Assembly (NCBI GenBank): GCA_014378485.1 | Contig: JACMNO010000002.1 | Coordinates: forward strand, 124,001 to 188,000 | Reading direction: 5' to 3' | DNA from: Bacteroidia bacterium | GTDB taxonomy: Bacteria; Bacteroidota; Bacteroidia; B-17B0; Aurantibacillaceae | Length of the DNA stretch: 64,000 bases | Part shown: piece by piece, positions 1 to 64,000 of the stretch | Layout of the letters: each line of letters begins with the position of its first letter | Position numbering within the stretch: the first letter of the stretch is position 1 | Translations under genes and position numbers: made by a program | The notes under the pieces: generated by a model | What the model saw: the letters and a program-made list of their open reading frames with translations, nothing else | Told to the model about the DNA's origin: nothing | Databases searched by the model: none

Positions 1-1
1 T

Positions 2-1945
<1,944 letters not shown>

Positions 1946-1957
1946 GGATTAGTATAT

Positions 1958-2104
1958 TTAAAGGTAGAAACAAATGGAAAAAGATTATTTCCTTTTAGAG
2001 GATAAAAAAAAGAAATTGAATCCGAATTTTTAATTAAGAATGGTTGGTTAAAAATATATGAAGACGACTCAAAAGATTTTGATGATTCTCCGCTGCATTT
2101 GTAA
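1958..2104 (+). pseudogene. Decayed 3' end of an unidentified gene
   Basis: Just after ligA and in the same frame, the DNA reads like protein (ending IKNGWLKIYEDDSKDFDDSP) but has an internal TAA near 2004 and no start. It ends within a REP-like hairpin at 2090-2112. No family is recognised. I infer a broken gene remnant; it could also be chance open frame in AT-rich DNA. Confidence 0.3.
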
Positions 2105-2112
2105 TGCTGCGG
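2088..2112. repeat. REP-like imperfect palindrome, copy 1
   Basis: CCGC-T-GCATT, three-base loop TGT, AATGC-T-GCGG: a nine-pair stem with one T-T mismatch. A near identical copy lies 109 bp downstream (2197-2221). Both copies abut coding-like remnants. Confidence 0.55.
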
Positions 2113-2137
2113 TTAAGAAATTTTAAAATGTAACATC

Positions 2138-2195
2138 ATGAGGAAGCTAAAAAACATACACCCCGGATAAATTTACTACATGAATTTTTAATTCC
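2138..2195 (+). pseudogene. Remnant of a second higA antitoxin gene
   Basis: The first ~55 bases match the start of the intact higA at 2578 (both encode M-[RK]-KLKNIHPG) but one base is lost after the PG codons, a TAA follows directly, and the copy ends in a REP-like hairpin. It is a decayed duplicate rather than a working gene. Confidence 0.65.
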
Positions 2196-2196
2196 G

Positions 2197-2221
2197 CTCC
2201 GCTGCATTTTTAATGCTGCGA
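2197..2221. repeat. REP-like imperfect palindrome, copy 2
   Basis: CCGC-T-GCATT, loop TTT, AATGC-T-GCG(A). It shares about 22 of 24 bases with copy 1 and directly follows the higA remnant. Confidence 0.55.
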
Positions 2222-2235
2222 TTCTTTTAAAATAA

Positions 2236-2267
2236 TTTGCAAATAATTTAACAATTACTTACCTTTG
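2236..2267 (+). promoter_or_regulatory. Bacteroidota-type promoter of higBA
   Basis: TTTG at 2236-2239, 20 bp spacer, TACCTTTG at 2260-2267, which fits the Bacteroidota consensus TTTG-N19/20-TAnnTTTG. The higB start codon is 24 bp downstream. Confidence 0.75.
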
Positions 2268-2291
2268 ACGTTAGCAACGTAATACAATAGT

Positions 2292-2573
2292 ATGATTGTT
2301 TCATTTGGTGATAAAACCACTCAAAAAACATGGGAGGGCGAAAGAGTTAAAGGCTTTGCAACAGACATACAGGAGATTACAAGACGAAAATTAAGAATGC
2401 TGAATAACTCTGTAGATATAAAAGATCTGATGATCCCACCATCAAACAGGCTTGAAAATTTAAGAGGTAATTTAAAAGAATTTTATTCGATCAGGGTAAA
2501 TGATCAATGGCGAATAATTTTTAAATGGGAAAACGGAAATGCATTCGATGTTGAATTAATTGATTATCACTAA
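2292..2573 (+). CDS. higB: HigB-type toxin, RelE superfamily (killer protein)
   Basis: A 93-residue protein of the RelE/HigB fold; members cut mRNA on the ribosome when the antitoxin is lost. The C-terminal half has the family signature: PSNRLENLRGNLKEFYSIRV followed by NDQWRIIFKW and a terminal VELIDYH with the conserved C-terminal histidine. Length is normal. It is transcribed from the promoter at 2236-2267 and is followed after 4 bp by higA, the toxin-first order typical of HigBA. The surrounding DNA carries duplicated scraps of ligA and higA, suggesting that the module arrived or was rearranged recently. Function is by family; activity is not shown. Confidence 0.9.
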   Translation: MIVSFGDKTTQKTWEGERVKGFATDIQEITRRKLRMLNNSVDIKDLMIPPSNRLENLRGNLKEFYSIRVNDQWRIIFKWENGNAFDVELIDYH

Positions 2574-2577
2574 GAAA

Positions 2578-2877
2578 ATGAAAAAACTAAAAAATATACA
2601 CCCGGGAGAAGTTTTACTGCATGAGTTTTTAATTCCTATGGAAATAACTGCTTATAGGCTTTCAAAAGAGATCTCAATTCCACAAACACGTATCTCTGAG
2701 ATAATTAAAGGTAACAGGCGCATTACGGCTAATACAGCCTTAAGGTTCTCTAAATTCTTTGGTAACTCTGCCAAATTCTGGTTAGGGCTGCAAGATGATT
2801 TTGATATTGAAGATGAGAAAGCACACAAACAAAAAGAACTGAACTCCATTAAACAATTTATTTACAGTGCTGCATGA
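2578..2877 (+). CDS. higA: HigA-type antitoxin, XRE helix-turn-helix
   Basis: A 99-residue DNA-binding antitoxin that neutralises HigB and represses the operon. It starts with the family hallmark KLKNIHPGEVLLHEFLIP, followed by an HTH_XRE domain (about residues 15-70: YRLSKEISIPQTRISEIIKG, then RITANTALRFSKFFG and FWLGLQ). The ATG at 2578 is chosen over a TTG at 2560 because it leaves a 4-bp gap to higB and gives the usual N-terminus. A decayed duplicate of its first 55 bases lies upstream at 2138. Identification is strong. Confidence 0.92.
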   Translation: MKKLKNIHPGEVLLHEFLIPMEITAYRLSKEISIPQTRISEIIKGNRRITANTALRFSKFFGNSAKFWLGLQDDFDIEDEKAHKQKELNSIKQFIYSAA

Positions 2878-2981
2878 TGGAAGACCTATATAAAGACATT
2901 ATTGACTTGAATTGTGAAAAAATCAGGCTCCATTTTCAAAAAACAAGTTTTGTTTTGGCCGGTGATAGTTTCTGGAGATGA
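2877..2981 (+). other. Partial duplication of ligA 3' DNA with a chimeric 34-codon micro-ORF
   Basis: Bases 2916-2969 match ligA 1806-1860 at roughly 85% with two one-base gaps, and in the same reading register (both give KTSFVLAGD). An ATG overlapping the higA stop opens a 34-codon frame through this copy. I read it as a scar of a rearrangement at the ligA 3' end; translation is unproven. Confidence 0.6.
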
Positions 2982-3016
2982 TATAAACATTTGTTTCAGT
3001 TAAATGTTATTATACT

Positions 3017-4111
3017 ATGTTAGGTTTTAGATTTACGAACTATATTAAACCCGATCAAACGCCGTTTGATAAATTATTTGATATTTTTAAACAACTTATC
3101 ACATTTACCAGCGGTGACTTTGACGAAGCTATTAATTGGCTTACCGAATTAGATAAGGAATACAAATTAACTGAACCTGATTATACTATTTCTGATTTTA
3201 TTCAGGAGCTAAAAGATAGAGATTATATTAAATACGATGCGCCTAATTCGGGTAATATTATTATAACTTCAAAAACCGAACAGGCTATAAGAGCTCAAGC
3301 CTTAGAGAAAATTTTTGGTAAGCTTAAAAAAGGAACTTCCGGAAATCATCCTACAAAATTTACAGGTCAGGGAGATGAAATGACGAATGATACACGCCCT
3401 TTTCAATTTGGTGATTCGATAGATCAGATTTCTATGCTTGAATCGTTTAAAAATGCCCAGGTCAATAATGGAATTGCTGATTTTCATATGACTGAAAATG
3501 ATTTAGCCGTTTCTGAAAAAGAACATAAAAGTCAAACATCAACTGTACTGATGATTGATATTTCTCATTCTATGATACTGTATGGAGAAGATAGAATTAC
3601 TCCTGCTAAAAATGTAGCCATGGCACTATCTGAACTTATTAAACGAAAGTATGCTAAAGATACATTGGATATTATTGTGTTTGGTGATGATGCCTGGCAA
3701 ATTGAAGTAAAAGATTTACCCTATTTACAAGTTGGTCCTTACCATACTAATACAGTAGCTGGTTTAGAGTTAGCTATGGACTTGTTACGAAGAAGAAAAA
3801 ATACCAATAAACAAATATTTATGATTACCGATGGCAAACCTACATGCCTTAAAGAAAATGGTAAATATTATAAAAACAGCAATGGGCTTGATACCAAAAT
3901 TATTAATAAATGTTTAACCTTAGCACAAAGCTGTCGTCGGTTAAAAATACCTATTACAACCTTTATGGTTGCAAATGATCCTTATTTACAAGATTTCGTT
4001 CATAATTTTACTGAAGCTAATAACGGTAAAGCTTTTTATACTTCCTTGCAAGGCTTGGGTGATTTTATTTTCGAAGATTTTGAACGCAACAAAAAAAGAA
4101 ATTTTAAATAA
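3017..4111 (+). CDS. VWA-domain protein, partner of the downstream AAA ATPase
   Basis: A 364-residue cytoplasmic protein with a helical N-terminal half (about 1-165) and a C-terminal von Willebrand A domain (about 174-350). The metal-ion site (MIDAS) is visible: DISHS at 181-185, the threonine in HTNT near 244-246 and ITDGKP with D272. In this family the VWA protein binds a MoxR/BchI-like AAA ATPase, as in magnesium chelatase subunits D and I. That ATPase gene starts 16 bp downstream, so the two almost surely form one operon and one complex. No signal peptide. The substrate is not known; metal insertion, protein remodelling and stress roles are all possible. Confidence 0.85.
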   Translation: MLGFRFTNYIKPDQTPFDKLFDIFKQLITFTSGDFDEAINWLTELDKEYKLTEPDYTISDFIQELKDRDYIKYDAPNSGNIIITSKTEQAIRAQALEKIFGKLKKGTSGNHPTKFTGQGDEMTNDTRPFQFGDSIDQISMLESFKNAQVNNGIADFHMTENDLAVSEKEHKSQTSTVLMIDISHSMILYGEDRITPAKNVAMALSELIKRKYAKDTLDIIVFGDDAWQIEVKDLPYLQVGPYHTNTVAGLELAMDLLRRRKNTNKQIFMITDGKPTCLKENGKYYKNSNGLDTKIINKCLTLAQSCRRLKIPITTFMVANDPYLQDFVHNFTEANNGKAFYTSLQGLGDFIFEDFERNKKRNFK

Positions 4112-4126
4112 ATCAAATACATTAAA

Positions 4127-5611
4127 ATGCAAACTATAAAAACATTAGGCGAATTAAAAAAAACAGGATATATCAGTAAATCTATTAAAGATGAATTACG
4201 TGATAATCTCATTTCTAAAATAAAGAAAAAGGAAAATGTATTTAAAGGCATTGTTGGTTATGAAGATACTGTTATCCCTGAAATAGAGCGGGCTATCTTA
4301 TCTCGACATAATATGAATTTATTAGGGTTACGTGGGCAGGCCAAAACACGTATTGCGCGACAAATAGTCGAACTTTTAGATGAGTACACACCTTATGTTA
4401 CAGGCAGCGAATTAAATGATGATCCATTAAATCCTATTTCTAATTTCTCAAAACAATTGATTGCTGAACTGGGTGATAAAACTCCTATTTCTTGGCTGCA
4501 CCGCTCAGAAAGGTACGTAGAAAAACTAGCCACGCCTGATGTTTCTATTTCTGATTTAATAGGCGATGTGGATCCAATTAAAGCGGCCAACTTAAAATTA
4601 AGTTATGCCGATGAGCGAGTGATCCATTATGGCATTATACCACGCAGTAATCGCTGTATTTTTGTGATTAATGAATTACCGGATTTGCAAGCTCGTATTC
4701 AGGTTGCATTATTTAATATTTTACAAGAAGGGGATATACAGATAAGAGGATTTAAATTACGAATTCCTTTAGACATACAATTTATATTTACTGCAAATCC
4801 GGAAGACTATACCAATCGTGGAAGTATTGTTACACCTTTAAAGGATAGAATTGGAAGTCAGATATTAACCCACTACCCAAAAAGCATCGAACTCTCTAAA
4901 CAAATTACCGCGCAGGAAGCTAAATTGAGCATTACTCAAAAACAGCAAATTGAGGTAAGCGATTTAATAGCCACTTTAATTGAACGTATTGCTTTTGAAG
5001 CCCGAGAAAGTGAATTTGTAGATTCAAAGAGTGGCGTATCTGCTCGTTTAACTATATCCGCTTACGAAAACTTAGTAAGTACCGCAGAACGTAGAATGTT
5101 GATGAACGGTGAAGAGAAAACTGCTGCTCGTATTAGCGACTTAATGGGGGTTATACCGGCTGTAAATGGTAAAATAGAATTAGTGTATGAAGGCGAACAA
5201 GAAGGTGCAGGCATTGTAGCTCAAAACTTATTAGGTAAAGCTTTTAGAAATGAATTTATTAGTTTGTTTCCTGATCCTGCAAAACTTAAAAAAAGAAAAG
5301 AGCCAAGTCCTTATCAAACCATTGTTAATTGGTTTGGTGAAGGAAATGTAATTGATTTAATGCTTTCTGAAAATGATAAAACTTATAAAAAAGGTCTTGA
5401 GAGCATCCCTAGTTTAGCGGATTTAGTTGATACCTACACAGAAAAGTTAACTAAAAATCAAAAATTAGTAATGATGGAATTTGTATTATTTGGATTGGCA
5501 GAGCATTCTTTAATTGGTAAAAACGAATTGGAACGCGGCATTCAATTCAAAGATATCTTAGGATCTATGTTTTCTGAAAAAGATTTTTTTGACGATCCGT
5601 CAAATAACTAA
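4127..5611 (+). CDS. MoxR/BchI-like AAA+ ATPase (magnesium-chelatase ATPase family)
   Basis: A 494-residue AAA+ protein. Walker A is GLRGQAKT (67-74, K73). Walker B reads CIFVINELPD (177-186), with asparagine where the family often has aspartate before the conserved glutamate. An insert SDLIGDVDPIKA (142-153) resembles the BchI/MoxR helix-2 insert, and FTANPED (221-227) is sensor 1. The C-terminal part is helical and may be a lid and partner-binding region. It pairs with the VWA gene just upstream. The ATPase likely remodels or loads a client presented by the VWA protein; the client is unknown. Not a true magnesium chelatase: no porphyrin genes are near. Confidence 0.85.
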   Translation: MQTIKTLGELKKTGYISKSIKDELRDNLISKIKKKENVFKGIVGYEDTVIPEIERAILSRHNMNLLGLRGQAKTRIARQIVELLDEYTPYVTGSELNDDPLNPISNFSKQLIAELGDKTPISWLHRSERYVEKLATPDVSISDLIGDVDPIKAANLKLSYADERVIHYGIIPRSNRCIFVINELPDLQARIQVALFNILQEGDIQIRGFKLRIPLDIQFIFTANPEDYTNRGSIVTPLKDRIGSQILTHYPKSIELSKQITAQEAKLSITQKQQIEVSDLIATLIERIAFEARESEFVDSKSGVSARLTISAYENLVSTAERRMLMNGEEKTAARISDLMGVIPAVNGKIELVYEGEQEGAGIVAQNLLGKAFRNEFISLFPDPAKLKKRKEPSPYQTIVNWFGEGNVIDLMLSENDKTYKKGLESIPSLADLVDTYTEKLTKNQKLVMMEFVLFGLAEHSLIGKNELERGIQFKDILGSMFSEKDFFDDPSNN

Positions 5612-5735
5612 TTTCGAAACCAACTTATTAAGCTTGAAATATTGATCTAAATGCCAGCTGTATTTTGGAGACAAGAAAATATTTGCTAATTTTATTTAAG
5701 GCTGTTTCCCTAGGCACATGCTTAGCTCACTTATG

Positions 5736-7044
5736 AAAACGATTTCCCACAGCCGCCTCATAATGCTTGTATTGCTATATGCAGGATTATCAACCAACGC
5801 ACAGGATTCTTTAAGAAAAATTTCCGGGAAGATCATTGATGTAGTCACCAAACAACCCATTAGTTTTGCGGTAGTTACCGATTTTGAAACCAACTTAAGT
5901 TTTCAAACAAATGAGCAGGGCTATTTTGAGAAAAGTACTAATAAAAAAGTAGTGATTTTAATCATCACTAAACTGGGTTACGAATCACAAACCGTTAAAA
6001 TTAATCAGCTTACAAAATTGCCGTTAACCATCACCATGAAGATCCGAACGGTTGATCTTTCGGAAGTTTCCATCGTTGCCGACAAGCCGGTTAAGAGATT
6101 GGTGGATAATTCCTTTTACATTTTAGATTATCAGTTTACTGACAATAACATCATACTTTTAGGCGAAATGGATCATAAACAAAGGGTAAAATTGATTGAA
6201 CTGAATGGAAAAGAAATTTGCCGTCTATGGTTAAAAAACAAAAAATACGAGTCTGTATTTAAAGATTGTTTCAATAACATTCACTTAGTGAGCAAATTTT
6301 ATACGAGCCAGGTGTATTTCGATAATTTAAAACTCAACCTTTTAGATAGCGTAAGACGAAGTTTGTTTGACTCGCTACTGGTGCCCTGCATTTTAGATAA
6401 TAATGACAATTTGTATTTTGAATCTCTTTTAGATAAAAAACAAACTAAAACTTTTTTTGTGATTAATAAGCTGACTAAAAAAGCAAGTGGTATTGGTATT
6501 TTTAGTGATGAATTCAAAATAAAAATGCTGAAAAATGAAGCGGCTTTTTTGGTTTCTAAATACGGGCAGATAGATGAAAAAAATACCATGGAGGATGTTA
6601 GTGCCGGTGACCTTAAGGCTTCCCGAAAAAAGGAGGATGACATTAACTTTGCTGCAAGAGTCATTTATACAGATGCCTATATTCCTATATTATTGAATAA
6701 CGATACCATCACCGTATTCAATCATCCCAACGGTTTAATTCATCAATACTCCACAAATAACATAGAGGTTGACCTACAGATCATGGAATACAGTCATTAT
6801 AAAAACTGGAAACCTTTAGTTATTTCGGATGAGATAAAACATAAGTATTACACAACCTACTTACCGTGAAGGTATTATTACGTTAGGAGAAATAAATTTA
6901 AAAAACGGCAAGATCAACAAACGGTTTAAATTAGCACATACCTTCCCGAAAAACATTAAAGTAAAAGATGGTATCGTCTATTATCTGTGCAGACTAAAAG
7001 ATAGCGAAGATAAAATGTCTATTTATTCGCTCGCTATTGAATAG
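5736..7044 (+). pseudogene. Secreted protein with carboxypeptidase-D regulatory-like domain, frameshifted near its end
   Basis: A signal peptide (MKTISHSRLIMLVLLYAG ... NAQ) precedes a carboxypeptidase D regulatory-like (CarboxypepD_reg) beta-sandwich (about residues 28-115 of the ATG-5736 form: ISGKIIDVVTKQPISFAVV ... LGYESQTV), common at the start of Bacteroidota cell-surface proteins. The rest has beta-rich 6-bladed-propeller-like character but no family I can name. The first frame stops at 6869, yet the next frame continues without break as clear protein (from EGIITLGEINL to SIYSLAIE) to a TAG at 7042-7044. A one-base change near 6862-6868 would join them into about 435 residues. It is either a recent frameshift or a base-calling error. 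An ATG at 5718 is an alternative start. Confidence 0.7.
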
Positions 7045-7091
7045 ATAGCAGCAATGATAAATGAATTTATTTAAATGAAAAGAAGATAAAA

Positions 7092-7478
7092 CTAGTTCTC
7101 GGATACGGAGATCATTTTGAAAGGAAGATCAACCATTCCTTCAAAGTTTTTTCCGGCTGATAAAATATCTTCGTCATTTTCTTCGTACATCCAATTGACC
7201 GTTACAGGAAATCCTACACCTTTATTAAATTTTTCAAGCTTTTTAAAAACACTTAATAAACAAGCAGATGAACTGCTGTTAAAATATTCTAACTGGATAT
7301 TTAATACAGTGTTGTTTTTTGGATTCGAAAGGTATTTATCAAGTGCAGAAAATAAAGGATTATAAAACTCTATAGAGTTTTCAGGAATTGAACGACCGGA
7401 AATATTCAATTCACCCTTCTCCATATCAAATTTAATGTTGGGTGTATTGGGAGTTGCTTCTATTGAATATTTATTCAT
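7092..7478 (-). CDS. SiaC-like regulatory phosphoprotein (DUF1987)
   Basis: A 128-residue protein of the DUF1987/SiaC family, small cytoplasmic proteins with an anti-sigma-antagonist-like fold. In Pseudomonas, SiaC is phosphorylated by the kinase SiaB, dephosphorylated by the PP2C phosphatase SiaA, and when unphosphorylated activates a diguanylate cyclase. Here the family features are ATPNTPNIKFD near the N-terminus, GRSIPEN and the serine run YFNSSSSACLL with serines at 68-71, the place of the regulated residue in SiaC. No kinase or phosphatase gene is adjacent, but two SpoIIE/PP2C-type sensors lie elsewhere in the window. Single gene; partner unknown. Confidence 0.8.
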   Translation of the reverse strand: MNKYSIEATPNTPNIKFDMEKGELNISGRSIPENSIEFYNPLFSALDKYLSNPKNNTVLNIQLEYFNSSSSACLLSVFKKLEKFNKGVGFPVTVNWMYEENDEDILSAGKNFEGMVDLPFKMISVSEN

Positions 7479-7591
7479 CGTTCAGTAAATCAAAATCGTT
7501 AATGTGGGTAGTTTACCTGATACAAATTTAAGAATATTATAGTTTTAAATGGGAAAATACTCGTGAAACCGATAAACAAAAAAGTAAGGTG

Positions 7592-8287
7592 CTAGTTTAA
7601 CTGAGCGAAGAGTTCTTTTAACTCCGCCTCGGTTAAATCACGCCACTCTCCTGTTTTTAACTTTCCAAGCGTAATATTCATGACCCTAATTCGTTGAAGC
7701 TTTATTACTTGATAATCAAAGGCATTGCACATACGACGAATCTGTCTGTTAAGTCCTTGAGTTAAGGTAATACGGAAAATCCTTTTTGAATTTGGTTCTC
7801 TTGAAACAACACAAGGCTTTGTTTTATCACCTTGGATCTCTATTCCTTCTGAAATTTCTTTCAAAAAAGGAGTTCTTACTGGTAAATTCAAGGTAACAAT
7901 GTATTCCTTTTCATGCTCAAATTTAGAATTACCTATTTTATTAATGATCTCACCGTGATTCGTCAATAATATTAAGCCTTCAGATTCTTTATCTAACCTT
8001 CCAACCGGATAAATTGCCTGAGAATGACCAATGGCATCAATAATATTATTTTCAATTTTTTCGGATGTACATTCAATGCCTTTGGGTTTGTTATAAACGA
8101 TGTAAGTGGGAATAAATTCTTTCTTAACTAATTCTACACCATCGATCAGGATCACATCGCCTTCATTTATTTTAGTGCTGAAAGTTGCCACTTTTCCGTT
8201 TACTAATATTCTTTTTTCCTCAATCATATCATAAGCTTTACGCCTTGATGTAAAACCCGATTGTCCTATGTATTTATCAACTTTCAT
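7592..8287 (-). CDS. rluF: 23S rRNA pseudouridine synthase, RluF/RluB family
   Basis: Converts a uridine of 23S rRNA to pseudouridine. An N-terminal S4 RNA-binding domain (about residues 1-55: DKYIGQSGFTSRRKAYDMIEEKRILVNG) precedes the RsuA/RluB/E/F-type catalytic domain. The catalytic motif GRLDKESEGLILLTN (about 96-110) carries the conserved aspartate, and LTQGLNRQIRRMC is the second signature. The sequence and length (231) best fit RluF, which modifies the position equivalent to E. coli U2604, but RluB/E cannot be fully excluded. Separate from its neighbours by a dispersed repeat upstream. Confidence 0.85.
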   Translation of the reverse strand: MKVDKYIGQSGFTSRRKAYDMIEEKRILVNGKVATFSTKINEGDVILIDGVELVKKEFIPTYIVYNKPKGIECTSEKIENNIIDAIGHSQAIYPVGRLDKESEGLILLTNHGEIINKIGNSKFEHEKEYIVTLNLPVRTPFLKEISEGIEIQGDKTKPCVVSREPNSKRIFRITLTQGLNRQIRRMCNAFDYQVIKLQRIRVMNITLGKLKTGEWRDLTEAELKELFAQLN

Positions 8288-8360
8288 ATTAATTTCTTTT
8301 AATCTATTAGTTAGAAAACTCGTTAGTGTCCAATTCGAGTTTAGTTGGCTAGTTCTTTTG

Positions 8361-8481
8361 TTAGGGCGTTACCCTCCTATCGTCGGGTCAGGCTTTTCGT
8401 TTCAATCTTTTTGGGGCTTCGGGTCACGCCAAGGCATGATCAGCCGCCAAAAAGGATTTCCACTGCAATCCTTAACGCGAG
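8361..8481 (+). repeat. Dispersed intergenic repeat, copy A
   Basis: Begins TTAGGGCGTTACCCTC, contains GGCTTTTCGTTTCAATCTTT and ends CTTAACGCGAG. Related copies lie at 14249-14367 (opposite strand) and 35061-35165 (same strand). GC-richer than its surroundings. It sits between rluF and the helicase gene. Confidence 0.6.
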
Positions 8482-8564
8482 TTTTTTTTTCATTCAATCT
8501 TTTTGTCACTTCGGACAGAGTAACTGTGTTTCTATCTGCAAAATCAGCGAGATCTGCGGGAACA

Positions 8565-9797
8565 CTATCTCTTCTTTTTCTTTTTGCCTTTGTACGTTTG
8601 ATCTTCCTTCTCAGCGTCAGAAATCAATTTTTTCCAGTTATCATTTACATCTTCGGTTAAAGCCAGCGTTTCCGAATAATCTGCTTTATTCACATCAAGC
8701 ACTGTCACTTTTTTATCCATAAAGCTTTCGATCTCATCCAATACCGGTTTTTCTTCAGGACTACAAAAAGAGACCGCTACACCTCTGTTATTTCCTCTAC
8801 CGGTGCGCCCTACCCTGTGTACATAATTTTCCGCTACATCTGGTAAATCATAATTGATCACATAATCCACATTGGCAATATCAACACCACGCGCGCTGAT
8901 GTCTGTTGCAATCAATAATTTAAAATCTCCGTTTTTGTAACCGTTCATCACATCCATTCGGCTTTCCTGGTCTTTTCCTCCATGCATGGTCTGGCTTTTA
9001 ATACCAACACGGTTCATGGCGTCAAACACTCTTTCTGCACGAACTTTTGTTCTTACAAAAACTAATATTCTACTTTCAGGATTTTCATTCACGATGCGTT
9101 CCAAAAAGAAACGCTTATCATCCATACTCACATACATTACAGAGTGTGTAACATTTTTCGACACCGGATCTTTTGGTGAAATTTGTATACGAATAGCATT
9201 GCGAACAATTGAATAAGCCAGTTTTTTTATCTTCTCATTAATGGTTGCTGAAAAAAATAAAGTCTGGCGATGACGAGGTAAATATTTAATCAAGTCTTCA
9301 ATATCTTTATAAAAGCCCAAATCCAGCATCAAATCGGCTTCATCTAACACCAGTACTTTAATATCTCTTAATTTCAAATGTCCCTGATTCACCAAATCAA
9401 ATACACGGCCTGGTGTAGCAATCACAATATCAACTCCTCTATGCAATTTTTCAATCTGCGGATCCTGATCTACACCTCCAAAAACACCCAGCGTTTTAAT
9501 CTCAGTGTATTTTCCAATTTTATCAAATACTTCTGTGATCTGGATCGCTAATTCATGTGTAGGAACCATCACGATTGCCTGAACGCCCTGCCCTGTTCCT
9601 GCTTTTTCAATTAAATGTAAAATAGGAATGGCAAAGGCAGCTGTTTTTCCTGTACCTGTTTGCGCGATAGCCAGAACATCTTCCCCGTTCAAAATATTAG
9701 GAATAGCCTTGAACTGAATATCAGTTGGGCGCTTAAAACCTAATTCACTTAAACTTTGTTTTAATTCGGGGATAATATGGTATTCTTCAAATTTCAT
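8565..9797 (-). CDS. DEAD-box RNA helicase
   Basis: A 410-residue ATP-dependent RNA helicase of the RhlE/CsdA type, acting in ribosome assembly, RNA decay or cold growth. All core motifs are visible in order: Q motif (FKRPTDIQFKAIP), motif I AQTGTGKT, Ia PTHELAIQ, TPGR, motif II DEAD, motif III SAT, then in the second RecA-like domain DISARGVD and HRVGRTGR. The short tail is basic (KGKKKKKR), a common RNA-anchoring feature. No extra domain is present. Flanked by a dispersed repeat downstream and a small unknown gene upstream on the same strand. Confidence 0.95.
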   Translation of the reverse strand: MKFEEYHIIPELKQSLSELGFKRPTDIQFKAIPNILNGEDVLAIAQTGTGKTAAFAIPILHLIEKAGTGQGVQAIVMVPTHELAIQITEVFDKIGKYTEIKTLGVFGGVDQDPQIEKLHRGVDIVIATPGRVFDLVNQGHLKLRDIKVLVLDEADLMLDLGFYKDIEDLIKYLPRHRQTLFFSATINEKIKKLAYSIVRNAIRIQISPKDPVSKNVTHSVMYVSMDDKRFFLERIVNENPESRILVFVRTKVRAERVFDAMNRVGIKSQTMHGGKDQESRMDVMNGYKNGDFKLLIATDISARGVDIANVDYVINYDLPDVAENYVHRVGRTGRGNNRGVAVSFCSPEEKPVLDEIESFMDKKVTVLDVNKADYSETLALTEDVNDNWKKLISDAEKEDQTYKGKKKKKR

Positions 9798-9852
9798 GTT
9801 ACGATAAAGGCTTAAAGATAACAGAATTAAAGCAGCTAATCATTTGTTTCAT

Positions 9853-10116
9853 CTAATTGATCCTGTCTAAATAAAAAAGTAAAAGATCATAAACCCTGTT
9901 ATAGTCTCGGATATACGAAGGCGTATTATATTCCTTTGGATTACCATAGGAAAGGTTTTCAAACTGTGAAAGCAAGTGATTAAAATTATCGGGATTCATT
10001 TCTGATAAAAACAAGGCTTTACTTCCATCTAATAAGCGAAACATATCGAGAGCAGATTTATGAGCCGAGGCATTTTTGTAATTTTTTATTTCATCAATAA
10101 GATCCTTTAAAACCAT
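9853..10116 (-). CDS. Small hypothetical protein
   Basis: An 87-residue protein I do not recognise. It looks mainly helical and soluble, with no signal peptide, cysteine or known motif (VLKDLIDEIKNYKNASAHKS ... YDLLLFYLDRIN). It lies 55 bp upstream of the helicase on the same strand and is divergent from ridA, so it has its own promoter region. The frame has ordinary codon use for the window, which supports a real gene. It may be co-transcribed with the helicase. Confidence 0.6.
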   Translation of the reverse strand: MVLKDLIDEIKNYKNASAHKSALDMFRLLDGSKALFLSEMNPDNFNHLLSQFENLSYGNPKEYNTPSYIRDYNRVYDLLLFYLDRIN

Positions 10117-10145
10117 ATGTAAACATACAAAAACTAAAATATATG

Positions 10146-10176
10146 TTTGCTATAAAATTCAAAGCTTGTATATTTA
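10146..10176 (+). promoter_or_regulatory. Likely promoter of ridA
   Basis: TTTG at 10146-10149, 19 bp spacer, TATATTTA at 10169-10176 (last base differs from TAnnTTTG). The ridA start is 28 bp downstream. Confidence 0.5.
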
Positions 10177-10204
10177 TTAAAAATAAAATCATACAATACT
10201 TCAT

Positions 10205-10591
10205 ATGAAAACAGTTATTATTTCAGAAAATGCCCCCTTGCCTATTGGCCCATACAGTCATGCAAACCTGGTTCCTGCTTCAGGAAACATGATGTTCGTT
10301 TCCGGACAGGTTGCAAAAGATGCAAAAACCGGTGAATTAATTTTAAGTGACATTAAAAGTGAAACAAAAAAAGTAATGGAAAATGTTTCTGCTATTTTAG
10401 CCGAGGCAGGAATGGATCTGACACATGTTGTTAAAACAACTATTTTCATGAAAAACATGAATGACTTTGGTGCCATGAATGAAATGTATGGTTCCTTCTT
10501 TACAGGTAACTTCCCGGCCCGTGAAACAGTTCAGGTAGCAAGATTACCATTGGATGTGAATGTTGAGATTTCTGTAATTGCGGTAAAATAG
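10205..10591 (+). CDS. ridA: RidA family reactive enamine/imine deaminase
   Basis: A 128-residue YjgF/YER057c/UK114 protein. RidA hydrolyses reactive 2-aminoacrylate and related imines released by PLP enzymes, protecting those enzymes in the cytoplasm. The family signature is complete: PIGPYSHAN near the start, FVSGQVAKDAKTGEL, the arginine-containing motif FPARETVQVARLPLDVNVEISVIA at the end with the substrate-binding Arg. Full length. Transcribed alone from its own promoter; a hairpin-rich repeat follows at 10612-10672. Confidence 0.95.
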   Translation: MKTVIISENAPLPIGPYSHANLVPASGNMMFVSGQVAKDAKTGELILSDIKSETKKVMENVSAILAEAGMDLTHVVKTTIFMKNMNDFGAMNEMYGSFFTGNFPARETVQVARLPLDVNVEISVIAVK

Positions 10592-10611
10592 AGCGTACAC
10601 TACAAGTAATG

Positions 10612-10672
10612 TTACTTTCCCGTTCTTTTTTCCTTGACGAAAAAAGAACCAAAAAAGTCAAGAACGAACGCC
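10612..10672. repeat. Hairpin-forming intergenic repeat
   Basis: GTTCTTTTTT pairs with AAAAAAGAAC, and CTTGAC pairs with GTCAAG, giving alternative hairpins. It lies between ridA and the converging M3 peptidase gene and may end ridA transcripts. The rest of 10592-10881 shows no gene. Confidence 0.45.
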
Positions 10673-10881
10673 AACTCCTCAATTTATACGTGCGAAAAGC
10701 CTGCACTCTATTTGCGATAAATTGATTAGTTCGCACCGTTCATTCACTCCAGCCGCACCCTTACTAACGTATGCGCTAGCTTACCTGAGCTGGATATTAA
10801 ACAAATCGGCACATACAATTGATTAAATTTAAACAGATTAAGTAGCCTAAAATGGCACAGTGTTAAAGACTTTGCCGATAA

Positions 10882-12927
10882 TTAAACTTTCTCTTTAACT
10901 AATCCTGACCTTCTCAATAACGCTTTTGGATCTGCTTCCCTGCCCCTAAACCGCTTATAAAGAATTGATGGATGTTCTTTTCCACCTGCGGATAAAATAT
11001 TCTGATAAAAATCTGAAGCCACTTCACGATTAAAAATTCCTTTTTCTTTAAAAGCTTCAAATGCATCGGCATCAATCACCTCTGCCCATTTGTAGGAATA
11101 GTAACCGGCAGAATAACCTCCCGGAAATATATGAGAAAATGAACATGAAGTACAAGTTTCAGGAACTGATGGCATGAAATCCATTTTAGAAGTAACGCTC
11201 ATTTCAAACTCCTTAACGCTTGCAATGCTTAAAGGATCATTGCTATGCCAGGCCATATCTAAAGTTGCCAAACCAACCTGACGAACTGTTGCTAAGCCAC
11301 TCTGAAAATTAGAAGAGTCTATTATTTTTTGAATGTAATCTGCCGGAATAGTTTCACCTGTTTGGTAATGTTTAGCGAACAAATCAAGGCATTCTTTTTC
11401 ATAACACCAGTTTTCTAATAGCTGTGATGGCAATTCAACAAAATCCCAGTAAACATTTGTACCGGATAAGCTTCCGTACTGCCCGTTAGCGCACATTCCA
11501 TGCAAAGCGTGTCCAAACTCATGAAACAAAGTAGTCACTTCATCAAAACTTAAAAGCGATGGTTTACTTTCTGTAGGTTTTGTGAAATTACAAACGATGG
11601 AAACATGCGGCCTGATGTTTTTTCCATTTTCAATTTTCTGATTGATGAATGAGGTCATCCATGCTCCCTGACGTTTACCTGCCCTGGGGAAAAAATCAGC
11701 ATAAAACAATGCTAAAAATTCATCATCCGCATTTTTCACTTCATAAGTTACCACATCTTTATGATATAGTGGAATATCATGACGTTGAACGAAAGACAAA
11801 CCATATAATCGTTTGGCAGTTTCAAATACACCGGAAATCACGTTTTCCAGTTTAAAATAGGGTCTTAATAATTCATCATCAATATTGAATTTTTCTTTCT
11901 TTAATTTTTCAGCGTAAAAAGGTACATCCCATTTTTTAAGTTCATCCGGTCCACCAATTGATTTGCTGTATGCTTTCAATTCTTCAAATTCTTTTTTAGC
12001 AAAAGATAATGAATCATCCAATAAATTATTCAGGAAAGAAATGACTTTAGAAGGTGATTCTGCCATGCGTTCTTCCAAAACAAAATCTGCATGTGATTTG
12101 TAACCCAGTAAAACGGCGCGTTCATGTCTTAATGCAACAATTTGCATCAATACTTCCTGATTATCATATTGATTATTTTTAAACGCTTTTGATCCATACG
12201 CTTTAAATAACTGTTCTTTTAATAAACGGTTTTCAGAATAAGTCATAAACGGACCATAACTTGGATAATCCAAAGTAAAAACCCATGCATTTTCTTTTCC
12301 TCTTTCTTTCGCGGTCATTTTAGCGGCTTCTATAGCTCCCTCGTGTAGGCCTGTTAATTCAGAAACATCAGTTATTACTAATTCGTAGGCATTACTTTCT
12401 GCCAACACATTTTCACTGTAGGTTAAAGATAATTGTGATTTTTCTTTATCAAGTGTCCTTAATCTTTCTTTTTGTTCATCATTTAATTTAGAACCATTAC
12501 GTACGAAACCTTTATAGGTTCTGTCAAGCAGAGTGCTTTGTTCAGGATTTAAATGCAATGAGGCCCTGTTATTATAAACAACTTCTACCTTTTTAAATAA
12601 AGGAAGGTTCAGCATGATGTCATTAGAAAAATCACTGAGCTTCGGAGAAATCTCCTGCGCTAAAGCCTGCATTTCCTTAGAAGTTTCTGCTAAATTCAAA
12701 TTTGAAAAAGTCATACTCACCAGTTCCATCAGTGGACCAACTTTTTCCAATGCCTCAATGGTGTTTGTAAAGGTTGGTGTTTCGTTATTGTTTACGATCG
12801 AGTCAATTTCTGTTAAACCTTCCTTGATGCCTTCTTCTAGAGCAGGCATATAATGTTCTACTTTTATTTGATCAAAAGGAATAGCATTGAATGGTGTTTT
12901 AAATATATTTAGAAAAGGATTGTCCAT
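10882..12927 (-). CDS. M3 family zinc oligopeptidase / peptidyl-dipeptidase (Dcp/OpdA type)
   Basis: A 681-residue thimet-oligopeptidase-family enzyme that degrades short peptides, probably in the cytoplasm because no signal peptide is seen. The zinc motif HEFGHALHGM begins near residue 469, with the downstream glutamate in ELPSQLLENW as third ligand. GKRQGAWMTSF and HIFPGGYSAGYYSYKWAEVIDADAFEAF are further family signatures, the latter with the tyrosines and histidine that bind substrate. Start ATG gives the typical N-terminus (NPFLNIFKTPFNAIPFDQIK). Length is normal for Dcp. Whether it prefers dipeptide release (Dcp) or oligopeptide cleavage (OpdA) cannot be told. Confidence 0.93.
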   Translation of the reverse strand: MDNPFLNIFKTPFNAIPFDQIKVEHYMPALEEGIKEGLTEIDSIVNNNETPTFTNTIEALEKVGPLMELVSMTFSNLNLAETSKEMQALAQEISPKLSDFSNDIMLNLPLFKKVEVVYNNRASLHLNPEQSTLLDRTYKGFVRNGSKLNDEQKERLRTLDKEKSQLSLTYSENVLAESNAYELVITDVSELTGLHEGAIEAAKMTAKERGKENAWVFTLDYPSYGPFMTYSENRLLKEQLFKAYGSKAFKNNQYDNQEVLMQIVALRHERAVLLGYKSHADFVLEERMAESPSKVISFLNNLLDDSLSFAKKEFEELKAYSKSIGGPDELKKWDVPFYAEKLKKEKFNIDDELLRPYFKLENVISGVFETAKRLYGLSFVQRHDIPLYHKDVVTYEVKNADDEFLALFYADFFPRAGKRQGAWMTSFINQKIENGKNIRPHVSIVCNFTKPTESKPSLLSFDEVTTLFHEFGHALHGMCANGQYGSLSGTNVYWDFVELPSQLLENWCYEKECLDLFAKHYQTGETIPADYIQKIIDSSNFQSGLATVRQVGLATLDMAWHSNDPLSIASVKEFEMSVTSKMDFMPSVPETCTSCSFSHIFPGGYSAGYYSYKWAEVIDADAFEAFKEKGIFNREVASDFYQNILSAGGKEHPSILYKRFRGREADPKALLRRSGLVKEKV

Positions 12928-13094
12928 AATAAAATTTTAGATAATATACAATCTAAAGATACAATGGTTTAATAAACAGGGCAAAAAAGAAACCTTAATT
13001 TTTGCAAACATTCATATAAATCAATTCCCTATTGTAATAAATAAGAAATTGCGAGATTTATTGAAACGTAAATTAACTGTAAAAATCAGACTGA

Positions 13095-13544
13095 TTAAAC
13101 AACCATTGCGGTCTTACTTACATTTCTGTACAAGAATGAAGTGTAAATATGTCTGCGGGCAAAACGTCCCTGGGAATCAGCGTTCACTAACTTAATGTAG
13201 GTGTTTTCAGGTACGCCAAAATATTCATAACCACTTCCATCCTGAAAATCAATGCGTAATCGTTTACCGGTATAGGTTATGTCTGCAATTTGAGATGTAC
13301 CGGTAGTGTTGTTATAATCCTCTAAAGTAGATTCAACTGTTTCGGGAGCTATGCTTACTAAAAAATGATATGCCTCAATAATTTTTTTACTTTTTTCTTC
13401 TACTTCCAGCTTCAATTCTTCATTATCCTGAATTTTATCAGGATGAAACTCTTTCATAAAATTACGGTAAAGGCTTTTTAATTCAGCTAATGTAACGGCT
13501 TTATCTACCCCTAATAGTTTTCTGTATTCAACGATTTTTTTCAT
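13095..13544 (-). CDS. DnaJ-like J-domain fused to KTSC domain
   Basis: A 149-residue cytoplasmic protein. Residues 1-65 form a J-domain with the invariant HPD motif (HPDK, 34-37), the site that stimulates DnaK ATPase. After a short linker, residues about 85-148 form a KTSC domain (ADITYTGKRLRIDFQDGSGYEYFGVP ... SFLYRN), a small domain found with lysyl-tRNA synthetases and other proteins and of unclear role. There is no G/F region or zinc finger, so it is a specialised J-protein that probably guides DnaK to one client through KTSC. It stands alone between two unrelated genes. Confidence 0.85.
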   Translation of the reverse strand: MKKIVEYRKLLGVDKAVTLAELKSLYRNFMKEFHPDKIQDNEELKLEVEEKSKKIIEAYHFLVSIAPETVESTLEDYNNTTGTSQIADITYTGKRLRIDFQDGSGYEYFGVPENTYIKLVNADSQGRFARRHIYTSFLYRNVSKTAMVV

Positions 13545-13708
13545 TTTTGTTAATCTAACTCCTTATTTTTTGTCAAAGATAGGCTAAAAACCTACAGAAA
13601 AAACATCAGGGGCACTGAATTCGACAAAATTGAGGTACTTAACATTATTTAAAATTGTCTTTAATTCTTCCGGCGTAACTTTACAAGACTTTAATCCATT
13701 ATACCATC

Positions 13709-14224
13709 ATGAAAATAATCTGCTCTTTCCTCATATTACCTTTGGTTTGCATGCTAACTTCATTTACCAATCATGAAATTCTAAAACCGTTTTGCTATTT
13801 TCAAACAACCGATAGCATTCCCGAAATGAACCGCCGGATCATTGATTATGTAAACACAAAGCTCAAAAAAAAGGTTGGCACCGGCGAATGTTGGGATTTT
13901 GCGGCAGAAGCTTTAGCATCTGTTAATGCTAAATGGGATATGAAATATAAATTCGGAAAAGAGATCAATTATAAAAAAGAGCCTGTCTTTCCGGGCGATA
14001 TCATTCAATTTGAAAATGTGCTTTTGAATTACGAAATTAAAGGAGTAAAGTATAAAGAGAAAATGTCACACCATACTGCTATTATTTATGAAGTAAAGGA
14101 CAAAACTAATTTTATGATCGCCCACCAAAACAATGGTTATTCGGGAAGAAAAGTGGGAGTTAGTCCGCTTGACCTTGCTACCTTGACAAAAGGAAAGTTC
14201 ACGATTTATAGACCGGAGAAGTAA
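13709..14224 (+). CDS. Secreted NlpC/P60- or CHAP-like protein
   Basis: A 171-residue exported protein: signal peptide (MKIICSFLILPLVCMLTSF) then a small domain with GECWDFAAEAL (possible catalytic cysteine), PGDIIQFEN, HHTAIIYEV (possible catalytic histidine) and AHQNNG. The order Cys - GD - His - polar residue is that of papain-like cell-wall peptidases/amidases (CHAP, NlpC/P60), so it may cut peptidoglycan or a surface glycoconjugate. The match is by motif order only; family is not certain. A TAACTTTA box with an upstream TTG lies before the start (near 13650-13685). Confidence 0.65.
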   Translation: MKIICSFLILPLVCMLTSFTNHEILKPFCYFQTTDSIPEMNRRIIDYVNTKLKKKVGTGECWDFAAEALASVNAKWDMKYKFGKEINYKKEPVFPGDIIQFENVLLNYEIKGVKYKEKMSHHTAIIYEVKDKTNFMIAHQNNGYSGRKVGVSPLDLATLTKGKFTIYRPEK

Positions 14225-14248
14225 TGTTAATTTTTAACTTACTTTTTT

Positions 14249-14367
14249 GCAAGGAAAGGAACTCGCGTGAGGGATGCAAGCGAAAATCCTTTTGCCTGCC
14301 TCTTGCAAAAGATTGAAGCGACAGCCCGACGGCGCTGCCTCCTTTGCGCCGGCACGCCCTAAACTTT
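14249..14367 (-). repeat. Dispersed intergenic repeat, copy B (inverted)
   Basis: On the minus strand it reads TTTAGGGCGTGCCGGCG ... CGTCGGGCTG ... TCGCTTCAATCTTT ... CTCACGCGAG, matching copy A at 8361. It begins right at the stop codon of the MMPL gene. Confidence 0.6.
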
Positions 14368-17300
14368 TCAATCTTTAATTCCAACATTCCTTGCCACATA
14401 AATAATATTAGATGTCAGTTTGGTAGTATCCAATACCTCTAGGGTTAAATGAGGAAATTTAGCAATCGTATCTTTGATCAGTGTGCCGCTAACAAAGTGA
14501 AGTCCATCAGTTTTTGTTTTATTAAAACCAAATACTCTGGTACTCATAAACTCTGTGTACCAGGTTCCTTTTTGGCGGTTGGCAATATCTTTATCGGCAT
14601 CACGGATCACTAATACACCATCCTTATTTAATTTGGAAACACAATTTTCAATTACGTGAATTTGTTGTTCGGCTTTTAAATAATGTAATACATCACTTAT
14701 GATAAAACCATCAGCGTTCGGAAAATCATACACCGTTACATCACCGACATCAAACGTTAATTTTTCTGATTTATCAACGCAGTAATCTGCAACCGCTATC
14801 TTCTCTTCATCATAATCCACTCCCAGAATCTCGCGCTGCCTTCCTTTAAACATGAGCATGTAAGGTAAAAACCCGTAACCACAACCTACATCCACAATCT
14901 TCCCGGTTTTAGGCATGAGGCTTTCAAACAACTGATAATTATTTTCAAGGCTCGTTTTAATACGGCAATACCATTCCAACACCGGCCCTTTGAAAATATA
15001 ATTACGAATTAAACGTGCACGGAAATATTTTACGGTCTCTCGCTCCTCTTTCAACAACTCATATTCCCTGCGCATCAATTTACAAATGGCTTTTGAGCGT
15101 TCCTGGTAAATAGTTCCAAAAGAAGGGTCAGTTGGTTTAATCCGGTCCAGTATTTTAACAGTTAAAGAACCATCCTTAAAATGGAAATCTCCTTTTGTAA
15201 CTGCAGCCCCTGCTCCATGCAACAACAAAGGAATGATATCCAATTGCAGCTGTTCTGCTAATAAAAAAGCACCTTTATGGAAACGTAAAATATCTCCGGT
15301 CACACTTCTGGTTCCTTCCGGGAAAATCAAAATCGAATAACCCTGTTTCACCAGTTCTGTTAAAGAGGGGATACAATTCTCATAACCGTCTGAGGCTTTG
15401 TAATAATCTGCTTTTTTAACAATCCAACCATAAAACGGCGAATTGTAAACCCAGTCGTTTGTAAACACAACAATTTTAGGGTACAACTGCAGGGTCAATG
15501 CAAGATCAATATGTGATTGATGGTTTGATATAATAATAGCAGGTTTCTCAAATGTTTCATTCTGTGTATTAATGATCGTCTTCTTTACATTAAAAAAACA
15601 AGCCAGTATAAAACGAAAGGTGTACATGATGATTTTATGAAATATCAGTTTTCGTGTGGTTGCTTTTGCGGGGAAAATGGTGAATAAAATCATTCCGCAA
15701 ATGGTTATTAATAATGAACCAATCACAAATCCAAAAAAGCCTATTAGAGTAATGATGATGTATTTAGCAGAATAAGGCAAAAGCCCTCTGTTTCTTCGGT
15801 TTAAGACCATCCAGTTAAACAATAATGGCTGGGCAATAAACGAAATAAAAACCACGCACACCATCCCAATGATGGTGATAACAGCAATGGAATGCAAGGC
15901 AGGATGTTTGGCAAATACCATCACTCCTATCCCTATAATAGTAATTAAAGCTGATAATAAAATAGACGATTTAAAAGAATCGAGGTTCTTTTTCCCAACT
16001 CTATATTGAGTTAGCAAACCATCCATAATAAAAATACTGTAATCATCACCCAAACCAAAAATAAATGTCGAAATAATAATATTAATGATATTGAATTTTA
16101 TTCCAAACATTCCCATGATTCCAAGTATCCACAACCAACTAATGAACATGGGCAAGAAATTAATGATGGCTAATTCAATCCGGCCATGATTTAACAACAT
16201 GAAGCCAAATACCAAGATCGCGGTGATCAGTAAAATCGTATTAAAATCAGAACTGATTACCTCCACAAATTTAGCTGTCAGGTTTTGCTTGTCAAACACA
16301 ACAATGTTCGGGTTGTTCTCAAAAGCTTTATAAATAGCTGCTTTATTCTCTGCATCAACTTTTACATGATTGATGATGGATGGTTTACCGTTCACACTGC
16401 CAATCCATTCTTTAAACAAAAATTTATTGAGTGTATCTGAATCGGCTTTAGGTAGTGGCTTTAGATCTGTATCCAATAACTGGTAAAATGATTGAAAAGC
16501 GGATTCCTTGAATTTATATTTTAAACCAGCTAACACCAGGTTCTTTTTAATGCTGTCTTTTTTAGCAGGTGTAAAAAAAGAATTCCAACGGCGGATGCGC
16601 ACCTGTTGTTCTTTCTCCGAAATAAACAAAGAACTGACCGAAGAATATTTTTTAATTAAACCTTGCTTTTTAAATTCTTCTAGTTTTTCAGAAACAATTA
16701 AATTATTATCCAGCGCTTCATTCAAGTCATTTCCGTTACTAAAAACATAAACCGAACGTGCTGCAAAATTATTAACATCATCCAAATGTTTCTCAGCATC
16801 ACGCGTTTCTTTGGTCATGAAACTCATTTTATTCATGTCGCTTTCGAATTCAACATCTCCGGCAAAAAACGTAAAGACAATCGTTAACACAAATGCCGAA
16901 ATAACAATCACTTTATTTTTATCAAACCGGTAAGCTGTTAATTGGTCAATCCATGAATTATTTACTATTTCATCAAGTTTAAGAATCTTATCTTTTTTAA
17001 AACTGAATTTTAATAATTGAGGAAGTACCAAAATGGAGAATAACATGGCACCGATTAATGAGAAGGCCGCAAACAAACCAAAATCGTGCAGGGCTTCAGA
17101 CTTGGCAAACAATAAACTTAAAAAAGCGCCAACGGTGGTTGTACAACCCAGTAACATCGGCACTGTTAAATCCTTGAGAACTGTTTTTACATCTCGTACA
17201 TGTTTGTAATGCGTAAAAAAGTGAAGAGAATAATTAATGGCAATTCCCAAAACCACTGCGCCTGCTCCAATGGCTATGGCTGAAACAACGCCTTTTAATA

Positions 17301-18234
17301 AAAATAAAAAACTAAGTGCAAATACCATCCCGAAGCCTACAGGAAACAGAATAAAAATGGTCACCAAAGGGTTCCTGAAATATACTCCCAATAAAAGTGC
17401 AATCACAATAACAGCAATGCTGGATGTGTAAATACTGTCTTTTCTTAACTGATTGGCATTACCTTCAGAAACTACACAGGCACCAAAAGACTCTGCCAAT
17501 ATTGTATCATCCGAAACCGAATGACAAACACTGTCAACCACTTCAATCAAATGTCGGTTACCTTTTGTATCATTGGGTAAATGAGCAGGTGTTATAAATA
17601 ATAACAAATGCTTATGATCCTTTGTAACAATGTGGTTATTATAGGTTTCAAAATTTTCATCCAGTTGAATGTTCTGCAGTTTTTTTAAAGCAATGGGTGT
17701 AAAATTTAAAGGATCACGTTGAATGTATTTACCCAAAGCCATCCCTTGCGGGGATAATAAAGTAGCATAATCTCTTTCGATGGTCGCTTCAATACTGTCT
17801 ATTTTGATGAGCCCTGCGATCCTATCATAATCTTTTGCCTCCAAAAATAGAGGCAGATTATGGTAGAAGAGGTCATAGATCTGCTGAAAACGATCATCTG
17901 ATATGATAAATGTAATATCAGAATAGTCTTCTTTATATAATTTTGAGTTTAGTTTATAATACACAGAGTCGCTGTGTTCTATAAGCTGATCAATTTGTTG
18001 AGGGTTTTTAGATGAAAGATGAATAATTAATTTATCCTTGGATTTTAAATTATCTAAAATGGAATTAATTGATCGTGAATTTTTATCTGAAGGAACAAAA
18101 CGGGTAATATCTTCTTCCAGTTTAATTTTTGAAGCAAGAAATCCTAATCCACCGCAGGCAATTAAAATAAGCAGTATAAACAACAACTTACGTTTTTGAA
18201 AAAAGGAATATATAAAATAGGAAAAATTAAACAT
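14368..18234 (-). CDS. Trifunctional MMPL transporter / lysophospholipid acyltransferase / SAM methyltransferase
   Basis: A protein of about 1288 residues with three parts. Residues 1-850 are an RND-superfamily MMPL exporter: two copies of a large periplasmic domain and a block of membrane helices, with the first helix at about 12-32. Residues about 860-1080 are a PlsC-type acyltransferase with NHQSHIDL (H-X4-D, near 903) and FPEGTRS (near 970). The C-terminal part is a class I methyltransferase (VDVGCGYGF, near 1112; then GVDYDEEKI). The same fusion is widespread in Bacteroidota and in some of them lies with flexirubin/aryl-polyene pigment genes; none are here. It likely makes and exports a modified lipid. 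The ATG at 18234 gives a proper N-terminus; 18252 is possible. Confidence 0.9.
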   Translation of the reverse strand: MFNFSYFIYSFFQKRKLLFILLILIACGGLGFLASKIKLEEDITRFVPSDKNSRSINSILDNLKSKDKLIIHLSSKNPQQIDQLIEHSDSVYYKLNSKLYKEDYSDITFIISDDRFQQIYDLFYHNLPLFLEAKDYDRIAGLIKIDSIEATIERDYATLLSPQGMALGKYIQRDPLNFTPIALKKLQNIQLDENFETYNNHIVTKDHKHLLLFITPAHLPNDTKGNRHLIEVVDSVCHSVSDDTILAESFGACVVSEGNANQLRKDSIYTSSIAVIVIALLLGVYFRNPLVTIFILFPVGFGMVFALSFLFLLKGVVSAIAIGAGAVVLGIAINYSLHFFTHYKHVRDVKTVLKDLTVPMLLGCTTTVGAFLSLLFAKSEALHDFGLFAAFSLIGAMLFSILVLPQLLKFSFKKDKILKLDEIVNNSWIDQLTAYRFDKNKVIVISAFVLTIVFTFFAGDVEFESDMNKMSFMTKETRDAEKHLDDVNNFAARSVYVFSNGNDLNEALDNNLIVSEKLEEFKKQGLIKKYSSVSSLFISEKEQQVRIRRWNSFFTPAKKDSIKKNLVLAGLKYKFKESAFQSFYQLLDTDLKPLPKADSDTLNKFLFKEWIGSVNGKPSIINHVKVDAENKAAIYKAFENNPNIVVFDKQNLTAKFVEVISSDFNTILLITAILVFGFMLLNHGRIELAIINFLPMFISWLWILGIMGMFGIKFNIINIIISTFIFGLGDDYSIFIMDGLLTQYRVGKKNLDSFKSSILLSALITIIGIGVMVFAKHPALHSIAVITIIGMVCVVFISFIAQPLLFNWMVLNRRNRGLLPYSAKYIIITLIGFFGFVIGSLLITICGMILFTIFPAKATTRKLIFHKIIMYTFRFILACFFNVKKTIINTQNETFEKPAIIISNHQSHIDLALTLQLYPKIVVFTNDWVYNSPFYGWIVKKADYYKASDGYENCIPSLTELVKQGYSILIFPEGTRSVTGDILRFHKGAFLLAEQLQLDIIPLLLHGAGAAVTKGDFHFKDGSLTVKILDRIKPTDPSFGTIYQERSKAICKLMRREYELLKEERETVKYFRARLIRNYIFKGPVLEWYCRIKTSLENNYQLFESLMPKTGKIVDVGCGYGFLPYMLMFKGRQREILGVDYDEEKIAVADYCVDKSEKLTFDVGDVTVYDFPNADGFIISDVLHYLKAEQQIHVIENCVSKLNKDGVLVIRDADKDIANRQKGTWYTEFMSTRVFGFNKTKTDGLHFVSGTLIKDTIAKFPHLTLEVLDTTKLTSNIIYVARNVGIKD

Positions 18235-18325
18235 TGGGCTTAAAGATAACAAAAAAGGGGTTTTTGCATTAAAATATGCTTTAAAAATACTTTTATATAA
18301 AAAAATTAAATGTTTATATTTACCT

Positions 18326-18886
18326 ATGAAGAATAAAAAAATTATGAGAAAAACAATTCTTGTATTAGTGATCTTTTTTACAAAAATGACCTATTGCCAA
18401 ATTTACCTTTGTAGAGATGGAAATACTAAATTTACTTCAGAAGCACCTCTTGAACTTATTAAAGCACAATCCAATAGAACATCAGGGGTTCTTGATCTAT
18501 CAGCTAAAAACGTAGCATTTACAGTTGCTATAGAATCTTTTGATGGTTTTAACAGTGGGCTTCAAAAAGAACATTTCCGTGAAAATTACATGGAAACCAA
18601 TAAATATAAAGCAGCTACATTTAAAGGGAAAATTATTGAAGATGTTGATTTTACTAAAAATGGCATCTACACCGTGAGAGCCAAAGGCACCTTTACTATA
18701 CACGGGACTAAAAAAGAAAAAATTGTTAAAACAAAAATTACTGTAAAAGATAAAGAGATATTTGTAGAAACCTCTTTTGAAGTACCATTGAATGATCACA
18801 ATATTAAAATACCAAAAGTGGTAAATCAAAAAATAGCATCCGTAATTATGGTTGAAGTTAAAGCGACCTTAAAACCTAAAGCTTAA
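18326..18886 (+). CDS. Secreted YceI-like lipid-binding domain protein
   Basis: A 186-residue exported protein: signal peptide ending near TYCQ, then a YceI-type lipocalin-like beta-barrel (GVLDLSAKNVAFTVAIESFDGFNSGLQKEHFRENYME, FKGKIIEDVDF, VRAKGTFTIHGTKKEKIV). YceI proteins bind isoprenoid chains in the periplasm. Five bp before the propeller-SpoIIE gene, so probably co-transcribed. A TATATTTA box at 18315-18322 lies only 4 bp before the first ATG, so the second ATG at 18344 may be the real start. It is a diverged relative of the YceI gene at 29131. Confidence 0.8.
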   Translation: MKNKKIMRKTILVLVIFFTKMTYCQIYLCRDGNTKFTSEAPLELIKAQSNRTSGVLDLSAKNVAFTVAIESFDGFNSGLQKEHFRENYMETNKYKAATFKGKIIEDVDFTKNGIYTVRAKGTFTIHGTKKEKIVKTKITVKDKEIFVETSFEVPLNDHNIKIPKVVNQKIASVIMVEVKATLKPKA

Positions 18887-18891
18887 ATTTT

Positions 18892-21800
18892 ATGATGGTT
18901 AAAAGAAATGTAATATTTACAGTTTTAATCCTCTCATACACTTTTTCATTTTCCCAACTTCAGGTAAAAAATTATTTTTCTGTAACCGGAAAAAAAGATG
19001 TCGCTATCAATACTATCATTCAGGATAAAAACGGATATTTATGGTTAGGCACAAAAGAAGGCGTTTATAAGTTCGACGGAAAATCATCACAGGATGTTTT
19101 TAAGGATTACCCGCAATTAAAACAAGAAATCACATCTCTATTTATTGATCATAACAAAACCTTTTGGGTTGGAACAAAAACCGGAAAAGTATTTTTTTAT
19201 AAAAATAACCGACTTGATTCCCTAGATTTTTCAAAAACTCATAATGAAGAAAAAATCACTTCTTTAATCGAAATAAATTCTACTTTATTTATCGGAACTT
19301 ATGGTAATGGCCTATACGCGTTAAATAATAAGCAATTAAAGCATTACGACTCAAATCATGGTTTAAGCGATAATGTGATCTATACTATTGCAACAGATGG
19401 AAAAGACAGAATATGGTGTGGAACAGATGGCGGGATTACTCAAATAAAAAATCTGAAAGCAAAACCTTATTTTACAATTATTTCCGATAAAAATGGTTTA
19501 CCGGATAATATTACCCGCGACCTTACACTCAATGAGGGCAAGCTTTTTATATCCATGCAAGATTCCGGTGCCTGTTATTATAACCTAACTACCAGTAAAA
19601 TAGAACGCATTCCATTTTTCAATAACTGGAATTTAGGCACGATCATAAATGGAGTTGAAGAAACCCCTAAAAAAATTACGGTGGCTACCGAAAAGAATGG
19701 CATTATTGTTATTGATAATGGAAAAATCTCAGTGTATAAATATGAGGAAACCATACAAAATTCAATAATCAATCAATTATTTATTGATAATTCACGCCAA
19801 ATATGGATCGCCTCAAAAAAAGGACTAAACCAATTATACTCCAGGAGATTTGATTTAATAAATAGTAATAATGGCCTTATCGATGATAAAATTTTGGCCT
19901 TGGTTACAGATAATGATCATTCCATTTGGATAGGAACCACCTCGGGAATTTCCAAGATCATGGAAAATGATGAAGGCAAAATACAGGTTAGTAAGATTCA
20001 GGACATCACCAAATACACCATCTCCTGCGCTGCTAAGGCTCCAAATGGTGATATATGGTTTGGAACCTATGGTAACGGCATTATTATTTTAAGTGCGGAA
20101 ACAAATAAAAGTGTGATTATCAATTCAAAAGAAAACGGATTATCAAATGATAATGTTTCTAATATTTATTTTAGTGATGAAAACACAGTTTATATATCTT
20201 CACTGGGAGGCGGATTGATGAAAGCATCTACTAGCGATGAAATTAAAATTAAGGTAGAAAAAACGTATAGTGAGACAGAAGGTTTAGGCAGTGATTATGT
20301 ATATGCCGCTTTAACTGATAACAATTCCAACCTATTTGTTGCAACAGATGGAGGCGGTTTACAAGTTTTGAAAAACAATAAGTTTGTAAGCATCACCAAA
20401 AAGTTCAAATTAAATTCCAATACTGTTTTTTCAATCTGTAAGGATAAGAATAATGCCATATGGGCCACCACTAATGCCAATGGTATAATTAAATACGATG
20501 GCAAAACCGTTATCTCCATCAATCAATCTAACGGATTAAGAGACGAACAACCGCAACAATTAATCTCATCTGGTAATACAGTTTATGCCATTAATTCAAA
20601 AGGAATAGATAAAATAAATTGCACGGATAATGTTGTTACATACTATGACTTATTTGATGGCGATTTAGAACCTAATTTAAATGCCGTTTTCTTTAGTCAA
20701 AATAATATTTATAGTGGTACTAATAATGGCGTATTAGTATTTAGAACTAGTCAGGAACCAAAAGATACCATCAAGCCTTCAGTATTTATTAGCAACATTC
20801 AGATAAATTACAAACCATTTAATAGAGATTTAATATCTGAATTTAAATACAATCAAAATAATATCTCAATAGAGTTTGCTGGCATCTGGTTAAAAAATTC
20901 GGATAAATTAACCTATCGTCATAAATTAATTGGATTTGAGGATCAATGGATCTATACAAACGAAAGCAAATTGCTAAACTATAATAATTTAAGTTCGGGC
21001 AATTACATCTTTATTGTGCAATCAAAAAATGAAGAAGATGTGTGGAGTAACGAAGCCACCTATTCTTTTACCATCTTAACGCCCTTGTGGCAACGCTGGT
21101 GGTTTTGGGTATTGGTGGTAAGCATTGGAGGATTAAGTATATATGCCTTTTTAAAATACCGGTTAAAGGAAATTAGAAAAGAAAATTTATTACTGGAGCA
21201 GCGCGTGAATGAAAGAACCTTTGAAATTGAAAAACAATCAAAGATTATTGAAGATAAAAATGTAGCCTTAGAGCAACTATCTCTTGTAGCCAGCAGAACT
21301 GATAATGTGGTATTAATTTTAGATGCCGAAGGAAGACTGGAATATGTGAATGAAAGTTTTGTAAGATTAAACAGAATCACACTTGAAGAATTAAAGAGAA
21401 ATCACGGCGAAACTATTTTTGATATTAGTAATAACCCGAATATTAAAACCATTGTTGCTGAAGCAGTATATCACAAAAAGTCAGTTAATTATGAAGCCTT
21501 AAACCTGGTTGCAGATGGCGTTGAAATATGGGAATCCTCTACATTAACTCCCATATTTGATGATGAAGGTATATTGAAAAAGATTATTATCATAGATACA
21601 AATGTGACAGAACGAAAAAAACAGGAACAGATCATTTATCAAAAAAATAAAGACATTACCGATAGTATCTCTTACGCCCGTAAAATACAACATGCTATTT
21701 TACCACAAAATGATCTGATTAAAACATATTTACCAAATTCGTTTGTGTTATACATGACCAAGGATATTGTTAGTGGAGATTTTTATTGGTTCACACATAT

Positions 21801-22407
21801 TAACGGCTCAAGTATTATTGCCGCTGTAGATTGCACAGGCCATGGTGTACCCGGCGCATTTATGAGTCTGATAGGTTATAACATTTTAAATAAGATTGTT
21901 AACGAACAAAAGATAACCGATCCTAAAGCTATTTTGCTTGAACTGAATAATGGCATATTGGAAGCTTTGTACAAAAACGAATCCGAGTCAAAAGATGGAA
22001 TGGATATCGCCATTTGCAAGATCAATCACAAAAAAAATACGGTGGATTATGCCGGAGCCATGAGGCCGCTTTGGATCATTAACAATAATGAATTAAGAGA
22101 AATAAAAGCCGATAAAATTCCAATTGGTACGACTCAGGAGAGCAGAGATTTACCAATTCAATATACAACACATACCATTCATGCAATTAAAGGCGACACC
22201 TTTTATATTTTTACAGATGGTTACGCCGATCAGTTTGGCGGCGCAAAAAACAAAAAATACAGTACATCTAAGTTTAAGGATTTACTTATAAAAAATTCAA
22301 ATCAAAATTTTAATACACAAGAAACAAATTGTAAACTGGAACATCTTCAATGGAAAAATAATTTTGAACAAGTTGATGATATTTTAGTAATCGGTTTTAC
22401 CATTTAA
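18892..22407 (+). CDS. Propeller-PAS-SpoIIE (PP2C) transmembrane sensor phosphatase
   Basis: A 1171-residue inner-membrane sensor. After a signal peptide, residues about 25-630 hold two-component-regulator-propeller repeats (DKNGYLWLGTKEGVYKFDG and many like it), then a Y_Y_Y domain (to about 725) in the periplasm, one membrane helix (about 734-755), a coiled coil, a PAS domain (about 800-905) and a C-terminal SpoIIE/PP2C phosphatase. Metal-binding motifs are VSGDFYW (near 959), DCTGHGVPGAFMS (near 979), DGMDIAI (near 1034) and TDGYADQFGG. There is no histidine kinase. It likely dephosphorylates a SiaC/anti-sigma-antagonist-type protein when a periplasmic ligand, perhaps a glycan, is sensed. 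Downstream nagK starts after 12 bp. Confidence 0.93.
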   Translation: MMVKRNVIFTVLILSYTFSFSQLQVKNYFSVTGKKDVAINTIIQDKNGYLWLGTKEGVYKFDGKSSQDVFKDYPQLKQEITSLFIDHNKTFWVGTKTGKVFFYKNNRLDSLDFSKTHNEEKITSLIEINSTLFIGTYGNGLYALNNKQLKHYDSNHGLSDNVIYTIATDGKDRIWCGTDGGITQIKNLKAKPYFTIISDKNGLPDNITRDLTLNEGKLFISMQDSGACYYNLTTSKIERIPFFNNWNLGTIINGVEETPKKITVATEKNGIIVIDNGKISVYKYEETIQNSIINQLFIDNSRQIWIASKKGLNQLYSRRFDLINSNNGLIDDKILALVTDNDHSIWIGTTSGISKIMENDEGKIQVSKIQDITKYTISCAAKAPNGDIWFGTYGNGIIILSAETNKSVIINSKENGLSNDNVSNIYFSDENTVYISSLGGGLMKASTSDEIKIKVEKTYSETEGLGSDYVYAALTDNNSNLFVATDGGGLQVLKNNKFVSITKKFKLNSNTVFSICKDKNNAIWATTNANGIIKYDGKTVISINQSNGLRDEQPQQLISSGNTVYAINSKGIDKINCTDNVVTYYDLFDGDLEPNLNAVFFSQNNIYSGTNNGVLVFRTSQEPKDTIKPSVFISNIQINYKPFNRDLISEFKYNQNNISIEFAGIWLKNSDKLTYRHKLIGFEDQWIYTNESKLLNYNNLSSGNYIFIVQSKNEEDVWSNEATYSFTILTPLWQRWWFWVLVVSIGGLSIYAFLKYRLKEIRKENLLLEQRVNERTFEIEKQSKIIEDKNVALEQLSLVASRTDNVVLILDAEGRLEYVNESFVRLNRITLEELKRNHGETIFDISNNPNIKTIVAEAVYHKKSVNYEALNLVADGVEIWESSTLTPIFDDEGILKKIIIIDTNVTERKKQEQIIYQKNKDITDSISYARKIQHAILPQNDLIKTYLPNSFVLYMTKDIVSGDFYWFTHINGSSIIAAVDCTGHGVPGAFMSLIGYNILNKIVNEQKITDPKAILLELNNGILEALYKNESESKDGMDIAICKINHKKNTVDYAGAMRPLWIINNNELREIKADKIPIGTTQESRDLPIQYTTHTIHAIKGDTFYIFTDGYADQFGGAKNKKYSTSKFKDLLIKNSNQNFNTQETNCKLEHLQWKNNFEQVDDILVIGFTI

Positions 22408-22419
22408 ACAGTACTTTTT

Positions 22420-23262
22420 ATGTCCATTTTAATTGCCGATAGCGGCTCCACAAAAACAGATTGGGTTCTGTTAGATAATAACAAGGTAATTGTTTCGTTC
22501 CAAACTATCGGCTTCAATCCTTATTTTCAAAGCAGCGAAGAAATTTCTGCTGAAATCAAAGCAAGCCTTATGCCCATTTTAAAGGATCATATCAGCAACC
22601 TTACACATATATCTTTTTATGGTGCAGGCTGTTCATCTTCCGAAAAGATAAATGTTGTAAAGCAGGGATTGTTCCTCGCTTTTGGCAATGTGCCATCGGA
22701 AGTGAACCATGATTTACTGGCAGCAGCCAGAGCATTATGCGGAAAAGAAAAAGGAATTGCCTGTATATTAGGCACAGGAAGTAATAGTTGCCTTTATAAT
22801 GGCGAAACTATTGTCGAAAATGTTCCATCGGTAGGTTATTTTTTTGGAGATCATGGAAGTGGCGCTACAATTGGAAGAATGTTTATTCAGGACTATTTTG
22901 ATGGAAAACTACCTGCTCATCTAAAGCAGGCATTTGAAGAGGCAGGTTATCATAGAGAGATCATTTTAGAAAGTATTTATAAAAAACCCATGCCGAGCAA
23001 ATACCTGGCAGGTGTGGTTAAATTTTTGGTCAATTATAATAATGAGATTTATGTAAAGGACTTAATAAAAAAATGCTTTCTTGATTTTTTTGATGCACAG
23101 GTGTCTAAATATACGAACGCGAAAAATTTGCCGGTTAATTCAGTTGGATCAGTAGGTTTTCATTATAAAGAATTGTTAACGGATGCTGCCAGGGAAAAAG
23201 GATTTATGATCGGTAACATTATAAAGTCCCCTATTGACGGATTAATAAAATACCATAGCTAA
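22420..23262 (+). CDS. N-acetylglucosamine kinase (BadF/BadG/BcrA/BcrD ATPase family)
   Basis: A 280-residue sugar kinase of the ASKHA fold that phosphorylates N-acetylglucosamine, used in cell-wall recycling or chitin use. The phosphate-1 motif is ADSGSTKTDWVLL at the start, the phosphate-2 region is CILGTGSNSCLYNG, and GYFFGDHGSGATIGR completes the family signature. It is 12 bp after the sensor phosphatase gene and its stop overlaps the next start by one base (TAATG), so the three are probably one transcript. The substrate is inferred from the close match to Bacteroidota GlcNAc kinases. Confidence 0.85.
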   Translation: MSILIADSGSTKTDWVLLDNNKVIVSFQTIGFNPYFQSSEEISAEIKASLMPILKDHISNLTHISFYGAGCSSSEKINVVKQGLFLAFGNVPSEVNHDLLAAARALCGKEKGIACILGTGSNSCLYNGETIVENVPSVGYFFGDHGSGATIGRMFIQDYFDGKLPAHLKQAFEEAGYHREIILESIYKKPMPSKYLAGVVKFLVNYNNEIYVKDLIKKCFLDFFDAQVSKYTNAKNLPVNSVGSVGFHYKELLTDAAREKGFMIGNIIKSPIDGLIKYHS

Positions 23263-24047
23263 TGTCAATTGTCCTTATTCCATTAACCGCGTTACTTGCT
23301 TCTATACTAACGTTTTTTTCGGGTTTTGGATTAGGCACCATTTTATTACCTGTTTTTTCAATTTACTATGAGCCACCTATTGCTGTTGCCTTAACAGCCA
23401 TTGTTCATTTTTTAAATAATATTTTTAAAATCGGATTGGTTTATAAGAATATTAAATGGAATGTTGTTTTAAAATTTGGAATACCCTCTTTAATAGCAGC
23501 ATTACTGGGAGCTTTCTTACTTAAAAATTTATCCTCCCAAACAATCGTTTTAGCAAAGTATTATTTAGAGCTAACTGAAATCAATTATCAAATTACATTT
23601 TTCAATCTCATCATAGGCTTACTTATTATTTTCTTTTCTTTGTTTGAGATTATCCCTTACTTTAAAAATTTAAGCTTTAGTGAAAACAAATTAACCATTG
23701 GTGGTTTTTTGAGTGGGTTTTTTGGAGGGCTCAGCGGACATCAGGGTGCATTAAGAAGTGCATTTTTAGTTAGGTTGAAATTGAGTAAAGAATCATTTGT
23801 AGCAACCGGCACCGCCATTGCCTGCTTGGTAGATATTGCCCGGATGAGTATTTATGCTATCACCTTTGATTTTGTAAATGTTTCTAATAACGCAAAGGTT
23901 CTTATTATTGCAGTTTTAGCAGCTTTTATTGGCGCCATTATTGGCAATAAATTATTAAAGAAAACCACCATTGGTTTTTTAAAATGGTTTGTGACAGTTT
24001 TTATGATTGTGATTGCACTTCTCATGATCTTTGGAATAATTAATTAA
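23262..24047 (+). CDS. TauE/SafE family membrane permease
   Basis: A 261-residue inner-membrane protein with about eight hydrophobic helices in two repeats. Each half carries the family's glycine-rich patterns (FFSGFGLGTILLPVF near the start; GFLSGFFGGLSGHQGALRSAF in the middle). Members export sulfite, sulfoacetate or other small anions. Its start overlaps the nagK stop by one base, which suggests coupled translation. The substrate cannot be read from sequence. A bidirectional terminator follows. Confidence 0.85.
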   Translation: MSIVLIPLTALLASILTFFSGFGLGTILLPVFSIYYEPPIAVALTAIVHFLNNIFKIGLVYKNIKWNVVLKFGIPSLIAALLGAFLLKNLSSQTIVLAKYYLELTEINYQITFFNLIIGLLIIFFSLFEIIPYFKNLSFSENKLTIGGFLSGFFGGLSGHQGALRSAFLVRLKLSKESFVATGTAIACLVDIARMSIYAITFDFVNVSNNAKVLIIAVLAAFIGAIIGNKLLKKTTIGFLKWFVTVFMIVIALLMIFGIIN

Positions 24048-24060
24048 TCGGGTCAACAAA

Positions 24061-24093
24061 AAAAGGCATCTACTAAATAGCAGATGCCTTTTT
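24061..24093. terminator. Bidirectional terminator between TauE and rplT
   Basis: GGCATCTACT and AGCAGATGCC pair (one mismatch) around an AAAT loop, with A and T runs on the two sides, so it can serve both converging transcripts. Confidence 0.85.
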
Positions 24094-24112
24094 AATTTAT
24101 GTTGTTGTAAAA

Positions 24113-24457
24113 CTATTTTACCTGATCTACAACAGCTTTAAAAGCTTCAGGATGATTCATTGCTAAATCAGCTAACACTTTACGGTTTAAATTAATGTTT
24201 TTAGAGTTTACTTTTCCAATAAACTCAGAGTAACTCATTCCATACTGGCGTACACCTGCATTAATACGTTGTATCCACAATGAGCGCATAGTACGTTTTT
24301 TGTTTTTACGATCGCGGTATGCGTAAGTTAAACCTTTTTCAAGGGTATTTTTGGCGATTGTCCAAACATTACCTCTTGCACCCCAATAACCTTTGGTTAA
24401 AGCTAGGATTTTTTTTCTGCGAGCCCTGCTGGCTACATGATTGACTGAACGTGGCAT
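24113..24457 (-). CDS. rplT: 50S ribosomal protein L20
   Basis: A 114-residue ribosomal protein that binds 23S rRNA early in 50S assembly and often represses its own operon. The start [29 protein letters not shown] is diagnostic, followed by the basic helix and the globular C-terminal domain ([28 protein letters not shown]). Last gene of the thrS-infC-rpmI-rplT group and separated from rpmI by a 105-bp spacer that can form hairpins. Confidence 0.98.
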
Positions 24458-24485
24458 TTCTTTTTAATTTTTTGATTTTACGTGT

Positions 24486-24502
24486 CACGCAACCTTTGCG
24501 TG
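24486..24502 (-). promoter_or_regulatory. Stem-loop in the rpmI-rplT spacer
   Basis: CACGCAA pairs perfectly with TTGCGTG around AGG on the minus strand, about 30 nt before the rplT start. A second small hairpin (GGTTA ... TAACC) lies upstream near 24517-24532. L20 is known to repress its operon by binding mRNA in other bacteria, so this is a candidate site, but no clear 23S mimic was recognised. Confidence 0.4.
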
Positions 24503-24562
24503 AGCTTTAAAACGTAGTTTCTGGTTAATTGAATAACCGTTGCACTCGGGTTAATTTAAAAA

Positions 24563-24757
24563 TTACATCGCTAATAAAAACTTGATGTTATTCATATCAC
24601 GCTCATGTACTAAGCCTGATTTGGTTAACGCACGTTTTGATTTAGTTGATTTCTTGGTCAGAATGTGACTTTTGAAAGCATGTTTTCTTTTAATTTTGCC
24701 GGTCCCAGTTACAGAGAATCTCTTCTTTGCACTAGAGTTTGTTTTCATTTTTGGCAT
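24563..24757 (-). CDS. rpmI: 50S ribosomal protein L35
   Basis: A 64-residue basic ribosomal protein with the family start [36 protein letters not shown]. Full length. It lies 32 bp after infC on the same strand in the conserved order infC-rpmI-rplT. Confidence 0.98.
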
Positions 24758-24789
24758 TTTTCTATTTATTTATTTGTTAGTACTCTCTT

Positions 24790-25443
24790 TTATTTGGTCT
24801 TTTTGGGAGCCAATACCATTAACATTTTCTTCCCTTCTAATACCGGCAACTGTTCTGCCTTACCCCACTCTTCTAATTCAGAAGCAAAACGCAATAATAA
24901 AATAGTTCCTTGTTCTTTAAATACAATCTCACGACCTCTAAAAAACACAAACGCTTTTACTTTACTGCCTTCCTGTAAAAATTTCATCGCATGATTTTTC
25001 TTAAACAGATAATCATGTTCATCAGTATGTGGTCCAAAACGAATGTCCTTTACAACTACCTTTGATGCTTTTGCTTTTACTTCTTTTGCTTTCTTTTTAA
25101 GCTCGTACAAATACTTTCCATAATCAACAACCTTACAAACAGGAGGATCAACGTTTGGAGCAATTTCCACCAAATCAACCCCTAAATCTTCGGCCATTTT
25201 AATAGCCACTTCAATCGGGTAAACACCTGGCTCAATTTCATCACCTACAACACGCACTTGTGGCGTGTTACGTATGTTTTTATTGATACGGTGTTGCTCC
25301 TCTTTAACTCCGGGACGTTTAAATCCTTCTCTTAATCCTCTCGGACGTTTAAATTCCGGTTTTGCTCCGGGAACAACTGTACCAGGCTTTATCGGCCCCG
25401 TATTTTTGTTGTTTTTGTTTATTGGTTTCTTGAAAACGCTAAT
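24790..25443 (-). CDS. infC: Translation initiation factor IF-3, with AUU start codon
   Basis: A 217-residue factor that keeps ribosomal subunits apart and checks start-codon pairing. The N-domain ([25 protein letters not shown]), linker ([12 protein letters not shown]) and C-domain ([14 protein letters not shown] ... [13 protein letters not shown] ... [10 protein letters not shown]-like end) are complete. No ATG, GTG or TTG occurs before the GTG at 25257, which would cut off the essential N-domain. Just upstream is an in-frame TAA, then GGAGG, then ATT-ATT. I choose the second ATT (25441-25443), 5 nt after GGAGG. An AUU start is the known device by which IF-3 limits its own synthesis in E. 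coli. It follows thrS after 22 bp. Confidence 0.95.
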
Positions 25444-25465
25444 AATGACCTCCGCTTTTTAGTTA

Positions 25466-27415
25466 TTAATTATTTACTTTTTGTTTAAAATCATTCTCAA
25501 TGGTTGTGTTTATGAGCTTTGCAAAATCTTCAATAGTCATTGTGCCCATATCTCCTTTACCCTGCTCTCTCACTGCAACCGTTCCATCTTCCGCTTCTTT
25601 TTCGCCCACAACTAACATAAACGGTATTTTGCCTATTTCATTGTCACGAATTTTCTTCCCTATTTTCTCGTTCCTCTCGTCAACAAGGCCGCGAATATCG
25701 GAATTATTTAGCAATTCTAAAACTTTTTTTGCATAATCGTTGTATTTTTCGCTGATAGGCAAAATAGCCACCTGATCAGGTGTTAACCAAAGCGGAAATT
25801 TTCCGGCACAATGTTCAATCAATACGGCAATAAAACGTTCCAAAGATCCAAAAGGTGCCCTGTGAATCATGACAGGTCGGTGTTTTAAATTATCCGAGCC
25901 TGTATATTCCAATTCAAAACGCTCCGGTAAATTATAATCCACCTGAATAGTTCCCAGTTGCCATTTACGGCCAATGGCATCTTTTACCATAAAATCCAGT
26001 TTAGGTCCATAAAAAGCGGCTTCACCTAATTCTGTGACTGTTTTTAATCCTTTTTCAGCAGCCGATTCAATAATGGCTTGTTCCGCCAAAGCCCAGTTTT
26101 CATCAGAACCAATGTATTTGCTCTTATCTTCAGGATCACGTAAAGAAATTTGAGCTGTATATTCTCTGAAATCCAACGCATTGAATACGTGCAATACCAG
26201 ATCAATTACCTTTAAAAATTCTTCTTTTACCTGATCGGGACGAACAAATAAATGGGCATCATCCTGCGTAAAACCACGCACCCTGGTTAGGCCATGTAAC
26301 TCACCCTTTTGTTCGTAACGATAAACCGTTCCAAACTCAGCATAACGAACCGGAAGGTCTTTATAAGATTTTGGAGATGACTTGTAAATTTCACAGTGAT
26401 GAGGGCAATTCATCGGTTTTAAATAAAATTCCTCTCCTTCATGCGGAGTTTTAATCGGCTGAAATGAATCAGCGCCGTATTTTTCATAATGCCCGGAACA
26501 CACATACAAATCCTTATTGGCAATATGCGGAGTTACCACCGGTAAATAGCCCGCCTTCGTTTGCGCTTTTTGCATAAACTGAATTAAGCGCTCACGCAGC
26601 ATGGCACCTTTTGGTAACCATAATGGTAAACCTGCTCCTACTTTTTCTGAAAAACAAAACAGCTCTAATTCTTTTCCTAATTTTCGGTGGTCACGTTTTT
26701 TTGCTTCTTCAAGCAACACTAAATATTCTTTCAGTTCTTTATCCTTCGGGAATGCGATTCCATAAATACGGGTCAGCATTTTATTTTTTTCATCCCCTTT
26801 CCAGTAAGCACCTGCAATATTTAAAACCTTTACAGCTTTAATAAATCCTGTATTAGGAATATGCGGGCCACGACACAAATCCGTAAAATTACCCTGGCTA
26901 TAAAGAGTAATATTGCCATCATCCAATCGCTCTAATAAATCTAATTTATAGGAATCATCTTTATCGGCAAAATATTTAATGGCATCTGCCTTACTGATTT
27001 CTTTACGAATGAATTCACTATTTTGACGAGCCAGTTCTAACATCTTTGCTTCAATTTTTTCAAAATCAGCCGGCGTTAAAACTTCTCCATTCAAATCCAC
27101 ATCATAGTAAAATCCGTTTTCCAATGGTGGACCAACCCAGAATTTCACATTCGGATATAACGCTTCTAATGCTTCAGCTAATAAATGCGCGGATGAATGC
27201 CATAAGGTGTTTTTTCCTTCTGTATCATTCCAGGTTAGTAAGCTCACCGTACTATCCTGATTTATAGATCTGTTGGCATCTACTACTTCATTGTTAACTT
27301 TTGCTGCCAATACATTTCTTGCAAGGCCTTCGCTAATACTCAGTGCTATTTGCATGGAGGTGGTTCCTTTATGGTATTCGCGGATGGAACCGTCTGGTAG
27401 GGTAATTTTTATCAT
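25466..27415 (-). CDS. thrS: Threonyl-tRNA synthetase
   Basis: Charges tRNA-Thr. The 649-residue protein has the full class II architecture: TGS domain ([13 protein letters not shown], residues 1-62), second additional/editing domain with [11 protein letters not shown] (about 75) and the CRGPHIP zinc/editing region, catalytic core with motif 1, motif 2 ([33 protein letters not shown]), motif 3 ([13 protein letters not shown]) and a C-terminal anticodon-binding domain. The ATG at 27415 fits the family start better than the in-frame GTG at 27430. A hairpin that resembles the tRNA-Thr anticodon arm ends 10 nt before this ATG. First gene of the operon. Confidence 0.98.
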
Positions 27416-27425
27416 ATATTTTTTT

Positions 27426-27442
27426 CCCACTTACAACGTGGG
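27426..27442 (-). promoter_or_regulatory. thrS leader hairpin mimicking the tRNA-Thr(UGU) anticodon arm
   Basis: In the mRNA: CCCAC, loop GUUGUAA, GUGGG, then A-rich sequence and AUG 10 nt later. Stem of 5 bp and loop of 7 nt equal a tRNA anticodon arm. The loop has U at position 33, UGU at 34-36 (a threonine anticodon) and AA at 37-38. In E. coli, ThrRS binds an anticodon-like hairpin just before its own start codon and blocks the ribosome; this site has the same place and shape. Function here is inferred. Confidence 0.6.
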
Positions 27443-27458
27443 TTTTAATTTTGGTCAG

Positions 27459-27466
27459 CAAATTTA
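27459..27466 (-). promoter_or_regulatory. -7 box of the thrS operon promoter
   Basis: TAAATTTG on the minus strand fits the Bacteroidota TAnnTTTG box and lies about 43 bp before the thrS ATG, so the short leader would carry the hairpin at 27426-27442. No clear TTG box upstream. Confidence 0.5.
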
Positions 27467-27505
27467 AGATAAAATGCAGAACTACACTAAGAAATTTAAA
27501 TTGAA

Positions 27506-27709
27506 TTACCTGCTCAAAATTAATTTTAAACTCTCTGTTTTATCTCCAATCTCTATTTGAAGAATATAAATACCGGTAGCCAGATTATTTGGAAGTTCAA
27601 TGTTCTTTTTCACCGATCCATTAATGCGCTCCTGTGGTAAATTGTAAACGTTCCTCCCTGTGAAGCTCATGCTGACATTAAAAATCGTTAAAACAAACTT
27701 TCCTCTAGT
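27506..27709 (-). pseudogene. Orphan C-terminus of a T9SS sorting-domain protein
   Basis: An open run of 67 codons with no start codon upstream (a TGA precedes it) reads as a T9SS type A sorting domain: KFVLTIFNVSMSFTGRNVYN, then NNLATGIYILQIEIG and the basic end SLKLILSR. All upstream parts of the protein are gone. The remaining 27710-27959 is AT-rich and shows only a TATCTTTG box at 27911-27918. Confidence 0.7.
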
Positions 27710-27959
27710 TCATTTAAAAATCTTCAATTAATGATTACAAATCATAGAAAATTTCGCCATCATCTGATATATTACTTTTTATCGGTTTTATATAGATATA
27801 AATACTCGATTTACATTGAAAACAATTAAGAAAACAAAAAATAGCTAAGTTTATTGTGGGAATGTTTGTACATTTTAACACTATTTCTTACATATGTTAC
27901 TTTTTTTATATATCTTTGGTAGGCAACTGTTTTTACAAAATTCATTAAATAATAATTAT

Positions 27960-28955
27960 ATGGGGTTTAAATTTTACTTATTTGTTTTTATAGTATTAAA
28001 TTTAAATACTAATGCAGGTACATGCACTGCAATAGCTTCCACAAATTTCACTTTAGCATCTACTTGGTCATGCGGATATGTGCCAACAGGTTATGACTAT
28101 ATTGTAATCCCATCAGGATTCACAGTCACCATCAATTCCGCTGTAAATTTAACCTCTGGTGGGCCGCCAAGCCCAACCAATACAATTTTAAATATTAGCG
28201 GAGTTTTGTTCTTTTCCGGAAATGCAAGCAAGTTAGATTTGGTTGCATCCGCAGCCATCATCATTAATACGGGCGGCAAAATAACAACCGACCAAAACAA
28301 TAGTTCCCAAAAAATAAATATCGGAACCGGACCTTCGGAATGGAATAGCAGTATGGGTAACCTTTCCGGTCCCTTACTTATATCAAATGATAATCTGCCT
28401 GTAGAATTAATTGATTTTTCGGGAACCTGCGTTGTTAACGGAGTTCAATTAAACTGGAGCACCGCCACTGAAGTAGACAATGAATATTTCCTGGTTGAAA
28501 AGAGTTTAAACGGAGCAGAGTGGCAGTTTGTTGCTAAAGTACAGGGAAATGGCACCACAGGAACTGTTCACAATTATATTCATACAGATTATGGGGTGAA
28601 TGCAAACGATTTAACTTATTATCGCTTATCACAGATAGATTATAATCAGACAAGCGAGGTTTTTAAAACCATCGACGTTAATTGCGATGATAACATTAAG
28701 GATCAAATGATATTATTTTCTAACCCGGCATCTACTGAGCTAAATATATTTTTCAGTGTAAAAAATACATCTTTAAATAGCATAATCAAATTGATAAACA
28801 ATATTGGACAAACTGTTATGGAAACAAAAATTGATTTGAATAAAGGCCTAAATTCTTTTGTATTTCCAATAGATTTAAACTCAGGCACATACCACGTCAT
28901 GTTTTCTTCTGAAAGTATTAGCCTGCCAAGCCAAAAACTTTTGATCCTAAAATAA
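27960..28955 (+). CDS. Secreted protein with T9SS C-terminal sorting domain
   Basis: A 331-residue surface or secreted protein. Signal peptide (MGFKFYLFVFIVLNLNTNA), then a G8-like or beta-helix-like N-terminal region (STWSCGYVPTGYDYIVIPSGFTVTI, NTILNISGVLFFSGN) typical of Bacteroidota surface proteins, a second beta domain (LIDFSGTCVVNGVQLNWSTATEVDNEYFLVEKS) that precedes many sorting domains, and a T9SS type A sorting domain (ILFSNPASTELNIFF to the end QKLLILK). The ATG at 27960 follows the TATCTTTG box (27911-27918) by 42 bp and gives a good signal peptide; the upstream ATG at 27894 lies before that box. Ligand or substrate unknown. Confidence 0.8.
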   Translation: MGFKFYLFVFIVLNLNTNAGTCTAIASTNFTLASTWSCGYVPTGYDYIVIPSGFTVTINSAVNLTSGGPPSPTNTILNISGVLFFSGNASKLDLVASAAIIINTGGKITTDQNNSSQKINIGTGPSEWNSSMGNLSGPLLISNDNLPVELIDFSGTCVVNGVQLNWSTATEVDNEYFLVEKSLNGAEWQFVAKVQGNGTTGTVHNYIHTDYGVNANDLTYYRLSQIDYNQTSEVFKTIDVNCDDNIKDQMILFSNPASTELNIFFSVKNTSLNSIIKLINNIGQTVMETKIDLNKGLNSFVFPIDLNSGTYHVMFSSESISLPSQKLLILK

Positions 28956-28972
28956 TTTTATTCAAATTATTT

Positions 28973-29009
28973 AAACCCCTGAACAATTATTCAGGGGTTT
29001 TCTTTTTTA
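28973..29009 (+). terminator. Rho-independent terminator
   Basis: AAACCCCTGAA and TTCAGGGGTTT form a perfect 11-bp stem with loop CAATTA, followed by TCTTTTTT. Confidence 0.92.
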
Positions 29010-29050
29010 TATTTTTTTTAATTTACTAATAATTAGCAGGTTAATAAAAA

Positions 29051-29086
29051 TTATAACATTATATGTTGCAACATCTAATGTTATAA
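29051..29086. promoter_or_regulatory. Nested/tandem dyad operator before yceI
   Basis: A 36-bp near perfect palindrome: TTATAACATTA (29051-29061), central ATGTTGCAACAT (29063-29074), TAATGTTATAA (29076-29086); 34 of 36 bases are symmetric. It can also be read as two side-by-side 13-bp sites AACAT-N3-ATGTT (29055-29067 and 29070-29082). It covers the TTG box of the yceI promoter. The nearby MarR gene is the obvious candidate repressor, by inference. Confidence 0.8.
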
Positions 29087-29096
29087 CGTATATTTG
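29066..29096 (+). promoter_or_regulatory. Promoter of yceI
   Basis: TTG at 29066-29068, 20 bp spacer, TATATTTG at 29089-29096: a full match to the Bacteroidota promoter. The start codon is 34 bp downstream. Confidence 0.8.
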
Positions 29097-29130
29097 TATT
29101 TAAATAATTTATAACCTCACAAAACAATTT

Positions 29131-29727
29131 ATGAAATCAACATTTAAAACATTAATCGCTTTAGCGGCGATCACATTAAGTGCAAAAGCACAAACTAACT
29201 GGAATGTGGATGCATCACATAGTAAATTAGGCTTTGCAGTAACGCATATGATGGTAAGCGAAACTGAAGGCAGATTTAATATTTATGAAGGAAAAGTATC
29301 CTCAAAAGCTGATATGGACTTTACAGATGCTACTATTAATTTTTCAGTTGATGCCGCAAGTGTTAATACAAACGATGAAAAAAGAGATGGTCATTTAAAA
29401 AGCGCTGACTTTTTTGATGTGGCAAAATACCCTAAAATTACTTTTGTAAGTAAATCAATGAAACTGGGGAAAGTAAAAGGTACTTATACTTTAGTTGGTG
29501 ATTTAACCATGCATGGTGTTACAAAATCAGTTTCTTTAGTTGCTATTGGCGCTTCTAAAATTGTAAAAGATCCATACGGAATGGAGCGTTATGCTTTTAA
29601 AGTTACAGGTATTATTAACCGTAAAGATTTTGGACTTACTTATAACTCTGTTTTAGAAGCAGGAGGAGTTGCTTTAAGTGAAGAGGTAAGATTGGATATT
29701 AAAGTAGAGATTACAAAAGCAAAATAA
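29131..29727 (+). CDS. YceI family periplasmic lipid-binding protein
   Basis: A 198-residue exported lipocalin-like protein. Signal peptide MKSTFKTLIALAAITLSAKA, then the complete YceI domain: WNVDASHSKLGFAVTHMMVSETEGRF, DATINFSVDAASVNTNDEKRDGHLKSADFFDV, PKITFVSKSM and GDLTMHGVTKSVSL. The family binds polyisoprenoids such as ubiquinone precursors in the periplasm and often responds to stress. Its promoter is overlapped by a strong dyad operator and a MarR-type gene follows, which suggests single-gene repression control. A long hairpin follows the stop codon. Confidence 0.93.
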   Translation: MKSTFKTLIALAAITLSAKAQTNWNVDASHSKLGFAVTHMMVSETEGRFNIYEGKVSSKADMDFTDATINFSVDAASVNTNDEKRDGHLKSADFFDVAKYPKITFVSKSMKLGKVKGTYTLVGDLTMHGVTKSVSLVAIGASKIVKDPYGMERYAFKVTGIINRKDFGLTYNSVLEAGGVALSEEVRLDIKVEITKAK

Positions 29728-29747
29728 TTTTACGCCACTAAGTCCCA

Positions 29748-29791
29748 AAGCCATAAAGCCACTAAGAAAAAACTTGGTGGCTTTATGGCTT
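29748..29791 (+). terminator. Long hairpin after yceI
   Basis: AAGCCATAAAGCCAC and GTGGCTTTATGGCTT form a perfect 15-bp stem with a 14-nt loop. The T-rich tail is weak, so it may act as terminator or mRNA-stabilising hairpin. The arms resemble the GCCACTAAG-type intergenic repeats of Bacteroidota. Confidence 0.6.
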
Positions 29792-29885
29792 ACTTGCATT
29801 TATTTTAATACTATATAGTCGTTAAACTTCTAAGAAAAACTTAGTATATTCGTTTCTTAGTAGCATTTTTTTATTTGAATAATAA

Positions 29886-30335
29886 TTGAAACTGGAAGAC
29901 GAAATACATCAAAAAAAATTTAAAAGCATTCAGCAAAAATTAATGCTAAATCTAGTATACACCACAAACTGGATTACTTCAAAGCAGGGTGCTTTTTTTA
30001 AAGATTCCGATATAACTATTCAGCAGTATAATGTATTGCGCATTTTAAGAGGCCAGTACCCAAACACCTGTAATCTTAAAGTGATAAAGGAACGTATGTT
30101 AGACAGAATGAGTGATGCCTCGCGGATTGTGGATAAACTAAATACTAAAAAATTATTATTGAGAAGAGAGTGCCCTAATGACAGAAGAAGTGTTGATGTT
30201 ATTATTACTGACAAAGGACTTGAACTTCTTCAGTCGCTGGATCATGTAGATGACCTTGCAAAGCAAACTCTAAAATCTTTATCCACAGAAGAGATCAATA
30301 CTCTTAATGATCTTTTGGATAAATTAAGGGATTAA
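29886..30335 (+). CDS. MarR family transcriptional regulator
   Basis: A 149-residue winged-helix repressor. The MarR core is visible: DITIQQYNVLRILRGQYPNTCNL, recognition region IKERMLDRMSDASRIVDKLNTKKLLLRRECPNDRRSVDVIITDKG, and dimer helices at both ends. The frame has a stop just upstream and no ATG before residue 20, so the TTG at 29886 is the likely start. It most likely controls the yceI gene just upstream, whose promoter carries a dyad operator; MarR-YceI neighbours recur in Bacteroidota. An inverted repeat CTAAG-A5-CTTAG lies before this gene and may serve autoregulation. Confidence 0.88.
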   Translation: MKLEDEIHQKKFKSIQQKLMLNLVYTTNWITSKQGAFFKDSDITIQQYNVLRILRGQYPNTCNLKVIKERMLDRMSDASRIVDKLNTKKLLLRRECPNDRRSVDVIITDKGLELLQSLDHVDDLAKQTLKSLSTEEINTLNDLLDKLRD

Positions 30336-30386
30336 TTATCCTTTTCCTCCTTTTATCTTCTGATTTAATGTACTAATTTTGTTTTC

Positions 30387-30971
30387 ATGTTAGGACTAAA
30401 ACTAGAAACAGACCCTCGCTGGGTTAATATCGTAGAAAAAAATATTGAAGAGATCTTAACAGATCATGCTTATTGTGAGCAGAAAGCTGCATCTAACGCA
30501 CTTTCTATTATGATTGGTTTTCCGTACCATACAGATTTGGTAGATGAAATGGTAAAATTAGCTAAAGAAGAATTATCTCATTTTGAAATGGTTCATCAAA
30601 AAATCAAAGACCGTGGATTTAAACTTGGTTTCGAAAGAAAAGATGAATATGTTGGTGAGTTGTATAAATTTATGCGCAAAGGTCATCAAAAAGAAATTGT
30701 ATTGATTGACCGGTTACTTTTTGGAGCAATGATTGAAGCAAGGAGTTGCGAACGTTTCAAAATATTATCAGAACAGATAAATGATGAAGACTTAAAAACA
30801 TTTTATAAAGACCTAATGATCAGTGAAGCAACGCATTACACCCTTTTTATTGGATTTGCACGAAAATATGGGAACCATGTGGAAGATATTGAGAAAAGAT
30901 GGCAACAATGGCTGAATTTTGAAGCAGATTTAATAAAGAAATTTGGTAAAAAAGAGACAATCCACGGGTAA
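30387..30971 (+). CDS. miaE: tRNA-(ms2io6A)-hydroxylase MiaE
   Basis: A 194-residue diiron enzyme that hydroxylates the isopentenyl side chain of ms2i6A at tRNA position 37. Four-helix ferritin-like fold with the iron-binding pattern: CEQKAASNAL with a glutamate, KEELSHFEMVH (E-x-x-H), then GAMIEARSCERF and SEATHYTLFI (E-x-x-H). Length is normal for the Bacteroidota form. Fifty bp after the MarR gene; co-transcription possible but no functional link is known. Confidence 0.93.
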   Translation: MLGLKLETDPRWVNIVEKNIEEILTDHAYCEQKAASNALSIMIGFPYHTDLVDEMVKLAKEELSHFEMVHQKIKDRGFKLGFERKDEYVGELYKFMRKGHQKEIVLIDRLLFGAMIEARSCERFKILSEQINDEDLKTFYKDLMISEATHYTLFIGFARKYGNHVEDIEKRWQQWLNFEADLIKKFGKKETIHG

Positions 30972-31090
30972 ATTTTATATAAAAAATTACCTTATTAAAT
31001 TGGTTGAAGTCTCTAACAACCAATAAAATCTAGTTACAAATCTGTATTTTCTTTGAATTTTATTTTATTTAGAACAATTCTAAATATTAA

Positions 31091-31138
31091 AATACCCGCT
31101 AGTGGGTATTGGCATATCAAAAAAACATTATAAATTTG
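31091..31138 (+). promoter_or_regulatory. Promoter with AATACCC/GGGTATT palindrome
   Basis: TTG (31109-31111), 19 bp, TAAATTTG (31131-31138): a textbook Bacteroidota promoter. A 20-bp palindrome (31091-31110; AATACCC, centre GCTAGT, GGGTATT) ends on the TTG box, as an activator or repressor site would. It drives the small lipoprotein at 31162. Confidence 0.75.
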
Positions 31139-31161
31139 CCTAAACTTTTAAAAACTTAAAA

Positions 31162-31365
31162 ATGAAAAAAATTACTTTATTAGCAGCAGTTATTCTTGTT
31201 GCATCTTTTGCTTCTTGCAAAAAAGTTCGTAACTGTAAATGTACTTATTCTGATGGGTCTACAATTACGGTATCTTCAGGAGTTAAATTAAGCAAAAAAG
31301 ATGGTAAAACTTGGTGTGAAGGAAGTACTAGTGGTTACTCTGGAATGTCTTGTCAATTACAATAA
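31162..31365 (+). CDS. Small cysteine-rich lipoprotein
   Basis: A 67-residue precursor with a lipoprotein signal (MKKITLLAAVILVASFASC, lipobox ending at C19) followed by KKVRNCKCTYSDGST and a C-terminal half with two more cysteines, so disulfides are likely. The next gene encodes another small lipoprotein that starts the mature part in the same way (CKKxRxCxC), suggesting a small paralogous pair. Function unknown. It has its own promoter and a strong terminator, so it is a separate and probably well expressed unit. Confidence 0.8.
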   Translation: MKKITLLAAVILVASFASCKKVRNCKCTYSDGSTITVSSGVKLSKKDGKTWCEGSTSGYSGMSCQLQ

Positions 31366-31385
31366 TAATTTTTACAAATTATTAT

Positions 31386-31420
31386 AAAAAAGCTGTTATA
31401 TTTATAACAGCTTTTTTTTT
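31386..31420 (+). terminator. Rho-independent terminator
   Basis: AAAAAAGCTGTTAT pairs with ATAACAGCTTTTTT; a run of T follows. Confidence 0.92.
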
Positions 31421-31466
31421 GTAGAAACCCATAGCGCTCATTCAAAAAAAATTAAGTTTAAATAAC

Positions 31467-31763
31467 ATGAAAAAAAATACCTTATTTGCGCTTTTATTTA
31501 TCATGATCGTTATGACTTCATGCAAAAAAGAAAGAACCTGTACCTGCGAATCAACTATTGTATCTTCAACAGGAATCACCGGTGGCATCGGGTATATTGA
31601 TTCGGGGCCATTTGCTACACAAACAGATAAAACGATTATGCCTAAAGTTTCCAAAAAAACAGCCCAGGCTAATTGCACTTCTAATGAAGATACGAAAACC
31701 CAAACAGAAACTAACGGTGATACAAAAACTCAGATCATAAAAAGAGACTGTGTTTTAAAGTAA
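31467..31763 (+). CDS. Small lipoprotein
   Basis: A 98-residue precursor with lipobox MTSC (C19), then KKERTCTCESTIVSS, which resembles the start of the mature 31162 protein (CKK-R-CxC). The middle is glycine- and threonine-rich and the end holds KTAQANCTSNEDTKTQTETNG ... KRDCVLK. Four or more cysteines suggest disulfides outside the membrane. I know no family. Terminator downstream at 31784. Confidence 0.78.
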   Translation: MKKNTLFALLFIMIVMTSCKKERTCTCESTIVSSTGITGGIGYIDSGPFATQTDKTIMPKVSKKTAQANCTSNEDTKTQTETNGDTKTQIIKRDCVLK

Positions 31764-31783
31764 AATAATTGCTTAATAATGTT

Positions 31784-31815
31784 AAAAAAGTTGCCACCTG
31801 GTAGCTTTTTTTTTT
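31784..31815 (+). terminator. Rho-independent terminator
   Basis: An AGUUGCC/GGUAGCU stem with G-U pairs and an ACCU loop sits between A and T runs. Confidence 0.75.
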
Positions 31816-31870
31816 GATCCTCATTTCACTATTAAATAAATGGTAAATTCGCCAAGCCATAAACGCTAAT

Positions 31871-32812
31871 ATGAAACATATCGCCGTTAAAATTTCTTTT
31901 TTTATTCTTAGTTCTTTAATGGGTCTTGTATTCCTTTACAGCGCTTACACGAAATTATATCCAATTGAACCCTTTGAATATACATTTGTAGATTTGGGAT
32001 TTGGAGGATGGCGCCTTGCTCCGTTCATTGCCAGGTTTATGATAGGTCTTGAGTTTTTCATAGGGCTTCTTTTAATCTTCGGGCTTTATATTAAACGCTT
32101 TACTATTAAACTAACCATTGGTTCTTTACTTTTCTTTTCTGTTTACCTTATTTTTGTAATGATCAATGAAGGTAATAACGGAAACTGTGGTTGTTTTGGA
32201 ACCGCTATTGTGATGACACCACTTCAGGCCTTAATAAAAAATGGAGTTATGATTGTGTTATCTGTCATTATCTTTAAGTTTTATGATGGACTTAATTATA
32301 AAAAAGTTGGGAAATGGCTCTTCTGGGTTCTATTCTTAACCTCATTTGTAATGCCTCACATTTTAAATTATGTGGACATCGATTATTCTGAAGCGTATTT
32401 AACCAAAAAAGAAGATTCTTTTAAATTGGAAATGGATAGTATTTTTAAAGATGCTAAAATTCATACTCCACCCAAATCATTAAGTGAAGGAAAGCATATT
32501 ATTGCTTTTATGAGCTTAAGCTGCCCTCATTGCAGGGTAGCTGCAAAGAAATTAAGGCTGATGAAAGAAAAAAATCCCAACATTTCTATTTACTTAATTT
32601 TAAATGGTGATTACAAAAAAATACAGCCATTTTTTGAAGATACAAAAGCCCATAACATCGATTACTGCATTTTAAACGGAAGAAATTTTGTTTACCTCGC
32701 TGGCCTTGATATGCCTGCTATATATATGGTAAACAATTCAGTGGTTGAACATTGGGTTAATTATATTAACCTTGATCAATCTGAGATTGAAAAATGGCTA
32801 GCAAAGCCCTGA
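31871..32812 (+). CDS. MauE/DoxX-type membrane protein fused to thioredoxin-like domain
   Basis: A 313-residue inner-membrane protein. Residues 1-165 have about five hydrophobic helices of the MauE/DoxX type (LMGLVFLYSAYTKLYPIEPFEY; NCGCFG at about 102-107), a pattern tied to disulfide formation. The C-terminal part (about 195-313) is a thioredoxin-like fold with CPHC (about 221-224, in SLSCPHCRVAAKK) and the cis-proline segment LDMPAIYMV. It probably moves electrons to or from exported cysteines; the two cysteine-rich lipoproteins just upstream may be clients, by inference from position only. Confidence 0.85.
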   Translation: MKHIAVKISFFILSSLMGLVFLYSAYTKLYPIEPFEYTFVDLGFGGWRLAPFIARFMIGLEFFIGLLLIFGLYIKRFTIKLTIGSLLFFSVYLIFVMINEGNNGNCGCFGTAIVMTPLQALIKNGVMIVLSVIIFKFYDGLNYKKVGKWLFWVLFLTSFVMPHILNYVDIDYSEAYLTKKEDSFKLEMDSIFKDAKIHTPPKSLSEGKHIIAFMSLSCPHCRVAAKKLRLMKEKNPNISIYLILNGDYKKIQPFFEDTKAHNIDYCILNGRNFVYLAGLDMPAIYMVNNSVVEHWVNYINLDQSEIEKWLAKP

Positions 32813-32816
32813 TCAT

Positions 32817-33506
32817 TTAAAGCATTTCTTTTAACTGAATTAACCGATCAATGCGGTAGAAATTTTTATCAGTGTTTTCTTTTGGGGTTGCTGATAAATA
32901 AACCGCCTTCCATTTTGCATTTAAAGCCCCGATAATATCCGCTTCATAATTATCGCCTATCATCACGCACTCATGGTTTTTCGCTCCTGTAAACTCTTGT
33001 GCTAAATTAAAAATCCGTAGGTCCGGTTTATTAAAACCATGTTCTTCCGAAATGATGACTTGCTTAAAGAATGGTTTGAGCTTACATGCATCAAGCTTAA
33101 TATGCTGAACTTCTTTAAAGCCATTGGTAATAATATGCAGATGATATCTATCCTTTAAATATTCAAGTACTTCAGCTGCATCTTCCACCAAATGTGTTTT
33201 ATATGGAGAGAGTTTCAAATAATCATCTGCCCATACATGAGCTAAATCAAGATTATCATATTTAAAATGCAAAAAAGCTTTATGAAACCTTTGGAAACGC
33301 AGTTCCTCTTTAGTAGTTTGATTGAGACTATATAAATGCCACAGCTCATGATTGATAGATTCATAAATTGTTATGAAATCTAAAAAATCTACCTGGCAGT
33401 GTTCCAGAATATCATGCTCTAAAAACATATGCAATAGAGCTTCTCTCGAGTTTTTTTCAAAATCCCACAGCGTATTGTCTAGGTCAAAAAATATGTGCTT
33501 TATCAG
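32817..33506 (-). CDS. HAD family phosphatase, YjjG-type nucleotidase, with apparent CUG start
   Basis: A 229-residue haloacid-dehalogenase phosphatase close to the YjjG/YfnB group of (non-canonical) pyrimidine nucleotidases. The nucleophile motif DLDNTLWDF lies at the extreme N-terminus; ITNGF is motif II, ISEEHGFNKPD has the motif III lysine, and MIGDNYEADIIGA is motif IV. The first ATG (33434) would remove the nucleophile, so the start must be upstream. There is no ATG, GTG or TTG in frame; CTG at 33504-33506, one base after the stop of the GSCFA gene, gives the family's usual start (M-IKHIFFDLDNT). It is either a CUG start or an A-to-C error in the sequence. Confidence 0.85.
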   Translation of the reverse strand: MIKHIFFDLDNTLWDFEKNSREALLHMFLEHDILEHCQVDFLDFITIYESINHELWHLYSLNQTTKEELRFQRFHKAFLHFKYDNLDLAHVWADDYLKLSPYKTHLVEDAAEVLEYLKDRYHLHIITNGFKEVQHIKLDACKLKPFFKQVIISEEHGFNKPDLRIFNLAQEFTGAKNHECVMIGDNYEADIIGALNAKWKAVYLSATPKENTDKNFYRIDRLIQLKEML

Positions 33507-33507
33507 T

Positions 33508-34491
33508 TTAATTTTCGTAAATATTAAAATACTGTAATTCTTTTTTAAGGTTTAACCAGGGGTATTCCAATTGAAGGGCTAAACACTTTTCATAAAAACC
33601 TTTTTTAAATTTAATAGATGTCGGGCTTAATTGATCAAATAAACGATGATTAAAGGCCTGTTGAATTTGCATTACCCTTTCGTTAATGGAGCAGGTAACT
33701 TCATTAAAATAAACTTCCGAAAAACGCTTCCATACATAATCAATAGCTTGCTTATTTGGATGCGCCATATCTGATTCATAAAAGCGGTAATCCCGTAAAT
33801 CGTCCGATACAATTTCATATGCAGGAAAATAAACACAATTCTTATTATCTTTCACTAACTGATGCACGGATTGTATGAGGATGGATTTACTTAAACTGTT
33901 CTCCACTACTCCATCCCTTAAATGTTTCACCGGTGAAACCGTATATAATACGTTAAGTTCGGCATTAAATTGATGAAGTATTTTTAATAAAGCGCTTTGT
34001 TCAGAAACTATGTCTGTTGGTTCCAATAATTGCTTTTCAAATAATGACTGTGGCAATTTATGGCAATTGGAAACTATTATATTTTGAGCTGAATGGCGGT
34101 AAGCATAAGCAGAACCAAAGGTGATAACTAACCATTTTGCGGATTTTATTTTCTCATGCCAGGTATCAATGATCCCGTTTAAGGTATTCAGTATTTCTTC
34201 TTTAGTGGAAGCTGAAATAGAACTATGAGATTCAAAACTGATCCACTTCCCATCATACTGCAATACATCTCTATCTGTAAAATAGTTTTTGTTTACAATG
34301 CGGTTTATTCCTTTTGCAATACTTGAAGGGTTAAAAACAATTCCAAAGGGATTTGAATCAACTTTAAATTTATGATCACTTAATTTTAGTCCAATATTCT
34401 CACTAAAACAAGAGCCAATCAATAACACATGATCTTCATGAATTATCTTTTTTAGGCTGACAGCCGGTTTATAATTTAAGTGAAATTGCAT
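33508..34491 (-). CDS. GSCFA domain protein
   Basis: A 327-residue protein of the GSCFA family, named for the motif seen here as LLIGSCFSENIG (residues 24-35). The fold is SGNH-hydrolase-like, with a glycine-serine block near the start, a central VITFGSAYAYR and a C-terminal SDMAHPNKQAIDYVW holding a conserved D-x-x-H. Members are thought to be acyl-esterases or acyltransferases, but no substrate is proven. No signal peptide. It shares a strand with the HAD gene, which starts right at its stop codon, so the two are probably translated together. Confidence 0.88.
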   Translation of the reverse strand: MQFHLNYKPAVSLKKIIHEDHVLLIGSCFSENIGLKLSDHKFKVDSNPFGIVFNPSSIAKGINRIVNKNYFTDRDVLQYDGKWISFESHSSISASTKEEILNTLNGIIDTWHEKIKSAKWLVITFGSAYAYRHSAQNIIVSNCHKLPQSLFEKQLLEPTDIVSEQSALLKILHQFNAELNVLYTVSPVKHLRDGVVENSLSKSILIQSVHQLVKDNKNCVYFPAYEIVSDDLRDYRFYESDMAHPNKQAIDYVWKRFSEVYFNEVTCSINERVMQIQQAFNHRLFDQLSPTSIKFKKGFYEKCLALQLEYPWLNLKKELQYFNIYEN

Positions 34492-34506
34492 GAGTTAAAA
34501 TTAAAC

Positions 34507-34538
34507 AAAAAAGGATTCGCTGTTAACGAATCCTTTTT
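34507..34538. terminator. Terminator after ndk
   Basis: AAAAAGGATTCG pairs perfectly with CGAATCCTTTTT around CTGTTAA; it works for the minus-strand ndk transcript. Confidence 0.88.
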
Positions 34539-34557
34539 GTTAAAATATAATCTTTAT

Positions 34558-34977
34558 TTAGAAACGCTCCGTCTGTGAAAAGAAAAAGTTAGCTTCAATG
34601 TTAGCATTCTCATCACTGTCCGATCCATGAACTGCATTAGCTGCAATTGATTTGGCGAATAATTTACGGATAGTTCCTTCATCTGCTTTAGTAGGATCTG
34701 TTGCACCAATCAATGTTCTGTATTCTGCCACAGCATTATCTTTCGATAATACAGCAGCTACAATTGGTCCATTGCTCATATAATCCACTAGTTCGCCATA
34801 AAAAGGGCGTTCTTTATGAACTTCATAAAATTTACCGGCTGTTTCTTTGCTTAATTTCATGTATTTCATAGCTACAATTTTAAAACCTGATTGGTTTATT
34901 TTCGCTAAGATTGGTCCGATGTTATTAGCTTCAACTGCATCGGGTTTAATCATTGTAAATGTGATATTTCCTGCCAT
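34558..34977 (-). CDS. ndk: Nucleoside diphosphate kinase
   Basis: A 139-residue enzyme that moves the gamma phosphate of ATP to NDPs through a phosphohistidine. The family signature NAVHGSDS contains the active histidine (near residue 116); TMIKPDAV at the start, [15 protein letters not shown] and [15 protein letters not shown] are the other conserved blocks. Full length, no additions. Followed by a strong terminator, so a single-gene unit. Confidence 0.97.
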
Positions 34978-35060
34978 AATAATTTTTTAGGATGCAAAGA
35001 TACAAATATTGTGATTATATCAAATTTTTGATGAGCCTGATCATTGCAACTATTTTTATT

Positions 35061-35165
35061 TGGGCGTTACCCTCGTAACCTCGGGCCAGGCTTTACGTTC
35101 CTCACGCCAAGGCGTGATTTGAAAGAGACAGGCAAAAAGTATTTCCATTTCAATTCTTAACGCAG
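35061..35165 (+). repeat. Dispersed intergenic repeat, copy C
   Basis: GGGCGTTACCCTCGTAACCT, then GGGCCAGGCTTTACGTT, CTCACGCCAAGGCGTGATT and TTCTTAACGCAG match copy A (8361) in order and orientation, with about 16 fewer bases. Confidence 0.6.
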
Positions 35166-35204
35166 CTCAATAAAATAACTAAATTTACAACTCAAATAAA
35201 AATC

Positions 35205-36224
35205 ATGCAAAAAGATTCCTTCCCAAAATTCAGGGCCTTATTAAAAAAATCTGAGAATATTGTTATTGTCACACATTATAATCCTGATGGTGATGCCATG
35301 GGATCTTCACTGGCCTTGTATAATTATCTGATCAAAACAGGAAAGAACGTAACCGTTATCACCCCTAACGAATATCCTGAATTTTTGCACTGGTTACCGG
35401 GACATAAAAAAGTAATGGCTTTCAGTAAAAATCAAAAAAAAGCGGCCATACTTATTTCTAAAAGCGACCTGATCTTTACACTCGATTTTAATAACTATTC
35501 AAGACTTGAAGGACTTGGCGAATTGCTCGCAAATTCTGATGCAAAAAAAATACTGATTGATCATCATCAGCAACCTGATAACTACGCAGCGCTGATGTTC
35601 CATGACGTGAAAGCCTGTTCTACCTGCGAATTGGTTCATGAATTTATTGTTGGATTAGGTGGGAAAAAATTAATTGACAAAGATATTGCCGCGTGTTTAT
35701 ATACAGGGATCATGACCGATACCGGCTCTTTCAGGTATGATAGTGTAACACCTAACACGCACCTCATATTATCTGATCTTCTTGCAACAGGTTTAAAACC
35801 CAGTGATATCCATTCTGCTGTTTACGATACCTATAATGAAAGCCGTATGAAATTATTAGGATATTGTCTTTCAGAAAAAATGGTGGTGCTACATGATATT
35901 CACACTGCATATATCTCCTTATCAGAAAAAGAACTACAAAAATTTAGTCACCAAAAAGGAGACTCAGAAGGAATTGTGAATTACCCCTTTGCCATTAAAG
36001 GCATCCGATTCTGTGCCTTTTTTGCAGAAAGTGAAGGCAAAATAAAAATATCGTTTCGCAGCAAAGGAAGTTTTGATGTGAACCAGTTTGCCCGCAAATA
36101 TTTTAATGGAGGCGGCCATATCAACGCAGCCGGTGGCAGAGGAAATGTGAACGACCTGCAAAAAACCGTTGATGAATTTTTGAGCCTGTTACCGCTTTAC
36201 AAAAAAGAGATTTTAAAGAAATAA
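35205..36224 (+). CDS. nrnA: DHH/DHHA1 phosphoesterase, NrnA type (nanoRNase / pAp phosphatase)
   Basis: A 339-residue enzyme that degrades very short RNA and in many species also dephosphorylates pAp. DHH-domain motifs: VTHYNPDGDAMGSSLA (motif I, D-G-D), FTLDFNNYSRLEG (motif II), LIDHHQQPDNYA (the DHH) and MTDTGSFRYDS (motif IV). The C-terminal DHHA1 domain ends with FNGGGHINAAGG, the substrate-binding GGGH. Cytoplasmic. It has a dispersed repeat upstream and is alone on its strand. Confidence 0.93.
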   Translation: MQKDSFPKFRALLKKSENIVIVTHYNPDGDAMGSSLALYNYLIKTGKNVTVITPNEYPEFLHWLPGHKKVMAFSKNQKKAAILISKSDLIFTLDFNNYSRLEGLGELLANSDAKKILIDHHQQPDNYAALMFHDVKACSTCELVHEFIVGLGGKKLIDKDIAACLYTGIMTDTGSFRYDSVTPNTHLILSDLLATGLKPSDIHSAVYDTYNESRMKLLGYCLSEKMVVLHDIHTAYISLSEKELQKFSHQKGDSEGIVNYPFAIKGIRFCAFFAESEGKIKISFRSKGSFDVNQFARKYFNGGGHINAAGGRGNVNDLQKTVDEFLSLLPLYKKEILKK

Positions 36225-36294
36225 CACTTTCGTCGCCTTGTCCGGGAGCCTTCACATTAAGGCATCCATGATCTACTGAAACAAATTCAGCAAC

Positions 36295-37440
36295 CTATTC
36301 CTTTATAAACTTAAGTTTAGCTACTGCACCACGATCAGTTTTTACACTAACAAAGTAAATACCTGTGGTAAAACTTGCTATTGAAACCGAATGAGTAATA
36401 TTTAATTCTGATAAGACTATTTTTCCTAAAATATCAGTAATTTCAATCGAGAAATTTGATTCATTTTCTGATTTAAAATTCAATATCGAATTTGCAGGAT
36501 TCGGATAAAGTGTCAGCGATTTACTAAACGTTTCATTTTCATCAACAGAAGTTAATGATGCTAAATTATATTTACTAAAAAAACGCCAAATCTCTTTAGA
36601 TGCATTAATATCCATATTAGTGCCTACTCCGCCAAAAGGAAAGCCCGGCCAGGTATGACCACCACCTATGATCTTATAAAGTTCTACTGTACTTCCCAAG
36701 TTTCCTCCACTATACTTATAATGCTCTGCCGTACAACCATCTGCTGTATTAGTGTTTGGTACATTACTAAAAGTAGGAGTTGGATTACAATTGTTTTTTT
36801 TAACCCAATATTTTACTACCGAATCAATCGGCATCATTCCTTGCGACATATTTCCCGCATACGGCACTGTGTTATCGGAAGTACCATGTATTTGCATTAC
36901 CGGTACAGGGCGGGTTGGATGACAATTACTGCCATATTGAGTCGTAAAAATACCGCCAGTTACAGAGGCAATAGCAGTGATTCGGTTACTTAATTCGCAA
37001 GCTAAGGTATGACTCATAAAACCGCCATTACTCATGCCTGTGGAATAAACACGGTTCAGATTGATATTATAACTCAAATCTAATGAGTCAATTAATGCAC
37101 TTAAAAAAGCAATATCATTTACTTGTGTGCTAGAAAAACCTGCGTTCCAATAAGGTTGATTTGAACCATCTTTTGTGCCTTGAGGATAAACCATTAAAAA
37201 ATTAGCTGTATCGGCAATGGGCTTAAAATTACTGTATTGTTGCTGTTGAAGCGCATTACTTGTATAACCATGTAAATTTAAAATGAGTGGTCTGGCTGTT
37301 GCACCAGTATAAATTGTAGGTACATACAACCTATAAGTTCTGTAGATTCCTCCTACATAAATACTATCTACAATAGTATTTTGAGCCGTGTAAATAGAAA
37401 TAGTAAATGCAAAACAAAAACCGAGTATAATTTTATTCAT
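36295..37440 (-). CDS. Secreted PHB-depolymerase/feruloyl-esterase-like hydrolase with T9SS domain
   Basis: A 381-residue exported alpha/beta hydrolase (esterase family of LpqC/carbohydrate esterase 1 type). Signal peptide to TAQ; then TYRLYVPTIYTG ... LILNLHGYTS (oxyanion region), YSTGMSNGGFMS with nucleophile serine (near 137), QIHGTSDNTVPYAG with the acid residue and IGGGHTWPG with the histidine. Residues about 305-381 are a T9SS type A sorting domain (LYPNPANSILNFKSE ... VAKLKFIKE). It probably cuts ester bonds in a polymer, such as hemicellulose feruloyl groups or polyhydroxyalkanoate; which one cannot be told. Confidence 0.88.
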   Translation of the reverse strand: MNKIILGFCFAFTISIYTAQNTIVDSIYVGGIYRTYRLYVPTIYTGATARPLILNLHGYTSNALQQQQYSNFKPIADTANFLMVYPQGTKDGSNQPYWNAGFSSTQVNDIAFLSALIDSLDLSYNINLNRVYSTGMSNGGFMSHTLACELSNRITAIASVTGGIFTTQYGSNCHPTRPVPVMQIHGTSDNTVPYAGNMSQGMMPIDSVVKYWVKKNNCNPTPTFSNVPNTNTADGCTAEHYKYSGGNLGSTVELYKIIGGGHTWPGFPFGGVGTNMDINASKEIWRFFSKYNLASLTSVDENETFSKSLTLYPNPANSILNFKSENESNFSIEITDILGKIVLSELNITHSVSIASFTTGIYFVSVKTDRGAVAKLKFIKE

Positions 37441-37579
37441 AGAAATAATATTAATTTTATAGTAGAAATCTAAGGTAATTAAATTAACTCATATTACAAA
37501 AATCCAAAGATTGTTACGAATAATAATTTACTTTTTTGTTTTAAAAAATGTACTTTCGTTCTCTTAAAATTTAACATTT

Positions 37580-39850
37580 ATGGCTAAATTCAGAAAACAA
37601 GACGCTCTTGATTATCACTCTCAGGGCAGACCCGGAAAGATTGAAGTTGTTCCCACCAAACCATATAGTACCCAAAGAGATTTAACTTTAGCCTACTCAC
37701 CCGGAGTTGCTGAACCCTGCTTGGAAATAGAAAAGAATCCTGAAGACGCTTACAAATACACCGCCAAAGGAAATTTAGTGGCGGTTATTTCAAACGGAAC
37801 AGCCGTTTTAGGATTGGGAGATATTGGTGCCTTGGCCTCAAAACCGGTAATGGAAGGTAAAGGCTTACTATTTAAGATATTCGCCGATATTGATGTATTT
37901 GACATTGAAGTAGACACAAAAAACATTGATGAGTTTGTAAATACCGTTAAAAATATTGCCTGCACTTTTGGAGGTATTAATCTAGAAGACATAAAAGCAC
38001 CTGAATGTTTTGAAATTGAAAGACGCTTAAAAGAAGAATTAAATATCCCTTTAATGCATGATGATCAGCATGGTACGGCCATCATTTCATCAGCCGGTTT
38101 ACTAAACGCCGTTGAGTTATCCGGAAAAAAAATGAGTGAAGTAAAACTGGTAATCAATGGTGCCGGCGCTTCTGCTAACTCATGTGCTAAAATGTACATT
38201 GCCGTTGGTGTTAAAAAAGAAAATATTTTAATGCTCGATAGTAAGGGTGTTATTAATAAAAATCGTAAAGATCTAGACCAATACAAAACATTTTTTGCTT
38301 CAGATAATATTAATGTAAACACTCTGGAAGAAGCTATTAAAGGTGCTGATGTATTTGTTGGACTTTCAAAAGGAAATATTTTATCGCAGGACATGGTGCG
38401 TTCCATGGCCAAAAACTGTATTGTGTTTGCATTGGCAAATCCTACTCCTGAAATTTCATATGATGAAGCTATTGCTGCCCGACCGGATATCATTGTTGCC
38501 ACGGGCCGTAGCGACCATCCTAACCAGGTTAATAATGTACTGGGTTTCCCTTTTATTTTCAGAGGCGCATTAGATGTAAGGGCAACCTGCATTAATGAAG
38601 AAATGAAATTAGCAGCGGCACTAGCCATTGCAGAATTAGCAAAAGAAAGCGTTCCTGATTATGTGAACCTCGCTTATGGGTCAAAAAACTTAAGTTTTAG
38701 CACCGATTACATTATTCCAAAACCAATTGATAACCGTTTGATCTCAACGGTAAGTTCTGCTGTTGCTAAAGCGGCTATCGATAGTGGTGTTGCTAAACGC
38801 ATCATTACCGATTGGGAAGCATACCGCACAGAATTGGATAACCGTTTAGGTAAAGACAATAAGTTAATGCGCAGCATTGCCAATAAAGCAAAATCAAATC
38901 CTAAACGCGTTGTTTTTACAGAAGCTGACACTTATAAAATATTAAAAGCTGCCCAGGTAGCCAAAGACGAAGGTTTGGCGAAACCAATATTATTGGGCAA
39001 CAAAGAAAAAATACTTTCTTTAATAGAACAACACCAGATCGATATTGGCGATATGCCTATCATTGATACATGGCTGGACGAAGAAGAAGACAGGAGAAAT
39101 AAATTTGGTGACCTTTTGTGGATCAAGCAGCAGCGTCGTGGCTTAACACAATACGACGCCCGTAAATTAATGCGAGACCGTAATTACTTTGGTTCCATGA
39201 TGGTTGACCAGGGTTTGGCAGATGCTATGATCTCCGGTTTAACACGCAGATACGGCGCTCCTATCAAACCGGCGCTAGATGTGATTGGTGTGCAGGAAGG
39301 TGTGAGCCGCGTAGCCGGTTTGTACATGATGATTACAAAAAAAGGACCTTACTTTTTTGCGGACACCACCATGAACACAGATCCTACAGCTCAGCAATTA
39401 GCAGACATTGCAGTGCTTACCGCAAATACTGTAAAACAATTCAATATCATTCCGCGAATCGCAATGCTCTCCTATTCCAACTTTGGTTCTGCTGACGGAG
39501 AAGTGCCAAAAAAGGCGCAGGAAGCAGTAAAGATTCTGCATAAAAATTACCCCGGCTTAATTGTGGATGGTGATATTCAGGCCAACTTTGCAGTGAATAA
39601 TGATCTTTTAAAAGAACAGTTTCCCTTCAGTAACCTGGTGGATAAAAATGTGAATACTTTTATTTTCCCAAATTTAGCATCCGGTAATATTGCTTACAAA
39701 TTGTTGCAGGAATTAGGAGGTGCCGAAGCCATCGGGCCTGTATTAATGGGATTAAAAAAACCGGTGCATGTTTTACAATTAGGAAGCTCTGTGCGTGAGA
39801 TCGTAAACATGATCACCATTGCAGTAGTGGATGCTCAAAACAAGAAATAA
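37580..39850 (+). CDS. maeB: NADP-dependent malic enzyme with phosphotransacetylase-like domain
   Basis: A 756-residue two-domain enzyme. Residues 1-430 are the malic enzyme: YSPGVAEPCLEI, ISNGTAVLGLGDIGALASKPVMEGK, MHDDQHGTAI and the NADP-binding VINGAGASANSCAKM. Residues about 435-756 are a phosphate-acetyltransferase-like domain (RVVFTEADTYKILKAAQVAKDEGLAKPILLG ... VQEGVSRVAG). The reaction is malate to pyruvate plus CO2 with NADPH; in MaeB the second domain binds acetyl-CoA and tunes activity rather than acting as an enzyme. Single gene with a strong terminator. Confidence 0.96.
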   Translation: MAKFRKQDALDYHSQGRPGKIEVVPTKPYSTQRDLTLAYSPGVAEPCLEIEKNPEDAYKYTAKGNLVAVISNGTAVLGLGDIGALASKPVMEGKGLLFKIFADIDVFDIEVDTKNIDEFVNTVKNIACTFGGINLEDIKAPECFEIERRLKEELNIPLMHDDQHGTAIISSAGLLNAVELSGKKMSEVKLVINGAGASANSCAKMYIAVGVKKENILMLDSKGVINKNRKDLDQYKTFFASDNINVNTLEEAIKGADVFVGLSKGNILSQDMVRSMAKNCIVFALANPTPEISYDEAIAARPDIIVATGRSDHPNQVNNVLGFPFIFRGALDVRATCINEEMKLAAALAIAELAKESVPDYVNLAYGSKNLSFSTDYIIPKPIDNRLISTVSSAVAKAAIDSGVAKRIITDWEAYRTELDNRLGKDNKLMRSIANKAKSNPKRVVFTEADTYKILKAAQVAKDEGLAKPILLGNKEKILSLIEQHQIDIGDMPIIDTWLDEEEDRRNKFGDLLWIKQQRRGLTQYDARKLMRDRNYFGSMMVDQGLADAMISGLTRRYGAPIKPALDVIGVQEGVSRVAGLYMMITKKGPYFFADTTMNTDPTAQQLADIAVLTANTVKQFNIIPRIAMLSYSNFGSADGEVPKKAQEAVKILHKNYPGLIVDGDIQANFAVNNDLLKEQFPFSNLVDKNVNTFIFPNLASGNIAYKLLQELGGAEAIGPVLMGLKKPVHVLQLGSSVREIVNMITIAVVDAQNKK

Positions 39851-39872
39851 AGCTATTTGTTTTTTGAATAAT

Positions 39873-39908
39873 AAAACCCCTTTTTACAATGTGCAAAGGG
39901 GTTTTTTT
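39873..39908 (+). terminator. Rho-independent terminator of maeB
   Basis: AAAACCCCTTT pairs with AAAGGGGTTTT around TTACAATGTGC, then T run. Confidence 0.92.
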
Positions 39909-39949
39909 CTGTAAAAGATGAAATATTAAATTGAAAATACGTGTATGCC

Positions 39950-41314
39950 CTATTCTTTTAAAACTTTTAAGGTTTGACTGAAACTACCATTGTAAGCTTT
40001 AAGGAAATAAATTCCATTTGATAATTCAGAAATATTGATTTCTTTTAAATTTGCACTTGCATCGAATTTTGGTTCATTTATGGATTTTACTAATTGGCCG
40101 GTAACATCAATAATCTCAATTTTAAGTTTTGAATCGTATGCTTGATTAGTTGTCAAGGTAAATACACCATTTCCCGGATTGGGATAAATCGTCATTTCAT
40201 CTCCATTGCTCATCTCAATAAGACCTGTAACAGTGCAATTAGCGCTGTAGCTTGCAGTTAAATCTTTTTGATTAGGCCAATGCGCACTCATATATGCGGC
40301 ACTATCTACTTGTATACAGGTGAGGTGAGGGTTATTAATTGTATTAATATAGGTAAGATTGGCATTATTTCCGTTTTTTACATTCAAACTGGTTAATTGA
40401 TTGTACATACACCACAAAAACTCAAGAGTTGTATTGGCGGAAACATCTAAACCTGTTAATTGATTTTCATAACAATACAAAGTAATAAGAGCCGTATTCG
40501 CAGACACATTCAAAGCAGTTAATTGATTTTTGCAGCAATTAAGATAATTAAGAACTGTATTTGTGGCCAAATTTAAAGTACTTAATTGATTTTTGTAACA
40601 GTGCAATGATTTAAGAGCCGTGTTTGCAGACACATCCAGATTCGTTAATTGATTGAAGCCACAGTTCAAATTAGTTAGAGCGGAATTAGCAGATACATCC
40701 AAACTCGTTAAATTATTTTCGTAACAAACCAATGCTTCCAGAGCGATTGCTCCTGAAAGATTCAAGTTTGTCAATTGATTGTAAGCACAGTCTAATATAA
40801 CAAGAGCAGTATTAGAGGAAACATCCAGGCTTGTTAAAATGTTGTTCCCACATAGTAAAACAGCAAGATCGGTATTTGATGTAATATTCAAATTTATTAA
40901 TCCGGTATAAGCACAGTCCAAGCTAACAAGAGCAGTATTAAAGGAAACGTCCAAGCTATTTATTCCATAATTGTTGCTACACTTCAAGTCTTTAAGAGCG
41001 ATATTGGCAGACACATTCAAGGCATGCAAACTATTGAAGCAACAGCTTAAATATGAAAGCGAAATAAACGATTCTATTCCTGTTAAATCCGAAATGTTCT
41101 TGCCATTTACATTAATTGTACCCGAAAATGCAGCTGCTTCCGAAACCTGTATTTCGGTATCAGAATTGGTATTGATAGAAGGGTTGCTTACCAAAGTAGC
41201 TTTAAAATTAGCATCAGGAATGTTTACATTTTGAGCTTTTGCAATTCCACCTATTGCGGGCCACCAACCAATAAATGCAAATAAGATCGTGTATAGTGTA
41301 ATTATATTTTTCAT
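39950..41314 (-). CDS. Secreted leucine-rich repeat protein with T9SS domain
   Basis: A 454-residue exported protein. A signal peptide (to about residue 27) is followed by a short region (VNIPDANFKATLVSNPSIN), then about eleven tandem 21-residue leucine-rich repeats (residues about 85-330) of the form LxxLxCxxNQLTxLDVSxNTA. A conserved cysteine follows the second leucine strand. The C-terminal 75 residues are a T9SS sorting domain (IYPNPGNGVFTLTTN ... QTLKVLKE). It is probably a surface adhesin or ligand-binding protein. Because repeats are near identical in DNA, unit number may vary between strains. Confidence 0.88.
   Translation of the reverse strand: MKNIITLYTILFAFIGWWPAIGGIAKAQNVNIPDANFKATLVSNPSINTNSDTEIQVSEAAAFSGTINVNGKNISDLTGIESFISLSYLSCCFNSLHALNVSANIALKDLKCSNNYGINSLDVSFNTALVSLDCAYTGLINLNITSNTDLAVLLCGNNILTSLDVSSNTALVILDCAYNQLTNLNLSGAIALEALVCYENNLTSLDVSANSALTNLNCGFNQLTNLDVSANTALKSLHCYKNQLSTLNLATNTVLNYLNCCKNQLTALNVSANTALITLYCYENQLTGLDVSANTTLEFLWCMYNQLTSLNVKNGNNANLTYINTINNPHLTCIQVDSAAYMSAHWPNQKDLTASYSANCTVTGLIEMSNGDEMTIYPNPGNGVFTLTTNQAYDSKLKIEIIDVTGQLVKSINEPKFDASANLKEINISELSNGIYFLKAYNGSFSQTLKVLKE
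40340..41060 (-). repeat. 63-bp coding tandem repeats (LRR array)
   Basis: About eleven in-frame units of 63 bp encode the 21-residue leucine-rich repeats of the T9SS LRR protein; the segments for TNLDVSANTAL-like text recur with few changes. Confidence 0.7.
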
Positions 41315-41530
41315 GCCTTTTTAATTTAAAAAAATGAATCAATTTAAAGGTACATACCTATTTACCTAAGCACTGAGTCATTCGATAAATGCGGTTATAA
41401 AATAGTTTAAGGCACCATTAAAATTCATTTCAAAAAACACTTATACTTGAAAAATATTAAATAAGTGTTCTAATACGCTAAGTTTTTTAATAATTATTTT
41501 TTGTACTTTGTGTTCTTAAATTGAAAACAC

Positions 41531-42976
41531 ATGAAAAAAATAATACATTTTATAATTATTCTTATTGCATTATCAAACAGTTATTCAGCGCAAACCTATC
41601 CCAGTTTAAATATTAACATGCTGGCACACCTGACTCCTGAAACCGATAATACAGGCTCTGATGGAAGAAAATATTCCGGTTGCTGGGGCTGGTTTCAATC
41701 TGCTAAAAATAAGGAATATGCCATTGTTGGCACTAGTAAACAAACCTACTTTATTGATGTGACCAATCCTTCATTACCTGTTATTGTAGATTCTGTAAGA
41801 GCAAAGCATACCGGATGTACCTGGAGAGAAATAAAAACCTATCAGAATTATTGTTACATGGTGAGCGACCAATGCCAGCCTAACAGTTTACAAATTGTGG
41901 ATATGCAATATTTACCGGATTCAGTTCACGTGGTGCATGATAATAATACCATTTTTGAAATTTGTCATACCATCTTTATTGATAAGGATAAGCTGTATTG
42001 CGGTTCGGTTAAAAACTCTGCGGCCATGGGTGGCAGTTATTCAACCATGCGCGTGTACAGTTTAGCAACGCCATCAGTTCCGGTTTTGGTAAGGAGCCTT
42101 GAACAGGATGTGAGCACTTCTGTTATTGATGTGGTGCATGACATGTTTGTGAGAAACGATACCATTTATGCATCTTGCGGTTTTAAAGGGTTCCAGGTTT
42201 TAAAACTCACCGCTACTAATACCTTTTCTTTGATGCAATCCTTTACATCTTATCCTTACGCCGGTTACAATCATAGTTCGTGGCAAACAGATGACCGAAA
42301 AACAATGGTGTTTGCGGATGAAGTGCCAGCCGGAACTCCTGCAAAAGTGATCAACGTTTCAAACCTCAATAATATTACGGTACTGGATACTATTAATTCT
42401 CATACATTAGCAACACCTCACAACCCTTACATCATTGGAAACAACTGGTGCTGGATAAGTACATACCAGGATGGTTTGTATTTGTATGATATCTCAACGC
42501 CTTCCAACACGACTATATATGGGTATTTCGACACCTCTCCGCTATATGGAGTCAATGATAATTTCAGTACAAGCGCTTACCGCGGAAACTGGGGGGCCTA
42601 TCCTTACCTTCCGAGTAAAATTATCATTGCCTGTGATATGCAGAATGGTATATTTATTTTAAAAGGAAATAATACGTACGAAAGCACTACAGGTATTAAA
42701 GAAAATGAAATGACTGAATTATCGACAGCATTCTCTGTGTTTCCAAATCCTGCTAATGATCAGCTTTATTGCATCATTGCCAATCAAACCAATAAGAACC
42801 TGCAATTTTCTATTACTGATGTATTAGGCAAAACAGTTATGCAGGAAACATTGAACATCACTAATATGTTGTACAAAGGAAATTTTAATACAGAGCGTTT
42901 AAGCAATGGTTGTTATTTTGTAACTATTAAAGGAGACAACATTCACGAAACTAAAAAAATACTCATTCAAAAATAA
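41531..42976 (+). CDS. Choice-of-anchor B family (LVIVD repeat) protein with T9SS domain
   Basis: A 481-residue exported protein. Signal peptide to YSAQ, then a propeller of LVIVD-type repeats (AIVGTSKQTYFIDVTNPSLPVIVDSV, LQIVDMQYLPDSVHVV, MRVYSLATPSVPVLVRSL and LYLYDISTPSN), as in the family called choice-of-anchor B. HDMFVRNDTIYASCGFKGFQVL is a typical blade. The last 80 residues are a T9SS sorting domain (VFPNPANDQLYCIIAN ... HETKKILIQK). It is a cell-surface or secreted protein of unknown function. The next gene starts 2 bp after its stop, so the two may be read on one mRNA though their roles differ. Confidence 0.88.
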   Translation: MKKIIHFIIILIALSNSYSAQTYPSLNINMLAHLTPETDNTGSDGRKYSGCWGWFQSAKNKEYAIVGTSKQTYFIDVTNPSLPVIVDSVRAKHTGCTWREIKTYQNYCYMVSDQCQPNSLQIVDMQYLPDSVHVVHDNNTIFEICHTIFIDKDKLYCGSVKNSAAMGGSYSTMRVYSLATPSVPVLVRSLEQDVSTSVIDVVHDMFVRNDTIYASCGFKGFQVLKLTATNTFSLMQSFTSYPYAGYNHSSWQTDDRKTMVFADEVPAGTPAKVINVSNLNNITVLDTINSHTLATPHNPYIIGNNWCWISTYQDGLYLYDISTPSNTTIYGYFDTSPLYGVNDNFSTSAYRGNWGAYPYLPSKIIIACDMQNGIFILKGNNTYESTTGIKENEMTELSTAFSVFPNPANDQLYCIIANQTNKNLQFSITDVLGKTVMQETLNITNMLYKGNFNTERLSNGCYFVTIKGDNIHETKKILIQK

Positions 42977-42978
42977 TT

Positions 42979-44148
42979 ATGTTCACTAAAGATTCAGTTA
43001 TTGGTATTGTTGGTTCAGGAGCTATGGGAAGCGGAATTGCTCAGGTAGCTTCAACGGCGGGACATAAAACAATAGTGTATGATACCAATGCCTCCGCTTT
43101 GGAAAAAGCAAAAATTTCATTAAAAACTTCGTTAAGCAAACTGGTAGAAAAACAAAAGATAACAGAAGAAAAAGCGCAATCTATTTTAAGCTTAACCACC
43201 TACTCTAATTCCATTAATGATTTTAAATCTTGCGATTTGATTATTGAAGCTATCATTGAAAACAGTGAAGTGAAACAGGCTGTATTTAAAGAAATGGAAA
43301 GCATTACTTCCGACACCTGTGTGCTGGCATCAAACACTTCTTCTTTATCCATCACTTCTATTGCATCAGCATGTCTTCATCCTGAAAAAGTGATTGGTAT
43401 TCATTTCTTTAATCCTGCTACATTGATGCCTTTGGTGGAAATCATTCCGGGCGTAGCAACTAATCCTTCTATTGCCAACCATTGCAAGGAACTCATCAAT
43501 AGTTGGGGCAAAGTAACGGTGATGGCAAAAGACACTCCGGGCTTTATTGTGAACCGTGTTGCAAGGCCTTTTTACAGCGAAGCACTTCGCATTTACGATG
43601 AACAATTAGCGGATATGGCAACCATTGATTGGGCCATGAGAGAATTTGGCGGGTTTAAAATGGGTCCGTTTGAATTAATGGATCTCATTGGGCATGATGT
43701 AAATTATGTGGTAACCGAAACCGTATGGAAACAATTTTATTATGACCCTCGCTTCAAACCTTCGCTAACGCAAAAGCGTTTACTCGAAGCTAAATTCCTG
43801 GGTAAAAAAAGCGGCAGGGGTTTTTATGATTACCGTGATGGCGCATCCATTCCTGAACCTAAAAAAGATGAAACACTGGCAAAATACATTGTGAACCGTA
43901 TTCTTTGCATGCTCATTAATGAAGCATGTGATACAAATTACCTTGGCATAGCTTCTGCGGATGATATTGACCTGGCAATGACCAAAGGGGTTAATTACCC
44001 AAAAGGTTTATTGAAATGGGCCGATGAAATTGGTTTACCTGTGATTTTAGCAACATTGAATGATCTTTACGAAGAATACCAGGAAGATCGTTACAGGGCT
44101 TGTGTATTACTAAAGCAAATGGCAAAACAAGGCAAACGCTTTTATTAA
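42979..44148 (+). CDS. 3-hydroxyacyl-CoA dehydrogenase (PaaH/Hbd type)
   Basis: A 389-residue NAD-dependent enzyme that oxidises 3-hydroxyacyl-CoA, in fatty-acid or phenylacetate breakdown. N-terminal Rossmann domain with GIVGSGAMGSGIAQVASTAGH (residues 10-30), ASNTSSLSIT and GIHFFNPATLMPLVEII with the catalytic histidine and glutamate. Two C-terminal 3HCDH domains follow: DTPGFIVNRVARPFYSEALR ... FGGFKMGPFELMDLIG, and a second one after YDYRDG (CMLINEACD). The double C-terminal domain is as in PaaH. Cytoplasmic. Two bp after the T9SS protein gene. Confidence 0.92.
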   Translation: MFTKDSVIGIVGSGAMGSGIAQVASTAGHKTIVYDTNASALEKAKISLKTSLSKLVEKQKITEEKAQSILSLTTYSNSINDFKSCDLIIEAIIENSEVKQAVFKEMESITSDTCVLASNTSSLSITSIASACLHPEKVIGIHFFNPATLMPLVEIIPGVATNPSIANHCKELINSWGKVTVMAKDTPGFIVNRVARPFYSEALRIYDEQLADMATIDWAMREFGGFKMGPFELMDLIGHDVNYVVTETVWKQFYYDPRFKPSLTQKRLLEAKFLGKKSGRGFYDYRDGASIPEPKKDETLAKYIVNRILCMLINEACDTNYLGIASADDIDLAMTKGVNYPKGLLKWADEIGLPVILATLNDLYEEYQEDRYRACVLLKQMAKQGKRFY

Positions 44149-44181
44149 CTAGCCAATGTGTTAAACCAATGAGTGTAACTG

Positions 44182-44213
44182 TTTGGAAAATAGAATTATA
44201 ATCGATAGATTTG
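44182..44213 (+). promoter_or_regulatory. Promoter of the 44233 lipoprotein
   Basis: TTTG at 44182-44185, 20 bp, TAGATTTG at 44206-44213; the ATG follows after 19 bp. Full match to the Bacteroidota consensus. Confidence 0.75.
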
Positions 44214-44232
44214 GATATCAAAAAATTATATC

Positions 44233-44805
44233 ATGAAAAAACTAATATTATCGGCACTCTCCATTATGGTGATAGGAAGTATCGTATTTATTTCCTGCAA
44301 ATCAAAAAACGATAGCGACGCTATTACTCCAACCTACAAGGATGAAGCGCAAACCGGTACAGGCAATAATCCAAACATTACAAATGTTACAACCACAGGT
44401 ACTATTGCTACTACATCAACACAACAAAACTCAAGCATGAGCAGTGTAGGTATTGGTTCTGCATGGACCAGTGCTGGTTGCCAGGCAGGACAAACCTGTT
44501 TAACAAATGTGAATACAAGTACAAGTACTACTGTTACCGTTTGCTTTTCAACTCCTCCAACGGCAGGTAATTATTCGCTTGTTAATTCAAGTTCATTACT
44601 GGGGCCAAATAAAGCATTTATGACTGTAACAAATCCTCCAAGCCAGGATTCAGGAAGTAGCTGGTATTCAAGTGCCGGAAATATTACTGTAACTATTGGT
44701 GGTACAGGCTCAATTACCGCTACTTTCTCAAACATTGCCTGTTATAAAACACCTGGATCATTTTACTCTGTAACAGTTTCAGGCCAGGTTGGCTGCCTTT
44801 TATAA
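44233..44805 (+). CDS. Lipoprotein of unknown function
   Basis: A 190-residue precursor with lipobox FISC (cysteine near residue 22). The mature protein opens with a charged stretch (KSKNDSDAITPTYKDE), a long Thr/Ser/Asn-rich linker (about 35-75) and a beta-rich C-terminal domain with cysteines (SAGCQAGQTC, VTVCFSTPP, IACYKTPG, VGCLL). The cysteine pattern suggests an outer-membrane-attached disulfide domain. I recognise no family. It has its own promoter and a terminator. Confidence 0.75.
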   Translation: MKKLILSALSIMVIGSIVFISCKSKNDSDAITPTYKDEAQTGTGNNPNITNVTTTGTIATTSTQQNSSMSSVGIGSAWTSAGCQAGQTCLTNVNTSTSTTVTVCFSTPPTAGNYSLVNSSSLLGPNKAFMTVTNPPSQDSGSSWYSSAGNITVTIGGTGSITATFSNIACYKTPGSFYSVTVSGQVGCLL

Positions 44806-44874
44806 AGAATAAATTTACTTAATGATTTAATTGTTCAGTACTAATTTATTGTTATTACCTATTAAGATATTAAT

Positions 44875-44907
44875 TTAAGGCTTCACACAGGTGAAGCCTT
44901 AATTATT
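44875..44907 (+). terminator. Rho-independent terminator
   Basis: TTAAGGCTTCAC pairs perfectly with GTGAAGCCTTAA around ACAG; TTATTTT follows. Confidence 0.88.
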
Positions 44908-44957
44908 TTACGGAAAAAGTTCAACACATAATCGCCCGCTTAAAACAAGCTTATACA

Positions 44958-46358
44958 TTGGATGTACGAGCCCTTTCCATCATGCGTATTGGTATAGGGA
45001 TCATTTTATTAGTAGACCTGCTCATTCGCTCTTTATCCATTAAAGCTTTTTTTACGGATGAAGGCGTATTACCCCTTGAAACTTTAAAACAGTATAACTG
45101 GAGTCCGGTTTATTTTTCATTTCATGCCCTGAACGGGGAATTATGGTGGCAGATTTTGCTTTTTATTTTAAATGTAATTTGTATTGTTTTACTAATCATT
45201 GGTTTCAGAACAAGACTATTCACCTTTATCTGCTGGGTACTTTTAACCTCTCTTCAAAACCGTAATCCTTTTATTCTGCAGGGTGGTGATGATCTTTTGC
45301 GCCTATTGTTATTTTGGGCGGTATTTTTACCTTGGGGAGAACGTTATTCGATTCAAAAAAAATCGCACTATCCACAAAAGTATTTTTCATGGGCAGCTAT
45401 TGGATACCTCCTTTTGGTTTGCTCTGTTTTCTTTTTTTCAGCCCTCTTAAAAACTTCTCCGGAATGGAGAAACGAAGGAACTGCCTTATATTATGCGTTA
45501 AGTCTCGACCAGATCAGAATGCCATTGGGCAGTTTTCTATATCAGTTTCCAATGGCTTTAAAATGCTTAACACACATCGTGTTTTCGATTGAATTAATTG
45601 CACCTCTCCTGCTCCTCTTACCATTTGTTTCAAATAAAATCAGGCTCATTGGATTGATCGCTTATGCATTTTTATATATTGGCATTGGCAGCACGCTCTA
45701 CGTTGGCTTGTTTTATATCATCGGTTTAGTTTCTTTGATCGGTTTATTACCTTCTTTTACAATGGATTGGTTTGAGGATCGTTTTTACAGAAACAGAACG
45801 CTTTCTGAAGCGCCGAAAGAAATTGAAAAGTCCTCTTTTTTAATGGTGGTGTTGCTATATTTAAAAAATTATTTTCTCATAGCGGTAACCATCTTTTGCC
45901 TAATGATGAATCTGGGAAGCGTGAGGAAATTTCCCTATACACTCGACCCTGCTGTGATAGCGTACGGTAAAGCTTTAAGACTGGAACAGAACTGGGGCAT
46001 GTTCTCGCCCACCATTTTAAAAGATGACGGCTGGTTTGTTTACAGTGGATTTAGGAGTAAAGGCAAATACATCGATATTAAACATAACCTGGATTCAGTG
46101 TCATTTAAAAAACCTGAATATGGTGTTACCGAATTTGAGAGCGACCGCTGGCGAAAGTTCCAGGAAAATTATACCTTTCATAATAATAATTACATGAGGC
46201 CTTTTTACTGTAATTATTTATTGAAGAAATGGAACAAAGAACATCCCAACAAACACCTTGAAGATTTGACCATTTTTTTTATGAAGGAAACAACACTGCC
46301 GGATTATAAAGTAAAACCAATTGAAAAAACAGCCGTGTGCAATTGTATCGCTAACTAA
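44958..46358 (+). CDS. HTTM domain membrane protein (vitamin K-dependent gamma-carboxylase-like)
   Basis: A 466-residue inner-membrane protein with about nine helices. The HTTM (horizontally transferred transmembrane) domain is clear: SIMRIGIGIILLVDLLIRS, FFTDEGVLP, LTSLQNRNPFILQGGDDLLRLLLFWAVFLPWGERYSI. The loop CVFFFSALLKTSPEWRNEGTALYYAL is also family-typical. The C-terminal 130 residues are soluble and include WGMFSPTILKDDGWFVYSG. Such proteins in bacteria lack proven carboxylase action. Start: TTG at 44958 is the first standard codon, but coding-like sequence (EKVQHIIARLKQAYT) continues upstream with no ATG. The next gene starts 4 bp downstream and is probably co-transcribed. Confidence 0.85.
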   Translation: MDVRALSIMRIGIGIILLVDLLIRSLSIKAFFTDEGVLPLETLKQYNWSPVYFSFHALNGELWWQILLFILNVICIVLLIIGFRTRLFTFICWVLLTSLQNRNPFILQGGDDLLRLLLFWAVFLPWGERYSIQKKSHYPQKYFSWAAIGYLLLVCSVFFFSALLKTSPEWRNEGTALYYALSLDQIRMPLGSFLYQFPMALKCLTHIVFSIELIAPLLLLLPFVSNKIRLIGLIAYAFLYIGIGSTLYVGLFYIIGLVSLIGLLPSFTMDWFEDRFYRNRTLSEAPKEIEKSSFLMVVLLYLKNYFLIAVTIFCLMMNLGSVRKFPYTLDPAVIAYGKALRLEQNWGMFSPTILKDDGWFVYSGFRSKGKYIDIKHNLDSVSFKKPEYGVTEFESDRWRKFQENYTFHNNNYMRPFYCNYLLKKWNKEHPNKHLEDLTIFFMKETTLPDYKVKPIEKTAVCNCIAN

Positions 46359-46361
46359 GTT

Positions 46362-47147
46362 ATGGAACTAAAGAGAATTCTTAAATACCTGAACTATCGC
46401 TTAACAGCTTACTCGGAGCATGATCTGCACTCTCCATTCCTTTATAATTTTTATATGGAGCTCATTAAAAATGAATTTCCTTTTGGTGACTTTGAAGAAC
46501 TGAACACAATAAGAAAAAAAATAATAAAGGACTCCACAGTAATTAACTATAAAGACCTTGGCGCAGGCTCAAAAAAATTAAGCTCAGATAAAAGACTTGT
46601 GAAACAAATTACCATGCATGGCATTGCGCAAAAAAAACAAGCCGAATTTTTGTATCGCCTTCTCAATAAATTTATGCCTGCTACTGTTGTTGAACTGGGA
46701 ACTTCCATCGGATTAAGCACTCTCTATTTTTCCAAGGCCTCTCCACGCTCAGACATCTATACTATTGAGGGTTGCCTTGACCTGGTTGAATTCTCCAAAA
46801 AATTATTTATTGAGCAACAGGCAAGAAACATTCAAAACATCAGCGGACATTTTGATACGGCTTTTCCTAAACTCTTACAAAGTCTCAACCACCTTGACTT
46901 TTTATATATTGATGGCAATCATGCATACGAACCCACCATGCGTTATTTTACCCTGGCATTAGAGAAAAAAAATACCAATTCTATTTTTGTGTTTGACGAT
47001 ATTTACTGGAGCGCCGGTATGCAACAAGCTTGGAAAGAAATTAGCGCACATCCCGACGTAATGTTGAGCCTTGATCTTTTCTATTTTGGGATCGTGTTCT
47101 TTAGAACAGAACAAAAGAACAAGGAACATTTTGTGTTGAAGTTTTAG
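46362..47147 (+). CDS. Class I SAM-dependent methyltransferase
   Basis: A 261-residue methyltransferase of the O-methyltransferase-like (Methyltransf_24) type. The SAM motif is VVELGTSIGLSTLYFSKA (about 108-126), then DIYTIEGC as acidic loop and LDFLYIDGNHAYEPTMRYF, with aspartate and histidine as in metal-dependent O-methyltransferases. The N-terminal 90 residues are helical (LTAYSEHDLHSPFLYNFYMELI) and conserved in Bacteroidota relatives. Directly follows the HTTM gene, 4 bp away. Substrate unknown. Confidence 0.87.
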   Translation: MELKRILKYLNYRLTAYSEHDLHSPFLYNFYMELIKNEFPFGDFEELNTIRKKIIKDSTVINYKDLGAGSKKLSSDKRLVKQITMHGIAQKKQAEFLYRLLNKFMPATVVELGTSIGLSTLYFSKASPRSDIYTIEGCLDLVEFSKKLFIEQQARNIQNISGHFDTAFPKLLQSLNHLDFLYIDGNHAYEPTMRYFTLALEKKNTNSIFVFDDIYWSAGMQQAWKEISAHPDVMLSLDLFYFGIVFFRTEQKNKEHFVLKF

Positions 47148-47196
47148 AACAACCTGCGATAACGAATTACAATTACTTCGATCGATGATGCACGCC

Positions 47197-47336
47197 GTCA
47201 TTTTGAGGATCACGTTATTGCGCGAGACGAAACAATCTGCCCCGTCATTGCGAGGATCACGCCAATGCGTGAGACAAAGCAATCTCATGCAGTACATAAA
47301 GAAACGGGTTTGATATCGCTTCGTGCCTCGTGATGA
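47197..47336. repeat. CGTCATTGCGAGG-type intergenic repeats, two direct and one inverted
   Basis: Two side-by-side ~45-bp units start CGTCATT at 47197 and 47243 (each then GAGGATCACG ... GCGNGAGAC ... CAATCT). A third, inverted, short unit is at 47310-47336 (CTTCGTGCCTCGTGATGA). This resembles the widespread CGTCATTGCGAGG repeat family of bacteria. Confidence 0.65.
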
Positions 47337-47380
47337 AGAACACATCAATGTGAAAAACCAGCCTCATGCAATTATACATA

Positions 47381-47710
47381 TCCACACATGGAAGCTGGCT
47401 TATTCATCAGTGGAAGTAACTATATCCAACGATGGCCATCAAACTTTCCATTCATGGATATCACTAGTTCCATTTAGAGACTTAGCCATATCCGCGAATA
47501 GAGCTTAAAAACACCATTGATAGAGTTAAGCAAGTCCACGCATGTTACTATCTATAACCAGCTATGGTATTCAGTATCTCCACAAATGAAATCAGGTATA
47601 TCCGTAGATGGAGTTTGGAATACCTATGTGTGGATTTGGGCATACCCTGGCGTGGAGTTGACGATAACCACGTGAGGAGTTATGCATCTCCATTCATGGA
47701 CGTGGTCATG
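47381..47710. repeat. Diverged tandem array, exact 22-bp period, 15 units
   Basis: Fifteen consecutive 22-bp units start at 47381, 47403, 47425 and so on to 47689, with no insertion or deletion. Consensus: TCCA, three variable bases, ATGGA, GTT, four variable bases, ATA. Cytosines at positions 2 and 3 are kept in 14 of 15 units and G11 in 13; positions 5-7 and 16-19 are almost random. The core TCCA-N3-(A)TGGA is a dyad. It does not fit coding (22 is not a multiple of 3, stops in all frames) or CRISPR. Possible leftovers extend to 47722. 47723-47922 holds no gene. Confidence 0.85.
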
Positions 47711-47922
47711 TCAATTGTTAAAATAATACCGTAGCACAAAAAAACAACCACCACTTACCAAATCATTCCTACCAGTTATGGGCCGGTTACACCAAGTTAC
47801 AAAGTTAAACCGATATTAACATTTTTTAGTGCTTGTTAAAAGCGCTTTGTGGCACAGTGATTGGAAACCTGTTCCTAAATAATTCATCAACTTAAAAACT
47901 CATTAACTCAATATCTAATAAT

Positions 47923-48618
47923 ATGGCAGAAGCAAAATATATCCCTACCACCGACGCCGCCAAAGCGGTTTGGTTAAATAACTTTAGTGCCAAGTTGATA
48001 GTATATGGCACTCAATTAGGCGTGAGCAATGCAGAAATAAGCAACTTGCAGAAAGACAATGCCGCTTACCAATACGTAATCAACCTGCTGGAACAATACC
48101 GCCAGAGTGTGCTCCATTTAACCGGCTATAAAAACATAATGAAACACTCGGTGGGACAACAGCATATCAGTGTTATTCCCTTGATCCTTACCCCACCTGC
48201 TCCCCCACCTTCTGTTCCGGAAGGGATCTTTGACCGGGCCACCAAACTGGCAAGCCGCATCAAGGCGAGTTTAAATTACAGCATTAATATTGGAAACGAT
48301 CTGGGCATCACTTCTTCCATACTTAAAACAGATGTAGATAGCATGCAGCCCAAACTGAAAATAAAAATAAATGTTGGTAGGCCACACATCAAATGGACCA
48401 AAGGAGATGCCGATGCTACCGACCTTTACGTGAACCGTAATGATGGTTTGGGTTTTGTATTAATTGGCCGTTTTACCCGAAGCGAATACATGGACTTAAC
48501 TGCCTTAACGCAAGGAAAACTTTATGATGAATGGAATTACAAAGCCATTTTTGTAGTAGCAGATAAATTAGTTGGTTTGTATAGTGATGTAGTAAGTGTA
48601 GATGTGAAGAGGATGTGA
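47923..48618 (+). CDS. Hypothetical protein downstream of the 22-bp array
   Basis: A 231-residue soluble protein that I recognise only as a Bacteroidota-type hypothetical. Residues 1-75 look helical (TTDAAKAVWLNNFSAKLIVYGTQLGVSNAEISNLQKDNAAY), a proline-rich linker (TPPAPPPSVPEG, about 90-102) follows, then a helical segment (FDRATKLASRIKASLNYS) and a C-terminal beta-rich domain that resembles a fibronectin type III fold (IKWTKGDADATDLYVNRNDGLGFVLIGRFTRSEYMD ... DEWNYKAIFVVADKLVGLYSDVVSVDVK). No signal peptide. It stands alone with long noncoding DNA on both sides, including the phased array upstream. Confidence 0.75.
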   Translation: MAEAKYIPTTDAAKAVWLNNFSAKLIVYGTQLGVSNAEISNLQKDNAAYQYVINLLEQYRQSVLHLTGYKNIMKHSVGQQHISVIPLILTPPAPPPSVPEGIFDRATKLASRIKASLNYSINIGNDLGITSSILKTDVDSMQPKLKIKINVGRPHIKWTKGDADATDLYVNRNDGLGFVLIGRFTRSEYMDLTALTQGKLYDEWNYKAIFVVADKLVGLYSDVVSVDVKRM

Positions 48619-48742
48619 GCCAATGGTTAATTGGATGCAGAGTAATTCTCACGGAAGCAGGCTTGAGATAATGAGCCTATATTTTTGAATAATGCAGGCC
48701 AATAACCCCACAAAAATATTGCATACTTTCATTAAGCTTCAA

Positions 48743-48931
48743 CTAAATTTTTTCTTTGATTCCTTTAAATAATGGAATTCCCTTTCCTATAACAACCGGG
48801 TTTACAAATAGCCACAAGTCGTCTATAAATCCTTCACAAAAAAGAGAATGTGATGCTGTTGCACTTCTAAAAATCAGGATATTTTTCCATTCTTTCTTTT
48901 TAAGTTCGTTGATGTTATAGACAGAATGCCC
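48743..48931 (-). pseudogene. C-terminal remnant of a RibD/DHFR-like reductase
   Basis: A 62-codon open run with no start reads GHSVYNINELKKKEWKNI, then LIFRSATASHSLFCEG, FIDDLWLFVNPVVIGKGIPL, the end of a RibD C-terminal/dihydrofolate-reductase-like protein. The front half has been replaced at about 48932 by the DNA carrying the S41 gene. The rest of 48619-48962 shows no gene. Confidence 0.75.
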
Positions 48932-48962
48932 TTGTTATGTTTTAGCTAGCGGTAAACAGTTA

Positions 48963-50291
48963 TTAATTTCTTACAGAATGTTCTATTCTTCCGTCCTCAT
49001 TGTAAGTAATTATTTCTTTTACGTTATTGCATCTGTCTACGATAAATTCAACAATAAAAGAATCATTTCCTCTTAATCTCATTTTGTTTTGTGTCATTGG
49101 AACCAATGGAAATTTTGTTTTTCCAATTCTTTCATAATACAAATTGTTGTTTTTCATTGATATGTCTATATAACTATAAACACCAACTCTTTTTTTTAGT
49201 GTTCTTGAATCTATTATTGGTTCGCTGTTCTTAGCCTTTAACAAGTCCAGTTGCCATTTCAACATAATTTTTTCTATCGAATCTTTAGAATGTTTGAAGT
49301 AATTTTCAAAAATATCTAATTCTGCAACTTCAAGAGAATTTTCTGCTGTTGTTTTTATATCTGGAGTTACACCAACACGTTCCCAATTGGTGTTAGTGGC
49401 TTTTGAAGTGGCTTTTCCGAGAGAGAGAGCTATAATAAAGCCATTATATAATAAAGCTTTTGGTGCGCTGTGCGCACCACCTCTAGTTTGCTCTCCTACA
49501 ATTTTGACTCTGTTGACGTTTTGTAAACTATAACTTAGTAATTCAGCCGCCGAGAATGTTTTATAACTTGTTAATATATATAAAGGAGTATTATAGAGGC
49601 TTGTGTAATTATCGTCTGGTTCTGAATAATAGTTGTAGTCTCGATCTAAACTACGAAAATTGCTTTGTAAGATATGAGTATTTTCTTTCAAGAAATGTTT
49701 TGCAATACAACATACCATTTCTGGTTGACCACCCATGCCATATCGTAGGTCTATGATAATAGCTTTACAATTTGATAAAACTTGAAAAGCAGCGTTAGCT
49801 GTTTTTTCAGACTCTGGATTTAAAGAGGCAAAGTAACTTAAGTCGATGTATCCTATATTACCATTAAGAATTTCAATTTTCTTAAATCCGTAATTTTTTG
49901 CTTTATTAGTTTTTAATTGTTCAGCTAAATAGATTGAATCAGGAGGAACAGAAAGTTCTTTAGCTAGTTTTGGATTATATTCAATATAAAAATGTTCATC
50001 GTTGTGAATACTTAAAATGTCTTTGTTTAAAACGTCAGCTAACATATTTGGATCAGTTATTTTGTCGTAATAACCTTCCTTGTATCTTTTTTTAATATAG
50101 TTGCTCATTGCTGTTGCTTTTTCAGGCAACACATATTTATTGTCAATTTTAAATGCAAGGGTGTCTATAAAGTCTTTTAGGATTGCCTTATTAAGAACAA
50201 AGGTGTTGTTATATGTCTGTGAATATATATTTAAAGAAAATACAATTTGAATAATAAAAAATAATTTAAGTAAATTCCAGTTTGATTTCAT
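48963..50291 (-). CDS. S41 family peptidase, secreted
   Basis: A 442-residue exported protein with signal peptide (to IYSQ), an N-terminal S41 helper region (residues about 35-100) and a tail-specific-protease fold. The likely nucleophile serine is in YKTFSAAELLSY (near 247); GNIGYIDLSYFASL, IIDLRYGMGGQPEM and VGEQTRGGAHSAPK are family blocks. The usual general-base lysine position near GEQTRGG is not occupied by lysine, as in some interphotoreceptor-retinoid-binding-protein-like S41 members. The last 100 residues are a beta-rich tail. AT content is higher than its neighbours and it cuts into a decayed reductase gene, so it may have arrived by transfer. Confidence 0.85.
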   Translation of the reverse strand: MKSNWNLLKLFFIIQIVFSLNIYSQTYNNTFVLNKAILKDFIDTLAFKIDNKYVLPEKATAMSNYIKKRYKEGYYDKITDPNMLADVLNKDILSIHNDEHFYIEYNPKLAKELSVPPDSIYLAEQLKTNKAKNYGFKKIEILNGNIGYIDLSYFASLNPESEKTANAAFQVLSNCKAIIIDLRYGMGGQPEMVCCIAKHFLKENTHILQSNFRSLDRDYNYYSEPDDNYTSLYNTPLYILTSYKTFSAAELLSYSLQNVNRVKIVGEQTRGGAHSAPKALLYNGFIIALSLGKATSKATNTNWERVGVTPDIKTTAENSLEVAELDIFENYFKHSKDSIEKIMLKWQLDLLKAKNSEPIIDSRTLKKRVGVYSYIDISMKNNNLYYERIGKTKFPLVPMTQNKMRLRGNDSFIVEFIVDRCNNVKEIITYNEDGRIEHSVRN

Positions 50292-50476
50292 AAAGGTCTA
50301 TTTTGTTAATTTAAATAGTAGGTTTTTTTTTCGGGTCTGCTCCTGGCTAGTTAAACCTAACTAATTGCTACGCGCTATACCTCCTTTGCAAATATCTGCA
50401 ATTGCGGATAATCATTTATAATTGCCTAGCTCATATAAATATACCATAAACAATTATAAAACAAAAAACTCCTGTT

Positions 50477-50645
50477 GTTAACAGGGAGGTAAAAAAAGAT
50501 GCTGAGATCCCGAATCATCACGCCAACGCATGAAGGAATGACAAATGAAAAAAAATCCCCCTGTTGATTAACAAGGGGATTTTATTAAGAGAAAGAGATG
50601 CTAAGATTCTAATCAAGTTCAGCATGACGTCTCCCGCTTATAAAA
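50477..50645. repeat. Intergenic repeat block with aconitase terminator
   Basis: Two related segments start GATGCTGAGATC and GATGCTAAGATT, with AATCA and ATGAC/CATGACG, of a common intergenic repeat type. Between them (50551-50584) AAAATCCCC ... AGGGGATTTT makes a hairpin followed by a U run on the minus strand, which fits a terminator for aconitase. 50292-50476 shows no gene. Confidence 0.55.
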
Positions 50646-52913
50646 TTACGCCTTTACACTCGCACGAATAATATTTAAAGCACCACCTGCTTTGAACCAC
50701 TCAATTTGCTGAGCGTTATACGTATGGTTTACTTTAATGTTTTCAGACGTGCCATCTGCATGGTTTAATGTTAAGGTTAATTGTACTCCAGGAGCAAAAG
50801 TTGTTAAGCCCAGGATATCAATTACATCATCTTCACGGATTTTATCATAATCTGCTACGTTATCAAAAGTTAATCCTAACATTCCTTGTTTCTTCAGGTT
50901 TGTTTCATGGATCCTTGCAAAAGATTTTACTAATACTGCACGCACGCCCAAATGACGGGGTTCCATGGCGGCATGTTCACGGGAAGATCCTTCACCGTAG
51001 TTCTGATCTCCAACCACAATACTGCCAATGGCCTGAGCTTTGTAAGCACGCTGTACTGCAGGTACACTATCATAAGTGCCGGTTAACTGATTTTTAACTG
51101 AATCTGTTTTTTCGTTGAAAGCATTTACAGCTCCAATCAACATGTTATTGGAGATGTTATCTAAATGTCCACGGAACTTTAACCATGGGCCTGCCATAGA
51201 GATATGATCCGTTGTACATTTTCCTTTTGCTTTAATTAATAATTTCAATCCTTTCAAGTCAACACCTTCCCAGGCTGCAAAAGGATCTAATAATTGTAAA
51301 CGTTTAGATACAGGTGATACCAATACTTCTACTTTACTTCCATCGGCTGCCGGAGCCTGAAATCCTGCATCTTCTACTGCAAATCCTTTTGGAGGCAATT
51401 CGAAGCCTGTTGGTTCATCAAGTTTTACCTGTTCTCCTTTTTCATTGGTTAATGTATCCGTTAAAGGATTAAACGTTAAGTCGCCGGCAATGGCCAAGGC
51501 CGCTACCAGTTCTGGAGAAGCAACAAAGGCATACGTATTTGGATTTCCATCTGCACGCTTGGCAAAGTTACGGTTGAAAGAATGAATGATGGTATTTTTT
51601 TCTTTTTTCTCAGCACCTACTCTGTCCCACATTCCAATACAAGGTCCGCAAGCGTTAGTAAATACAGTTGCCCCAACCTGCTTAAATACATCTAAGAATC
51701 CGTCACGCTCAATGGTGTAACGAATTTGCTCAGAACCCGGGTTGATCATAAATTCTGCTTTTGATTTTAAACCTTTTGCCGCAACCTGTTTTGCTAATGA
51801 TACTGCACGTGAAATATCTTCGTAAGAAGAGTTGGTGCAGGATCCGATTAAGCCCGCTTCAATTTTTAAAGGCCAGCCATTTGCAATAGCAACTTCTTTT
51901 AATTTAGAAATAGGAGTTGCTAAATCAGGAGTAAAAGGGCCATTTACATGTGGCTCCAATTCTGATAAATTAATTTCATGAACTTCATCAAAATAATTTC
52001 TTGGGTTAGCGTATACATCTGCGTCGCCAGTTAAATGTTCTTTAATTCCATCTGCCAAAGCAGCAACATCAGCACGGCCTGTTGCAGATAAGTAACGGCT
52101 CATACTGGCATCGTATCCAAAAGTTGAAGTGGTTGCACCTACTTCCGCACCCATGTTACAGATGGTTCCCTTTCCTGTGCAGGAAAGACTTACAGCACCT
52201 TCGCCAAAATATTCGATTACTTTATCAGTACCACCATTTACGGTTAAAATCCCAGCTACTTTTAAAATTACATCTTTAGCGCTAGTCCATCCGCTTAATT
52301 TTCCGGTTAACTTAATGCCAATTAATTTTGGCATTTTTAGTTCCCATGGTAATCCTGCCATCACGTCGCAGGCATCTGCTCCTCCAACACCAATGGCAAT
52401 CATTCCTAATCCGCCGGCATTCACTGTATGTGAATCAGTACCAATCATCATCCCACCAGGGAAAGCATAATTTTCTAAAACAACCTGATGAATAATTCCT
52501 GCTCCCGGTTTCCAAAAACCAATGCCGTATTTGTTAGATACTGAACCAAGGAAATCAAATACTTCCTTGCTTTCTTCTGTACCGTGAAGTAAATCAACTT
52601 ATGCACCTGACTTGGCAGTAATTAAATGGTCGCAATGTACAGTAGAAGGAACAGCCACTTTCGGGCGCCCTGCCTGCATAAATTGCAATAAAGCCATTTG
52701 AGCTGTTGCATCCTGCATCGCAACTCTATCCGGATTAAAATCCACGTAAGACCTTCCACGAGGAAAATCGGTTAAAGAAGTAGAGGCATCTAAATGCGAA
52801 TAAAGGATCTTTTCTGTTAATGTTAGCGGACGTCCTAAGGTTTTACGCGCTGCTTCAATACGTTCAGGCATATTTGCGTAAACCTTTTTAATCATTTCAA
52901 TGTCAAATGCCAT
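50646..52913 (-). pseudogene. acnA: Aconitate hydratase gene interrupted by one in-frame stop
   Basis: Converts citrate to isocitrate in the TCA cycle with a 4Fe-4S cluster. The frame is continuous from 52913 to 50646 except for one TAA at 52599-52601. Upstream: the N-terminus through [16 protein letters not shown]. Downstream: [64 protein letters not shown] with a cluster cysteine, and [11 protein letters not shown] with the other two, then the swivelling domain with [20 protein letters not shown] single AAA-to-TAA change at a usual lysine would explain it. Two separate ORFs (104 and over 600 residues) result. Nonsense mutation, readthrough or sequence error are all possible. Confidence 0.93.
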
Positions 52914-53122
52914 AATTTGAGTTATTAGATATTTATAGAATTAGAGAATAGTTTATTTTTTCGTTACGAATTTAATAATTATTTACCTTTTTTGTGGTAC
53001 AAAAGGGCAAAAAGTTTTTGAATAAATTCAATAAAAAAAAGTATCTGACAACTACAGATAACTGCTTATATTATTATGATTAATTTTTATTATTATGCAT
53101 TAATCCTGAGAAGGCGGAAAGA

Positions 53123-53485
53123 TTATTTTCCCAAGTCGTCAAAACTCACATCATCCGTGGATGTTGAACTTCCTTTATCATAAGAAGATTCATTATTGGT
53201 GTAGGCTTCTCTTTCTACAATCGGCGGAGCGTTTTCTTTGATCACTTCAATAGATTCGTTTAAGCCTTCCATAAATTTTTCAAAATCTTCTTTGTACAAA
53301 AAGATCTTATGCTTTTCGTAGGTAAATTTACCATCAGTACCAAAACGTTTTTTACTTTCAGTAATGGTCAGGTAATAATCGTTTCCACGGGTAGATTTCA
53401 CGTCAAAAAAATACGTTCGCTTACCGGCTTTTACTGCTTTAGAAAATAAATCTTCTCTTTCTGTTCTTTCTATCTCTTCAGACAT
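53123..53485 (-). CDS. PUR family nucleic-acid-binding protein (DUF3276)
   Basis: A 120-residue protein with a PUR-alpha-like repeat (residues about 12-85: FSKAVKAGKRTYFFDVKSTRGNDYYLTITESKK ... HKIFLYKEDFEKFMEGL), the family DUF3276 found in Bacteroidota and spirochaetes (BpuR of Borrelia). It binds single-stranded DNA or RNA and can act as a regulator or chaperone. The acidic, Ser-rich tail (about 95-120, DKGSSTSTDDVSFDDLGK) looks disordered. Single gene with a terminator downstream. Confidence 0.9.
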   Translation of the reverse strand: MSEEIERTEREDLFSKAVKAGKRTYFFDVKSTRGNDYYLTITESKKRFGTDGKFTYEKHKIFLYKEDFEKFMEGLNESIEVIKENAPPIVEREAYTNNESSYDKGSSTSTDDVSFDDLGK

Positions 53486-53596
53486 AATCTTTCTATATTT
53501 TTAAGTGCGTAACAAATATTTACATTTTTTGTTGAAAGTCAACGTACTGTTGAAAATTAGTTGATAAAATACAGGTAGGCGACTTTCTGCTGAACA

Positions 53597-53634
53597 AAAA
53601 AAACGCCTCACCATAGCGAAGCGTTTTTATTTTA
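53597..53634. terminator. Terminator between PUR and M43 genes
   Basis: AAAAACGC pairs with GCGTTTTT around a GC-containing loop, with A run on one side and T run on the other. It lies downstream of the minus-strand PUR gene and just before the stop of the M43 gene. Confidence 0.65.
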
Positions 53635-53647
53635 TAGAAATTAATGA

Positions 53648-55846
53648 TTACTCAATAATTATTTTTTTGGAAACACGCTGGTTATTTACATCAATGTTTA
53701 CAATATAAACACCGGATGCAAGGCTTCCATTGCTGTTTATCATATAGTTCACATGTCCTTTAGTGTCAGCTGTTCTTATATTTTCTTCCAATACCCTACC
53801 CATTAAATCGATCACGCTGATCTTCGCATGCTCCTTTTCTGATATATTGAAATCCAGCGTTGCGCTTGATGAGGTTGGGTTAGGATAAATAGAAAGTTCC
53901 ATCGATTTTTCTAATTCTGTAATACCGGTAACTACCGCAACGTTTCCATTAATATTAATTTGATCAATATAAATATTATTAGATCTTCCTACGATTGCAT
54001 CACTTTTAAAATAAAAACGAAATTTAACACTGGGTTTATTATTTAAAGCAGACAATAAACTCGCTGTAATTGTTTTAGCAACCCATTGGGAAGATGTAGG
54101 AACAAAAGCTGTTGTTGTTGTTGCTCCTGAAGCTGCGGCCATAATAGCAGTAGTAGGAACACCTAAAACATTTATCCAGGTACCGCCACAATCTAATGAA
54201 TATTGAATTCTAAACGAATCGGCTTGTGTAGCAAGTCTTTTTGCATACGCATAATAGTAGGAAATTGTAACGGAAGACGTACCGGCGAAATCATAAATTG
54301 GCGTTTCAAATACATCAATATGACCACCTGTGCTGGTTACAGAAGCATTATTTATAAAAATGCTCTTTGGGGTAGTATTTCCACCGCTAACTGTATTTTG
54401 AATCCATGTTACTGAACCAGCATTACCATTCGTCACAGTAATAGTCGATGGTAAGGTTCCTCCATCAAAATCAGAAAGGCTTGGTACTAATAAACCACCA
54501 GTGCCATTAACTACATTTATGAATGATATTTTGTTCATAGTGTTTGTACTAGCCGTATTTATTGCAGTTAAGCTAACAGAATAAGTGCCGGCAGACGCAT
54601 ATGAAACTACTTGAGAAGTAGACGTAGATGTTGCGGGAGTGCCACCCTGGAAATTCCAGGATACGCTTCCCGAAGCACCAACTTGACTGGTGCTGGTAAA
54701 AGTAAATGTATTGCCAGCCAAACAATTATTTACTTTATTTGCTTTAAAATCAGCTACCGGAAAACATGTATAAGTACCACTAATGCCTGTTGCCGCATAA
54801 TTGGCAGGAGTCCATAAATTGTTTCTTCCACCGGTAGCGCTTGCTATTGCCGTTCTCATTCTTGTTACCTGTCCTTGCGTAAACATTTTTGCGCAATCGG
54901 CGTAATTCATAATATTTTCAACATTTTTATTGGTTGAAACATCACAAGCGTTTGTACCGGCGCTGCTTGGGCAACCACCAAAATCACCTAATGTTTCAGG
55001 AGTATCGCCAACAAAATCATTTAAAGCCGGGTCTCCGCAAGGATAAGCACCAGGATTATTGGTAGTACCAAACGTGTGGGATAAATTTAACCAATGTCCC
55101 ATTTCATGACTTAAAGTACGAGAATCTTTAGGATCACTTTGTCCCAATAAACTTTTTAAATATACAATTGCATCTCCCATATTACCATTTGCTGTGTATG
55201 GTGTTCCACCAGGCAAATAGGTATAACCGCCTAAATATGTTCCACTAGTAGTAGGACAAGAATAAGTTGTACTGGAAATACAATCAACGATATAAACATT
55301 TAAATATTTATTAGTTGGCCATCTGTTAGTTCCTGTTCCTGAATATAAATAATTAGGGCTTGTTTGGCTCCAATATGTACTATTTGTATTATGCCTTATA
55401 ATTCCATTGGTACAATTGCCTAAAGGATCCTTTTTTGCCAAAGCAAATCTTATTTCCACATCTTTATGTATAGATTTATAAAGTGGGCTAACTGAGGCTG
55501 TATCATTTCCTAATTTAGCATAATCATCATTTACATTTTTCATAAAATCAATAAATACCTGATCTGTTATATTTTGCGGGCCCATGATGTGGAAAACAAC
55601 AGGAATAGTATAAACAGTTGCAGCTGTTTTTAAAACGGTGTTGTTGGCATTTAAAGCCTGTTGATAAGCTATTTCAAATTGGGCTTGTGAAGCCTCATAT
55701 CTCAACTTTAGTTCCGGATCAGCTTTAAAAGCTTCTTCCATAGCCTCAAAAGTACCGCAAGGCATCTTTTTTGGTTTTTCAGTTTGGGCCAAAGAACTAG
55801 AAAATATTACTGCAATTCCAAGTAATGTAAATAATTGTTTTTTCAT
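53648..55846 (-). CDS. Secreted M43 (pappalysin-like) zinc metalloprotease with PKD and T9SS domains
   Basis: A 732-residue exported protease. Signal peptide (to SSLAQ), then a propeptide (about 25-70), the M43 catalytic domain (about 75-350: VYIVDCISS, LSHEMGHWLNLSHTFG with the HExxHxxGxxH-like zinc motif, VENIMNY as Met-turn), a PKD domain (about 358-450: VADFKANKVNNCLAG ... VSYASAGTYSVSLTAIN), a beta-sandwich region (about 470-630) and a C-terminal T9SS sorting domain (SIYPNPTSSSATLDF to KKIIIE). It likely digests extracellular protein. A TTG-N20-TAACTTTA promoter lies upstream. Confidence 0.92.
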   Translation of the reverse strand: MKKQLFTLLGIAVIFSSSLAQTEKPKKMPCGTFEAMEEAFKADPELKLRYEASQAQFEIAYQQALNANNTVLKTAATVYTIPVVFHIMGPQNITDQVFIDFMKNVNDDYAKLGNDTASVSPLYKSIHKDVEIRFALAKKDPLGNCTNGIIRHNTNSTYWSQTSPNYLYSGTGTNRWPTNKYLNVYIVDCISSTTYSCPTTSGTYLGGYTYLPGGTPYTANGNMGDAIVYLKSLLGQSDPKDSRTLSHEMGHWLNLSHTFGTTNNPGAYPCGDPALNDFVGDTPETLGDFGGCPSSAGTNACDVSTNKNVENIMNYADCAKMFTQGQVTRMRTAIASATGGRNNLWTPANYAATGISGTYTCFPVADFKANKVNNCLAGNTFTFTSTSQVGASGSVSWNFQGGTPATSTSTSQVVSYASAGTYSVSLTAINTASTNTMNKISFINVVNGTGGLLVPSLSDFDGGTLPSTITVTNGNAGSVTWIQNTVSGGNTTPKSIFINNASVTSTGGHIDVFETPIYDFAGTSSVTISYYYAYAKRLATQADSFRIQYSLDCGGTWINVLGVPTTAIMAAASGATTTTAFVPTSSQWVAKTITASLLSALNNKPSVKFRFYFKSDAIVGRSNNIYIDQININGNVAVVTGITELEKSMELSIYPNPTSSSATLDFNISEKEHAKISVIDLMGRVLEENIRTADTKGHVNYMINSNGSLASGVYIVNIDVNNQRVSKKIIIE

Positions 55847-55872
55847 AAGAAAGTATTTGTGTTTATATAATA

Positions 55873-55903
55873 TAAAGTTAATAAATCTATTTTATAAAGT
55901 CAA
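55873..55903 (-). promoter_or_regulatory. Likely promoter of the M43 gene
   Basis: On the minus strand: TTG (55901-55903), 20 bp, TAACTTTA (55873-55880), a near match to TAnnTTTG. The ATG at 55846 is 26 bp downstream. Confidence 0.5.
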
Positions 55904-55931
55904 TTACTGTACAAAATAAATTAGAATTCTG

Positions 55932-56858
55932 TTATTTTTCTGTATTTTTTTCTTTTTGAGTTATAGCCATCATTTGTTTCATGGTTTTATCCATTCCTTC
56001 AATACTTCCATCTAAAAATATAACATTTCCTTTTCCATGTACAGCAAAGTCTTTTACGGCCTCTGTCCACATTGTAAATAAAATTAAAGATGTATCTAAA
56101 TTAGATTCCTGCATTTGCTTTGCTGCTTCTGCCATACCATGCGCTACCTCTTCTCTGAATAAAGCAATACCCTGACCTCGCATTTGAGCAGCTTCTTTTT
56201 CGGCAGTGGCCGATATTTTAATAAAGTTACCTTCGGCTTCAGCAGCTTTAGTTCTTGTGATTAATAATGCCTGGCCTTCATTTTCCGCAGCTGCTTTTAG
56301 GTTATTACTTGCTACAACTTTTGCCATGGAACGCATTACTTCTTCATCAAAAGTAATGTCGTTCAATTGTAAATCTAATAAATGATATCCCCATTCTTCA
56401 AGCATTACATCTAATTGATCTTTAACCGCTTCAACTATATCTCTTCTTAAAGATAATACTTCAGACTGTTTTTTTGTAGCTACAAATGCTCTCACAGATC
56501 CTTCGATAGAACGAACCAAAGCCTGCATTAAATTCTTATCATCCACAAACTTAAAAGCAACGTTTTTAATTGATTCTTCTGTTTGGTTAATTACTGCATA
56601 TAATAACATAGCTGTAAAATTTACATTAGCCTGATCAATGGTTACAGCTTGAAAACCTAACTCAACACTTCTGTTTTGAATGGAGATTTTTTTATAAACT
56701 TTTTCAATAAAAGGAATTTTCATGCTTAAACCGGGAGTCAATATTCTTCTGTATTTTCCAAACACAGTAATCACAGCAACAGTTCCCTGTTGAACAGTAA
56801 CAAAGGATAAAAGAATAACCAGAAGTATGAATGCGAAAAAGATAATAATAGGTATCAT
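55932..56858 (-). CDS. SPFH/Band 7 membrane scaffold protein (stomatin/QmcA-like)
   Basis: A 308-residue inner-membrane protein. One N-terminal helix (residues 2-22) is followed by the SPFH/band 7 domain (about 23-190: VQQGTVAVITVFGKYRRILTPGLSMKIPFIEKV), then a long coiled-coil (about 190-260, rich in Ala/Glu: AEGNFIKISATAEKEAAQMRGQ) and a short tail. Such proteins form large oligomers that organise membrane regions and guard proteases such as FtsH. No NfeD partner gene is next to it. Divergent from the TPR gene. Confidence 0.92.
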   Translation of the reverse strand: MIPIIIFFAFILLVILLSFVTVQQGTVAVITVFGKYRRILTPGLSMKIPFIEKVYKKISIQNRSVELGFQAVTIDQANVNFTAMLLYAVINQTEESIKNVAFKFVDDKNLMQALVRSIEGSVRAFVATKKQSEVLSLRRDIVEAVKDQLDVMLEEWGYHLLDLQLNDITFDEEVMRSMAKVVASNNLKAAAENEGQALLITRTKAAEAEGNFIKISATAEKEAAQMRGQGIALFREEVAHGMAEAAKQMQESNLDTSLILFTMWTEAVKDFAVHGKGNVIFLDGSIEGMDKTMKQMMAITQKEKNTEK

Positions 56859-56923
56859 AGTTTTATTTTATAAATAGTTTATGTAAATTTAATCATCCAA
56901 AACAATAAACAAAATATTTTTTT

Positions 56924-57985
56924 ATGAATGGGTTCATTCGTTTAATCTCATTACTATTGTTTTGTCTGATTTCAATTCATTGTTTTTCGCAAAAAGATAC
57001 TTCCAAAACAAAAAATGGGGAGACTGATCTTTATAAAGCTGCCTGTAAGCTTTCTGATTCAGCAAAATATAAAGATGCCATAGTGCTTTTCAAAAAAGCA
57101 ATAAAGATCAAACCGGATTTTACGGATGCCTATAATAAAATGGCTTTTGCAAAACTCAAACTGGAAGATTATAAAGGTGCCGAAAAGGATCTTCAGGCTG
57201 CTTTGAAAATATATCCTGATAATTATGAAAGCCAGAAAATAATGGGAATTCTTTATTATGAAACGAAAAAATTAAAGGAAGCGAAAGCAACCTTAGATTC
57301 CGCTTCGCAACTTAATACAGATGACCCCGAATTATTTTATTATAAAGCAAAGTTGATGTTTGACGGAAAAGCATACAAAAATGCGCTGGATGCCTGCAAC
57401 AGGGCAATGGAATTAAACCCAAAATACCTTGCCGTGATTTATCTGAAAGGTCAGATCAGGTTTGCCATGAAAGACTACGCTTACTGCATTAGCGAATTAT
57501 CAGAATATATTAAACTGATGCCTGCTACTAATCCGGATTATGAAGCCTATAAAACAAGAGCAAAAGCAAGGTTCGAGATCAGGGATTATAAAAACGCTGT
57601 CAACGATTGGAACGTTTATATTGAAGCCTTCCCCGAAGATGAAGAAGCCTGGGTATCGAGAGGAGCCTGCAAGATTGAGATCATTGATAACACAGGAGCA
57701 ATTGCTGATTTTGATGCTGCTATTAAACTGAATCCGAAAAACCCGGTGAGCTACAATTATAGGGGAGTGGCTAAAGGAGAAAACAAACAGTTTGTGGAAG
57801 CCATTAAGGATTTTGACTATTCGATCAAATTAAAGTATGATTATGCGGGGGCTTTTGTAAACAGGGCTGCCGTTAAATTTGCCAGCAAGGATAAAAGAGG
57901 CGCCTGTGATGATCTTAACAAAGCAGATAGTCTCGGCGATGAAATGGCAATCCGCTTAATTGAAACTTATTGTAAACAAAAATGA
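56924..57985 (+). CDS. Exported TPR-repeat protein
   Basis: A 353-residue protein with signal peptide (MNGFIRLISLLLFCLISIHCFS) and about nine tetratricopeptide repeats of 34 residues filling the rest. Examples are YKDAIVLFKKAIKIKPDFTDAYNKMAFAKLKLEDYKGAEKDLQAALKIYPDN and the later AIADFDAAIKLNPKNPVSYNYRG. The final repeat ends with GACDDLNKADSLGDEMAIRLIETYCKQ, a Sel1-like cap seen in Bacteroidota. It probably acts as a scaffold in the periplasm; partner unknown. Divergent from SPFH gene, and followed by the queD control region. Confidence 0.88.
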   Translation: MNGFIRLISLLLFCLISIHCFSQKDTSKTKNGETDLYKAACKLSDSAKYKDAIVLFKKAIKIKPDFTDAYNKMAFAKLKLEDYKGAEKDLQAALKIYPDNYESQKIMGILYYETKKLKEAKATLDSASQLNTDDPELFYYKAKLMFDGKAYKNALDACNRAMELNPKYLAVIYLKGQIRFAMKDYAYCISELSEYIKLMPATNPDYEAYKTRAKARFEIRDYKNAVNDWNVYIEAFPEDEEAWVSRGACKIEIIDNTGAIADFDAAIKLNPKNPVSYNYRGVAKGENKQFVEAIKDFDYSIKLKYDYAGAFVNRAAVKFASKDKRGACDDLNKADSLGDEMAIRLIETYCKQK

Positions 57986-57986
57986 A

Positions 57987-58044
57987 ATACGAATATACGA
58001 ATCAATATACAAACACAGATTCGTATATTTGCAGGAGATTCGTA
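57987..58044. promoter_or_regulatory. Four TACGAAT half-sites around the queD -7 box
   Basis: TACGAAT at 57988-57994 and 57996-58002, and its reverse complement ATTCGTA at 58019-58025 and 58038-58044. The inner pair extends to an 11-bp inverted repeat (57993-58003 with 58018-58028). TATATTTG at 58024-58031 is the -7 box, overlapped by this repeat; queD starts 24 bp later. Confidence 0.65.
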
Positions 58045-58055
58045 ATGTAAAAAGT

Positions 58056-58466
58056 ATGAGAACAGCCGTATTCAGAAAAGCCAATTTTAATTCCGCACAC
58101 CGTTTGCACAACCCGCAATTGGATGACAAAACCAATGAAGCCCTTTTTGGATTATGTAATAACCCAAACTATCACGGGCACAATTACGATCTTATTGTGA
58201 AACTGATTGGAGAAATAAACCCTCAAACAGGATATGTATTTGATATGAAAATTTTGAATGATATTATTAAGGAAGAGATCATAGAACGTTTTGATCATAA
58301 AAACTTAAACATGGATACTGTTGAATTTAAAAACTTAAATCCTACAGCGGAAAATATTGCCAGGATTATTTATGAATTATTAAGATCTAAAATAGAAGTG
58401 AAATACGAGCTTGAAATAACTTTATATGAAACGCCACGCAACTATGTGGTTTATCCTGTTAAATAA
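58056..58466 (+). CDS. queD: 6-carboxy-5,6,7,8-tetrahydropterin synthase (QueD / PTPS family)
   Basis: A 136-residue enzyme of 7-deazaguanine synthesis for queuosine. Zinc-ligand histidines are in FNSAHRLHN (start) and NYHGHNYDL; FDHKNLN with the catalytic residues and PTAENIARIIY with the pterin-binding glutamate follow. The ORF is open to 57960, but ATG 58056 gives the family N-terminus (RTAVFRKANFNSAHRL) and lies behind a TATATTTG box. The VanX-like gene starts right after its stop codon. QueC, QueE and QueF are not in the window. Confidence 0.93.
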   Translation: MRTAVFRKANFNSAHRLHNPQLDDKTNEALFGLCNNPNYHGHNYDLIVKLIGEINPQTGYVFDMKILNDIIKEEIIERFDHKNLNMDTVEFKNLNPTAENIARIIYELLRSKIEVKYELEITLYETPRNYVVYPVK

Positions 58467-59225
58467 ATGCCCGTTAAATTCAAAACGGAAATATATTTCC
58501 TGGCTATCCTGATTTGTTTTAATGGCTGCACATCTTCCAATGAACACATTGCTGTTAAAGTAAAGAACACAAAACCCTTAACGCTTCACAAGGAAACTCC
58601 CACACAGCATGATACTTCATCACTGGAACGATTGTTCTTAGAGAAGGGATTGCTCAATATCAATTCACTGGATTCTACTATCCGTGTTGTGCTGCACTAC
58701 GCCACCACTCAGAATTTCTTAAACAAACCTCTTTATAACGGTTTGAATGATTGCTATTTGCCCTGTGAAGTGGGCATCAAATTAAGTAATGCCCAGTATT
58801 TTTTACATGAACAATTTCCCAACTATCATTTAATTGTATTTGATGCAGTGAGGCCTCTGCATATTCAAAAGCAAATGTGGGATGAACTGGATATGCCCTC
58901 CAAAGAAAAGATTAATTACCTGGCTCATCCCGACGATATTTCCCTACACAATTATGGTGCGGCTGTTGATGTTGGCATTATCGGCTCTAATGATGTACTA
59001 TTGGAAATGGGTACCCCCTTTGATTTTTTTGGTGAATTAAGCGAACCAAAAAAAGAACAGGAATTTTTATTGAATGGCAAACTCACTAAAGAAGCATTGA
59101 CGAACCGATTGTTATTAAGAAGCGTGATGGTGAAAGCGGGTTTCATGACCATTACTACCGAATGGTGGCATTTTAATTCTAGCACAAAAATAATAGCAGC
59201 AGAAAAATACGAGCTAATTGAGTAA
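58467..59225 (+). CDS. D-alanyl-D-alanine dipeptidase (VanX/DdpX family), probable lipoprotein
   Basis: A 252-residue zinc peptidase of family M15D that cuts D-Ala-D-Ala in the periplasm. The signal ends in FNGC, a possible lipobox with cysteine near 20. Motifs: YATTQNFLNKPLYN, VFDAVRPLHIQKQMWD with the catalytic arginine, SLHNYGAAVDVGI (zinc His and Asp), and TEWWHFN with the glutamate and last zinc His. It starts at the base after the queD stop and overlaps the converging YhhQ gene by 12 bp. More likely cell-wall recycling than vancomycin resistance, since no vanHA genes are near. Confidence 0.9.
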   Translation: MPVKFKTEIYFLAILICFNGCTSSNEHIAVKVKNTKPLTLHKETPTQHDTSSLERLFLEKGLLNINSLDSTIRVVLHYATTQNFLNKPLYNGLNDCYLPCEVGIKLSNAQYFLHEQFPNYHLIVFDAVRPLHIQKQMWDELDMPSKEKINYLAHPDDISLHNYGAAVDVGIIGSNDVLLEMGTPFDFFGELSEPKKEQEFLLNGKLTKEALTNRLLLRSVMVKAGFMTITTEWWHFNSSTKIIAAEKYELIE

Positions 59226-59891
59226 ATCCACTGCTGGCTCTTTACCTTTATTAATGTATTTACCAATAACATAATGGCCCAGGTAAATCAATGGAATCAA
59301 AGTCAACGCCACCAACAATTTAAACGAATAACCCCAGCTTGCGTTCACGATGAATTCAGAAAACGGCCATTTACCGGGCAACACAAAAGCAATGAATTGA
59401 ACTACAAAAGTATCCACCAACTGGCTAACCAGCGTGCTTCCGGTAGCCCTTAACCAGATATGCTTATCACCGGTGGCTTTTTTAAAGGCCCAAAAAACAT
59501 ATACATCAATTAACTGCGAAAATAAGAATGCCACAATGCTACCAACTATGATCCATTGTGATTGCCCAAACACTGTTCTGAAATCATGATCATTAACTGG
59601 TGAAAAAGAAGTGGCATTTAAGTTCATTGCAATGGTTAAAACAATAAAAGTAAATGAGATTAAAGCAACAGTAATGTAAGTGAGTTTTTTTACTCCGTCT
59701 TTTCCATAATACTCATTGATCAAATCTGTCAGCAAAAAAATAACCGGCCACATAATAATTCCGATGCTTTGCGTAAAGAGACCAAAGAACTGAACCAGCT
59801 TTCCTCCTATGAGTTCAGCAACAATGGCATTGGTTATAAAAAAACCTGCCAGTACCAGGAAGACAATATCTTTTCTATTCTTTAAATCCAT
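59214..59891 (-). CDS. yhhQ: Queuosine precursor transporter, YhhQ/VUT family
   Basis: A 225-residue inner-membrane permease that imports preQ0/preQ1 or queuine. About six helices; family features are NAIVAELIGGKLVQFFG, IIMWPVIFLLTDLINEYYGK, SQLIDVYVFWAFKKATGDKHIWLRATGSTLVSQLVDTF. It converges on the VanX-like gene and is close to queD, which supports a queuosine role in a mixed uptake and synthesis route. Start ATG 59891 gives a soluble N-terminus typical of the family. Confidence 0.92.
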   Translation of the reverse strand: MDLKNRKDIVFLVLAGFFITNAIVAELIGGKLVQFFGLFTQSIGIIMWPVIFLLTDLINEYYGKDGVKKLTYITVALISFTFIVLTIAMNLNATSFSPVNDHDFRTVFGQSQWIIVGSIVAFLFSQLIDVYVFWAFKKATGDKHIWLRATGSTLVSQLVDTFVVQFIAFVLPGKWPFSEFIVNASWGYSFKLLVALTLIPLIYLGHYVIGKYINKGKEPAVDLLN

Positions 59892-59964
59892 AGCTTGCTA
59901 ATTTATACAAGATTATAAAAAATAACTACCGTTTACACATTTTTGTTAAATTTATACACTTGTT

Positions 59965-62900
59965 ATGATTGTAAAAAACAACCGAAAGATAAAATCGTTT
60001 TTTTTATCACTGCTTTATGTACTGGTGGTTTCAGCTGGATTTTCTCAAAACATAAAATTTAAGCGCCTAAGCATTGATGAAGGTTTGTCCGCAGTTACAG
60101 TTAACGCTATTTTCCAGGACTCCCAGGATTTTATCTGGATCGGTACTCAGGATGGATTGAATCGTTATGATGGTTATCATTTTAAAGCATTCAAGAATGA
60201 TCCCTTCAACCAGAAAAGTATTTCATCTAATGATGTGAAATGTATTTTTGAAGACAAGAATGGGGTGATCTATTTAGGAAGTAATGGTGGAGGTTTGTCT
60301 GTTTATGATAAATACACAGAAACTTTTGTCAATTTGAGGTCAGGCCTGAGCGCTAATTCATTATCTAATAATATAGTGAATGATATTATTGAAATTAATA
60401 ATGATGAATTGTTGATTTCAACAGCAAACGGGATAAACCTATTTAATAAAGCGTCGAAGACTTTTAAACAGATCAATTTCGAAGACAAAGAAATCAGTTT
60501 TACCAATTTTTTCCGGGATTCTTACGGCAATTTTTGGGTAGGTTCTGAATCAAACTATTTATTTGAGATTGACCAGGCAACCAATAAGTTGATTAATCAT
60601 GAGCTGCCACAACAATTTTTAGAATTTGACAAATCAAACAAAGATGTGGGTTCACGCAGAAAGAAAATATATGACCTCACCCAGCATAAGGATGACCTGG
60701 TATGCGGAACTGACGGGGGATTATTGTTTTTTGATATCCCTACAAAAACTTTTAGAAATGTTTTTTCATTTGACGAAAAGAACAGGTATAACAACCGCAT
60801 TAAGTGTTTTGTAAATACAGCAGATTCCTCTAAATTAATTTTCGGTACCTGGGGCGGACTTGTTAAACTAAGCCTAAAAGATTTTTCATACACTATTGAG
60901 AAAAAAAGCGAAACTTCCGTTAACTCTTTATCCAGTGATAAGATCTCCACTATTTTAAAAGACAAACAAAATAACCTATGGGTTGGAACAGAAGAGAACG
61001 GATTGAACATATACTTTAATTCACTCAACAAATTTCCTTTGTATAATGCCAGCAATGGTTTAGAAAATGATTTTGTGTATTCCATTTACCAGTTGAACAA
61101 TAAAAACATCCTGATTGGAACTGAAGACGGGCTCTACAACCTGAATCCACGGACTAATGTTATTACCAATTACAATACCTTGCTGAAAAAATATCAAATC
61201 AATACAGTTCTGAGTTTATTGGAAGATAAGGAAGGCAATATTTGGATAGGAAGTTACGGACAAGGTGTTGTCGTGTACAATCCAACAACTAAAAAGGAAA
61301 CTAAGTTATTGGCCGATAAAAATTTTGGTGGTACTGTGATGAAGATTATCCAGGATAAATCAGGAGTTATCTGGGTTGCTACCTATAAGGACGGTTTATA
61401 TTCAATTAATCCGAACACCTTTGCTGTAAGACGTTATACAACCGAACAGGGACTTTCATCCAACAATATTTATTTTGTTTATGAGAATAAAGAAAATGGC
61501 ACCTTAATACTTGGAACTGATGGCGGTGGATTGAATATTCTTGATTTTGTGACAAGTGTCGACAGGCCTTTTGTAACAGTTTACAAACACATTGATAATA
61601 AAAATTCCATCAGTTCAAACAGCATTAATAATATTTACAAAGACCGGAATGGTATTTTTTGGATTGCCACAAGTAATGGCTTGAATAAATTTGATCTGAA
61701 AAAGAAGAACTTTACTATATATACTGAGAAGGATGGCCTGCCAAATAGTTATATATATGATGTGATTCCTGATAAGGATAATTACCTGTGGTTGCCAAGT
61801 AATTCTGGCTTAACCAAATTTAATCCTTATGATAAAAATGAAGGTGGCTCAGCTTTTATAAATTACAATACCAATGACGGCTTACAAGCCAGAGAATTTA
61901 ACCAGGGTGCTTCTTTTTTATGCAAGGACGGAAAGATCCTGGTAGGAGGTGTTGCAGGTTTAAATTATTTTGATCCGGCATCTATTAAAAAAAGTAAAAT
62001 CACGCCCAACGCCTATATATATTCCTATGCCCGGCAGGGAAGAAATATCAGCACAGATTCCAGCATCTGTTATAAACGCCACCTTGAGTTAACACACAAA
62101 GAAAATTATTTTACGTTTGAATTAGTTGCATTGGATTATGTATCTGTTGAGAAAACGAAATTTATGTACTATCTTGAAGGATATGACCCCGATTGGTCTT
62201 CCCCTACTTCAGTGCGTTATGTTTCATACACAGAATTGCCAGGTGGTGATTATACTTTTAAAGTAAAAGCAACGAACAGTGATGGTGTGTGGAGTGAAAA
62301 AGTAACTGAAATTAAAATCAATGTGATTCCTCCCTGGTGGAAAACAAAATGGTTTTATGTGATAACAGTAATTGTTTCCTTAGCGTTAGTATTTGGGTTC
62401 ATCAGTTACAGAACCAATACCATCAAAAAAGAAAATAAGTTACTGGAAAACAAAGTCTCAGAAAGAACCAAAGAACTTGCTGAAAAGAACAGGGATATTA
62501 CCAGTAGTATTGAATATGCCAAACGAATCCAGGAAGCGATTTTGCCTTCAAAAGAACTTATTTTTTCAAGGCTCACACAAGCCTTTATACTTTACAAACC
62601 AAAAGACATTGTAAGCGGAGATTTTTATTGGTTCGGTGAAAAAGATAATTACAAAATCATTGCGGTAGTAGACTGTACCGGGCATGGTGTACCTGGCGCC
62701 TTTATGAGTATGATTGGACATAACCTGCTTAACCAGATTGTTTCAGAAAAAGGTTTATCAGATCCCGGCCAGATTATGGAAGAATTGCATAAAGGTGTTC
62801 AGGCCGCTTTAAAACAAGGAGGAAATAATGATGTTGACACGAACGATGGTATGGATGTTTCTTTATTGGCTTTAAATACAGAAACCAGGGAATGCCTTTG

Positions 62901-63255
62901 GGCCGGTGCTTTCAGAAGTTTGGTTATTGTGAATAATGAGGGGGAACTGGAAAAAATTGACGGCAATAAATATCCTGTGGGAGGAGCCCAGCTTGACTCA
63001 AACAGGATTTTTACCACACAAAAAAAGAAGTTAAATAAGAATGATTGTCTGTATATGTTCTCTGATGGCTACGCGGATCAGTTTGGAGGCACTAAAGGAA
63101 AAAAATTCATGGTAAAACAATTTCATGATAATTTAAAATCCATTCATCAATTCAGTGTTGCTGAACAACAAAAAGCACTTGAAAATCAATTAAACGAATG
63201 GAAAGGAAATTTTGAACAGGTAGATGATGTTTTGGTCATTGGGATAAAATTGTAA
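59965..63255 (+). CDS. Propeller-SpoIIE (PP2C) transmembrane sensor phosphatase, no PAS
   Basis: A 1096-residue inner-membrane sensor paralogous to the 18892 gene. Signal peptide (to FSQ), then propeller repeats (DSQDFIWIGTQDGLNRYDGYHF, KEGNIWIGSYGQGVVVYN and more) to about 680, Y_Y_Y domain to about 785, a membrane helix (about 793-813), a short coiled coil (LLENKVSERTKELAEKN) and a SpoIIE/PP2C phosphatase with VSGDFYWFG (near 882), CTGHGVPGAFMSMIG (near 903), NDGMDVSLLAL and SDGYADQFGGTKGKKF. Unlike 18892 it has no PAS domain. It is a phosphatase, not a kinase; SiaC-type proteins are the expected substrate. Confidence 0.93.
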   Translation: MIVKNNRKIKSFFLSLLYVLVVSAGFSQNIKFKRLSIDEGLSAVTVNAIFQDSQDFIWIGTQDGLNRYDGYHFKAFKNDPFNQKSISSNDVKCIFEDKNGVIYLGSNGGGLSVYDKYTETFVNLRSGLSANSLSNNIVNDIIEINNDELLISTANGINLFNKASKTFKQINFEDKEISFTNFFRDSYGNFWVGSESNYLFEIDQATNKLINHELPQQFLEFDKSNKDVGSRRKKIYDLTQHKDDLVCGTDGGLLFFDIPTKTFRNVFSFDEKNRYNNRIKCFVNTADSSKLIFGTWGGLVKLSLKDFSYTIEKKSETSVNSLSSDKISTILKDKQNNLWVGTEENGLNIYFNSLNKFPLYNASNGLENDFVYSIYQLNNKNILIGTEDGLYNLNPRTNVITNYNTLLKKYQINTVLSLLEDKEGNIWIGSYGQGVVVYNPTTKKETKLLADKNFGGTVMKIIQDKSGVIWVATYKDGLYSINPNTFAVRRYTTEQGLSSNNIYFVYENKENGTLILGTDGGGLNILDFVTSVDRPFVTVYKHIDNKNSISSNSINNIYKDRNGIFWIATSNGLNKFDLKKKNFTIYTEKDGLPNSYIYDVIPDKDNYLWLPSNSGLTKFNPYDKNEGGSAFINYNTNDGLQAREFNQGASFLCKDGKILVGGVAGLNYFDPASIKKSKITPNAYIYSYARQGRNISTDSSICYKRHLELTHKENYFTFELVALDYVSVEKTKFMYYLEGYDPDWSSPTSVRYVSYTELPGGDYTFKVKATNSDGVWSEKVTEIKINVIPPWWKTKWFYVITVIVSLALVFGFISYRTNTIKKENKLLENKVSERTKELAEKNRDITSSIEYAKRIQEAILPSKELIFSRLTQAFILYKPKDIVSGDFYWFGEKDNYKIIAVVDCTGHGVPGAFMSMIGHNLLNQIVSEKGLSDPGQIMEELHKGVQAALKQGGNNDVDTNDGMDVSLLALNTETRECLWAGAFRSLVIVNNEGELEKIDGNKYPVGGAQLDSNRIFTTQKKKLNKNDCLYMFSDGYADQFGGTKGKKFMVKQFHDNLKSIHQFSVAEQQKALENQLNEWKGNFEQVDDVLVIGIKL

Positions 63256-63295
63256 AAAAAAAGCAATAAAGTGTTTTTTAAATAAATATTGTTTT

Positions 63296-63303
63296 TATAT
63301 TTG
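63296..63303 (+). promoter_or_regulatory. -7 box of the 63358 lipoprotein
   Basis: TATATTTG matches TAnnTTTG; no clear TTG at the usual distance. The GTG start is 54 bp downstream. Confidence 0.4.
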
Positions 63304-63357
63304 ATACGTAATCGACATTTTATTTTTCTATTTATATTGTAACAACTAACTATTAAA

Positions 63358-64000
63358 GTGAAAAAAAATATTATCATATCCGCGATTTTGATCGCTTCAT
63401 CGTTTATCACATTAAATTCCTGCAAGAAAAAAGCAGAAGATGCTGACGGTGAAACACAATCGGTAGTTGACAATTCAATTTGCGAACAGCAGTTTATGGC
63501 AATTGCACCGGTTGTAAATGAAAAAGGAATTAATCAGGCAGGTATTAAGAAAACAACTTCTTGCGATTCATGGACTATTCTTGGCGCAGTGAGCGGCACT
63601 AATACTCCAAATGTATCATCCGATACAATTGTAAATGCAAATGGATATTATCAAAACGGCCCTGTAAGTTTTTTACTTGATTACGGGACAGGCTGTATCA
63701 GCTTTGATGGTTTATCATTTAAATCAGGTATTATTAAAATAACCACTGCAAAACGATGGAGTGCCTTTAATAATATCGTTACTATTGAGCTTCAAACATA
63801 CAAAGTAAATAATGTAACCTATACAGGGCAGGTAAGAATTTCCAAACCTGATTCTGTTACCTTCAGCATGGAGATAGTTAATGGCCATTGTACTAATGGT
63901 TCATGGAATATTGATTATGCTGGAAATAAAACAATTAAACAAATGGCAGGATTTAATACAAAAAACAATGAATCGGATGATGTAATAGCTATTACAGGAA
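63358..64000 (+). CDS. Lipoprotein of unknown function (3' end beyond window)
   Basis: Open frame from GTG 63358 to the window end, at least 214 residues. Lipoprotein signal KKNIIISAILIASSFITL-NSC with cysteine at about residue 22, then a Lys-rich stretch (KKKAEDADGE), and a beta-rich domain (SFLLDYGTGCISFDGLSF, SGIIKITTAKRW, FSMEIVNGHCTNGSW) of the kind seen in outer-membrane-attached Bacteroidota proteins. No family is recognised. GTG is taken because it starts the lysine-rich signal; the frame continues past base 64000. Confidence 0.75.
   Translation, partial: MKKNIIISAILIASSFITLNSCKKKAEDADGETQSVVDNSICEQQFMAIAPVVNEKGINQAGIKKTTSCDSWTILGAVSGTNTPNVSSDTIVNANGYYQNGPVSFLLDYGTGCISFDGLSFKSGIIKITTAKRWSAFNNIVTIELQTYKVNNVTYTGQVRISKPDSVTFSMEIVNGHCTNGSWNIDYAGNKTIKQMAGFNTKNNESDDVIAITG

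Follow-up and report, generated by a model that had tools for sequence, protein, structure and literature searches.

What keeps fifteen DNA units in perfect 22-bp phase when the units are only about half identical, and how are they related to the gene that follows them? The question is raised by a stretch of 64,000 nucleotides from a Bacteroidia bacterium, here called the window, in which the first-pass annotation had described such an array upstream of an orphan gene (Table 1). Selection on phase with free sequence, or else a mechanism that makes variable units, had been proposed as the cause.

Table 1. Positions of the array, its partner gene and the elements between them in the window
Feature	Position	Strand	Remark
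Array of 15 imperfect palindromes, 22-bp phase, core AT..CCA...ATGGA..T	47381..47710	.	
TTGTTAAAAT, directly after the gene-proximal array end	47715..47724	+	
Two CCA[CG]TTA elements in a 21-bp step, 99 and 78 bp ahead of the TGGCAC element	47751..47778	+	
Inverted repeat TTAAC-N14-GTTAA, 34 bp ahead of the TGGCAC element	47816..47839	+	in 9/13 loci
Sigma54-like -24/-12 element TGGCAC-N5-TTGG	47850..47864	+	
Partner gene, 231 aa	47923..48618	+	without Pfam, NCBIfam, PHROG or PADLOC family over threshold

Read in a register that starts at 47376 with 22-bp steps, units 1-15 occupy 47376-47705, the same array as in Table 1 in another register, and TCCATGCATGGA, built from the most frequent letters, gives the centre of the unit. 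Each unit matches the 11-position core at 8-11 positions in register and at five or fewer at shifts of 1-3 bp, and the flanking units (two before, three after) score six or fewer in register. The described fifteen units in one 22-bp phase, free of indels over 330 bp, were borne out, as was the identity of about one half between units (0.52, 0.53, 0.48, 0.47 and 0.51 at lags of 22, 44, 66, 88 and 110). The proposed unit motif stands in its core; its GTT part is weak (G in 5/15 units, T in 8/15, T in 13/15). In eleven columns 11 or more of the 15 letters agree, next to 11 freer columns, and the variance of column conservation is 10.1, compared with 3.2 expected under star-like neutral decay. This uneven conservation is the signature of maintained sites and not of a fading minisatellite, since none of 5000 simulations of even decay reached a variance as high. 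A neutral minisatellite, with even decay across columns, indels and no link to a gene, does not fit, on these grounds and on the gene link described below. No other 21/22-bp array was detected in the 64-kb window at the cut-off used, and Tandem Repeats Finder at its default score did not report this one. Two further repeats of other kinds were seen in the window: a REP-like intergenic element directly before the array (47195-47285; 44-bp repeat, two copies 47 bp apart, 82% identical) and a 63-bp repeat at 40455-40654 (3.2 copies, 69% matches).

A profile from 24 homologues of the partner gene yielded 92 deduplicated genes in the loci examined, with 21 loci from named Bacteroidetes bins. Upstream regions were scored for periodicity at every period from 9 to 35 with a cut-off of 0.42, the largest score of 82 Markov resamples being 0.409; 10/92 loci with less than 450 bp upstream were left out. 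The cut-off was exceeded in 72 of the 82 scored loci, with the peak at 21 in 62, at 22 in nine and at 14 in one, and a 21- or 22-bp array accordingly precedes 71/82 homologues with enough upstream DNA. Downstream regions passed in 5/83 cases. Among full-length homologues, 60/65 passed upstream; the five failing genes comprise two with weak 21-bp peaks (0.414), one with a clear 43-bp period, one doubtful case and one without a period. In other parts of the phylum, 10/15 loci with very weak homologues carry a 21-bp array upstream, and two of the remaining five have one downstream. Two loci of one genome (L165 and L161, genome G588) lack an upstream array and carry a strong 21-bp array downstream (0.86, 0.89). 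In the reciprocal direction, 464 kb (464,000 bases) of the window's own genome contained 19 periodic rows, only two of them with a period of 22/44 bp, and each of these stands before one of the genome's two family members; one 21-bp and one 42-bp row resemble coiled-coil coding by eye. Outside the upstream regions, 515,890 bases of the loci held 17 periodic stretches, seven of period 21 and one of period 42. The gene-array link is real and broad, extending over many Bacteroidota genomes. Irregular spacing, or arrays unconnected with any gene, had been named as signs of a simple decaying repeat; the arrays found are regular and stand before homologues of the 47923 gene.

The gene itself is no orphan. 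It belongs to a multi-copy family with up to 14 match rows in one genome, and homologues were found in 15/100 relatives, 27/295 genomes from the class and 7/395 from the phylum, three draws that overlap and each include the own genome. The protein is predicted to consist of a helix hairpin, a proline-rich linker, two short helices and a C-terminal fibronectin type III fold. All 50 fold rows shown lie within residues 131-231 and are mostly fibronectin type III, the helical half lying outside them; no DNA-binding domain was recognised in the domain libraries or in these rows. The pI of the family is near neutral (median 6.5, n=67), the best PDB match by sequence has an E-value of 0.051, and the window protein matched nothing in the plasmid or phage collections, nor did one distant relative in each of them. 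Three within-genome paralogue pairs (L117/L119, L130/L131, L132/L133) have identical or near-identical protein parts with differing N-terminal stretches or arrays, a pattern that looks like gene conversion. The module escapes annotation because its genes are hypothetical and some of the arrays have diverged beyond what repeat finders detect.

The first-pass annotation described no palindromes, and here its picture of the unit is amended. The unit profile of the window array has dyad symmetry (r 0.71, p 0.003), and so have, at p<0.05, 40 of the 65 arrays (out of 71) for which a boundary script located at least five units; the mirror-symmetry control gave 3/65. Column-permutation and mirror controls carry the weight here, because the choice of the dyad and its test share data. 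Static curvature, calculated with wedge angles, was rejected: arrays do not exceed their column-permuted selves (z 0.2) and exceed full shuffles (z 1.7) as any periodic DNA would.

The reading we prefer, which we judge to have an even chance of being right, is that the array acts in cis as a row of dimer sites in helical phase, placed before its gene and belonging to it. Array and gene would form one heritable two-part module. The array would be a double-stranded DNA platform whose palindromic units would each bind a dimeric protein; with a step of 21 or 22 bp, two helix turns, as many as some 20 dimers could sit on the same side of the helix and bind next to each other. Spacing would be conserved while the sequence of the sites drifts and is homogenised within each array. 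Linkage, period, palindromes, inheritance along the gene tree and the lack of covariation are observed; we infer protein binding, the dimers and control of the adjoining gene, on which the array most likely acts in cis. The gene product may itself be the reader, because the period follows its tree.

The most concrete version of this reading applies to the window's clade, where the array would lie upstream of a sigma54-like promoter with its own 21-bp-spaced sites and exert enhancer-like or silencing control. The exact element TGGCAC-N5-TTG, which resembles a sigma54 -24/-12 promoter, occurs between array and gene in 13/82 loci upstream (all nine 22-bp loci and four others) and in 0/83 downstream. 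Its -12 part is TTGG or TTGA, not TTGC, in 12 of the 13 loci; the own genome contains rpoN, and a further TGGCAC-N5-TTGG site stands ahead of another gene (L149). Pairs or triples of CCA[CG]TT[AG] at 21-bp spacing accompany the element in 10/13 loci, mostly at 99 and 78 or at 78 and 57 bp before it, and one locus without the element (L073) has a pair as well. TGTTAA lies 127-148 bp before the element in eight of the nine 22-bp loci. Two further features were noticed by eye in the leaders. Between the TGGCAC element and the gene, some 70 bases (TCTTGC..GTAGCAG.GCAAAA..TTAGCAAGCG..TTCACGAAAG..GTTTT), whose matching ends could pair, recur in L062, L043, L067, L076 and, less clearly, L056, and are possibly a conserved RNA element. 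The leaders of L057, L059 and L060 share a possible short ORF of about 30-40 codons (M.LWNRLFK...).

Several observations weigh against the dimer-site platform. The gene product contains no recognised DNA-binding domain and the family pI is near neutral; 25/65 arrays have no significant dyad; predicted curvature does not go beyond that from periodicity; and the exact sigma54-like element is absent upstream outside the 13 loci. To these are added the position of the 21-bp arrays, 32/56 of which stop no more than 135 bp ahead of the predicted gene start, where they might be transcribed, and the low divergence of a downstream flank in one strain pair, described below. Proteins 96% identical with unrelated motifs, also described below, further imply that the product recognises no constant sequence of bases, and that a many-copy genome would need many readers if another protein reads the arrays.

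The first alternative, which we regard as rather unlikely, is a harmless satellite carried with the gene. Palindromes would favour slippage and unequal exchange, which homogenise the units and keep their length, and since whole units are exchanged the period would be passed on. Many arrays contain higher-order repeats of 2-4 units and are thus homogenised by whole-unit exchange. Units are also more alike in the middle of the array (mean 0.683 over 51 arrays) than at the ends (0.637 and 0.655), and motif turnover between close paralogues as well as a single change from 21 to 22 bp, which could be simple inheritance, fit a satellite. The presence of an array before 60/65 full-length and 10/15 distant genes argues against it, as does the absence of a further 22-bp array in the 464 kb of the own genome. 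The window array, moreover, has no higher-order structure and so looks old, yet it shows no indel and very uneven columns, unlike neutral decay.

Two near-strain comparisons bear on the same point and on the proposed mechanism that makes variable units. The first pair differs at 3/283 positions in the array, 19/735 in the gene, 66/881 in the upstream flank and 18/1453 in the downstream flank; the second at 0/310, 0/744, 1/1158 and 97/1210, respectively. Since the downstream flank of the first pair is as little diverged as its array, in line with a satellite, selection on the array cannot be read from the strain comparisons by themselves. Neither comparison contained unit gain, unit loss or an indel. 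In the quarter of the arrays next to the gene, units are slightly less similar than in the far quarter (0.637 vs 0.655, p 0.03); CRISPR-like growth was rejected because there is no gain at the leader end and this slight difference has the opposite direction. A mechanism making variable units thus found no support in polarity or in the two strain pairs. In the second pair, L052 and L120, the upstream flank, array, leader and gene together differ at 1/2256 positions, against 97 in the 1210 bases that follow; the break is sharp and falls near the end of the gene.

The other part of the original proposal, selection on phase with free sequence, is supported by the behaviour of period and motif across loci, with 21 or 22 bp in 71/82. 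The array motif differs between loci, and the exact motif TCCANNNATGGA, offered as a search pattern for such arrays, is not general. Mean motif correlation is 0.30-0.31 for proteins less than 40% identical and 0.62 for eight pairs above 80%; some syntenic orthologues keep the motif (L057/L060, r 0.74, p 0.005). In two within-genome pairs, proteins 96% identical have unrelated motifs (L132/L133, r 0.35, both loci cut by contig ends, which truncate several loci; L067/L076, r 0.30). The period follows the gene. In a tree of 59 genes (full length with an array score above 0.40, plus L073), a single branch with support 99/93 separates the nine 22-bp arrays from the rest, and in the midpoint-rooted drawing they are nested among 21-bp arrays. 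The 22-bp label requires one change on the tree, compared with a mean of 8.6 after shuffling, and 0/500 shuffles were as clustered; the array period has changed about once in this sample. Genomes G074 and G078 combine 22-bp arrays with a 21-bp peak before another copy, peaks that are weak (0.414, under the cut-off). Because of the tree and these mixed periods, we link the period to the gene lineage rather than to the host. Either the protein sets the ruler or the arrays are simply inherited with the genes; the data fit either.

A gene product that binds its own array and forms a partition-like or filament-like nucleoprotein body is the second alternative, and an unlikely one. The period would then be that of a protein lattice, shifted once from 21 to 22 bp by a change of the protein. 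One array per gene copy is the rule, and the anatomy is like that of F-plasmid sopC, with one locus (L050/L073) having a 43-bp period. The period follows the gene tree, and a host-wide factor would not set the period given the mixed periods of G074 and G078, weak as their 21-bp peaks are. Against this body stand the absence of a known DNA-binding fold in the fold rows for residues 131-231, the neutral pI, and the absence of an ATPase or other recurring partner in the flanks. The motif, moreover, is not linked to protein sequence, and its reading by the gene product found no support. A bolder reading, which we consider doubtful, makes spacing and not sequence the property by which a family of proteins widespread in Bacteroidota reads or builds the arrays: the protein would set a ruler of 21 or 22 bp, each locus would have its own drifting palindrome, and one change in the protein lineage would have moved the ruler by 1 bp for all later arrays; if true, this would be a DNA-organising system with helical phase as its recognition code.

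The third alternative, an improbable one, is that the array is transcribed and forms tandem hairpins in a 5' leader RNA with a regulatory role or subject to processing. Besides the dyads, the short distance of the 32/56 21-bp arrays to the gene start speaks for it, and a primary-sigma promoter scan found the promoter-like TANNTTTG not far upstream of a few arrays. The tests of pairing speak otherwise. In 44 arrays with dyad r of at least 0.5, pairing at the dyad columns was 1074, compared with 529-632 at slid positions (cell numbers differ somewhat), and within-unit covariation of the halves was absent (1074 observed, 1097 expected, z -1.5; slid controls -2.4 to 1.0). Half-sites therefore vary independently, as protein half-sites do. 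Mismatches showed no strand bias in the 65 arrays (G.T 247 vs A.C 235) or in the covariation set (G.T 250 and A.C 354, with 237 and 339 predicted from column make-up), RNA folding energy did not differ between strands (p 0.24), and no Rfam family passed its gathering score, the one match, at E 0.38, being far below it. Some arrays are nearly unstructured (L117, -0.022 kcal/mol per base), and each of the nine 22-bp loci has a promoter-like element on the gene side of its array. A structured RNA leader with compensatory stem changes was rejected on the covariation result, and the RNA hairpin array as the main reading on mismatches, folding strand and covariation together. Half-sites that would be read independently on double-stranded DNA fit these results better than what RNA hairpins or a cruciform need.

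Coding of a heptad-repeat peptide, for which 21 is a multiple of 3 and open frames are in small excess in 21-bp arrays (2.02 vs 1.42), and a CRISPR-like spacer store are both very improbable, as an open frame exists in 0/9 22-bp arrays and is missing in 8/56 21-bp arrays, and neither leader-end unit gain nor unrelated spacers between constant repeats were seen.

The genomic surroundings of 83 loci (flanks mostly 1.5-5 kb) contain two neighbour clusters present in at least three loci, one in 23 loci, resembling common surface proteins by eye, and one, an ORF family, in 4. ATPase, ParA-type NTPase, centromere-binding protein or cas genes did not recur as neighbours in these flanks. The four-locus family lies about 450-930 bp before the gene, upstream of the array, in L047, L082, L085 and L122, and by eye resembles a small regulator with a helix-turn-helix end. 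In L061, 77-bp steps with about 47 bp constant and about 30 bp variable run from about 1065 bp before the gene towards it, which looks like a CRISPR array beside a family member. The methyltransferase gene before the window array has matches below E 1e-50 in 17/20 genomes of the genus, the own genome included. A search of 10 regions for an empty site did not find the partner gene or the window's downstream proteins (an S41 peptidase and two aconitase pieces); gene order after the methyltransferase gene differed in the four regions inspected, so that no insertion boundary could be drawn.

Among known systems, five come closest. Enhancers of sigma54 are alike in having phased sites upstream of a TGGCAC-N5-TTG element. 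The nine 22-bp loci have this element and the own genome has rpoN; the -12 part mostly departs from TTGC. The arrays differ from enhancers in having about 15 sites instead of two or three, an exact element in 13/82 loci only and a locus-specific motif. CRISPR arrays are likewise regular, have a partner gene and vary between loci. Unlike them, the arrays here have no constant repeat with unrelated spacers, no leader-end polarity and no cas-like recurring neighbour, and a CRISPR array was rejected on all three.

Iterons of plasmid origins lie near a gene as helically phased direct repeats of roughly 20-22 bp. The arrays here differ: no Rep protein is recognised in the partner, the units are palindromes and relatives do not share a motif. 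An iteron-type origin was rejected: the gene beside the repeats is no recognised Rep initiator, having no Pfam, NCBIfam or PHROG match over threshold and a fibronectin type III C-terminus, and instead of near-identical repeats there are window units about 50% identical and a motif that differs between loci; the units of some other arrays are near-identical (e.g. L096, L116).

The parS heptad arrays of pSM19035, as described in PMC9499535, are contiguous short sites overlapping promoters with one Omega dimer per site. They differ in their 7-bp non-palindromic units, fixed consensus, ribbon-helix-helix reader and plasmid location. F-plasmid sopC consists of 12 units of 43 bp; within each unit, a dimer binds a 16-bp inverted repeat (PMC9178275). 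In this, sopC/parS_F (type Ia partition) resembles the arrays here in its tandem units with inverted repeats and a spacing near whole helix turns, and tandem sites each with an inverted repeat are found in the window array and in 40/65 arrays. Unlike sopC/parS_F, the arrays here are on genome contigs upstream of a single gene, have a unit of mostly 21-22 bp and no ParA or ParB partner seen, and change in sequence between loci; a plasmid centromere of the parS/sopC type was rejected because the flanks of the 83 loci lack a recurring ParA-type NTPase with a centromere-binding protein.

The module matched nothing in the libraries searched, including viral, phage and plasmid collections, and was not recognised among the PubMed Central matches listed (titles and abstract starts). 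We rate the two-part module as undescribed and new as an architecture. A family without a library match carries an array before nearly every full-length copy examined, and distant families of the phylum do so too, which points to an undescribed regulatory or DNA-organising module that is directly testable. Its period is inherited with the gene and its sequence is not, a rare natural case in which selection on phase is seemingly separate from selection on sequence. By analogy, the module may work like the F-plasmid centromere and the iterons while being a member of neither.
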